From an uncultured Bacillota bacterium (GTDB lineage Bacteria > Bacillota_I > Bacilli_A > RFN20 > CAG-826), in assembly GCA_949291655.1 (NCBI GenBank), contig CASEWT010000011.1, forward strand, positions 1-34,828: a stretch of 34,828 nucleotides of DNA, given 5' to 3'. The position numbers and the translations under genes were made by a program. Every line of letters begins with the position of its first letter. Within the stretch, counting starts at the first letter, position 1. Positions 1 through 34,828 of the stretch are shown here, piece by piece. The notes under the pieces were generated by a model. That model had not been told where the DNA came from and made no database searches. It saw only the letters and a program-made list of their open reading frames with translations.

Positions 1-93
1 GCTGAAAAGGCCTGCTTTCCCTAAAAGACAATCGATCCAAGTATTTGTCGTTTCATGGGGGTTTTGCAGTCAAAACCGTGAGTGACGGTCCTT
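1..93. other. edge sequence without a recognised gene
   Basis: This is the stretch downstream of the ATPase gene stop at the left edge. I see no open frame longer than about a dozen codons, no convincing hairpin with a U-run and no RNA gene. Confidence 0.5.
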
Positions 94-1422
94 TTACCAA
101 TCCAAGGAATCATGGTTGGAAAGGAAATCCAAAAGGCTCATCCGAAGGAAGCCTTCTTCGGTGTAGTATGGCTTCCCTTCGTTTTTCACGACGATGACTT
201 TCTTGAACGAGTCATCGATGTTCCTGATCGATTGGTACTCCTGCTCCTTCTTTTCGGAAGTGGCTATCTCAAGGGCGGCCTGAACGTAGTAGGTCTTGCT
301 GCCTTTGTTCGCGACGAAATCGACCTCCGTCCTCTTCTCCCCGTAAATAGCCTTGCCGTTCTTGTCGACCTTGTCAGTTTTTATCCTGGTCGGGACGATC
401 CCGACATCCACCTGAAAGCCGCGGTAACGTAGCTCGTTGTATACCGCATTCTCGACGAGGTCGGTTTCATCGACCTCCCGAAAACCCAAGATCGCATTCC
501 GAATGCCGAGGTCCTCGAAATAAATCTTATAGGGCGAGCCGATATATTGGCGCCCTTTGACGTCATACCTCAAGGCCTTGTTAAGCAAGTAGCTCTCCTC
601 GAACCATGAAAGGTAATTCCCAATCGTATCGTTCGATAGTTTGAGGCGATAGATGCTTTTGAAGGTATTTTCGATCTTCGTGGGGTTGATGGGCGTAGAA
701 ACCATTGAAGCAGCCACGCGGAGAGTCTCCGCAAGCATTTGGCGGCTGGCCTCAGGATGCCGTCGTTCGATGTCCTTCAAGTAAGTCTCTTTGGCAATCG
801 AGATGGCTTGCGCGGCCTTCTCTTCGCCATTCATCTGGAGTTGCACCAAGGGGATTCCGCCAAAACGGAGGTATTCGTCGAGCGCGGCCCGCGCTTCCCC
901 TCCGACCGAGGAAGAGAATTCCTCGAAGGAAAGGGGCAGCAAATGGATTCGGTCGCCTCGGCCGCCAAACTCGGTATCGACTTCGCTCGAGAGGAAGCGG
1001 GAATCGCTTCCGGTGACATAAATGTCGAAATTGCCTTTATAGAGGAAGGAATTCAGCACGCGGACGAATTCTTCGAGGTTCTGCACTTCGTCTAAAAGAA
1101 GGTAATAATACGCGCCGTCTTTTGCTTCCTCGTTGATGAAGGCCAGGAATTTCCGGCTGTCGACATAGCGGCCTCTCTTCCTTCTTTGGGCCGCTTCATC
1201 TTTTCCGCCAAAGGCGTCGAGACGAAGAATGTCCTCTTGGTTATCGAAGGCAAAACGAATGACGTGCCGGGGGTCGACTTTTCGTTCTTGGACAAGGTAA
1301 TCGTAGAAAAGGCGGTTGAGCAAGAAGGATTTGCCGCTCCGTCGAAGGCCGGTAATGACCTTGACCAGGCCGTTCCGCTCTTTCTCCTTTAGTTTTTCCA
1401 AATACCTGTTTCGATTGAACAT
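94..1422 (-). CDS. AAA-type ATPase, AAA_14/DUF4143 family
   Basis: P-loop ATPase of the large, poorly characterised bacterial and archaeal AAA_14 + DUF4143 family. Near residue 25-35 there is a Walker A segment (GLRRSGKSFLL), and near residue 107-116 a Walker B segment (YYLLLDEVQN). The C-terminal half looks like DUF4143, with a nuclease-like stretch (EVDFVANKG). Length 442 aa is normal for the family. I chose the ATG at 1422 over the TTG at 1428 because GAGGAA lies 7 nt before it. The gene stands alone, with a tRNA upstream on the same strand. These proteins are often mobile or defence-associated and species-patchy. The family is clear, but the function is unknown. Confidence 0.88.
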   Translation of the reverse strand: MFNRNRYLEKLKEKERNGLVKVITGLRRSGKSFLLNRLFYDYLVQERKVDPRHVIRFAFDNQEDILRLDAFGGKDEAAQRRKRGRYVDSRKFLAFINEEAKDGAYYYLLLDEVQNLEEFVRVLNSFLYKGNFDIYVTGSDSRFLSSEVDTEFGGRGDRIHLLPLSFEEFSSSVGGEARAALDEYLRFGGIPLVQLQMNGEEKAAQAISIAKETYLKDIERRHPEASRQMLAETLRVAASMVSTPINPTKIENTFKSIYRLKLSNDTIGNYLSWFEESYLLNKALRYDVKGRQYIGSPYKIYFEDLGIRNAILGFREVDETDLVENAVYNELRYRGFQVDVGIVPTRIKTDKVDKNGKAIYGEKRTEVDFVANKGSKTYYVQAALEIATSEKKEQEYQSIRNIDDSFKKVIVVKNEGKPYYTEEGFLRMSLLDFLSNHDSLDW

Positions 1423-1487
1423 CGACAATTTCCTCAGTTCTGTGCTTTTTGTCGATGGTTAATGTACCTGTTTAGGCCTCGCGGAAT

Positions 1488-1515
1488 GAAAAAGAGCCGA
1501 TGCTTTCGCACCGGC
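1488..1515 (-). terminator. Rho-independent terminator after the initiator tRNA
   Basis: On the minus strand an 8-bp stem GCCGGTGC/GCATCGGC with a GAAA loop is followed by TCTTTTTC. It sits directly downstream of the tRNA and ends that transcript before the ATPase gene. Confidence 0.8.
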
Positions 1516-1528
1516 CTTAGTTTGCAAT

Positions 1529-1605
1529 TGGTCGCGGGGGGCGGATTTGAACCACCGGCCTTCAGGTTATGGGCCTGACGAGCTACCAGGCTGCTCTACC
1601 CCGCA
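1529..1605 (-). tRNA. initiator tRNA-Met (CAU), CCA encoded
   Basis: 77-nt cloverleaf with anticodon CAT and a GAGC/GCTC D-stem like Bacillus initiator tRNAs. The 1:72 position is U-G, not Watson-Crick, which is an initiator hallmark. The anticodon stem is TCAGG/CCTGA, so the three pairs next to the loop are A-U, G-C, G-C instead of three G-C. The loop is CCCATAA, giving C33 instead of the near-universal U33. The A-U/G-C/G-C variant is known from mycoplasmas. CCA is encoded. The assignment as initiator is firm; the oddities are noted as a finding. Confidence 0.93.
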
Positions 1606-1663
1606 AGCACTTGCATATCATATTCGCCAATCGATATCTGTCAAGCCCTTTTGCCTACAAGAT

Positions 1664-1683
1664 GGGGGCTTCGGCCCCCTTTT
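1664..1683. terminator. strong GC hairpin with UUCG loop, orientation unclear
   Basis: GGGGGC-TTCG-GCCCCC followed by TTTT on the plus strand. No plus-strand gene ends here. It lies just past the stop of the minus-strand lipoprotein gene at 1698, but read on the minus strand the hairpin is followed by ATCTTG, a poor U-run. It may end the lipoprotein transcript or block readthrough from the other side. Confidence 0.35.
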
Positions 1684-1697
1684 GGCCTTTCCCTTCC

Positions 1698-3953
1698 TCA
1701 AAAGGGCGGCTCGACGACGGTCGTCCCGACCTTCGAAAGGCGGGCCTTCACGGTAACGACGTGATTGGCCGGGATCCCTTCTTCCCCGTAAAGGATCGGG
1801 GACGAAAGCTCGATCGTCATCTCGATTTCCTCCCCGCCTTCGAGGATCATCGCCTCGATTGGGGAAACAAGGTCGGAGGAAGCGAAGGAATTTCCGTATA
1901 GGAGGGCGATCAAGGCATCGCTGGCCTCCCCGTAGGCCAAGCTATAAGCCCCTCCTTCGGAAGGAAGAAAACTCGACCCGTAATCGTAGGCGAAGTTCCA
2001 GATGGTCGCCGTCGCGTAAAGGAGGCTTCCGTCCAAGGTCCCCTCCTTCGAGAAGCCCTCGCTCCCCTTTTCGTAGACGTCGAGGCGCCCGAGGTTCGGA
2101 ACGAGATAGCGCTCGAGGGTCGCCTCGCCGTCCTCGTAGGCGGTCAGGTGCTCGCTATCGTCGCTCCATTCGTAGACGAGGCGCTTCGCGCTTTCCATAA
2201 GGAGGGTCCCGCCTTCCTGCTCGAAATAGGAATCCGAGATGGCAATCTCGAGCGTCGAGTTCGGAGAGAAGGCCAACGGCTCGAAGAAGGCATCCATCGG
2301 GCTACCATAATCCATCCGGTAGATGTAGAGATTGATGAAGTCGACACTCGAGGTTTCCTCGAGGGTAAGGTGAAGGTAGCCGCTACCCCCGCCCCGCTCG
2401 ATCCGGTAGTCGTAGCCGCCGGAAGGGTTTTCTTCCTTCTCCCACCCGGCCGCGGCAAGGAGGGCATCGTAGGAGGCGAAAGCCGCCTCGAGGTCATTTC
2501 CCTTCCCAAGGCGGAAGTAGAGGGCGAAGTAGCCAAACCCCTCGCTTCCCTCGACCCCTTCGAGGCCTTCGAAGGAGGGATAAGGGAGAAGGCTCAAGTC
2601 GCCCCCGAAATAGTCCTTCAGCACCTTGGCAAGTTCGGGATCGACCTCTTCGTAGCTCGCGGGCGGCTCGTAGGGCGCGAGGTCATCAAGAGAGAAGCGC
2701 CCCTCGGTCGTCCCGATGGAAGTCACTCTCATCTCAAGGGTTCCCTTGAGAAGGCGCCCAGTATAGAAGTCGGTCGCCTCGTAAGCGTAGGAAAAGAGAG
2801 CCCCGCCTTCCTCGATATAGAGGCGGAAGCTGCCTTCCACCATCACCTCGAGATAGGAATCGATAAGGTAGCCCGGGTCGATCCTCGAGACATAGCCCTC
2901 GCCCCAAGGGGAAAGGGCGTAGCCGTCTTCTTCGGGGAGGAAGAAGGCCGGGTCGAGGTCGAAAGGAGGAAGGGCCGAGGAAATGCTTCCCTCTTCCGTC
3001 GGGCCGATGCCCTGCATTGTCCCCTCGCTTACCTCGAAGGGGACGACCCCTTCCCCATCCTCGATGTAGCCGTAGCATGCAAAGGGAACCCCGCCCTCCC
3101 GGTCCTCGACGTAGATGAGGCCGGAACTCGCCTCGAAATAGCGCTCGATCTTCTCCTCCTCGCCCTCCGGGTGGGTCAAAAGGGAGACGGTGTAGTTTCC
3201 TCCCTTTAGGTCCGTAAGAAGGTCGGCGACGGCCTCCTGTTCGGGAAGGGAGGGGAGGCTATCGCAATAAAGGAAGCCGATTTCCTCGGCCGTTACCGGC
3301 TCGAAGGAAAGAACGGGAACGAGGGAATTCCCGCTCGGGTCGAGGATGGTCCGTCCGGTGAAATAGAGGGATTCAAGGTGCCCGCCGGCCCCGAGGCGGA
3401 GAAAGCCGGAGGCGATGGAAATATCCCCATAGCCGCTCAGGGCATAGGCGAAGGAAGAGCCTTCCTCCTCGCTCAGCTCGAAGGCATAGCCGCCGTCCTC
3501 CTCAGAGAGGTCGGAAGGGTCGAGTTTCCGAAAAGGGTTCTCGAAACGGGAGAAGGGAATCTTCGAAAAGCCGTTTTCCGAAAGCGGGGTCTCGACGACT
3601 TCGTTATCAAAGCCGAGCGAGCGCTTGACGGCATAGCCATCTGCCGCGCGGTAGGCGCTCATCGTCGGGAAGCCTTCTTCCCGGCTTTCCCAGACGTCCT
3701 CCCCGAAATGGACGGAAAGGCCGCTCGAAAGGTCTTTAAGGGGCGCCGCTTCGTAATCCCGGAGGAATTCCCCCTTGAGGGAGAGCTCGCCGCTCAACTT
3801 CGAAAGGAGGGAGGCCGGGGAAACGGGCTCGAGAGAAGAGGAAGGCGTTTCCGAAGACCCTTCGGAAGAGAGGGAAGAGAGACTCGAAAGGCCCTCACTC
3901 TGGCAAGATCCAAGAAGGAAGAGAAGAATGGCAAGAGGAATGATTTTCTTCAT
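1698..3953 (-). CDS. large secreted lipoprotein, paralog A of a local family
   Basis: 751-aa protein with a lipoprotein signal (MKKIIPLAILLFLLGSC; Cys near residue 17), a Ser/Glu-rich linker to about residue 45, then a beta-rich acidic ectodomain. I chose the ATG at 3953 over the upstream TTG at 3977 because it gives a proper signal peptide; no clear Shine-Dalgarno sequence precedes either. It shares three block types with the lipoproteins at 3993-5786 and 11875-14277: an early 'LLSKLSGELSLKG' segment, a central 'LKGGNYT' segment, and a later 'VTSIGTTEG' segment followed by 'YFGGDLSLLP'. A further C-terminal module is shared only with the plus-strand paralog. It lies 39 nt after paralog B and is probably cotranscribed. 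No enzymatic motif was recognised; cell-surface attachment is inferred. Confidence 0.85.
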   Translation of the reverse strand: MKKIIPLAILLFLLGSCQSEGLSSLSSLSSEGSSETPSSSLEPVSPASLLSKLSGELSLKGEFLRDYEAAPLKDLSSGLSVHFGEDVWESREEGFPTMSAYRAADGYAVKRSLGFDNEVVETPLSENGFSKIPFSRFENPFRKLDPSDLSEEDGGYAFELSEEEGSSFAYALSGYGDISIASGFLRLGAGGHLESLYFTGRTILDPSGNSLVPVLSFEPVTAEEIGFLYCDSLPSLPEQEAVADLLTDLKGGNYTVSLLTHPEGEEEKIERYFEASSGLIYVEDREGGVPFACYGYIEDGEGVVPFEVSEGTMQGIGPTEEGSISSALPPFDLDPAFFLPEEDGYALSPWGEGYVSRIDPGYLIDSYLEVMVEGSFRLYIEEGGALFSYAYEATDFYTGRLLKGTLEMRVTSIGTTEGRFSLDDLAPYEPPASYEEVDPELAKVLKDYFGGDLSLLPYPSFEGLEGVEGSEGFGYFALYFRLGKGNDLEAAFASYDALLAAAGWEKEENPSGGYDYRIERGGGSGYLHLTLEETSSVDFINLYIYRMDYGSPMDAFFEPLAFSPNSTLEIAISDSYFEQEGGTLLMESAKRLVYEWSDDSEHLTAYEDGEATLERYLVPNLGRLDVYEKGSEGFSKEGTLDGSLLYATATIWNFAYDYGSSFLPSEGGAYSLAYGEASDALIALLYGNSFASSDLVSPIEAMILEGGEEIEMTIELSSPILYGEEGIPANHVVTVKARLSKVGTTVVEPPF

Positions 3954-3992
3954 GTTGAATTGCTGAAAAGCCTGCAAAAGCCCGCTCGACTG

Positions 3993-5786
3993 TCAAAAGG
4001 AGAAGCCGGATGAAGACCCAACGGCTAGGCACATCGTCGGCTCGTCGGCAAATGCATCCTCGGAAACGGTGACCGTCTTCGCTTCCTCGCCGCTTCCGTA
4101 AGTGTAAGGAGTACCCTGCCAAGCGCTTCCTTCCCCGGCTACCCATCCGCTCGCGACGAGAGCCTCGCCATAAGAGGCCATCGCCTCGCCCAAGGCTCCG
4201 GCCGAGGGATAGACAAAATACAGGGTCAGGCTGAAGAAGTCGTCGTAGGTGAAGGAAGACATCGACGAAGTGTCGGGAACAGGGAGGATGTTAGGATCGC
4301 CAAGGTAGGCGGACAAGACCGAAACGAGGGCTTCCCCGCCGAGCTCGAGCCAAGTATCCGGGCTTTCGTAGGGAACGAAGGCCTCTTTCTCATAGGGATC
4401 TTCCGTCGTCCCGAAGCCGGAGACGGCGATCTCGACGGTCCCCTTGACCGTCTCGTAGGTGAAGTCGGGAGTCAGTTGCTCATATTCGTAGTCGAAGGAG
4501 AAGGAAAGGGTTCCCTCCCCGATAGCGACGGCAAAAGTTCCATCGAGAAGGCCGTCGAGGGTGTAGATGCCTTCCCGCTCGAGGGCCGCGGAGACGAAGT
4601 TGGCCGGATAGATCCGGGAAACGAAATCCTTGCCCTCGTCGCGGAGAAGGAAAGTCCCCTCTCCTTCCGGAACGAAGAATTCGCTGGCCAAGTCGAAGGA
4701 AGCCCCGGTAAGAGAGGCAAGGGTGCCCTCTTCAGGCGAGGAAGTCCCGGTCGGTATGCCGTCGAGGACTTCGTAAGGAGAGGCCATCCCTTCCTCGGGA
4801 AAATAGTAGCCGCCATGGCTTTCCCCGCTCTCCTTAGAAAGGCGGACATCGTAGAAGGAAGGGCTCGACACGATCTCGGCGCTCACTCCTTGGGCGGTAT
4901 CCTCGTAAAGGAGGCGGTAGTTCCCCTTGGCGAGCTCCCCTAGGGCCGCCTCAAGCTCGGCTTGCCCTTCGAGGGAAGGAAGGGGAGCATCGGCCGGGAG
5001 AGCAATCTCGGAAGGCGAGACGAAGGAGGCTTCGAAGGTATATTCGTACTGGTATTCCAAGCCCCAGGCCGGGTCGATGACCACGATCGTCGGAATCGTC
5101 CAAGTCATTTCGGCCGGCTCATAGTCCTCGTCGAAGGAGACGGCGACGGCGGTCGGAGCGATGTTTTCGTTAGCTAGAAAGCTCCGCCCGAAGGATGGGG
5201 CAAGCCCCACCGGGACATTGACGGTCAGCACCTTGCTCTCTTCATCGAAAGCAAGGGCATCGGTAGAAAGGGCACCGAAGGGGCTTTCGTGGGCGAAGGG
5301 CGTCTTTCCCTCGAAATCCTCGACCGGCTCAAGGTCGAGAGTATTGTCGAAGTTGAGGCGCGGGGCGTAGGCAAAGCCGTCTTCCCCCTTTAGGTAATAG
5401 AGTTTGGAAGTCCCGATCTTGCTATACCATTTCCCTGACGAGACATAGCCCTCGACCGGCGAAACCGTCGGCTCGGCGCTCTCGGCGAAGGGATCGAGGT
5501 TCAGCTCGCTCATCGTTCCCTTGAAGGCCAGCTCGGAGCTAAGTTTCCCCAAGAGCTCATCCAAGGTCGGAGGCGCCTCCTCGGAAGAACTAGAAGACGA
5601 GGAGCTACCTTCGGAAATCGATGAATCCGGACCTTCTTCCGAGGAAGAGAAAGAAGCCCCGCTCTCGGAGGAAGAAACGACGCTTTCCGGAGACGAGAGG
5701 CCCGAGCCTCCCTCCGAGGCTTGCGGTCCGCCGCAAGCGGCAAGGCCGAAGACCGTCGCCAAAACAAAAAGGGGTGTTTTCTTCAT
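3993..5786 (-). CDS. secreted lipoprotein, paralog B (short form)
   Basis: 597-aa lipoprotein: MKKTPLFVLATVFGLAACGG with the lipobox Cys near residue 18, then a Ser/Glu linker to about residue 70. The ATG at 5786 is chosen because it starts the signal peptide and has AAAGGA about 11 nt upstream; the frame is open for 16 more codons. The ectodomain carries the family blocks 'LLGKLSSELAFKG', 'LAKGNYRLLYE' and 'VSGFGTTED' followed by 'YLGDPNILPVP'. It stops where paralog A goes on into its C-terminal module, so it is a natural short form rather than a frameshift. First gene of a likely two-gene operon with paralog A. No known function recognised. Confidence 0.85.
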   Translation of the reverse strand: MKKTPLFVLATVFGLAACGGPQASEGGSGLSSPESVVSSSESGASFSSSEEGPDSSISEGSSSSSSSSEEAPPTLDELLGKLSSELAFKGTMSELNLDPFAESAEPTVSPVEGYVSSGKWYSKIGTSKLYYLKGEDGFAYAPRLNFDNTLDLEPVEDFEGKTPFAHESPFGALSTDALAFDEESKVLTVNVPVGLAPSFGRSFLANENIAPTAVAVSFDEDYEPAEMTWTIPTIVVIDPAWGLEYQYEYTFEASFVSPSEIALPADAPLPSLEGQAELEAALGELAKGNYRLLYEDTAQGVSAEIVSSPSFYDVRLSKESGESHGGYYFPEEGMASPYEVLDGIPTGTSSPEEGTLASLTGASFDLASEFFVPEGEGTFLLRDEGKDFVSRIYPANFVSAALEREGIYTLDGLLDGTFAVAIGEGTLSFSFDYEYEQLTPDFTYETVKGTVEIAVSGFGTTEDPYEKEAFVPYESPDTWLELGGEALVSVLSAYLGDPNILPVPDTSSMSSFTYDDFFSLTLYFVYPSAGALGEAMASYGEALVASGWVAGEGSAWQGTPYTYGSGEEAKTVTVSEDAFADEPTMCLAVGSSSGFSF

Positions 5787-5873
5787 TGAATGCGCAATCC
5801 TTTCCCAAAACGCGATGTAGGCAAAGCCTACCAAGCGTCAGTATAGCGCATTCCTTCCCTCATCGGGAGCCGC

Positions 5874-6632
5874 CTAGCCCTGCTTCCCTTCCTTTTTCCC
5901 TTCCCCGTAGCGGAAGCGAAGGAATAAGACCCCGGCAATCGAAAAGAGGAGGGCCAGCCCCCAAGCCAAAGCGGCCCACGGGAAGTTAGAAGAGGCCTCC
6001 TTGATGAGGGTAAGGCCGGAAATCATGAAAAGGAGGCCAATCGAACGCCCGACGAGATTGGCAAGGAAGAAAGAGGGGAAGTTCATCCGGAGGGAGCCGC
6101 AGACGAGGCAGAGGACGTCGTCAGGAAAGACCGGAAGGAGGACGGTAAGGAAATAAAACCACTTTCCCTTTCCGTCGAGGACGCCCTTCCATTTCTCGTA
6201 CTCCTCTTCGCTCGAGGCGATCCACATGACGGCCTTGCTCCCGAAGAAATAGCCGAGGAGATAGGCAGTCGCGACCCCGAGGAGATAGGCGCTAAGGACG
6301 ACGGCAAAGAGAATCCAGGTCGAACCCTGGCCCCAAATCCCGAAGATCCCAAGGGAAGTATCGACGAGGCCGATGCTAACCGCCGCGTTGAGGGGAATGT
6401 AGGCCGGGATGGGGAGGATGGTCCCCTGCAGGTACATGAGGAAGAAGACGATGAGGTAGACGATGACGTCGTTATGGCCGCTCGTCACGAAAGAAGAGAG
6501 GGCCTCGACGACCGGGGGAAGCTCGAAGAGTATCTCGAAAAGAAGCATGAGGGCGAGAATCGGGATGGCGCTTAAAAGTGCCCTGTAGACTTGCTTTCGC
6601 CTGAGGGCGTTCCGCGCTTGTTTATCGTCCAT
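5874..6632 (-). CDS. TVP38/TMEM64 (DedA/VTT) family membrane protein
   Basis: 252-aa polytopic membrane protein with about six hydrophobic segments. The VTT/SNARE-associated core is visible: an 'ILPIPAYIPLNAA' segment near residue 75, a 'LGYFFGSKAV' segment near 125, and the family signature 'LLPVFPDDVLCLVCG' followed by 'LRMNFPSFF' near 165-190. Members are linked to lipid scrambling or flipping and envelope homeostasis; the substrate here is unknown. A charged, basic N-terminus precedes the first membrane segment. It lies upstream of the lipoprotein pair on the same strand, but about 87 nt separate them, so a shared transcript is possible and not shown. Confidence 0.85.
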   Translation of the reverse strand: MDDKQARNALRRKQVYRALLSAIPILALMLLFEILFELPPVVEALSSFVTSGHNDVIVYLIVFFLMYLQGTILPIPAYIPLNAAVSIGLVDTSLGIFGIWGQGSTWILFAVVLSAYLLGVATAYLLGYFFGSKAVMWIASSEEEYEKWKGVLDGKGKWFYFLTVLLPVFPDDVLCLVCGSLRMNFPSFFLANLVGRSIGLLFMISGLTLIKEASSNFPWAALAWGLALLFSIAGVLFLRFRYGEGKKEGKQG

Positions 6633-6683
6633 GGCTTCTCTCCGACCCCCATTTTGCTGTCAATTAGGGCAAAAGGCAAAAAG

Positions 6684-6708
6684 AAAAAGGGCTTTTGCGG
6701 CCCTTTAT
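6684..6708 (-). terminator. Rho-independent terminator
   Basis: Minus strand AAAGGGC-CGCAAAA-GCCCTTT followed by TTCTTTTT, just after the stop of the small membrane protein gene at 6724. Confidence 0.8.
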
Positions 6709-6723
6709 CGATAAGCGGTCCAA

Positions 6724-7092
6724 TCAAAGCGGACTCGCGTACTCGCTGTCGTTGGCGACGAGGAGGAAGATCCCGGCAAGGATCCCGAGGAGACCGCCGA
6801 AGATGATCGAGAGGATGGCCGGGGCCATGACGCTCGATTTGGAAACGGCGTTCTTGTTGAGGACGGCGGCGACGATCTGGATGACGAAGCCGGCAAGGAC
6901 GACGAGGAAGGAAACCCAATAGCTCGCCTGGAGAATCTGATAGACGAATTGGGCTTCCTCGGGATTCGGCGTCGTCCCGGGAGCCGCCGCTCCGGCAGCG
7001 CCCGCGCCGATGGCGAGGAAGAAGACGACGATGGCCGAAATGCCGGCGAACACCGCCCCGATGATGTTGAGGATGAAGGCAGCTTTTCTCAT
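6724..7092 (-). CDS. small four-helix membrane protein, DUF4064-like, copy 2
   Basis: 122-aa protein beginning MRKAAFILNIIGAV with about four hydrophobic segments and the end 'FGGLLGILAGIFLLVANDSEY'. The layout resembles DUF4064-type proteins of Firmicutes, a family without an assigned role. The ATG at 7092 is supported by AGGGG upstream and by alignment with its neighbour at 7177-7569, which has the same start and the same NK(N/K)AVSKS(S/A) segment. Tandem duplicate, 84 nt downstream of the other copy. A terminator follows. The family call is tentative. Confidence 0.7.
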   Translation of the reverse strand: MRKAAFILNIIGAVFAGISAIVVFFLAIGAGAAGAAAPGTTPNPEEAQFVYQILQASYWVSFLVVLAGFVIQIVAAVLNKNAVSKSSVMAPAILSIIFGGLLGILAGIFLLVANDSEYASPL

Positions 7093-7176
7093 GGTTGTTC
7101 CCCTTTTGCTACCCGAAGTGTAGGAGCCGGAAAAGGTAAATGCAAGACGTCCACCCATTTGGGAAAGGCGCCGGGC

Positions 7177-7569
7177 TCAAATAAGCGGGGAGGCGAATTC
7201 CTCGTCCTTGGCGACGAGGAGGAAGATGCCGGCGATGATGCCGAGGAGGCCGCCGAAGACGATCGAGAGGACGGCCGGTGCGACGACCGCCGATTTGGAG
7301 ACGGCTTTCTTGTTGAGCCCGGCGGCCACCCCTTCGAAGACGGCGCCGATGATCTCGAAAACCATGGCCACCCAGAGGAGAACGTAATAGAGATCGAACA
7401 TTTGCCGGAAGGCGCTCACCTGTTCAATGGTCGATCCATTGTCGGCCAAAAACTGGAGCAGCATCTCCGAAATCGATGGCCACATGAGGCAGACGAAGAA
7501 GACGGAAACGGCTCCGACCCCGAGCAGGACGGCCCCGATGATGTTCAGAATGAAGGCGGTTTTTCGCAT
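7177..7569 (-). CDS. small four-helix membrane protein, DUF4064-like, copy 1
   Basis: 130-aa paralog of the next gene downstream. It opens MRKTAFILNIIGAV and closes with 'IVFGGLLGIIAGIFLLVAKDEEFASPL'. The middle loop (SEMLLQ to QMFDLYY) is different from copy 2, whereas the first and last helices are almost the same. AGGAGAACACC precedes the ATG. No catalytic or metal-binding residues are apparent. Role unknown; possibly a membrane stress or envelope component, by analogy only. Confidence 0.72.
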   Translation of the reverse strand: MRKTAFILNIIGAVLLGVGAVSVFFVCLMWPSISEMLLQFLADNGSTIEQVSAFRQMFDLYYVLLWVAMVFEIIGAVFEGVAAGLNKKAVSKSAVVAPAVLSIVFGGLLGIIAGIFLLVAKDEEFASPLI

Positions 7570-7639
7570 GGTGTTCTCCTATTTCCCCTTAAGCCTACCA
7601 AAGCGGTAGTTTAAAAGGAAGGCCGCTTCCAAGTGAAAG

Positions 7640-7662
7640 AAAAGGGGGCGTGCCCCTTTTTC
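7640..7662 (-). terminator. Rho-independent terminator
   Basis: Minus strand AAAAGGGG-CACGC-CCCCTTTT then CTTTC, beginning at the stop of the Ntn-hydrolase gene. The stem is nearly symmetric and could act in both directions. Confidence 0.75.
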
Positions 7663-7663
7663 C

Positions 7664-8884
7664 TTATCGAAGCGAGAAATGGAGGGTCGAGCCTTCGCGG
7701 TCGAACTCCTCGTTGCTGACCCAAGTCGCCGTCAGGTTGTCGAGGTCGTAGAGGACCGACCAGACGGTGACGTTGTCAGACTGGCCTTCGTGGTTATTGT
7801 TCCACTTCCGCCGCCCGAGGTCCTCGAGAAGGGTCATGCAGTCTTCCCGGGAAAGGATGCCCTCGTTATTGTCCCCGTCGCCGTTGATGAACTCGTGGAT
7901 GTACTGATAACGGTCGAGGCCTTTCTTAGCAGAGTCGTCTTCGTAGTAATCCGGGGTGACGATGAAGTTGGTTATGTACTGGAAGCTCTCGGCCGCCTCG
8001 TTTTCCCCAAGGGAAGCATCGTCGTCATTGTAATAGACCTTGAGCTCCCGCTTGCTCCCATCGAGGTCGGTGAGGTCATTGGCCCCGGGGGTCACCCATT
8101 CGAGGATGGCGCTTTTGCCCGAGGCATCGGCCACCATGTAATGGAAGGAGGAGTTGGCCGAGTCGTGGAAGTCGTAACGCTTCACGAGCTCCACCGCTTC
8201 CTCGACGTCGTCGGCATAATCGAGGATCAGGCGAAGCATCGTCGTCGAGGTAAGGTCGGGGAGGTCGGTATTCTGGTCGGTAGCCAGCGTGCCGCCCTCG
8301 GGCCCTTGGTAGGACATGTAGATGCCGCAGCTGACGCCGGCGTCGTTCATCCCGTCGAACGGGGCGTAGGCCGCCGCGATGGCCGTGAGGCTATCGACGA
8401 TCCCGTGGATTCCATCCCCGAGGTTGAGGAACTGGATGTCGACGCTGCTGATCGAGGCGTGCCTGCCTCCTCCCGGGTTGGTGTGGAGGATGAGGGAGGT
8501 CGTCGAGGTGAAGTCGTAGTTCCGCCCGAAGAGGTTGTTCCCGTCTTCGTCGGTGACAGCAAAGGAGGAGCAGGCAATCTCGGGGGTGCCGAGATCGACC
8601 TCGAAAAGCCCCTTCGTGAGCTTCCCGACGATGAAGTCGATGAGCTCGTCGTCGCTTTTGGCCCCGCCCTCGGCGAGGAACTCGTCGAAGTAGTAGCCCC
8701 CGTCCATCGTCATTTCGTAAACGGCCCCGGCCGCATTCTCTTCGTGGGCCGGGATGATCTCCCGAATGGAGAGGACGGAGTTGATTTCCTTGCTCCAGAC
8801 GCCATAAACCGTCCCGACGGCCAGGGCGAGGACCCCGACGACGCCAACAGAAACCCCGATGGCAACCTTTGCACCTTTTTTCAT
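7664..8884 (-). CDS. membrane-anchored linear amide C-N hydrolase (choloylglycine hydrolase / C45-like Ntn hydrolase)
   Basis: 406-aa protein with one N-terminal membrane segment (AIGVSVGVVGVLALAVGTVYGV), then an Ntn-hydrolase-type domain. The signature is 'ACSSFAVTDEDGNNLFGRNYDF' split around residue 110-132: the Cys of ACSSF is the expected nucleophile and GRNYDF the conserved downstream motif. 'MNDAGVSCGIY' matches the family's N(E)xGL region. Relatives hydrolyse linear amide bonds (bile-salt hydrolase, penicillin V acylase, acid-ceramidase-like enzymes). About 110 residues precede the Cys, so a propeptide would have to be cut to free it, as in C45-type enzymes. Start ATG 8884 has AAAGGAAG 7 nt upstream. 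Substrate unknown. Confidence 0.78.
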   Translation of the reverse strand: MKKGAKVAIGVSVGVVGVLALAVGTVYGVWSKEINSVLSIREIIPAHEENAAGAVYEMTMDGGYYFDEFLAEGGAKSDDELIDFIVGKLTKGLFEVDLGTPEIACSSFAVTDEDGNNLFGRNYDFTSTTSLILHTNPGGGRHASISSVDIQFLNLGDGIHGIVDSLTAIAAAYAPFDGMNDAGVSCGIYMSYQGPEGGTLATDQNTDLPDLTSTTMLRLILDYADDVEEAVELVKRYDFHDSANSSFHYMVADASGKSAILEWVTPGANDLTDLDGSKRELKVYYNDDDASLGENEAAESFQYITNFIVTPDYYEDDSAKKGLDRYQYIHEFINGDGDNNEGILSREDCMTLLEDLGRRKWNNNHEGQSDNVTVWSVLYDLDNLTATWVSNEEFDREGSTLHFSLR

Positions 8885-8914
8885 TTTCGCGCTTCCTTTC
8901 ATCAAGCCCACCTA

Positions 8915-8943
8915 CCTTAATGAGGCAGGCGGGCGGGAAGCAA
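8915..8943 (-). promoter_or_regulatory. probable sigma-A promoter of the Ntn-hydrolase gene
   Basis: Minus strand TTGCTT (8943-8938), 17-nt spacer, TTAAGG (8920-8915). Position fits a leader of about 25 nt before the ATG at 8884. Confidence 0.45.
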
Positions 8944-8945
8944 GG

Positions 8946-8960
8946 AAAAAGCGTTTTCAA
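8946..8960 (-). promoter_or_regulatory. near-match cre site (CcpA operator)
   Basis: Minus strand TTGAAAACGCTTTTT fits the consensus WTGNAANCGNWNNCW at all fixed positions except the second-last C. It lies just upstream of the -35 box of the Ntn-hydrolase gene, a position typical of CcpA action. Weaker than the site at 11640-11654. Confidence 0.4.
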
Positions 8961-8989
8961 GAAGGCGGGAAAGGCTTTTGCGGGGAAAA

Positions 8990-10384
8990 TCAGTCGGAGG
9001 AGGCCTTACGGAGGGCGACCATCGCGTTGACCGCCTGCTCGGCCGTCGGATAGGCGGCGATCCCATGGTCGCGGAGGTAGCGGATGGCCTCCCGGCACTC
9101 GGCCCCGCCTTGGCAGATCATCAGGAACGGCTTATTAAGGCCTTTGGTCGCGGCGCGGACCTCGGCGGCTGCCCTAGCCACCCCGAGGACGTCGGTCACC
9201 GCCGTCGGGCAGATGGCCCCGAGGAGACCATCGACCTTCGGGTCGCGGAGGGCTTGCTGGAAGGCTCCGCGGTATTGGATGACGCTCGCCGTCCCGGAGA
9301 TATCGACCGGGTTGAGGGGCGAGCCGAACATCGGCATGTAGGCCCTTATCTTCTGGGCGAGGAGCGGGGAGATGTCCTTGAGTTCACTTAGGGGCATCCC
9401 GAGGCGCTCGAAGTGGTCGCAGGATAGAAGCCCCGCCCCGCCGCCGTTGGTGATGAGGACGACGTTATCGCCCCTAAGCGGCGGCTCGAGGCCGAGGGCC
9501 AAGGAGACATCGAGGAACTCTTGCCATGTCCCAGCCCGGATGGCCCCGGCTTCCTTGATGATATCGTCGTAATAGGTGTCGGCTTCCGGGTTTTCGCTGG
9601 CCGTGTGGGCGAAGGCGGCCTTAGCGCCGATGGCGCTTCCCCCGACCTTGATGACGACGATCGGCTTGCTCGCCTTTCGGCAGGCCTTGACGAAAGCCTC
9701 GGGGGAATCAAGGCCCTCGATGTAGATGGCCAGGCACTTCGTATGGGGGTCTTTCTCGGCATATTCGACGAACTCCGAGAAGTCGACGTCGGCTTTGTTC
9801 CCGAGGCCGACGAAGAAGCTCATCCCGAGATGATCTTCTTGACTCGTCCCAAGGGCGGCCAATAGATTGGCCCCCGATTGGGAGATCATCGCGACGGGGC
9901 CGGGGACCGGGAGATAGGGAATGAAGCCGCAGTTGAAATGCTCGTAGGGGGAGCCGAGGCCGACGAGGTTAGGCCCGATCAAAGGGAGCTCGTGCTTCCG
10001 GCAATAGGAAGTGATTTCGTTTTGGAGGTCGCCGCGGCCGATTTCCTTGAAGGCGCTCGTCGCGACGACGAGGACCTTGGCCTTGATGTGGACGGCATCG
10101 CGGACGATGGAGAAGACGAGATGGGCAGGAACGGCGACGAAGACGAGGTCGACCTCCCCCTCGATGTCCCGAAGGGTGTGGTAGGCCTTGAGCCCCAAGA
10201 CGGTTTCGGCCCGGGGGTTGACGGGGTAGATCGTGCCTTTATAGCCCCACTTCTGGAGCTCGTAGACGACTTTGTTCCCGACCTTGGCGGGATAGCGCGA
10301 GGCCCCGACGACGGCGATCGAGCGGGGATTGAGGGCGTATTTGAGTTTTTCGACCACGTAGCTCCGGGCTTCTTCGATTCTCAT
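8990..10384 (-). CDS. acyl-CoA synthetase (NDP-forming) alpha-subunit-type protein, AcdA-like
   Basis: 464-aa protein with the three modules of the NDP-forming acyl-CoA synthetase alpha part. First a CoA-binding Rossmann domain (residues about 10-135; 'SIAVVGASRYPAKVG', 'GPNLVG'), then a succinyl-CoA-ligase-like domain ('MISQSGANLL'; 'KVGGSAIGAKAAFAHT', His of the SHTG-like motif near residue 255), then a second ligase domain ('LITNGGGAGLL', 'NPVDI'). Such enzymes make ATP from acyl-CoA with a beta (ATP-grasp) partner; fused forms are about 700 aa. No ATP-grasp domain is present or encoded nearby, so the partner is elsewhere or the role differs. Its ATG directly follows the TAA of the upstream Lrp-like gene, so translation is probably coupled. 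Confidence 0.85.
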   Translation of the reverse strand: MRIEEARSYVVEKLKYALNPRSIAVVGASRYPAKVGNKVVYELQKWGYKGTIYPVNPRAETVLGLKAYHTLRDIEGEVDLVFVAVPAHLVFSIVRDAVHIKAKVLVVATSAFKEIGRGDLQNEITSYCRKHELPLIGPNLVGLGSPYEHFNCGFIPYLPVPGPVAMISQSGANLLAALGTSQEDHLGMSFFVGLGNKADVDFSEFVEYAEKDPHTKCLAIYIEGLDSPEAFVKACRKASKPIVVIKVGGSAIGAKAAFAHTASENPEADTYYDDIIKEAGAIRAGTWQEFLDVSLALGLEPPLRGDNVVLITNGGGAGLLSCDHFERLGMPLSELKDISPLLAQKIRAYMPMFGSPLNPVDISGTASVIQYRGAFQQALRDPKVDGLLGAICPTAVTDVLGVARAAAEVRAATKGLNKPFLMICQGGAECREAIRYLRDHGIAAYPTAEQAVNAMVALRKASSD

Positions 10385-11566
10385 TTAACGGCCCTCCTGG
10401 CTCTTATCGAGCAAGACGTCGTCGGTGAAGATGCATTCCTCGTAGAGGCCGTTCTCGCTATCGAGGCGGGCCGTCCAACGCCGGAACTGCCGTTCCGAGA
10501 GGGCTTCCTTTACCTCCTTTACCTCCCCGTAGGCGAGGAGGCGTTCCCGAATCTCTACGGTATCAACAAGCTCGTCGTAGACGCTCAGCATGTAGTTATG
10601 ATGGGCGTCCGAGAAGTCGAAGAAATTGACGAAGCGCCCGTCCTTGGCCAGCTCGTCCGCGATTTCCTCGCTCCGCCAGGTCGGGGTATTCTCGAAAAGG
10701 GAGACGAGGTAGAAACGTTGATGGAGGCCAAGGGCCCGGTAATTGAGGTAGATCATCGGAATGACGGCTTTGTCATGGTCGACGGCCTTCACGAGGTCCT
10801 CTTTCATCTCCTCGGAGTTCAGTCCGCTAAGCTCGGCAAGGACGTTATAGTCGAAAAACTCAGCTACCGTCGGGCTGTTGTTCAAGGCTTCGATGATCGC
10901 GAAGTCCTTCTCGTCCATCCCCCGCTTGAGGGCAACGGCTTTCTGGACTTCCTCGGTTCCGAAGAAGTAATGGCGGAAGCCTTCCCGGGCGTCGAATTGG
11001 TTGACCGAGGATTCCCGGATGAGGCGCCGGACGGGGCAAAGGTGGACATATTGGACGTAGGGCCTATTCCGGAAGTGGTCGAGGACCCCGTAGATGAGGT
11101 TATCGAGGTTCCGCATGTGGTTCCCGTTGAAGAAATCGAAATCGCCGCCTTCGATCATCGGGTAGCCGGTGCAAATCTGGTCGTTGTTCTGGAAGAAAGA
11201 GTGGATTTCCTTCCGCTCCTCCGCTGTCGCCTCCGGGGTAAGTTTGACCACCCAGTAATAAAGGCCGAAGCCCATGATCCCGACGCAGGAGTTCTTGACG
11301 AGCATCATCATCTTCTCGTCATAGAGCCGCTTCAGGCGCTTCTTGGCTTCCGCCGGTTTGATGCCGGTCGCCTTCTCGACGTATCCGAGGTTGAACACCT
11401 CGGGATAGACTTGGTAGAAACTCTTGGCGATGTTGAAGGCGACGAATTCCTTGGCGTCGCTCCCGATGATTCCGGGCTCGAGGAAAGCGAGTCCCTTGGG
11501 GACGAAGTTATAGGCGCGGAGGTACTCCTGCTGCTCGGGAGTGCCGATTTTGTAGAGCTTCGACAT
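10385..11566 (-). CDS. tandem Lrp/AsnC-like two-repeat protein
   Basis: 393-aa cytoplasmic protein that appears to consist of two similar halves (about residues 50-205 and 215-375). Each has a predicted helix-turn-helix-like segment ('NLGYVEKATGIKPAEAKKRL'; 'NVLAELSGLNSEEMKEDLV') followed by a beta-alpha-beta module with matching phrases ('FGLYYWVVKL' to 'RNRPYVQYVHLCPVRRLI'; 'LHQRFYLVSLF' to 'YGEVKEVKEALSERQF'). This recalls Lrp/AsnC HTH + RAM proteins. The AsnC-like fold is also used by siroheme decarboxylases, so an enzyme cannot be excluded. Start ATG has GGAGG upstream. It abuts the AcdA-like gene with no spacer. Regulation by CcpA is suggested by the cre site at 11640. Function is inferred only. 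Confidence 0.6.
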   Translation of the reverse strand: MSKLYKIGTPEQQEYLRAYNFVPKGLAFLEPGIIGSDAKEFVAFNIAKSFYQVYPEVFNLGYVEKATGIKPAEAKKRLKRLYDEKMMMLVKNSCVGIMGFGLYYWVVKLTPEATAEERKEIHSFFQNNDQICTGYPMIEGGDFDFFNGNHMRNLDNLIYGVLDHFRNRPYVQYVHLCPVRRLIRESSVNQFDAREGFRHYFFGTEEVQKAVALKRGMDEKDFAIIEALNNSPTVAEFFDYNVLAELSGLNSEEMKEDLVKAVDHDKAVIPMIYLNYRALGLHQRFYLVSLFENTPTWRSEEIADELAKDGRFVNFFDFSDAHHNYMLSVYDELVDTVEIRERLLAYGEVKEVKEALSERQFRRWTARLDSENGLYEECIFTDDVLLDKSQEGR

Positions 11567-11602
11567 GGTTTCCTCCTCTCTGAAGGCTCTAAGGGCAACT
11601 CC

Positions 11603-11608
11603 ATTGTA
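11603..11608 (-). promoter_or_regulatory. -10 box (TACAAT) of the Lrp-like/AcdA-like operon
   Basis: Minus strand TACAAT 37 nt before the ATG at 11566. The -35 region (around TGCTCC) is weak, which suggests activator dependence. Confidence 0.45.
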
Positions 11609-11639
11609 AGCCCGCTGAAGGAAAGCGGAGCAAAAAAGA

Positions 11640-11654
11640 TGGAAGCGCTTTCAA
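11640..11654 (-). promoter_or_regulatory. cre site (CcpA operator), perfect consensus
   Basis: Minus strand TTGAAAGCGCTTCCA satisfies every fixed position of WTGNAANCGNWNNCW. It sits about 45 nt upstream of the TACAAT -10 box, just upstream of the weak -35 region. In Bacillus, cre sites in this position often activate; closer ones repress. The rest of the 11567-11874 gap carries the divergent promoters of the plus-strand lipoprotein. Confidence 0.7.
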
Positions 11655-11768
11655 CTTTCCCTTCTGCCGTCGGTCAAAGAGCCTTCTGCCCCCCGCATTC
11701 GGAACTCAAAGAGGAAGGCCGGCCCATCTTTAAAGAAGGCAGGCGGAAGGCTCGTCGTTACGCCGCCT

Positions 11769-11797
11769 TTGCAAATCAAAGGGCAAAATCCTATACA
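11769..11797 (+). promoter_or_regulatory. promoter P1 of the large plus-strand lipoprotein
   Basis: TTGCAA (11769-11774), 17-nt spacer, TATACA (11792-11797). A good sigma-A-type promoter about 75 nt before the ATG at 11875. Confidence 0.6.
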
Positions 11798-11803
11798 TTC
11801 GTA

Positions 11804-11831
11804 TTGAAAATGCCGCATTTCCCTATATATA
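11804..11831 (+). promoter_or_regulatory. promoter P2 of the large plus-strand lipoprotein
   Basis: TTGAAA (11804-11809), 16-nt spacer, TATATA (11826-11831). Second promoter in tandem with P1, about 40 nt before the start codon. Confidence 0.6.
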
Positions 11832-11874
11832 GAGGCTAAATCTGGGGCAGAACCAGAAACATCGGAGGATATCC

Positions 11875-14277
11875 ATGGCAAAGAAAAAGCAGATGGCGCT
11901 TCTCGCCATCGCCGCGGTCGGCCTCGCCGGCTGCGGCCCGACGGGCGGTAGCTCGTCGCTCCCCTCGACTCCTTCTTCCTCGTCCGAAACCCCGTCCTCT
12001 TTGCCGGTCGAGGGTTCCTCGGAAAGCGAAACCTCTTCCCCCGCGAGCAGCGTGGTCGATACCGCGGCCATCGACGCCCTCATCGAAGACCTCGGGCATG
12101 CGGAGATCGCCGCCGTCGGAGAACTCGAGATCGCCTTCTACCAACCCGGGACGCCGCTTATCATCCAGCGCACGAACAGCAAGCAGACGGTCGCCATCGG
12201 GCCCGACTACTACTACAACGCCGTCGGGGAAGGCGCCTCGCTTCGGTCGAGCGAATACTACCGGAGCGAAGACGGATACGTCTCGACGCGGACGCTTCTG
12301 CCGACCAACCAGGTCCGGGAAAGCATCCTCGTCACGACCGAAGGGGTCCCCTTCGCCTATGACGAGACCTTCTACAATTTCTTCTCATTCATCGACAAGG
12401 GAGAATGCGAAATTGACGAGGAAGGGAACATTGCCGTCAACGGCCTAAGCGAAGAGGACAAGCACGAACTGACCTACGGACTTACCTTCTATACCGACAT
12501 TCCCTTCTCCTCCCTTGCCTTCTCCTACCTCGAGGATGGGACGTTGACCGGCACCCTAATCGGAGAAGCTCCCTCCGACACCGACTTCTCCTACGACATG
12601 AAAGCCACGATGACCTTTACCGTCACGACGCCGGAAGAGGCCGGCTTCCAGCCGGTCGAACCCTTCGCGGCAAAGGAAGAAGACGAGGCCCTCGATGCCT
12701 ATTTCCAGACCCTACAGGGTGGCAATTTCACCATCGACATCGTCAAGACCGGCGGCCTCAACGAGGGCGGCGATCCCCAGCGTTGGTATCTTTCCGACGA
12801 TGGAGTCATCCGCCTCACCCTTGACCCGGAGACAAACGAACCGAAGAGCGGCTACGGCTACTACGACACCGGGGAAGGGCTGAACTACGTGACTTACCTA
12901 AACGGGAAGCTCGAAGGCTCGGAGGAAAACGTCAACGCCTCCACCACCCTCGCGAGCCTCAAGCCGACCTTCCTCTTCGCCGCGGCCTCCTTCGACTACC
13001 TCGGCGAAGCCACCTACCGCCTCAAGACCGGATACGGCTTCGAGGATTATGTCGCGGCCACCTTGCCCGATGCCGCGGCCAACTGGAACAACCAGTACTT
13101 CCTGAACATCGATGCGGGCTCGCTCACCATCAAGCTGAACGACGACGGGACGGCGGTCTTTGCCTATTCCTATTCCTACCTCGATTACGGCAGCACGGTG
13201 ACCGGGACCGTCGAGGCGAAGGTCAGCGCCGTCGGGACGACGGAGCTCCCCTATCCCTACGAAGAGTATCAGGCCCCCGACTACACCGCGTGGTCGGGAT
13301 ACGGGGATGCCACCGTCGCCATCCTCGAGCAATACATCGGGGACGGCCTCAAGTACCTCCCGGTCCTCGACGCAAGCACGGCCAAGACGTCGAAGGCGAC
13401 CGAGATCAACCGCTACGACGGCCACTACATCTCGATCACCAACACCTACGCCACGGCCGAAGAGGCCCTCGCCGTCTACGAAGCGTACCGGGCCCTCCTC
13501 CTCGAAAACGGCTGGGTCCCCGATCCGAGCTACGACGCGGCCCGGGGCTTCTACATCCACGAACGGGTCGGAGGCGGCTACTACCACATCAACTTCAACA
13601 ACACCAACAAGAACATCTACTTCAGGGTGTACCAGCCGACCATCGAGCTCGGGGAATGGTTCCACGGCATCTTCGACGAGACGATCGGCTCCTGGTTCAA
13701 CTACACGACGACCGTAGCCACCTACGATTACGACGAGGCGACCGGAACGCGCGGGGAAGAGGCTACCTCGACGAACACCCAAAAGGTCGTCGACAAGATG
13801 ACCGAGGGCATCGTGAAGCGTTCGGTCAATAGCAAGGAGACGGTCACCTACTACGAAGACACGGAAACCGACCAGTTCCTCGTCATCGAGAAGGAGGCCG
13901 ACAACAAATGGTACCTGACCGAATCCTATGACGGCCTTGCGACGACGGATCTCCATACCTACGAGAACCGCCCCTATGCGACGACCGAGGACCTCGCGCC
14001 CTATATCGACGCCTGCCTCCCCGGGGAAAACGACGGCCAGTACGAGCTTGCTAGCGGGGACGCTGAAGAGCTAGCGGCCCTCCTCTTCGGGGCAGAGCTA
14101 TCCGAAAACGCGACGGCCAACGTCCAGCTGAACTTCTACGAGAACGAGCTGCAGATCACCTTCGTCGACGTAGCGATTGCCGACGGGGTGCTGACCGAGA
14201 CGACCTACGACCTCATCGTCGACCACGCCGGCCTCCCCGGAACGGTGACGCCCCCGACCTACACCATCCCCGCGTAA
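11875..14277 (+). CDS. large secreted lipoprotein, paralog C
   Basis: 800-aa lipoprotein: signal MAKKKQMALLAIAAVGLAGC with the lipobox Cys at about residue 20, then a Ser/Thr/Glu/Pro linker to about residue 60. The rest is a Tyr/Asp/Glu-rich, beta-type ectodomain without Cys motifs. Shared family blocks: 'LQGGNFTIDIVK' near residue 283, then 'VSAVGTTELPYPYEEY' and 'YIGDGLKYLPV' near 450-495, and 'YFRVYQPT' before a C-terminal module that matches the end of paralog A ('AALLFGAE'). GGAGGA precedes the ATG, and two promoters lie upstream. It is transcribed alone, ends in a strong terminator and is on the opposite strand to the other two paralogs. Function unrecognised; the volume of sequence spent on it suggests an abundant surface protein. 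Confidence 0.88.
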   Translation: MAKKKQMALLAIAAVGLAGCGPTGGSSSLPSTPSSSSETPSSLPVEGSSESETSSPASSVVDTAAIDALIEDLGHAEIAAVGELEIAFYQPGTPLIIQRTNSKQTVAIGPDYYYNAVGEGASLRSSEYYRSEDGYVSTRTLLPTNQVRESILVTTEGVPFAYDETFYNFFSFIDKGECEIDEEGNIAVNGLSEEDKHELTYGLTFYTDIPFSSLAFSYLEDGTLTGTLIGEAPSDTDFSYDMKATMTFTVTTPEEAGFQPVEPFAAKEEDEALDAYFQTLQGGNFTIDIVKTGGLNEGGDPQRWYLSDDGVIRLTLDPETNEPKSGYGYYDTGEGLNYVTYLNGKLEGSEENVNASTTLASLKPTFLFAAASFDYLGEATYRLKTGYGFEDYVAATLPDAAANWNNQYFLNIDAGSLTIKLNDDGTAVFAYSYSYLDYGSTVTGTVEAKVSAVGTTELPYPYEEYQAPDYTAWSGYGDATVAILEQYIGDGLKYLPVLDASTAKTSKATEINRYDGHYISITNTYATAEEALAVYEAYRALLLENGWVPDPSYDAARGFYIHERVGGGYYHINFNNTNKNIYFRVYQPTIELGEWFHGIFDETIGSWFNYTTTVATYDYDEATGTRGEEATSTNTQKVVDKMTEGIVKRSVNSKETVTYYEDTETDQFLVIEKEADNKWYLTESYDGLATTDLHTYENRPYATTEDLAPYIDACLPGENDGQYELASGDAEELAALLFGAELSENATANVQLNFYENELQITFVDVAIADGVLTETTYDLIVDHAGLPGTVTPPTYTIPA

Positions 14278-14287
14278 GGAACAATCC

Positions 14288-14316
14288 AAGGAAGGCCGCC
14301 CGGCCTTCCTTTTTTG
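14288..14316 (+). terminator. Rho-independent terminator of paralog C
   Basis: Perfect 10-bp stem AAGGAAGGCC/GGCCTTCCTT with a GCCC loop followed by TTTTTG. Confidence 0.92.
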
Positions 14317-14387
14317 CGCAAATCGACGGCAAAACCCCAGTGTCCTTATCCCTTTTTGCCTTTGGTTAGCCGTTTATGGGAGGCCTA

Positions 14388-14996
14388 TTATCGATTGCTC
14401 GAGGGTTCTTTTCGAAGGGCTGGCTCGAGGAATGAGGCTTCGCTCATCTTCCGGTATCCGTCCCAAGGCTCGCGTTCCTTTCCGTCGAGGGATAGATCGT
14501 AGAAGCGGAAGACGACGCGTTTGTCCTTGGGCATCCACCGCTCCACGTAGGAATAGCGATAATGCATGCCGATAGCTTCCATCACGCGTCCGCTTCGGGG
14601 GTTGTTTTCGTCGTGGGTAGCGCTCACGTAGGCAATGCCGTCTTCCTTGAGCTTCAGAAGGAAGGCGGCCACCGCTTCTTTCATGAAGCCGCGGTGCCAG
14701 TAGACGCTTTTGAGGGCGTAGCCGATGTCATGGGGTAGCTCATCATCCATCCCGACGTAACCGATAAGCTCTCCGCTTTCTCTAAGGCAAATGGCGTCAA
14801 AATAGCCGCCCTTTCGGTATTGGGCGAGGATGCGGTCGGAGTAGAAAGAGGCAGCATCCGAAAGCTCGCGGGCCGGGAACCACGGAAGGAAGATGTTGGT
14901 CTTTTCGTCGCGCAGGAGATCGAAAAGGGCGGGGATATCCTCTTCTTCGAAGTCCCTTAGGAGGAGGCGCGGGGTCAATAGCAAGCGATGAGCCAT
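14388..14996 (-). CDS. GNAT family N-acetyltransferase (RimJ/RimL type)
   Basis: 202-aa acetyl-CoA-dependent transferase of the RimJ/RimL (Acetyltransf_3) branch. The N-terminal 'TPRLLLRDFEEEDIPALFDLL' strand-helix is typical, as is the 'IGYALKSVYWHRGFMKEAV' segment near residue 90-110, where the acetyl-CoA pyrophosphate normally binds, and 'NPRSGRVMEAIGM' near residue 135. The natural substrate (ribosomal protein N-terminus, antibiotic or metabolite) cannot be read from sequence. AAAGGA stands about 11 nt before the ATG. Single-gene unit on the minus strand. Confidence 0.85.
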   Translation of the reverse strand: MAHRLLLTPRLLLRDFEEEDIPALFDLLRDEKTNIFLPWFPARELSDAASFYSDRILAQYRKGGYFDAICLRESGELIGYVGMDDELPHDIGYALKSVYWHRGFMKEAVAAFLLKLKEDGIAYVSATHDENNPRSGRVMEAIGMHYRYSYVERWMPKDKRVVFRFYDLSLDGKEREPWDGYRKMSEASFLEPALRKEPSSNR

Positions 14997-15096
14997 GGCT
15001 TATTGTGTCCTTTAAAAGGGAAGCCCCTCAAGGTCTTACCTGCCCTCTTTTCCGACGTAGGGCCAAAAAAGGGATCTTATCCGATGCATTGGACAA

Positions 15097-15579
15097 TCAA
15101 TGGCTGGCGGCTTCTTTGCCGAGCCCCAATTCCCTAGTGACTTCCTCGTCGTTCGGGAAGAAGTAATAAAGCGACGCGGCGACGACCAAGACGCCGGAGA
15201 TGACCCAATGCTTCGTGATCTGCCTCTTCTTCAAGACGAAGGCGGTGTCCCGGGATAGGTTACGAACCATCACCTCGTCGCCTAGGAATTCATACTCGTA
15301 TCGTACGACGTCCTTTCCTTTTCCCGGAATTTTCTTGAATACGTAAACGGCAAAGCAGACAAGGGAGGCCGCGAGCAATATCACGAAGAGGGAAAGCGAG
15401 GTATAGGCGATCCGGAAAGCCTCCTCGTCCACGAGGTTCCCGATGATCAGGCAATAGATAGAAAGAAGCAAAGAGAGAGCCATGACGACGAAGAGGGCGA
15501 TGGTAGGCTTTCTCCTCATCAAAAGCCGAACGCTGATCCGCCTGATCCTCCCGATGCTGATGTCGAAAGTTCTTTTCAT
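15097..15579 (-). CDS. small membrane protein of unknown function
   Basis: 160-aa protein with a basic N-terminus (RRISVRLLMRRK), two adjacent hydrophobic segments (about residues 27-49 and 58-80), a soluble middle with a YEYEFLGDEVMVRNL strand pattern, and a third hydrophobic segment near 125-141. The soluble part vaguely recalls YcxB-like domains, but I cannot claim the family. No Shine-Dalgarno sequence; a TATAAA box lies about 15 nt upstream of the ATG, so the leader would be very short. No functional residues recognised. Confidence 0.6.
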   Translation of the reverse strand: MKRTFDISIGRIRRISVRLLMRRKPTIALFVVMALSLLLSIYCLIIGNLVDEEAFRIAYTSLSLFVILLAASLVCFAVYVFKKIPGKGKDVVRYEYEFLGDEVMVRNLSRDTAFVLKKRQITKHWVISGVLVVAASLYYFFPNDEEVTRELGLGKEAASH

Positions 15580-15614
15580 GCAACTGCCCAGGGCATTTTA
15601 TAACGTTGCCTCTT

Positions 15615-15629
15615 TTTCTCCGTGGTCCC
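15615..15629 (+). repeat. solo copy of the palindromic element's terminal sequence
   Basis: 15 nt (TTTCTCCGTGGTCCC) identical to the right end of the element at 18893-18997 (positions 18983-18997), same orientation. It lies between the membrane-protein promoter and the tRNA terminator. Could be an insertion remnant. Confidence 0.5.
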
Positions 15630-15645
15630 TAGCAAAATGACAATA

Positions 15646-15671
15646 ATTAAAAAACGCCCGATTTCTCGGGC
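15646..15671 (-). terminator. terminator of the tRNA-Ile/tRNA-Ser unit
   Basis: Minus strand GCCCGA-GAAA-TCGGGC followed by GTTTTTTAA. It lies about 54 nt after the CCA end of tRNA-Ser. Confidence 0.88.
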
Positions 15672-15724
15672 AAATATCGTCAATTTTGACACCGTTACTT
15701 TGCATCAAAATGTTAGTAACAAGA

Positions 15725-15816
15725 TGGCGGAGGCAGAGAGATTCGAACTCTCGCCGGGGCAAGGCCCCGCTTCCGGTTTTCAAGACCGGTCCCTTCGGCC
15801 GCTTGGGTATGCCTCC
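15725..15816 (-). tRNA. tRNA-Ser (UGA)
   Basis: 92-nt tRNA with the long variable arm of class II tRNAs (GCGGGGCC...GGCCCCGC-type stem), anticodon TGA in the loop TTGAAAA, acceptor GGAGGC paired with GCCTCC, and encoded CCA. It is 4 nt downstream of tRNA-Ile on the same strand, so the two are processed from one transcript. Confidence 0.95.
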
Positions 15817-15820
15817 AAGA

Positions 15821-15896
15821 TGGTGGACCATGTAGGATTCGAACCTACGACCTAGCCCTTATAAGAGGCCCGCTCTAACCGCTGAGCCAATGGTCC
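15821..15896 (-). tRNA. tRNA-Ile (UAU)
   Basis: 76-nt cloverleaf with acceptor GGACCAT/ATGGTCC, D-stem GCTC/GAGC, T-stem GTAGG/CCTAC and encoded CCA. The anticodon stem GGCCT/GGGCT closes with wobble pairs at both ends, and the loop is CTTATAA, so the anticodon is TAT, reading AUA. Most bacteria instead use a CAU anticodon modified to lysidine. The body resembles a Bacillus tRNA-Ile2 with C34 changed to T. Confidence 0.9.
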
Positions 15897-15976
15897 ACGG
15901 AGCGCTATTTTACTTCCTTTCGCGCCCATTAGGAAGAATGAAAGGAAGGGGGCTAAGCCCCCTCCCGCTCATAGAC

Positions 15977-17758
15977 TTATTCCTGCCCGAGCAGCTTCTT
16001 GAGCTCCCCGACGAGGTAAGACATCCTCCGAACGACCGCAAGGAAGGGCTCTTCGCTCGTAAGGTCGACCCCGGCGGCTTTGACCTGCTCGATCGGGTAG
16101 TCGCTCCCGCCGCTCCGAAGAAGGCCCTTGTAGCGCTCGAAGGCGCCCTCGACCCCTTCGTTAACCCGGCGGTAAAGCTCGAGGGAAGTCGCAAAGCTCG
16201 TCGCGTATTGGTAAACGTAGAACGGAGTGTAGAAAAGATGGGGGATGTAGCACCAGACCAGGGGCTTGTAGACCTCCTCGGCGATGTCGATGCCGTAGTA
16301 ATCGCGGTAGAGCCGGACCATGATCGAGGAGAGGACCTCGTAGTTGATGGGCTCGCCCTTTTCGGCGAGGCGCGAGGCTTCGAGCTCGTACTCGGCGAAG
16401 AGGGTCTGCCGGTAGAAGGTCGCGGCGATCTCGTCGAGTTCCTTTTGAAGGAGGGCGATCTTGTCCTCTTTAGAAAGGGTGCCGCTCTTCAAGAGGTAGT
16501 CGAGGAGGTTATGCTCGTTGAAAGTCGAAGCGATCTCGGCCACGAAGATGGTGTAGTTCTGCTTCAAAATCGGCTGGGCTTCCATCGAAAAGAGGGTATG
16601 GGTGCTATGCCCCGCCTCGTGGGCCAAGGTGAAGGCATCCTCAAGCGTCCCTTGGTAATTTAAGAGGATATGGGGAAGGATGCCGCCCCCGCCCGAGGAA
16701 TAGGCCCCCGAGCGCTTGCCCTCGCCCGGATAGACGTCGACCTTCCCGTAGGCGGTCGCCTCGTGGGCTTTGCCCTGGAAGTCGCTATCGAAGCGCTCGA
16801 TCGACTTGTAGAAGAGGTCGCGGGCGTCCTCGTAATCGAGCTTCCGTTCCGTTTTGGCAAGAGGCAAAAAGCGGTCGTAGCTCCGATGCTTATCGAGCCC
16901 AAGGGCCTTCCGGCGGACTTCGTAATATTCCTTGAGGGGAGAAGAGCCTTCGTGGGCGGCCTTGACGAGGGAGAGGTAGACGCTCGTCGGGATCTTGTTC
17001 CCGTCGAGGTGCGACTCGAGGATCGAGCCGTAGCCCCGGCTCCGCATGGAAGCCAGCTGGGCGTCGAGGCCGGCCTTGTAGATGGCCGCGTAGGAGTTCT
17101 TCCGCTCGTCGAAATAGCGATAAAGGGTCTCGAAGACGAGCCGGCGGTCCTCGGGCTTAGCAAGGGTCCGCATGAGGGTCGTCCAGTTCGAGACGGTGAC
17201 GCTTTCCTCCCTCCCGTCGGAAAGAGTGCACTTAGCAGCCTTGTAGTCGCTTACCGAAAGGTTGCTGTAGAGGTCGCCCCCGACGCCGGAAAGGGGGCCG
17301 AAGTTGGCGAGAAGGCCTTCCTTATCGGCGCTCAGGACGTGGCTTTCCTGGTCGAAGAGCTTCCGGAAGGAAAAATCGAATTCCTGGAATTCCGGGTGGG
17401 TTTTGAGGAAGCTTTCGATCTTCTCCTTTCCGAGCTTCAGGTATTCGGGGTCGGCAAAGGAGGAGGAACGGATGAGGTCCTGAAGGGCGCTTTCGACCTT
17501 GGCCTCGCGGGCGCTAGACTCGACCTTCCGCCGGTCGAGGTCAGCGAGACCCGCGGCAAAGCTATAGAGGCGGTTAAGAAGGAGCTCGGCCTCCTTCTCG
17601 AGGCGAAGGAAGGAGGCGAGCTTCGTCTCGTCGGAAAGGAAGCCTTCGTAGGAAGGAAGCTCCCGGGCGATGGCCTTGACCCTTTCGAGGTCGGCATCGA
17701 AGGAGGACTCGTCTTCATAGATGAAGGAGAGGTCCCATTGGTATTTCTTGTCGATCAT
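15977..17758 (-). CDS. pepF: oligoendopeptidase F (M3B metallopeptidase)
   Basis: 593-aa zinc metallopeptidase that cleaves short peptides in the cytoplasm. The zinc motif HEAGH is at about residue 380, with the second-shell Glu in 'FVAEIASTFNEH' about 25 residues later, as in M3 enzymes. The N-terminal PepF domain ('YQWDLSFIYED' at residues 5-15) and the all-helical lobe are intact; length is typical (about 600). The start is ATG 17758, with AAAGGA 5 nt upstream; the longer frame starting at 17797 lacks a ribosome site and overlaps the ogt promoter. Divergent from ogt. A role in peptide catabolism fits a fermentative organism. Confidence 0.95.
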   Translation of the reverse strand: MIDKKYQWDLSFIYEDESSFDADLERVKAIARELPSYEGFLSDETKLASFLRLEKEAELLLNRLYSFAAGLADLDRRKVESSAREAKVESALQDLIRSSSFADPEYLKLGKEKIESFLKTHPEFQEFDFSFRKLFDQESHVLSADKEGLLANFGPLSGVGGDLYSNLSVSDYKAAKCTLSDGREESVTVSNWTTLMRTLAKPEDRRLVFETLYRYFDERKNSYAAIYKAGLDAQLASMRSRGYGSILESHLDGNKIPTSVYLSLVKAAHEGSSPLKEYYEVRRKALGLDKHRSYDRFLPLAKTERKLDYEDARDLFYKSIERFDSDFQGKAHEATAYGKVDVYPGEGKRSGAYSSGGGGILPHILLNYQGTLEDAFTLAHEAGHSTHTLFSMEAQPILKQNYTIFVAEIASTFNEHNLLDYLLKSGTLSKEDKIALLQKELDEIAATFYRQTLFAEYELEASRLAEKGEPINYEVLSSIMVRLYRDYYGIDIAEEVYKPLVWCYIPHLFYTPFYVYQYATSFATSLELYRRVNEGVEGAFERYKGLLRSGGSDYPIEQVKAAGVDLTSEEPFLAVVRRMSYLVGELKKLLGQE

Positions 17759-17819
17759 AAATGTCCTTTCAACGGCGATTCTACCACCGTTACCCAAGGC
17801 TATCCATTCCCCCGCTTGC

Positions 17820-17825
17820 TATAAT
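17820..17825 (+). promoter_or_regulatory. extended -10 promoter of ogt (TGCTATAAT)
   Basis: Perfect TATAAT preceded by TGC (extended -10), no clear -35. It ends 7 nt before the ATG at 17833, so transcription should begin at or next to the start codon. Confidence 0.6.
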
Positions 17826-17832
17826 GGAAGCG

Positions 17833-18270
17833 ATGGTCAGCCGCCTCTTTTTCCGCTTTCAGGGCTTACCGGTCCTCCTCGAGGAGGAGGAAGGCTTCCT
17901 TTCCTTGCTCGGCTTTGCCGAAGCGGAAGGGAGGGAGGCGACGCCTCTTCTTTCAAGATGGAAGGCCGAGGTCGAGGAATACCTCTCCGGCCTCCGGAAA
18001 AGCTTCGACCTTCCCTACCGCCTCCCGGGGTCAGCCTTCGCCCAAAGGGTTTACGCGGCGACCCTTGATGTCCCTTATGGCCAAACGGCGAGCTATGCTA
18101 GCCTCCTCGGGCGGAATTTCGCCCGGCCCGTGGGAACGGCCCTCGCGAAAAACCCCCTCGCCCTCGTAATACCCTGCCACCGGATTGTCGGGGCAAACGA
18201 TCCCTATCTTTACCGCTACGGCCCGGAAATCAAAAAGAGGCTCTTGGATCTCGAGCGAAATCACCGCTAA
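17833..18270 (+). CDS. ogt: methylated-DNA--[protein]-cysteine S-methyltransferase
   Basis: Suicide repair protein that removes O6-alkyl groups from guanine. The acceptor Cys lies in 'IPCHRI' at about residue 115, preceded by the DNA-binding helix region 'VPYGQTASYASLLG' and 'RPVGTALAKNPL'. Length (145 aa from 17833) is a little short but complete for Ogt. The ATG at 17824 overlaps the TATAAT box, and one at 17761 lies inside the divergent promoter region; 17833 is preferred because it falls where the transcript should start. No Shine-Dalgarno sequence is present, so the mRNA is probably leaderless. Confidence 0.9.
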   Translation: MVSRLFFRFQGLPVLLEEEEGFLSLLGFAEAEGREATPLLSRWKAEVEEYLSGLRKSFDLPYRLPGSAFAQRVYAATLDVPYGQTASYASLLGRNFARPVGTALAKNPLALVIPCHRIVGANDPYLYRYGPEIKKRLLDLERNHR

Positions 18271-18331
18271 TAAAAAAAAAGGAAGCCGCAAGAAGAGCAA
18301 GGCCGGGGCAGGTCGCTTTTTCTTTCGACTT

Positions 18332-18391
18332 CCGCTTGATTTTAGTAAGTATTGCTTGCTTTTGCTATTCATTTCTCAAGCCCCGCTTGAT
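18332..18391 (+). promoter_or_regulatory. direct repeats upstream of the XRE gene
   Basis: CCGCTTGAT occurs at 18332-18340 and again at 18383-18391, each followed within a few nt by AG-T. The second copy overlaps the likely -10 region just before the ATG at 18401. Candidate operator for autoregulation; inference only. Confidence 0.3.
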
Positions 18392-18400
18392 AAAAGTCCC

Positions 18401-18688
18401 ATGAAGCTGAAGAAACTTCGAACCGAAAAGGGTTTGAGTCAGGCCGAGCTCGGACGCCTTCTCGGCGTAACGGGCCAAACGGTCCTCAATTGGGAAAACG
18501 GCATCTTCGAGCCGCGGATCAAAGACCTCATCGCCATCGCCGATTTCTTCGGGGTGAGCGTCGACGAGCTGATTGAGCGCGTCCCGACCAAAAGCGAACG
18601 GGAGAGGGGAATCGAGGCCCTTTCCGAGATCGACGGGGAAGAACTCATCGCTTGGATCAAGGCCAAGCTCTCCGAGATGGACGAATAA
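18401..18688 (+). CDS. XRE-family helix-turn-helix transcriptional regulator
   Basis: 95-aa protein. Residues 1-60 form a Cro/C1-type HTH: 'MKLKKLRTEKGLSQAELGRL' region with 'VTGQTVLNWENG' as recognition helix and 'FGVSVDELI' closing the fold. A short acidic tail (residues 62-95) may dimerise. The frame is open far upstream, but the domain begins at the ATG at 18401. There is no Shine-Dalgarno sequence, and GATAAA ends 6 nt before the ATG. It follows ogt by 130 nt. Target genes unknown. Confidence 0.85.
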   Translation: MKLKKLRTEKGLSQAELGRLLGVTGQTVLNWENGIFEPRIKDLIAIADFFGVSVDELIERVPTKSERERGIEALSEIDGEELIAWIKAKLSEMDE

Positions 18689-18691
18689 TCC

Positions 18692-18836
18692 GCCTCAGGC
18701 GAAAAAAGTAGGGGACCGTTCCAATCGATACGTGGAGTTCGTAAGCGATCGCGCTTTAGACCCACCGCTTCTCGAAGCAGAGTCGCTCCATCTCCGCCTT
18801 CCGATTCTCCGGCGTGGGGTCGTGCTCTTTTGACAT
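18692..18836 (-). pseudogene. helix-turn-helix protein relic with in-frame stop
   Basis: Minus-strand reading from ATG 18836: MSKEHDPTPENRKAEMERL, then CFEKRWV, a TAA stop (18758-18756), then SAIAYELHVSIGTV in the same frame. The part after the stop has the typical HTH spacing (IAYEL-x-VSIGTV) found in small regulators, terminases and transposase N-termini. The frame runs into the 3' end of the XRE gene and cannot be a full gene. It looks like the decayed start of a transferred gene. The family is uncertain. Confidence 0.4.
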
Positions 18837-18892
18837 ATGGAATTTTATAGTTCATCCAACAACAAGAAGTCTTCAAGTCTTATTTGGCATAC

Positions 18893-18997
18893 GGGACCAC
18901 GGATGAATCTTGTGTAAGAAAGAAAACCGGCCATCACCACCCCTAGGGGTGGGATGAGGCCGGGCTTTTCACTTACACAACATTTCTCCGTGGTCCC
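18893..18997. repeat. 105-nt nested palindromic element (MITE-like)
   Basis: Four nested pairs of complementary arms: GGGACCACGG (18893-18902) with CCGTGGTCCC (18988-18997); TTGTGTAAG (18910-18918) with CTTACACAA (18972-18980); CCGGCC (18927-18932) with GGCCGG (18958-18963); and a perfect 16-nt palindrome at the centre (18937-18952, CCACCCCTAGGGGTGG). The TGTGTAAG/CTTACACA motif next to terminal inverted repeats recalls IS256-type transposon ends, but no transposase and no target duplication are visible. Probably a non-autonomous element or a structured RNA. Confidence 0.65.
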
Positions 18998-19054
18998 CCT
19001 TATATTCACGATATTTCTCATCGAAGCGTCTTCCGATAGAATTTTAATGTAGCT

Positions 19055-19258
19055 ATGGATAGCGATTCCGGAAACAAAATCGCCTCGAGATTCAGCAACA
19101 CCTTTTTGACGCTGGCCTTCATCGCTTTGACGATAACCGTCTTAATGATGGCCGCGCCGATCGCCCATACCGTGTTGGTCTTGGCGGTCGTATTGTTTTA
19201 CCTATTGCTGATCGTATGCACTTTCTTCCTCATCTTGCTTAACGCGTCTTCAACCTGA
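19055..19258 (+). CDS. small two-helix membrane protein (possibly 5' half of a split gene)
   Basis: 67-aa protein with a polar start (MDSDSGNKIASRFSN) and two hydrophobic segments (about residues 17-36 and 39-62). There is no Shine-Dalgarno sequence; a TTTAAT box ends 6 nt before the ATG. The next small membrane ORF starts 33 nt downstream in the -1 frame, and the bases between are open in that frame, so the two may once have been one four-helix protein of about 130 aa. No family recognised. Confidence 0.45.
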   Translation: MDSDSGNKIASRFSNTFLTLAFIALTITVLMMAAPIAHTVLVLAVVLFYLLLIVCTFFLILLNASST

Positions 19259-19290
19259 TTGGGGGCGAGCAGGCCGATTCGACGATCAAC

Positions 19291-19470
19291 ATGCTTCTAT
19301 CCGGAATACCAATCGCCGGCGGCATCGCCATCGGGCTTTTTTTCCTGGCGTTCCTCATATCGATAATCAATCGCCGCCGCAAGGGATCAACCGCCAAGGC
19401 TATCGTCTCGATGGTATTCCTTATATTGCTGAGCCTTGCTTTAGGTATTTACTACCTTGTAAAAGGATAA
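19291..19470 (+). CDS. small two-helix membrane protein (possibly 3' half of a split gene)
   Basis: 59 codons: MLLSGIPIAGGIAIGLFF, a second part with INRRRKGSTAK between the helices, and an end 'LALGIYYLVKG'. Two membrane segments with a basic loop between them. No ribosome site is seen before the ATG. The frame is already open from just after a TAA near 19244, consistent with being the tail of the preceding ORF after a frameshift. Short enough to be missed by length cut-offs. Confidence 0.4.
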   Translation: MLLSGIPIAGGIAIGLFFLAFLISIINRRRKGSTAKAIVSMVFLILLSLALGIYYLVKG

Positions 19471-19975
19471 ACCGCACCCAACCGGCAAATGGAAACCTTC
19501 GGTTGCGTTATCTCGGCGCTCCATCGATTTAATATATAGGCCGAGGGGATGATGCCGATCGCGCTATACGAAAATTCGTCGGTGGTCTCGTCAAATGACA
19601 TACAAATATTCAATTCCAAAGTTTAGTGATACCTTGGCATCACCTTAATCAGCGATCTTTTAGACTCATCGCATCCACTTTGCTAATCGTGCATTTATTT
19701 GCCAAATCAAAATACATCTAGCTTCTTTGTTCAATCTCTATTTGCCTCCGCTGCCATTTAATGGACTGCAGACTGGGTACGTTGGTTCGGATGACTTGGG
19801 CATTTTTCTAAATTTTATTGTTGCAAGGTAGAGACGAACGAGCCAAAACAGCATTAATAAAATTCAGACTTTTTTGGAAACTCACCGCCCACGATTGATA
19901 TTTTTCTGAGCACCTAGGCCTAGTTTCATTTATAGCCATTTGGTATTTTATGACTCAAAACATGAATATTAATGC
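19471..19975. other. AT-rich intergenic stretch, probably decayed DNA
   Basis: About 500 nt clearly richer in A+T than the surroundings. The longest reading frame I can follow is 49 codons on the minus strand (19601-19452, MSFDETTDEFSYSAIGIIP...), with no ribosome site and no recognisable family. A CAACCG/CGGTTG inverted repeat sits at about 19479-19506. Nothing else is convincing; it resembles remnants of an inserted element next to tRNA genes. Confidence 0.4.
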
Positions 19976-20016
19976 AAAAAATGGTTTGAACAGCCGTTTT
20001 GCTGTATCAAACCATT
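19976..20016 (-). terminator. terminator of the tRNA-Ala/tRNA-Met unit
   Basis: Long minus-strand stem AATGGTTTGA-TACAGC paired with GCTGT-TCAAACCATT, followed by TTTTTGC. It starts 11 nt past the CCA end of tRNA-Met. Confidence 0.85.
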
Positions 20017-20026
20017 GCTTTCAATA

Positions 20027-20103
20027 TGGTGGCTGAGGGGGGACTCGAACCCTCGACATACCGGGTATGAGCCGGTTGCTCTAACCAACTGGGCTACTCA
20101 GCC
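20027..20103 (-). tRNA. elongator tRNA-Met (CAU)
   Basis: 77-nt cloverleaf, acceptor GGCTGAG/CTCAGCC with Watson-Crick 1:72, anticodon loop CTCATAC (the Met elongator pattern rather than CTCATAA of tRNA-Ile2), T-stem and encoded CCA. The D-stem reads GCCC against GAGC, leaving a C12-A23 mismatch. Since tRNA-Ile(UAU) is present nearby, this one is best read as Met. Confidence 0.88.
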
Positions 20104-20121
20104 ATCCTGCCAATCGATCAA

Positions 20122-20197
20122 TGGTGGAGCATAGGGGGATCGAACCCCTGACCTCATGCTTGCAAAGCACGCGCTCTCCCATCTGAGCTAATGCCCC
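20122..20197 (-). tRNA. tRNA-Ala (UGC)
   Basis: 76-nt cloverleaf with the alanine identity pair G3-U70 in the acceptor (GGGGCAT/ATGCTCC), anticodon TGC in the loop TTTGCAA and encoded CCA. It is 18 nt upstream of tRNA-Met in the same unit. Confidence 0.95.
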
Positions 20198-20279
20198 GAA
20201 ACGGCAGCACCGAGATTATACGCATGGGGATGGTCCCCTTCAACATCGTTTTGCTCCAAATTGGGGGGTAAGGTTGGGA

Positions 20280-20285
20280 TATAAT
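20280..20285 (+). promoter_or_regulatory. -10 box (TATAAT) of ylmH, leaderless arrangement
   Basis: Perfect TATAAT followed by only CGCCCC before the ATG at 20292, with no Shine-Dalgarno sequence. The -35 region is weak. Confidence 0.6.
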
Positions 20286-20291
20286 CGCCCC

Positions 20292-21071
20292 ATGGAAAAC
20301 GAGCGTCTCCTTCGCTCCCGGCTCACCGAGCTCGCGGAGCGGGCCTATACCCGAGACATCCTTACCCATAGCCCTTTCTTGACCTTGGACGAGCAAAGCC
20401 TCCTCCTTGGCCTTGCCGGGCGGAAGGGGAACGTGCTTAGCGGGGCTTCCTTCTTCCTTTTCGGTGAGGAAGAGGGCTATGAACGGAAATGCGCGGTCTT
20501 CTCCTCCGAACCTTTGGGCCAAGAGGAACGATCGGCCTATTTAGAAGAAATCGTCGCCTGCCTCAAGATTGCCCCGCGCGCCCCGAGGTTTGCCGAAGAG
20601 CTCGGCCACCGCGACTTCCTCGGGGCAATCATGTCCCTCGGGCTCGAAAGGAAGGAATTCGGCGATCTCTTCCTCCAAGGCGGCACGGCTTATCTATTGG
20701 CCTTCCGCCAAATCGCGCCCCGGGTAATTGAAGAACTCAAGGAGGTACGGCATACCGCCGTGAAGGTCGAGGAAGTATCTCTTGCTGATGCTCCTTTCGA
20801 GATTGGCTATGAAGAAAAGGTCATATCCGTAAGCCAAAGCCGCCTCGACGCCGTCCTCAAAGAAGCGGCCGGACTATCCCGGGAGGGTGCAAGGAAAAAG
20901 ATCGAAGAGGGACTCGTCTACGTCGACGGGCGTCTCATTGAAGAGCCTTCGCGCCTCCTTACCCCCGGGGAAAGGGTCTCCATCCGAGGCTGGGGAAAGT
21001 TCGTTTACGGAGAGGAAGAAGGGAGGAGCCGCAAAGGACGCCTCCTAATCAAAATCAAGGTCTATAAATAA
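20292..21071 (+). CDS. ylmH: YlmH-type S4-domain RNA-binding protein
   Basis: 259-aa protein of the YlmH family, associated in Firmicutes with cell division clusters and, for the Bacillus protein, with rescue of stalled ribosomes. Residues about 1-175 form the YlmH N-terminal domain ('HRDFLGAIMSLGLERKEFGD' is the signature, near residue 118-137). The S4 domain occupies about 185-240 ('QSRLDAVLKEAAGLSREGAR', 'EGLVYVDGR', 'GERVSIRGWGKF'), and the basic tail supports RNA binding. The division genes usually around it are absent here. The ATG at 20292 sits 6 nt after a TATAAT box, so the transcript is probably leaderless. Confidence 0.9.
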   Translation: MENERLLRSRLTELAERAYTRDILTHSPFLTLDEQSLLLGLAGRKGNVLSGASFFLFGEEEGYERKCAVFSSEPLGQEERSAYLEEIVACLKIAPRAPRFAEELGHRDFLGAIMSLGLERKEFGDLFLQGGTAYLLAFRQIAPRVIEELKEVRHTAVKVEEVSLADAPFEIGYEEKVISVSQSRLDAVLKEAAGLSREGARKKIEEGLVYVDGRLIEEPSRLLTPGERVSIRGWGKFVYGEEEGRSRKGRLLIKIKVYK

Positions 21072-21113
21072 CGAAAGAAGCCCGATTTCTTCCGCAAAAC
21101 GCTCATTAAAAGT

Positions 21114-21138
21114 AAAAAAGCCGTCGAAACGGCTTTTT
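21114..21138. terminator. bidirectional terminator between ylmH and degV
   Basis: AAAAAAGCCGT-CGAA-ACGGCTTTTT, with a U-run on both strands. It serves the two convergent genes. Confidence 0.9.
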
Positions 21139-21144
21139 CTTCAA

Positions 21145-22014
21145 TTAGGCAGCAGACCCGCAAAGGAAGCCGAAGCCGACGACCAAGGGGCCGCCGTGGA
21201 CGCTGTTGGTCGAATTGCACTGGGTGACGACCACTTTCTTAAAGCCAAGCCCGGTCAAAGTCTCCCGGGCAATCGTCTCGCCTTCGATGTCCCCGCTTGA
21301 GGTGAAGCCGACGACGGCGAGGGACTTATCGGCATCAGGGCAGTCGGCAACCTCACGCTCGATGTAGCTGCGGAGGCACTTGGCCCGCTTCCCGCGGTAC
21401 TTGCTGCCGACGGCCAGCTTCCCGTCGACCACTTCGATGACGGGCTTCAGGCGAAGGAGATTGGCGCCGAGGAGGACGAGCTTGCTGCACCTGCCGCCCC
21501 GGTACATGTACTCGAGACGGTCGATGAGAAGGGAAGCCTTGACCCTGTTCACGAAGCCCTTGGCCTTCTCGTAAGCCTCGGAAAGGGTCTTAACCCCTCT
21601 CTTGATGGCCTCTTTGGCCTTGAGGGCAATGATCCCGATGCCGAGGGAAATGGTGCGGCTATCGAGGACCTCGACTTTCCCTTCGGGGAATTCCCGGCTC
21701 GCGGCCACGGCATTCTGGTATCCCGAGGAAAGGGAGCCGCTCATCGAGACGTGAAGGCAGGCGTCGTGCTTTTCTAGCGCCCGGGCGAAGAGGTTCTTGT
21801 ATTCCTCGATCGAAGGGGCCCCGGACTGGGGAACCTTCCCGGTCCGATCGAAGTAGTCGAACATCTCCTCGTTCTTGAAGGTGCCGTCGAGATGGTCCTT
21901 CTCGTCGAAGGCAATGTGGAAGGGGATGACGTCGATGTCGTTTTCCGCGAGGATCTCCTTGCTTAGATCCATCGGGGATTCGCCGGTGACGGCGATGTCG
22001 AGGTATTCGCTCAT
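21145..22014 (-). CDS. DegV family protein (fatty-acid-binding, FakB-like)
   Basis: 289-aa DegV-fold protein. Family marks: 'DIAVTGESPMDLS' at the N-terminus, 'SGAPSIEEYKNLF' near residue 63, 'HVSMSGSLSSGYQNA' near residue 92 (Ser residues that hold the carboxylate of the bound fatty acid), 'VLDSRTISLG' near 117, and 'RLEYMYRGGR' near 165. Relatives (FakB) present fatty acids to the kinase FakA for phospholipid synthesis. FakA is not in this window. TAGGAG lies 7 nt before the ATG. The leader contains GCGC-TTCG-GCGC. The ligand is inferred from the family. Confidence 0.9.
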   Translation of the reverse strand: MSEYLDIAVTGESPMDLSKEILAENDIDVIPFHIAFDEKDHLDGTFKNEEMFDYFDRTGKVPQSGAPSIEEYKNLFARALEKHDACLHVSMSGSLSSGYQNAVAASREFPEGKVEVLDSRTISLGIGIIALKAKEAIKRGVKTLSEAYEKAKGFVNRVKASLLIDRLEYMYRGGRCSKLVLLGANLLRLKPVIEVVDGKLAVGSKYRGKRAKCLRSYIEREVADCPDADKSLAVVGFTSSGDIEGETIARETLTGLGFKKVVVTQCNSTNSVHGGPLVVGFGFLCGSAA

Positions 22015-22158
22015 GGTAGGCTCCTATATCATGCAAAACAACGCGCGCGCCGAAGCGCTCACGCAATATTAATGCATTGGAGCCTTCTTTTCATGGGCAA
22101 TCGGCGGAAAGGGTGGGGACAGGCGGCAAAAGTTCTCAGCTAAATCAGTAATTTCTTA

Positions 22159-22208
22159 TTGACAAATTTCGGTCCCCTATTGCTTTTGCTAAAGCAAAAA
22201 GATAAAGT
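22159..22208 (+). promoter_or_regulatory. promoter region of the 22240 lipoprotein
   Basis: The best pair is TTGCTT (22180-22185), 17-nt spacer, TAAAGT (22203-22208). A consensus -35 TTGACA at 22159-22164 has no good -10 at the right distance. The spacer contains the palindrome TTTTGCT-AAGCAAAA. Confidence 0.4.
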
Positions 22209-22239
22209 AAGCCCGAACATAAGGAGAGAAACAACAGAA

Positions 22240-23115
22240 ATGAAGAAATCAATGTTCCTCGTCCCTCTCGCGGCCCTTGGCCTTCTAGCCGGCTGCGCCG
22301 AAACCGGAACGAGCACCACCACCCCCGCGAATGAGCCGACCATCACCCCGGCGACCTTCGCCCAGCAGTGCGAAGCGGCTGGCGTCGAATTCACGTACGT
22401 TGATCCGAACGCCGGCATCACCGAAGCCGAGGCCAAACCGGCAGCCGGCGAAGAAGATTGCGTTGCCGCCACCGGAACGGTCGAGACCAGCTACACCGCT
22501 GAAAAGGGCGGCTCGTACTACACCTACGAATACATGGTCAAACGTTCGGGTCTCAAGTACGCCCACTACTACTGGGCCGAGCCGGCCGCCGACAGCGATG
22601 AAGCGACCGCTACCACCATTGCCGAAGCGGCTGCTCTCGACAACGCCGAATACGTGACCGAGCTTTTCCCGAACGACGGGAAGGAATACTACGTTGCTTC
22701 CTACAGCAACAGCCTCGCCACGAAGACCTTCGTCGCCGTCGGCAGCGAAGGCAACATCCAGACGGCCATCTACAACACCACGGCCAAATATGACGAGGCG
22801 ACCAACGTCGCGACCTGGACTCCGGGCATCACCTCGATCAGCGGCATCGGAAACGCCATCCTCGAGAGCGGGAAGTGCAATATCGTCATGTACGAATACA
22901 ACCCGACCTCCAACGACAAGGTTGGCCCGGGCGCCCGTAACTTCGGTGCCCGTATGGAGTGCGTCCTGAACCTCGAAAAGAGCACCCTTATGCTCAACGA
23001 CAAGACTACCACTCTGACCGGCGCCGAAATCGGCGAAATCGGCGACAAGCTCCCGGAGGACGGCTATTACTTCCGTCCGTGCCTCGAAGTCGTCAAGATG
23101 TACTCGCTAGGTTAA
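22240..23115 (+). CDS. secreted lipoprotein of unknown function
   Basis: 291-aa lipoprotein: MKKSMFLVPLAALGLLAGC (lipobox LLAGC, Cys near residue 19), a short Thr-rich linker, then a compact Tyr/Thr/Glu-rich domain with five further Cys spread through it. AAGGAGAG is 8 nt before the ATG at 22240. It lacks the blocks of the three large lipoproteins in this window and the Ser/Glu linker, so I treat it as unrelated. Codon use is more even (GCC/GCT, GAA), which can go with high expression. Monocistronic, with a promoter in front and a strong terminator behind. No enzyme motif recognised. Confidence 0.82.
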   Translation: MKKSMFLVPLAALGLLAGCAETGTSTTTPANEPTITPATFAQQCEAAGVEFTYVDPNAGITEAEAKPAAGEEDCVAATGTVETSYTAEKGGSYYTYEYMVKRSGLKYAHYYWAEPAADSDEATATTIAEAAALDNAEYVTELFPNDGKEYYVASYSNSLATKTFVAVGSEGNIQTAIYNTTAKYDEATNVATWTPGITSISGIGNAILESGKCNIVMYEYNPTSNDKVGPGARNFGARMECVLNLEKSTLMLNDKTTTLTGAEIGEIGDKLPEDGYYFRPCLEVVKMYSLG

Positions 23116-23136
23116 TCCCTGGCCCTCTTCGAAAAC

Positions 23137-23162
23137 GAGCTCCGCTTCGGCGGAGCTTTTTT
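23137..23162 (+). terminator. Rho-independent terminator with UUCG loop
   Basis: AGCTCCGC-TTCG-GCGGAGCT followed by TTTTTTG. Confidence 0.93.
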
Positions 23163-23177
23163 GTATCAAAAATCCAT

Positions 23178-23203
23178 AAAAGAAAAGGCTAGCTATCGCT
23201 AGC
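23178..23203 (-). terminator. terminator of the rnf operon
   Basis: Minus strand GCTAGC-GATA-GCTAGC followed by CTTTTCTTTT. The stop codon of the last gene (TAG, 23191-23189) lies inside the stem. Confidence 0.8.
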
Positions 23204-23743
23204 TTCGGAATCGCGCTTCTTGAATTGGCGGAAGTACCTTTGCAAATAATCGTTCCGTTCCAAAAGGGTGACAAGACCCCCAACCAAAGCCGAGGAAAGA
23301 CAGTTAAGCAAAAGAAGGACCGGCAAATAGGAGGCAATGGCCAACGTGCTCATATAGAGACAGCCGGCGGCGATTTGGCCAACGGCATGGAAAGTCGACC
23401 CAAGAAGCGAATGACCAAACGGGCTCAGCCACTTCCGTAGGAGATTCGTCGAAAGGGCCATGGCGGCAAAGGAAAGAACGGCCCCGGTAGCCGACATCGC
23501 GAAGCCCATCGAGAGGAACGTCCCCCTTAAAAGGGCGACGAGGAGGACCCGTCCGACGTCGATGAGGAAAACCTCGTAGAAAGGAAAATGGAGGAGGAGC
23601 AAAAGGAAGCAGGCATTGGCCAGGCCAAGATGGACGCCCGGGGGAAGGAAGGGCAAGGGGATGAGGCTTTCCACGTAACCCAAAAGGGTCGACAAAGCCA
23701 AAAAGAGGGCGTAGAGAGTTATCTTCCGAACGCTCATCCTCAT
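23189..23743 (-). CDS. Gx transporter family membrane protein (COG4769)
   Basis: 184-aa integral membrane protein with about five to six helices. The N-terminal motif 'ALFLALSTLLGYVESLIPLP' and 'PPGVHLGLANACFLLLL' match the Gx transporter family, also annotated as heptaprenyl diphosphate synthase component I, an ECF S-component-like fold. In Firmicutes it commonly stands beside a NusG-domain-II protein and apbE, as here. A supply of a flavin or quinone-like precursor has been guessed for such clusters but is not shown. Its ATG overlaps the upstream TGA (ATGA), and it is the last gene of the rnf operon. Confidence 0.82.
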   Translation of the reverse strand: MRMSVRKITLYALFLALSTLLGYVESLIPLPFLPPGVHLGLANACFLLLLLHFPFYEVFLIDVGRVLLVALLRGTFLSMGFAMSATGAVLSFAAMALSTNLLRKWLSPFGHSLLGSTFHAVGQIAAGCLYMSTLAIASYLPVLLLLNCLSSALVGGLVTLLERNDYLQRYFRQFKKRDSEASDS

Positions 23744-24141
23744 AAGATCACGTCCACGTCTCCATTCGAGACAAACAAAAGCGCCACGTGGCTATAGGCG
23801 CAAACGATCGGACGCCCATCGTCCACCCAACCCATCCGGACGCAATATTGCTCAGGGCAAGGGGATGCCAAAATGGCCGCCGCATTCGTCTTGATCCCGA
23901 TCGTCACCGGTCCATTACTCCCTTCGACCTCGAAATGCTCTTCCTTCTGCTGCCGGGCGAGATCCACCGTTTTGACGATCGTTCCATCGACGTTGACGTT
24001 CAAGACATGGGCCTCGCTACTCGAAAAGAAGACCGGCAACAGGCAAAGACCGGTGACCGCGAGAGCCACGACAGCCAAGTAAAGCGTCAGGTCGAGCCAA
24101 TGCTTTCTAAGGAAGTTCGACCCCGGAAATTTCAAAGCCAT
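23740..24141 (-). CDS. NusG domain II-containing protein
   Basis: 133-aa protein with one N-terminal membrane segment (about residues 16-37) and an extracytoplasmic NusG_II domain. The domain has the typical 'SPCPEQYCVRMGW' and 'RPIVCAYSHVALL' motifs, with three Cys, near residues 93-120. It overlaps the end of apbE by 35 nt and the next gene by 4 nt, a sign of tight coupling. These proteins co-occur with Rnf/ApbE/Gx genes in many Firmicutes; their function is not established. It is unrelated in role to the transcription factor NusG. No clear Shine-Dalgarno sequence is seen inside apbE. Confidence 0.82.
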   Translation of the reverse strand: MALKFPGSNFLRKHWLDLTLYLAVVALAVTGLCLLPVFFSSSEAHVLNVNVDGTIVKTVDLARQQKEEHFEVEGSNGPVTIGIKTNAAAILASPCPEQYCVRMGWVDDGRPIVCAYSHVALLFVSNGDVDVIL

Positions 24142-25207
24142 CGCTCAAATATACATCCTCGCCGTCCTTCATTGCGAAAAGACCTACATCGTATCCTTTT
24201 TCATGGAGCGATGCGTCGAGTGCGGCCAGCTCTTCCCCCGGGGTAAGGCAGACGGCCGTCGAGAAAGCGTCGAGCATCGCATTGCTTTCGATGTCTCCGA
24301 TGACGACCCCGATGTCGTTGGGGCAAACGGCCGAACCGGTATGGGGATTGATGATGTGGCTATGCCGATCGGGGCCGAACATCACCTGCTGCTCATAGGT
24401 AGCTGAGGTAGAAAGCCCGTTGAACCGCGCCGAGAGGATATGGTCGTTATCCCCGACATAGGTATTGATCCGGACTCTGAAGGCGCCGCCCTCGTCCATG
24501 CGCTCGGGGTTGTTCCCGAGTCCGAGGGACGAACCCGAAAGCTGGATGAGGAAGTCGCATACACCATGGGATTTAAGGATCTCAATCGTCTTGTCCAAGG
24601 CGAATCCCTTGGCAATTCCGCCGAGATCGATAAAGGCGCCGCCTTGAATCTGAACGGTATAGTTTTCGCCCAAAACAAGCGAGGACTGGCTGGCTTCTTC
24701 AATATAGGATTGCACTTCGTCCATATCGGGAAGATAAGGCTCGTGACCCTCGCCATAGAAAGCTTCCTTGTAAAGGGCAGTCACCTTGCCGATGAGGGGA
24801 TTGAAAAGACCCCCGGTCGCCTCTTCGGCCTCCAAGGCGTCTTCAAGGGCCTCATATAGGAGCGGGTCAACCACCAAGGCCTCCCCTTCGGCGTTATTGA
24901 GGCTATATACGCTCGTCACGCCGGGAAGCGGGGCATCGTAGGGATCGAAAAGGGAATCGAGCTTCTGAAGGGTATCGATGATTTCGTCGTGGACCGCCGT
25001 CTCCCCGTGATAGGTGGTAATGTAAAGAAGGGTATCGAAAGCAAAGGTCGTCGATTGTTCGGGGTCGATATTCCCGCCCATTTCGCCGGGCCAGGGCTGG
25101 CTTAGGCTGGGGCCGGAAGAGGAAGAGCCGTTGGCCGTTCCCCCGCAAGAAAAGAGGCCGAGCACGGCCCCAAGGGATAATGTGAATAGGAGACTGGTTT
25201 TCTTCAT
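24107..25207 (-). CDS. apbE: FAD:protein FMN transferase (ApbE), lipoprotein
   Basis: 366-aa flavin transferase that moves FMN from FAD onto Thr/Ser of RnfD and RnfG outside the membrane. Signal and lipobox: MKKTSLLFTLSLGAVLGLFSC (Cys near 21). Core motifs: 'IDLGGIAKGFALDK' near residue 185, 'HIINPHTG' near 280, and 'NAMLDAFSTAVC' near 307, which holds the Mg and active-site Asp/Thr. The start at 25207 is fixed by the ATGA overlap with the rnfB stop and by the signal peptide; the longer frame lies inside rnfB. Its place after rnfB matches its substrates in the same operon. Confidence 0.95.
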   Translation of the reverse strand: MKKTSLLFTLSLGAVLGLFSCGGTANGSSSSGPSLSQPWPGEMGGNIDPEQSTTFAFDTLLYITTYHGETAVHDEIIDTLQKLDSLFDPYDAPLPGVTSVYSLNNAEGEALVVDPLLYEALEDALEAEEATGGLFNPLIGKVTALYKEAFYGEGHEPYLPDMDEVQSYIEEASQSSLVLGENYTVQIQGGAFIDLGGIAKGFALDKTIEILKSHGVCDFLIQLSGSSLGLGNNPERMDEGGAFRVRINTYVGDNDHILSARFNGLSTSATYEQQVMFGPDRHSHIINPHTGSAVCPNDIGVVIGDIESNAMLDAFSTAVCLTPGEELAALDASLHEKGYDVGLFAMKDGEDVYLSDGFEISGVELP

Positions 25208-25560
25208 ATTTCGGGTATTTGATAGTTCCCGTCCTTGTCCGGATGCTCGCTCAGATAGGCGATGATCGGGTCGTAGTTCTTGTCCTTCTTGCCCGGGCGG
25301 CAAACCGAGAGTTTTTTGGCCTCGCCTTTCACGATGGCTTCGGCCATCTCGTGGCAGCCGGCATGGCCACAGCTTCCGCAGTTGTAGCCGGGAAGCATCT
25401 TCTCCACCGCCGCGACGCGCTCATCTTCCTTCACTTCGAGGAAGTGGCCGCAAAGGAAGAGGATGAGGCCGAGGATGAGGCCAAGCCCGACCCCGATGAG
25501 GGCACACCAGAGGATGCCCATCCAATTGGCCGTCGAGAAGTCGACGAGGAACTTGATCAT
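25204..25560 (-). CDS. rnfB: RnfB, short form lacking the ferredoxin domain
   Basis: 118-aa Rnf electron-transfer subunit. One N-terminal membrane helix (about 13-40) is followed by the RnfB/4Fe-4S domain with Cys spacing C-x2-C-x4-C-x17-C in 'NCGSCGHAGCHEMAEA' and 'LSVCRPG' (residues about 60-90). The protein then ends after about 30 residues. Typical RnfB proteins go on with two more [4Fe-4S] ferredoxin clusters (about 190 aa in proteobacteria, longer in clostridia), and these are missing. There is no frameshift: apbE starts at the stop codon (ATGA overlap). GGAGGATAAGCA precedes the ATG, which itself overlaps the stop of the small Cys gene. Confidence 0.88.
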   Translation of the reverse strand: MIKFLVDFSTANWMGILWCALIGVGLGLILGLILFLCGHFLEVKEDERVAAVEKMLPGYNCGSCGHAGCHEMAEAIVKGEAKKLSVCRPGKKDKNYDPIIAYLSEHPDKDGNYQIPEI

Positions 25561-25736
25561 TGCTTATCCTCCTTCTTCCGGTTGCAAGGATGGGGGCAGC
25601 CGGAGCAGATGTTGGTGAGTTGCTTGCCTTTCTCCTTCCTGGCGAGAAGATACCAAGTCAGGAAGAAGGCGGCAGCGAGCAGGACCATGAGCCCGATCGA
25701 GAGACCGAGGGCCAGGCCTTGGGAGAGAAGAAACAT
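25557..25736 (-). CDS. 59-aa single-helix Cys-motif protein between rnfA and rnfB
   Basis: 59 codons, too short for common gene-calling cut-offs. Residues about 5-33 are one membrane helix (MFLLSQGLALGLS through AAAFFLTWYLL). A basic stretch follows (ARKEKGKQ), then the motif CSGCPHPC (C-x2-C-x3-C) and a basic tail NRKKEDKQ. The start overlaps the rnfA stop by one base (TGATG) and the stop overlaps the rnfB start (ATGA), which is strong evidence that it is translated as part of the operon. It resembles FeoB-associated Cys-rich membrane peptides in layout. Possible roles are an Fe-S or metal site of the Rnf complex, or an assembly factor; both are inference. Confidence 0.8.
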   Translation of the reverse strand: MFLLSQGLALGLSIGLMVLLAAAFFLTWYLLARKEKGKQLTNICSGCPHPCNRKKEDKQ

Positions 25737-26320
25737 CAGATGATGCCCTGAAGTCCGTAGAAACCGAGGGCCAGAAGGGCAGCCGTGACAAGGGCGATAG
25801 GAACGCCCTTCATCGCCTTGGGCATGTTCGTCCCCTCGAACTTCTCCCGGATGCAGGCGAAGAGGAAGATGACGAGGAAGTAGCCTAGCGAGGTACCGAC
25901 GCCGCCGGCAAGGCTCGAGAGGAAGTCGAGGCCGGTATCGGTGTTGCTTTGGACGACCCCGAGGACGGCGCAGTTGGTGGTGATGAGTGGGAGGTAGATC
26001 CCAAGGCTCCGATAGAGGCCCGGGAAGAAACGCCGGATGAAGAGGGCCACCGCCTGAACAAGGGAAGCGATGACGAGAATGTAGACGACGGTGTCGAAGT
26101 AGGCGATGCCGGCCGGGACGAGAAGGTAGGTATAAATCGGCCAGCAGACAATGGTCGCAAGGACAATGACGAAGGTGACCGCAAGCCCCATCGAAGTGGC
26201 GCTCTTGACGCGGTTACCGACCCCGACGAAGGAGCAGATGCCATAGAAACGGGAGAGGACGACGTTGTCCATGAGCATCGCGTTGAGGATGGCCAGAACA
26301 AAGGCAACGAAGACGTTCAT
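25736..26320 (-). CDS. rnfA: RnfA, ion-translocating oxidoreductase subunit
   Basis: 194-aa membrane subunit with six predicted helices. The two half-signatures that hold the intramembrane Fe-S cluster with RnfE are present: 'NVVLSRFYGICSFVGVG' (Cys near residue 29) and 'LITTNCAVLGVVQ' (Cys near 113). AGGAATAAC precedes the ATG, 1 nt after the rnfE stop. Works with RnfE, D, G, B and C to couple ferredoxin/NAD electron flow to Na+ or H+ transport. Confidence 0.95.
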   Translation of the reverse strand: MNVFVAFVLAILNAMLMDNVVLSRFYGICSFVGVGNRVKSATSMGLAVTFVIVLATIVCWPIYTYLLVPAGIAYFDTVVYILVIASLVQAVALFIRRFFPGLYRSLGIYLPLITTNCAVLGVVQSNTDTGLDFLSSLAGGVGTSLGYFLVIFLFACIREKFEGTNMPKAMKGVPIALVTAALLALGFYGLQGII

Positions 26321-26321
26321 G

Positions 26322-27011
26322 TTATTCCTCGACCTCCTCTTTCTTGATCTTGGCTTGCTTGGAGCGGAAATTGACGATGACGGCGATGATGCCGATCACG
26401 ATGCCGAGGACCAAGAAGGCCCCGGTCGGCTGCTGGAGAAGCGGCAAGGAATAGTCCCAGCCCTCCCCTTTGAGCAAGGGAATCGTGACCTCGGGGATGA
26501 AGGTGAAGGTCTTCCCGAAGGAAAGGGTGCCGGCCCCGAGGATTTCCCGGAAGAGGGCGATGATGCAAATGGCAATCGTATACCCGAGCCCGTTCCCGAG
26601 CCCATCGAGGAGGGAAGGAAGAACGGGATTATCCTGAGCAAAGGCTTCGGCCCGGCCGAGAACGATGCAGTTGACCGTGATAAGGGAGAGGAAGACGCCG
26701 AGGGAACTGTAGAGTTCCGGGAGGAAAGCCTCGGCCAAGAGCTTCACCACCGTGACGAAGGTCGCGATGATGACGATGTAGCTCGGGATCCGCACGTACT
26801 CGGGAATGAACTTCCGAAGAGCCGAGATGATGACGTTGCTAAGGGCAAGGACAACCGTGAAGAGGATGCCCATCCCGATGGCCTGCTCGAGAGTCGTGGT
26901 GACCGCGAGGGCCGGGCAGGTGCCGAGGACGAGGACGAAAAGGGGGTTCGCTTTGAGAAGAGGCGCCAAGAAGACGTCCTTTTTGCTAGGTTTGGCAATG
27001 GCGTTGTCCAT
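26322..27011 (-). CDS. rnfE: RnfE, ion-translocating oxidoreductase subunit
   Basis: 229-aa membrane protein, paralog of RnfA with inverted topology. Signatures: 'LVLGTCPALAVTT' (Cys near residue 32) and 'LITVNCIVLGRAEAFA' (Cys near 118), the partner Cys residues of the RnfA/E cluster. The C-terminal tail is charged (KKEEVEE). It lies 19 nt after rnfG and 1 nt before rnfA. Length is usual for the family. Confidence 0.95.
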   Translation of the reverse strand: MDNAIAKPSKKDVFLAPLLKANPLFVLVLGTCPALAVTTTLEQAIGMGILFTVVLALSNVIISALRKFIPEYVRIPSYIVIIATFVTVVKLLAEAFLPELYSSLGVFLSLITVNCIVLGRAEAFAQDNPVLPSLLDGLGNGLGYTIAICIIALFREILGAGTLSFGKTFTFIPEVTIPLLKGEGWDYSLPLLQQPTGAFLVLGIVIGIIAVIVNFRSKQAKIKKEEVEE

Positions 27012-27030
27012 AATGGATACCCCTGCTTAT

Positions 27031-28020
27031 TCAAGCCGCCTCGCCGGACGAACCGCCGAGCGAGAGAACGTCGGCCTCGGCCGCTTCGATCATCGCATTG
27101 ATTACCTCTGCCGTAATGGTCGCTTGACCACCGATGCAATCATCGGGATCCCGGGTCCCGCTGTTGATTTCCGGAAGGTAGGTATCGGGAATCCAGCTTG
27201 GATTGTAGAGGCCATCGTGGTCATCAAGCGAAATGGTGACGGTGTGAATCCGAGAGAACGTCCCGTCTGCTTTGATGCCGACGACGAACGATCCCTGCTG
27301 GCTCATCGGATCGATGGACCCTTCGTAGGCATAACCGACCGTTGCTCCGCCCTGCCCGACTTCGTAACGCTTCGTCAATTCCCAATAATTGGCCTGATGC
27401 GTACCGCCGGATAGTTCAACAGTCGTGCCCTTATCGGACTCGGTAGCATCCGGGAAGACGTTGCGAACGAGCCGAAGTTCCGCGGAAACCTCGCCTCCGC
27501 CGGCATTGGCCTTGGCATGGTCGATGGCCGCTTGGACGATGGCCGAAATCGTTTCCTTGGTCTTCGTTCCCCCGGCCCCGACCGGGATGTCGTCATAGGA
27601 AGTCGTGCCGTCATTGACCCCGGTTAGCCAATCCCGGGCGGCGTCCATGTAGGTGGAATTGGTGGAAGAAGAGGTGATTTCCACCCGCTCGAGGGTAAAG
27701 TCGGTATTGATCCCGACCATCACGTCGACGATATCGGAAACCGAATTCCGGTTGCCCGAATAGGCCCAGCCGATGAGCTCGCCGCCGGCGCTTACCTCGT
27801 AACGCTCGACGAGGCCGTTGGAATTGATTTCCTCGGGCTCGCTCACGTCCTCGGCATTCGGGAAGACGCCATTGACCGCTTCGAGCCGAGCCGCGAGGCT
27901 ATGGGCGTAAACGAAGGGCGAAGTAATGGCGCTGGTGACGCCGATGATGGCGCCCGCCCCGAGGACGATGGCCCCGAGGGTCAAGGTCGTGATAAGGCCT
28001 TTTTTGACATTTTCTTTCAT
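27031..28020 (-). CDS. rnfG: RnfG with two FMN-binding-type modules
   Basis: 329-aa protein; ordinary RnfG has about 190-210 residues. One N-terminal helix (about 8-35) is followed by two FMN-binding-type modules. Module 1 covers about residues 38-170 ('NGVFPNAEDV', 'RYEVSAGGELIGWAYSG', then 'GAGGTKTKETISAIVQAA'). Module 2 covers about 180-315 ('RNVFPDATES', 'RYEVGQGGATVGYAYEG', then 'GGQATITAEVINAMIEAA'). The expected ApbE target is SGATxT: module 1 has AGGTKT and module 2 GQATIT, both keeping the acceptor Thr. Start ATG has GGAG 10 nt upstream and overlaps the rnfD stop (ATGA). Confidence 0.9.
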   Translation of the reverse strand: MKENVKKGLITTLTLGAIVLGAGAIIGVTSAITSPFVYAHSLAARLEAVNGVFPNAEDVSEPEEINSNGLVERYEVSAGGELIGWAYSGNRNSVSDIVDVMVGINTDFTLERVEITSSSTNSTYMDAARDWLTGVNDGTTSYDDIPVGAGGTKTKETISAIVQAAIDHAKANAGGGEVSAELRLVRNVFPDATESDKGTTVELSGGTHQANYWELTKRYEVGQGGATVGYAYEGSIDPMSQQGSFVVGIKADGTFSRIHTVTISLDDHDGLYNPSWIPDTYLPEINSGTRDPDDCIGGQATITAEVINAMIEAAEADVLSLGGSSGEAA

Positions 28021-29132
28021 TGCAGGATATCTCCATACGCTAACGCGAGCATGACGACGAGGAGGCTAAGGGCGAGGATGAGGGCGAGGGCGATGAAGTG
28101 CCAGAGCTTCCAGCCCTTCGAGAGCCACTTGTGGTAATCGAGGGCCGGGGCGATGGCATTGGCAAGGAGGATCGAGAAGCCGACGCCTTCGGGAAGGGCC
28201 CCGAGAAGGCGGATGATGACGACGAGGGCCCCGCCGAAGCAGGCGTAGATCCACCGGCTCGGGGAGGTAATCGGCCCGGTGACCGGGTCGGTGATCATGA
28301 AGGCCGCCCCGAAGAGGAGGCCGCCCGAGAAGAACTGATAGCCCATGAACTCGAGCCAGGAGAAGGCCCCTCCGTACTGGAGGGTGATGTAGATGCCGGC
28401 CGACCCCATAAGGAGGACGAAGGTCCCGAGGTAACCGACGACGACCCGCCAATCGGCCGCCCGCCGGATGAGAAGGTAGGCCAGCCCAACGAGGATGGCG
28501 AGCTTGCTCACCTCGCCGAGGGTGCCGGGCACCCAACCCATGAAGAGATCGAGGATCCCGTAATCGCCAAGGGCGCCGAAGTTCCCGCCGCTGATGTTGC
28601 CTAGCGGCGTTCCGCCGGCCACGACGTCTTCGACCATCCAGCTGTTCTGATTGAGGTTCCACTGGGCGCCGAAACAGAGTTTAGAGAAGAGCATCCCGAC
28701 GAGGGCCGGGTTGAAGATGTTGTTGCCAGTCCCGCCGAAAACGAGTTTCCCGATGACGATGCCGACGATGGCGCCCACGAGAACGTGGTACCAGCTGGCC
28801 GAGGCCGGGAGGGTGAGGGCAAAGATCATCCCCGAGACGATCGGGGCCAGGATATTGTTGACGCTTCCTTTGCCCCAAGCGTACTTGACCCACTCTGGGA
28901 AGGGGAGAATCCGCCCGTCGTCCCCGCGCGGGACGTTCGTGAAGAAGACGAATAGCCATTCGCAAACCACCATCGCCGGGATGGCGATTAGGAAGGTCTT
29001 GAGGCTGTCGAGCGGGAAGGCGACGAAGGCCATCACCGTCGCCGGAAGGAGGGCGATGATGACGTCGGAGAGCATCGACCAGAGGGAGTCGCGCCGCTTG
29101 ATATGGGGCGATGTTTCTAATGCGAATTCCAT
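28017..29132 (-). CDS. rnfD: RnfD, ion-translocating oxidoreductase subunit
   Basis: 371-aa polytopic membrane subunit (NqrB/RnfD family) with about nine to ten helices. Signature 'GGTGNNIFNPALVG' near residue 131. The covalent FMN site is 'DVVAGGTPLG' near residue 175; the usual form is SGATPL, so the Thr is kept but neighbours differ. Starts 4 nt after the rnfC stop with only a weak ribosome site (AAGG), so coupling to rnfC is likely. Length normal. Confidence 0.95.
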   Translation of the reverse strand: MEFALETSPHIKRRDSLWSMLSDVIIALLPATVMAFVAFPLDSLKTFLIAIPAMVVCEWLFVFFTNVPRGDDGRILPFPEWVKYAWGKGSVNNILAPIVSGMIFALTLPASASWYHVLVGAIVGIVIGKLVFGGTGNNIFNPALVGMLFSKLCFGAQWNLNQNSWMVEDVVAGGTPLGNISGGNFGALGDYGILDLFMGWVPGTLGEVSKLAILVGLAYLLIRRAADWRVVVGYLGTFVLLMGSAGIYITLQYGGAFSWLEFMGYQFFSGGLLFGAAFMITDPVTGPITSPSRWIYACFGGALVVIIRLLGALPEGVGFSILLANAIAPALDYHKWLSKGWKLWHFIALALILALSLLVVMLALAYGDILQ

Positions 29133-29136
29133 AACC

Positions 29137-30435
29137 TTAAGGGAGTTTTGCGACCCGTTTTGCCTTTCTGACGTAATCCGTCACGCGGATGTGGGAGGTA
29201 CATGAGTAGGAGCAGAGGCCGCATTCGACGCAGCGCTCGGGATGAAGAGCCTTGACCTTTTCCTTGTCCATGGCCTTGTAGGCATTCATGATCTCGACAG
29301 GCACAAGGCCCGTCGGGCAGGAATAGACGCAAGAAGCGCAATGGATGCAAGGATGCTCGCGCTCGGCCTTCCCTTGCTCGTAGACGAGCACCGAGGAAAG
29401 GCACGGGGTCGAGATCAGGTCGTCACTAGCGACCGTCCCGCCCATCATCGGCCCGCCGAGGATGAGGGTCTTTTCTTCCCCGTCGTCCTTGTAGATGCAT
29501 TTCTCGATGAGGGGCTTGATGGGGGTTCCGACCCGGACCCGGTAATTGGCCGGATTCTCGATGCCGTCGCCAAGGACGGCGAGGTAGCGCTCGGCCACAG
29601 GCCGGGAATGTTTCGCCGCCTGGTAAAGGGAGACGACGGTCGCCACGTTGATATCGAGGACCCCTTGCTTCCGGGGAAGAGCCCCGGAAGGAACCTTGAT
29701 GCCGGTCACGTCTTTGATGAGGGCGATTTCCCAGCCTTGGGGGTAATAGTCCCGGCAGGGCCGGACTTCCATTCCCTCCTCCCCTTGGAGGAGCTCCTGG
29801 TACTTGGCGATGAGGCCAGCGTATTTCTTCTTGATGCAGAGGTAGATGTGCTCGGAGCCGAGGCACTTCTTCAAGAGGCGAAGCCCCTTGATGATCCCTT
29901 CGGGGTCGTTTTCCATGAGGAGCTTATCGACCGGGAGGGTCGGCTCGCACTCGATTCCGTTGACCACGAGATGGGTGACGTGGTCATCGCCCTTGAGCTT
30001 GACGTGCGTCGGGAAGGAGGAACCCCCAAGGCCGACGAGGGAATACTCCTCGCTGATGGCGATGATTTCCTCGGGGCTTAGGGCAAACATCTCCTCGTCG
30101 CTCCGCTCGTGGTAAGAGGGCTCGCGCTCGTCCTTGAAGTCGTTTTGGAACTTCAGGAAGTCGATGCTCTTCCCGTTCCGGTAGGTGTGCTTCTCGAGAC
30201 CGAGGTAGATCCCCGAGCACGGGGCGAACATGTTCTGCTTGAAGTAGCCGCCGTTCCGCACCCCGATTTTCTGGTAGAGGTAGACGCGTTCCCCTTCCTT
30301 GATCGAAAGTTCGTAGGCACGGCAACGGGTGTTCTCGCCCGGAACGAACATGAATTCCGGCGCGGGCACCTTTTCGACCGGGTTTTCCTCGTAATGGACC
30401 GGATCGATGGCGATTCTGGTTGTCTTGCTGATCAT
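29137..30435 (-). CDS. rnfC: RnfC, NADH-side subunit
   Basis: 432-aa peripheral subunit where NAD(H) and flavin bind. The 'VGLGGSSFPTHVKL' motif near residue 153 is the NuoF-like dinucleotide/FMN site. Two [4Fe-4S] clusters follow near the C-terminus: 'CIHCASCVYSCP' and 'CVECGLCSYSC' (residues about 366-410). First gene of the operon. No Shine-Dalgarno sequence precedes the ATG; a promoter (see 30446-30474) ends 10 nt before it, so the leader is only a few nt. Confidence 0.95.
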   Translation of the reverse strand: MISKTTRIAIDPVHYEENPVEKVPAPEFMFVPGENTRCRAYELSIKEGERVYLYQKIGVRNGGYFKQNMFAPCSGIYLGLEKHTYRNGKSIDFLKFQNDFKDEREPSYHERSDEEMFALSPEEIIAISEEYSLVGLGGSSFPTHVKLKGDDHVTHLVVNGIECEPTLPVDKLLMENDPEGIIKGLRLLKKCLGSEHIYLCIKKKYAGLIAKYQELLQGEEGMEVRPCRDYYPQGWEIALIKDVTGIKVPSGALPRKQGVLDINVATVVSLYQAAKHSRPVAERYLAVLGDGIENPANYRVRVGTPIKPLIEKCIYKDDGEEKTLILGGPMMGGTVASDDLISTPCLSSVLVYEQGKAEREHPCIHCASCVYSCPTGLVPVEIMNAYKAMDKEKVKALHPERCVECGLCSYSCTSHIRVTDYVRKAKRVAKLP

Positions 30436-30445
30436 AGGCGTTTGA

Positions 30446-30474
30446 ATTTTACCGATTTATCGACTCGCTTTAAA
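30446..30474 (-). promoter_or_regulatory. promoter of the rnf operon
   Basis: Minus strand TTTAAA (30474-30469), 17-nt spacer, TAAAAT (30451-30446). The start codon follows after 10 nt, giving an extremely short leader. The upstream gap to 30574 holds a CTTCTC-TAAC-GAGAAG hairpin (about 30518-30533) and no gene. Confidence 0.55.
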
Positions 30475-30574
30475 CCCCCTAAACGAAGCCCTTGTTGGAT
30501 ATCGGAGCCCCGATTGCTTCTCTAACGAGAAGGGAGAGGGGGATCCCCGGGCATCGAGAGGGGTTTCGGCCTCT

Positions 30575-30976
30575 TTATTTCATCCTTCCGAGATACTCCC
30601 CGAGGCGGGGGCTCGTGATGACGAGGGAAGCCGTCGAAGGGGTCGTCGCGAGCGGCACGTCGTAGACGCCGCAGATGCGGATGAGGGCCTTGACGTCGGG
30701 GTCGTGGGGCTGGGCCTCGAGGGGGTCGACGAAGAAGATGACAGCGTCGATTCCGCCCTTGGCCACCTCGGCCCCGATTTCCTGGTCCCCGCCAAGGGGG
30801 CCGGATAGATAGCCCTCGACCTTGAGGCCGGTCGCCTCCTCGACCACCGCCGCCGTGTGCCCGGTCCCGACGAGGCGGAAACCCGACAGGATGGTCAGGT
30901 GGTCGTTGGCCCAGCGGGCCATTTCGTCCTTTTTGTGGTCGTGGGCAATCAAAGCCAGGGTGTAGCGATCGGACAT
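30575..30976 (-). CDS. mgsA: methylglyoxal synthase
   Basis: 133-aa enzyme converting dihydroxyacetone phosphate to methylglyoxal and phosphate. Motifs: 'LIAHDHKKDEM' (residues 9-19), 'GTGHTA' phosphate loop near 38, and 'SGPLGGDQEIGA' near 58-69 with the catalytic Asp, then 'FFVDPLEAQPHDPD'. Length is typical for the bacterial enzyme. It starts 1 nt after the aldolase stop, so the two enzymes are made together: aldolase yields DHAP, which MgsA diverts when phosphate is short. Cytoplasmic. Confidence 0.97.
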   Translation of the reverse strand: MSDRYTLALIAHDHKKDEMARWANDHLTILSGFRLVGTGHTAAVVEEATGLKVEGYLSGPLGGDQEIGAEVAKGGIDAVIFFVDPLEAQPHDPDVKALIRICGVYDVPLATTPSTASLVITSPRLGEYLGRMK

Positions 30977-30977
30977 C

Positions 30978-31907
30978 TCAATATCCCTCCTTATTCATTG
31001 ACGCATCGTAGATGAGGTCGATGCTCGAGGAAAGGGCCTTTTCGAAGGCCTCGTCGTCTTGGCTTGCCCTAAGCCCGTCGAGGAGGGCGCGGGAGAAGGA
31101 AGCAATCATTCCCGGGCACTTCCGGAGGAGGCGGCAGGCTTCCTCGCGGGAGTAGCCTCCCGAAAGGGCGAGGATCCGGACGACCCGCGGCTCGTCGAGA
31201 AGGTCTTCATAAAGCGTCGAATCGACGGGGATCGAGATCTTCAGCATGATGCGGGCGCTTTCCGGAAGGCGGAGGACGCGCTCGAAGATAAGATGGTGGA
31301 GCAGGTGCTCGGAAGCGGCCCGGTCAGGGCTTGAGATGGTCGTTTCCGGCTCGATGATCGGAACGAGCCCGTGAGCGAGGATCCTTTCGGCCAGTTCGAA
31401 CTGCTGGTCGACGACCTGGACGATCCCTTCTTCGTCGAAGCGATCGATGACCGAGCGCATCTTCGTCCCGAAAATCCCCTTTTCGACCGCCCGGTCGAGG
31501 AGCTCGTTGAGGTCGGGGATATCCTTCATGAGGCGGACGCCGTGCTCGGGCGGAAGAAGGCCTTTGTCGATTTTCAGGAAGGGGAGGATGCCCTTCGCGG
31601 AAAGGTAGGCAGGGGTCTCTTTCCCTTCGACTTCCCGTTCCATCGTCTCCTCGAAAAGGATGGCCCCGAGGATCTTCTCGGAAGTGAAGGAAGGAGAGGT
31701 CAGCACCCGGGTCCGCATCTCGTGGACGAGATCGAACATCTTCCTAGCGTCGCGGACGCCATTAACGGTATAGGCGCTTTCGCCAATCCCATAGGCGGCG
31801 AGGGCCTTGGGGGTCGAGCCGCCCGACTGGTCGAGGGCGGCAACGAAGCCCCTTCCTTCCCCCGCCCGCTTGATGAGGGCGGGATCGAATTTGTAGGTTG
31901 CTTCCAT
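30978..31907 (-). CDS. fda: fructose-bisphosphate aldolase, class I
   Basis: 309-aa class I (Schiff-base) aldolase of the bacterial FdaB type. 'GFVAALDQSGGSTPKAL' near residue 20, 'FLKIDKGLLPP' near 108, and 'ARIMLKISIPVD' near 210-220 carrying the Schiff-base Lys. ATG 31907 is chosen because AGGAGG lies 10 nt upstream; the frame is open for 44 more codons, but these read through the promoter. Splits fructose 1,6-bisphosphate into DHAP and glyceraldehyde 3-phosphate. In an operon with mgsA. Confidence 0.95.
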   Translation of the reverse strand: MEATYKFDPALIKRAGEGRGFVAALDQSGGSTPKALAAYGIGESAYTVNGVRDARKMFDLVHEMRTRVLTSPSFTSEKILGAILFEETMEREVEGKETPAYLSAKGILPFLKIDKGLLPPEHGVRLMKDIPDLNELLDRAVEKGIFGTKMRSVIDRFDEEGIVQVVDQQFELAERILAHGLVPIIEPETTISSPDRAASEHLLHHLIFERVLRLPESARIMLKISIPVDSTLYEDLLDEPRVVRILALSGGYSREEACRLLRKCPGMIASFSRALLDGLRASQDDEAFEKALSSSIDLIYDASMNKEGY

Positions 31908-31934
31908 GATGAAGGAACCTCCTTGTCGCCTAAT

Positions 31935-31963
31935 AGTTAAATAAGAAGGGGGGCAAAGGTCAA
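31935..31963 (-). promoter_or_regulatory. promoter of the fda-mgsA operon
   Basis: Minus strand TTGACC (31963-31958), 17-nt spacer, TTAACT (31940-31935), about 28 nt before the ATG. Confidence 0.65.
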
Positions 31964-32017
31964 TGAAACGAGGGACAAGAACGTCCTTTTGTAAAGGCAA
32001 CCTCAAAGTCTCGGGAA

Positions 32018-32045
32018 CAAAAAGGGGCCCCTCTTTCAAGGGACC
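32018..32045 (-). terminator. terminator after tRNA-Arg
   Basis: Minus strand GGTCCC paired with GGGGCC across a short loop (T-A extends it), followed by CCTTTTTG. Confidence 0.65.
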
Positions 32046-32095
32046 GCTCTAAGAACGTCCAGCCGAAGGAAAGGGCCGAGCGCTTTCTTATCGAG

Positions 32096-32172
32096 TGGCG
32101 CCCCGGGCAGGGCTCGAACCCGCAACCTTCAGATTCGAAGTCTGATGCTCTATCCAATTGCGCTACCGGGGC
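32096..32172 (-). tRNA. tRNA-Arg (UCG)
   Basis: 77-nt cloverleaf: acceptor GCCCCGG/CCGGGGC, anticodon stem TCAGA/TCTGA with the loop CTTCGAA (anticodon TCG), T-stem GCGGG/CCTGC and encoded CCA. It lies 23 nt downstream of the MazG-like gene and may share its transcript. Confidence 0.94.
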
Positions 32173-32195
32173 GGCGGATAAACTTTAGCACGAGG

Positions 32196-32516
32196 CTAGA
32201 GCTTATCGTATTTCGTGCTCCGTCCCTTGGCCTTGGCAACCGGGTACTTGGCCTCGTTCTTGGCCATCTTGGCGTTGACTATCTCGTCAAGGTCGAGCCC
32301 GAGGCGGTCGAGAAGGTCGATGCAATAGACGATGACGTCGGCGACCTCGTCCTTCACGGCCCCAAGGTCGTAGTTCTCCTCGTCCCATTGGAAGCATTCG
32401 AGAAGCTCCCCCGCTTCGATGGCTATCGACTTGGCGAGGTTGGCCGGGCTATGGAACCGTCCCCATTCGCGATCGGAAGTGAATCTCCTGATCCGCTCGA
32501 GCGTCTCTTTCTTCAT
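32196..32516 (-). CDS. MazG-like nucleotide pyrophosphohydrolase
   Basis: 106-aa all-helical NTP pyrophosphatase of the MazG/dCTPase (RS21-C6-like) type. The Mg-binding pattern is seen as 'EAGELLECFQW' near residue 35 and 'DEVADVIVYCIDL' near 57. Members hydrolyse (often damaged or non-canonical) nucleoside triphosphates to the monophosphate; the natural substrate cannot be told. GGAGGACGGTAG precedes the ATG. Third gene of the PP-loop/EFR1 operon, 13 nt after EFR1. Confidence 0.88.
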   Translation of the reverse strand: MKKETLERIRRFTSDREWGRFHSPANLAKSIAIEAGELLECFQWDEENYDLGAVKDEVADVIVYCIDLLDRLGLDLDEIVNAKMAKNEAKYPVAKAKGRSTKYDKL

Positions 32517-32529
32517 CTACCGTCCTCCT

Positions 32530-33225
32530 TCATTCTTCGCTTCCGATATAGATGAGCGTCTCTTCCGACTTAGGCTTGGAGAGATACCGGGCCAAGGGCG
32601 GGGAAAGGCGGAAAGAAAGGACCTCGTTCGGGCAGGCCTTCACGCAGGCAAGGCAGCGGATGCAGCGCCGGTTTAGCCTACCGTCGACAATGGCCTCGAA
32701 GGGGCACGCCTCCTCGCAGAGGTGGCAATGGGTGCAACCCTCTCCAACGGAAATATGCACCGCAAAACGGGCCCGGAGTTTCGGAAAGAACCCTCTTCCG
32801 AAGGTATCTTGGCTTTCCGGGACGATGATGTAGCGGCCGCTTCCAAAGGCCTTAGCAAGAGGGGCAAGGCGCTCATAAGGTGGCTCGTAACGGTCATTGG
32901 CAAGATAGCTATGGCGGGTCGGGAAATAGGCCGCTCCGACGAGGGGCAGGCGGAACTTCCGCTGAACTTCGAGAAGGGCGTTCCCGTGGTTCATCCGCCC
33001 GTAGGTCGCAACGAGGATCATCTCCTCGGCTTGGGCTTCCTTCAGGAAGGAAATAGCCTCGTCCGGAAGACGCTCGGCATGGACCGGGGCCACGAAAAGA
33101 AGATGTTTGAAGGAACGTTCCTTGAGGATGTGGAGGTCAAGGCAGGGAAAGGAAAGAAGGCGGGAAAGATAGGCTGCGACTTTCTTGGAGTTCCCAGTAT
33201 AGGAAAGATAAACGACGGCATTCAT
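32530..33225 (-). CDS. EFR1-type protein: flavodoxin-like domain fused to 2x[4Fe-4S] ferredoxin
   Basis: 231-aa cytoplasmic redox protein. The N-terminal flavodoxin-like fold (residues 1-145) starts 'VVYLSYTGNSKKVA' with the phosphate loop of FMN near residues 8-14. The C-terminal ferredoxin has 'CTHCHLCEEACP' and 'CIRCLACVKACP' (about residues 162-198), giving two [4Fe-4S] clusters. ATG 33225 overlaps the stop of the PP-loop gene (ATGA) and has AAGGAG upstream. It probably hands low-potential electrons to its neighbour or another partner; the partner is not known. Confidence 0.88.
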   Translation of the reverse strand: MNAVVYLSYTGNSKKVAAYLSRLLSFPCLDLHILKERSFKHLLFVAPVHAERLPDEAISFLKEAQAEEMILVATYGRMNHGNALLEVQRKFRLPLVGAAYFPTRHSYLANDRYEPPYERLAPLAKAFGSGRYIIVPESQDTFGRGFFPKLRARFAVHISVGEGCTHCHLCEEACPFEAIVDGRLNRRCIRCLACVKACPNEVLSFRLSPPLARYLSKPKSEETLIYIGSEE

Positions 33226-34613
33226 GTCCCGAGGTACTCCTTCATCAGGGCACATTCTTGCACCTCCTCGAGGGAAAAGCCGAGCTCTCCTTCGATTTCC
33301 TGGATGGCCGCTTCCCGGCTGAGGTTCCGCCCTGAGGAAGCAATGGCCATTTCAAGGGCCGAAAAGGGAATCATCCGCGAACGCATCTCGTAAAAGCGGA
33401 TGAACTGGCTGTATTCCTTGCACCGCTCAATCTTGCAGGAGGTATGGAGCCCCTTCCCGGAGGAGGAAGGCGGGACGTATCCGGCTTCCTTTTCAAGGAG
33501 GCCCATGACCTTCCGCCAGTCGTAATGCCCGCCGCTCACCGCGTCGAAGTCGACTTGGACGAAGGAGGGAATGTGGCCGCTCCAAGACGAGGAACGGATG
33601 GCTCTTTTCAAAGGCTCCAGGAGGGAAGGAACCTCATGGATGGCGGTCACGACGTTTGCGACGAGGTCGTTCCGGTATCCGGCGAGGTTCTTGAGGGGAT
33701 TGTCGCCATAAGCCAACTGCTTCATCGTCATGAGGCTTTGGAATTGCCCCGGGCGGAAAGGAGGATGAAGGGTAAGGATCCGGCCGAGGTTGATTAGGAA
33801 ATTCAGCCCTCGGTTGGAAGCGAAGCGATAGGCCATCTTCGGAGCCATGTGATTGAAGTAGAGGCCAAGGATCTGGGCCGGCTCGTTCCCAGCCACGAAG
33901 TAGGGAACCCGGAGATTAACAAGCTCAGGATAGAAAAGAACGTAGGCTAACGAGGGGCAGGCACACGTATTTTCGGCTAGCTCATAGAGCTTTCGATAGA
34001 TTTTCCGGAGATCCTCATCGGCCACCCGGCGGCTTAGGAACTCGACCTTCGGAAAGGAGCGCTTGGCCCCGGCGATGGAAAGGGTCGCGCTCTTCGACAT
34101 GAAGGGGATTTCCCAGGTCAAGGCAAGGACGCGGAGGCCCTTGACCTTGCTAAGGTAATGAAGGAGGAAGGTCGAATCCTTCCCTCCCGTGTAGAAGACG
34201 GCAACGTCGAAGCGCGAGTCCTTGGCCCGCGGAAAGTCGTTCATGACGGGTACGAGGGAAGAAAGTTCTTTCGTCTCCTCGCGGCACTGGCAGACGGGGC
34301 AGCGGCCTTCACCGTCGAACTCGAGGCCGGGAATCATGAAATCGTTGGCCGCGCAGGAAACGCAGAAACGGGCTTCCTCAAGGCTCTTCGGAACGGGCCG
34401 GTAGTCTTTTTCCTCCACCGCCACGACCCCCAAAAGCCGGCGGCCCAAAACAGCCTTCTCCCGCTTTCCAAGCTCACTGGGAAGGCTAAGAAGCAGCTTC
34501 CTTTGCCGCTCGTTGATGCGTATTTCGTTATGGAAAAGGCGTTCTTTGTTCCGGAGGCCGTAATAGACGACGCGGTCCTTTTCGATCTTCCACCGCGACT
34601 GCAGCATGAACAT
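33222..34613 (-). CDS. PP-loop ATPase with N-terminal zinc ribbon (N-acetyl sugar amidotransferase / thiolase-like)
   Basis: 463-aa ATP-pyrophosphatase. An 80-residue N-terminal extension is followed by a zinc ribbon: 'CVSC' near residue 85, 'FDGEGRCPVC' near 103-109. The PP-loop 'FYTGGKDSTFLL' lies near residue 138-149. Further Cys: 'ENTCACPS' near 213, 'HTSCKIERC' near 390-397. The Cys-pair-then-PP-loop start resembles WbpG-type N-acetyl sugar amidotransferases, while the number of Cys and the ferredoxin partner gene recall tRNA or metabolite thiolation enzymes (TtcA/TtuA). ATGA overlap with the EFR1 gene shows they act together. No clear ribosome site before the ATG. Reaction unknown. Confidence 0.75.
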   Translation of the reverse strand: MFMLQSRWKIEKDRVVYYGLRNKERLFHNEIRINERQRKLLLSLPSELGKREKAVLGRRLLGVVAVEEKDYRPVPKSLEEARFCVSCAANDFMIPGLEFDGEGRCPVCQCREETKELSSLVPVMNDFPRAKDSRFDVAVFYTGGKDSTFLLHYLSKVKGLRVLALTWEIPFMSKSATLSIAGAKRSFPKVEFLSRRVADEDLRKIYRKLYELAENTCACPSLAYVLFYPELVNLRVPYFVAGNEPAQILGLYFNHMAPKMAYRFASNRGLNFLINLGRILTLHPPFRPGQFQSLMTMKQLAYGDNPLKNLAGYRNDLVANVVTAIHEVPSLLEPLKRAIRSSSWSGHIPSFVQVDFDAVSGGHYDWRKVMGLLEKEAGYVPPSSSGKGLHTSCKIERCKEYSQFIRFYEMRSRMIPFSALEMAIASSGRNLSREAAIQEIEGELGFSLEEVQECALMKEYLGT

Positions 34614-34664
34614 GCTCTCACTCTACTTCAAACGGACGTAAAAAGGTATCGCCGGGCGCGTTTT

Positions 34665-34693
34665 TTGACAAAAAAGGCCGTTTTTGCTAGGAT
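34665..34693 (+). promoter_or_regulatory. promoter of the gene at the right edge
   Basis: TTGACA (34665-34670), 17-nt spacer, TAGGAT (34688-34693). The gap 34614-34741 also holds the weak upstream region of the divergent PP-loop operon. Confidence 0.55.
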
Positions 34694-34741
34694 AATGAAG
34701 ATCGCTAAGGCGTCGAAAGGAAGGGAGGTGCTTACTTTAAC

Positions 34742-34828
34742 ATGGGCTCCGTAACTTCCGGAAGCATGGCCAAGACCTTCTTCCGCCATCTTTTCATGGG
34801 CTTTGGTTCAGCCCTCGTCCTTTCTTTA
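34742..34828 (+). CDS. N-terminal fragment of a membrane protein, cut by the window end
   Basis: 29 codons visible: MGSVTSGSMAKTFFRHLFMG followed by FGSALVLSL. GGGAGG lies 13 nt before the ATG; a second ATG (34766) is possible. The polar start followed by a 'TFFRHLF' amphipathic piece and a hydrophobic stretch recalls MATE-type transporters, but the fragment is too short for a firm call. Confidence 0.45.
   Translation, partial: MGSVTSGSMAKTFFRHLFMGFGSALVLSL

Follow-up and report, generated by a model that had tools for sequence, protein, structure and literature searches.

The window analysed here, the whole stretch of 34,828 nucleotides, carries a gene for a tRNA-Ile with the anticodon UAU, set among other tRNA genes (Table 1). 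The sequence of this gene (GGACCAUUGGCUCAGCGGUUAGAGCGGGCCUCUUAUAAGGGCUAGGUCGUAGGUUCGAAUCCUACAUGGUCCACCA) is recognized by the Rfam tRNA model with an E value of 1.5e-15 and folds into a full cloverleaf, with an anticodon loop of CUUAUAA that places U34, A35 and U36 in the anticodon and with an encoded CCA end. Its body is that of the Ile2(CAU) tRNA of related genomes, the C4-G69 and C5-G68 pairs included, and the match to the tRNA-Ile2 of relatives extends to the acceptor stem (GGACCAU) and to the T arm. A preliminary description had taken the gene for a native UAU tRNA-Ile built on an Ile2 body with an altered base 34, and both halves of that reading stood up: gene calling, Rfam search, folding and relatives agree on the first, and the match of the body to Ile2(CAU) speaks for the second. 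Because 18 further genomes of the clade described below have the UAU gene as well, a sequencing quirk is excluded. ARAGORN additionally called a tmRNA at 15485-15915 on the minus strand, overlapping both the Ile and the Ser tRNA, which looks like a chance or false call. The protein-coding part of the window includes lipoprotein and electron transport genes.

Table 1. Features of the window, with the evidence on which each assignment rests
Feature	Position	Strand	Evidence
tRNA-Ile(UAU), putative AUA reader, Ile2 body with C34 to U34	15821..15896	-	ARAGORN, tRNA-Ile(tat); RF00005, 69.9 bits; fold; 18 clade relatives
tRNA-Ser(UGA), conserved on the downstream side of tRNA-Ile2 in both CAU and UAU genomes	15725..15816	-	ARAGORN; relatives
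Elongator tRNA-Met(CAU) with loop CUCAUAC, distinct from tRNA-Ile2 and its upstream neighbour in the ancestral order	20027..20103	-	ARAGORN; Ala-Met-Ile-Ser order in relative L080
tRNA-Ala(UGC), member of the ancestral tRNA order	20122..20197	-	ARAGORN; order in relatives
Initiator tRNA-Met(CAU), loop CCCAUAA	1529..1605	-	ARAGORN
Three large paralogous-looking lipoproteins, Ser-rich linkers behind the signal peptide	1698..5834 and 11875..14277
Rnf-type electron transport gene run, adjoining the ApbE-like gene	25204..30435	-
ApbE-like gene	24107..25303

The genome to which the window belongs, as contig C11, is a 1.26 Mb draft in 107 contigs, rated 91% complete, for which Rfam searches together with a survey of individual regions yielded an inventory of 43 tRNAs, all of them placed. 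The only CAU tRNAs in this set are the initiator and elongator Met tRNAs of the window, and Ile-GAU lies on another contig (C17); no CAU tRNA-Ile is found among the 43 tRNAs, with the proviso that at 91% completeness one tRNA could be missing from the draft. The AUA codon, whose frequency the preliminary description had proposed to count, is in use at 4.6 per 1000 codons, so a reader for it is needed. A separate peculiarity of the inventory concerns the initiator tRNA-Met, which has C33 in its loop and an A29-U41 pair where a third G-C pair is usual. C33 occurs in all 12 distinct initiators read from the UAU clade, and two CAU relatives (G023 and G143) have U33; as U33 is a published TilS determinant, the C33 initiator is possibly linked to the switch described below.

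A survey of 146 genomes from 35 genera of the family places the UAU gene in a single clade of 26 genomes, comprising two sister genera. Pattern searching recovered it in 19 of these 26 genomes and in none of the 120 other genomes of the family, where the patterns, being strict, picked up tRNA-Ile2 in some of the genera but not all, and there with CAU. One UAU-like match outside the clade (G035) proved to be a tRNA-Leu. Two genomes labelled "Bacillales" at NCBI, SUG340 and UBA1744, carry the same kind of UAU gene. All AUN-box tRNAs found in the 26 clade genomes are either Ile tRNAs with GAU or UAU or CAU tRNAs of the initiator or elongator type, and no CAU tRNA-Ile was detected in any of them, including one genome in a single contig at 99% completeness and another rated at 100%. 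In seven of the 26 the UAU gene was missed even when three mismatches were allowed; four of these seven also lack the elongator tRNA-Met, so missing assembly is likely there. The UAU tRNA of G127 is unusual in its 3′ acceptor strand, GGGAGGA, which is unlike that of its relatives, possibly through an assembly error or damage to the gene.

Gene order indicates how the UAU gene arose. CAU genomes have the order Ala-Met-Ile2(CAU)-Ser(UGA), and UAU genomes have, whole or in part, Ala-Met-Ile(UAU)-Ser(UGA); in the window itself Ala, Met, Ile and Ser still follow one another in this order, Met and Ile being 4 kb apart. Since the UAU gene occupies the ancestral Ile2(CAU) slot, C34 was replaced by U in situ. 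The preliminary description had noted wobble pairs at both ends of the anticodon stem, and G27.U43 and U31.G39 are indeed present, but the suggestion that they serve as a fidelity device against misreading of AUG finds no support in the clade, where they are not conserved: U31.G39 occurs in this genome alone, and G27.U43 is limited to one subclade and UBA1744. Because G27-U43 is among the determinants published for the recognition of Escherichia coli tRNA-Ile2 by TilS (PMC12069591), its presence is more simply explained as inherited.

If the UAU tRNA is to be used, the isoleucyl-tRNA synthetase (IleRS) must accept it, and the preliminary description had pointed to IleRS residues that admit or exclude UAU. 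Position 905 of the E. coli enzyme, read from K-12 ileS, is the Trp of the motif CPRCW; at this position Arg is found in 20 of 20 IleRS sequences from the UAU clade and Trp in 10 of 10 from CAU relatives, so that the Trp905 to Arg change (W905R) is fixed in the clade and is one of three fixed differences between the two groups along the protein. Arg905 is also present in SUG340 and UBA1744, and in all six IleRS examined from the seven clade genomes in which no UAU gene was detected. We take E. coli W905 to correspond to R865 of the Mycoplasma mobile enzyme, so that the Arg found here would presumably be the M. mobile change. Taniguchi and colleagues in 2013 reportedly described the M. mobile IleRS with its Arg865 and found that the E. 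coli IleRS gains the ability to charge the UAU tRNA on W905R substitution. That the M. mobile IleRS carries mutations is confirmed by a review (PMC4014445). The UAU clade forms a monophyletic group on the IleRS tree with support of 100/100, which denotes a single origin, and UBA1744 falls inside it. The ileS gene of genome G083 contains one in-frame TGA, owing either to misassembly or to damage in the gene.

The third partner is TilS, the enzyme that makes lysidine. Its gene was expected to have been lost, but this genome has a tilS homologue encoding 416 amino acids on contig C1 (about 63998-65248), in the gene order mfd - rqcP - tilS - ftsH, so that plain loss of tilS is rejected as an explanation here. 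The protein scores 114-116 bits against the N-domain model TIGR02432, above the curated NCBIfam cut-off of 93.6; across the two clade genera the HMM scores are 92-128 bits, as against 144-188 elsewhere in the family, and the clade proteins, to which that of SUG340 belongs, are monophyletic (SH-aLRT 99). When 21 clade proteins were compared at the columns invariant in 30 canonical relatives, residues had been lost throughout the clade. The Arg of VNYxLR and Glu52 (in the numbering of this protein, as for the following residues) are kept in 0 of 21, Asn81 and Lys155 in one each, and Asp172 in three; the PP-loop SGGxDS, which has the family form SxGPDS, reads NYGAES in this genome, its Ser being replaced in 17 of the 21 (kept in 4) and its Asp in 5; and RNxIR has become ESTIR in this genome. 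As the residues lost are invariant in lysidine synthetases, the clade TilS most likely no longer makes lysidine. The catalytic center, HxxDDxxE, is retained (H, D and D in 21 of 21, E in 20), as is the Arg aligned with R205 of Aquifex aeolicus; with the cut-off passed and the presumed catalytic Asp, Glu and Arg kept by most clade proteins, some TilS activity may persist.

These observations bear directly on whether the UAU tRNA matters at all. The preliminary description had reasoned that an intact tilS together with a CAU tRNA-Ile elsewhere would make the gene redundant or dead; of that pair, a tilS homologue is present, but its motifs are altered and no CAU tRNA-Ile was found. Conservation, synteny and W905R led us to reject a dead or redundant gene. 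The specific form of redundancy in which a CAU tRNA-Ile has merely dropped out of the assembly while TilS functions normally has a parallel in Lactobacillus plantarum, for which redundant CAU and UAU tRNAs-Ile are reported (Tomikawa 2018, as cited in PMC9976931), and it would sit well with the presence of tilS and with a fragmented, incomplete draft. It is nevertheless very improbable, given that the CAU tRNA-Ile is missing even from the most complete of the 26 clade genomes, that the UAU gene stands in the CAU slot, that all IleRS tested have W905R, and that TilS motifs are lost clade-wide and the gene is deleted in five genomes. In those five members of the UAU clade the gene has been cleanly removed from between rqcP and ftsH, and the tree requires at least two losses; at least two of the five carry the UAU gene along with IleRS Arg905. 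In a sixth genome (G141) no tilS was detectable, the locus not being in the assembly.

With no CAU tRNA-Ile found, TilS is left without a known substrate, and its persistence in most species calls for an explanation. One is decay: the protein would be a relic due to disappear, in line with what has been proposed for TadA and TilS in the Mollicutes, where a drop in activity through point mutation would come first and gene loss later (PMC3711424). The variation of the motif losses among species and the repeated clean deletions are what such decay would produce, but it is hard to reconcile with the state of the gene: all 21 clade ORFs are open and intact, dN/dS between close pairs is 0.02-0.18 and low in both halves of the protein, as expected of purifying selection, the UAU clade has a TilS/IleRS distance ratio of 1.54 and CAU relatives one of 1.89, which gives no sign of acceleration, and the H, D and D of HxxDD are among 53 columns that are invariant in the 21 proteins. 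We therefore consider a relic unlikely.

Alternatively, the altered TilS may still modify the Ile tRNA, with U34 now its substrate, or may act on another RNA through its kept adenylation chemistry. This we entertain tentatively. It would account for the pattern in which HxxDDxxE and the R205 equivalent are retained while other invariant residues of the N-domain are lost, and for the strong constraint on the protein; the tRNA, moreover, keeps several published TilS determinants (PMC12069591). The fold is also predicted to be that of a complete TilS: an AlphaFold model (pLDDT 84) matches the TilS-tRNA structure 3a2k over its full length, C-terminal part included (E 2e-17), with a poor global superposition (TM 0.41). 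At the sequence level the C-terminal part has no match to the Pfam and NCBIfam TilS C-domain models, which the corresponding part of a canonical relative matches weakly, just below the cut-offs. Against such a role stand the dispensability of the protein, absent as it is from five UAU genomes, and the report that U34 of M. mobile is unmodified (PMC4014445). Full neofunctionalisation, in which ATP-dependent adenylation of an RNA base is kept and turned to a different substrate, perhaps U34 of the UAU tRNA itself, in a protein that is automatically annotated as lysidine synthetase, is a possibility that we put forward with some reserve. In more general terms, the clade TilS has probably acquired or kept a second, dispensable role.

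Taken together, the comparisons make it highly probable that the clade has undergone a switch of the M. mobile type, in which the Ile2 anticodon went from CAU to UAU, IleRS acquired W905R, and TilS was altered, mostly retained, and deleted at least twice. In the common ancestor of the two sister genera the tRNA-Ile2 gene would have mutated in place, once, from CAU to UAU, and the change of IleRS Trp905 to Arg would have made the UAU tRNA chargeable without lysidine. An ordinary U-A pair would then suffice for the tRNA to read AUA, and TilS would thereby have been stripped of its essential job; it would have persisted in most species as an intact and selected protein minus residues invariant in lysidine synthetases, and would have been removed outright in some branches on at least two occasions. 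We infer from the sequences that these uncultured, gut-type Bacilli read AUA with a plain UAU tRNA.

Such a switch would be a second natural case, apparently independent, of a bacterium escaping its dependence on the essential TilS, reached through what is presumably the same IleRS amino-acid change as that reported for M. mobile, and it would mean that a bacterium can make this change without an extremely reduced genome and without being a parasite of the Mollicutes type. The clade also appears to capture a middle state, in which the essential modifying enzyme remains under selection after its substrate has gone and has been lost from certain branches alone, so that the order of change among the three partners, and the role of TilS when lysidine is not needed, can now be tested. 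It carries a warning as well, in that the label of lysidine synthetase clears automatic cut-offs where no substrate appears to exist.

Several known systems share parts of this arrangement. The preliminary description had regarded a native UAU tRNA-Ile as rare, yet at least 114 stretches in named genomes carry one, mostly from Patescibacteria among the matches listed, which also include a few archaea and scattered bacteria. Patescibacteria (CPR) resemble the clade in having a native UAU tRNA-Ile; the clade TilS profile found no homologue among those sampled apart from one marginal partial match (E 0.03), and since the CPR IleRS examined lack the C-terminal zinc module that holds W905, their solution to charging differs from that of the clade. 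A literature search of limited reach returned nothing relevant on UAU decoding in this group. Haemotropic mycoplasmas share the UAU tRNA as well and have no tilS (PMC4014445); a profile search detected no TilS homologue in Mycoplasma haemocanis, and its IleRS differs from that of the clade in having Lys at position 905, neither Arg nor Trp. L. plantarum has, like the clade, a UAU tRNA-Ile alongside a tilS gene, but there the CAU tRNA and a working TilS remain, whereas in the clade no CAU tRNA-Ile is detected and TilS is altered.

The closest parallel is M. mobile, in which AUA is decoded by tRNA-Ile(UAU) (Taniguchi 2013, as outlined in PMC4014445 and PMC4013482); in the Mollicutes, loss of TilS accompanies the C-to-U change at position 34 and mutations in IleRS (PMC4014445). 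An unmodified U34 and a ribosome on which misreading of AUG is avoided also count among the features of decoding of the M. mobile type. The clade shows the same C34 to U34 change in tRNA-Ile2, no CAU tRNA-Ile found, and a changed IleRS, in an independent lineage of Bacilli with genomes of about 1.1-1.8 Mb that are not Mollicutes, and convergence with M. mobile is the best reading. M. mobile lost tilS with the switch, whereas most species of the clade keep a TilS homologue under selection; since absence of tilS is a usual feature of the M. mobile system, we term the arrangement in the clade a variant of it. As in the stepwise loss of TadA in the Mollicutes (PMC3711424), an active-site change in a tRNA wobble enzyme precedes loss of the gene, but the altered enzyme of the clade is under purifying selection.
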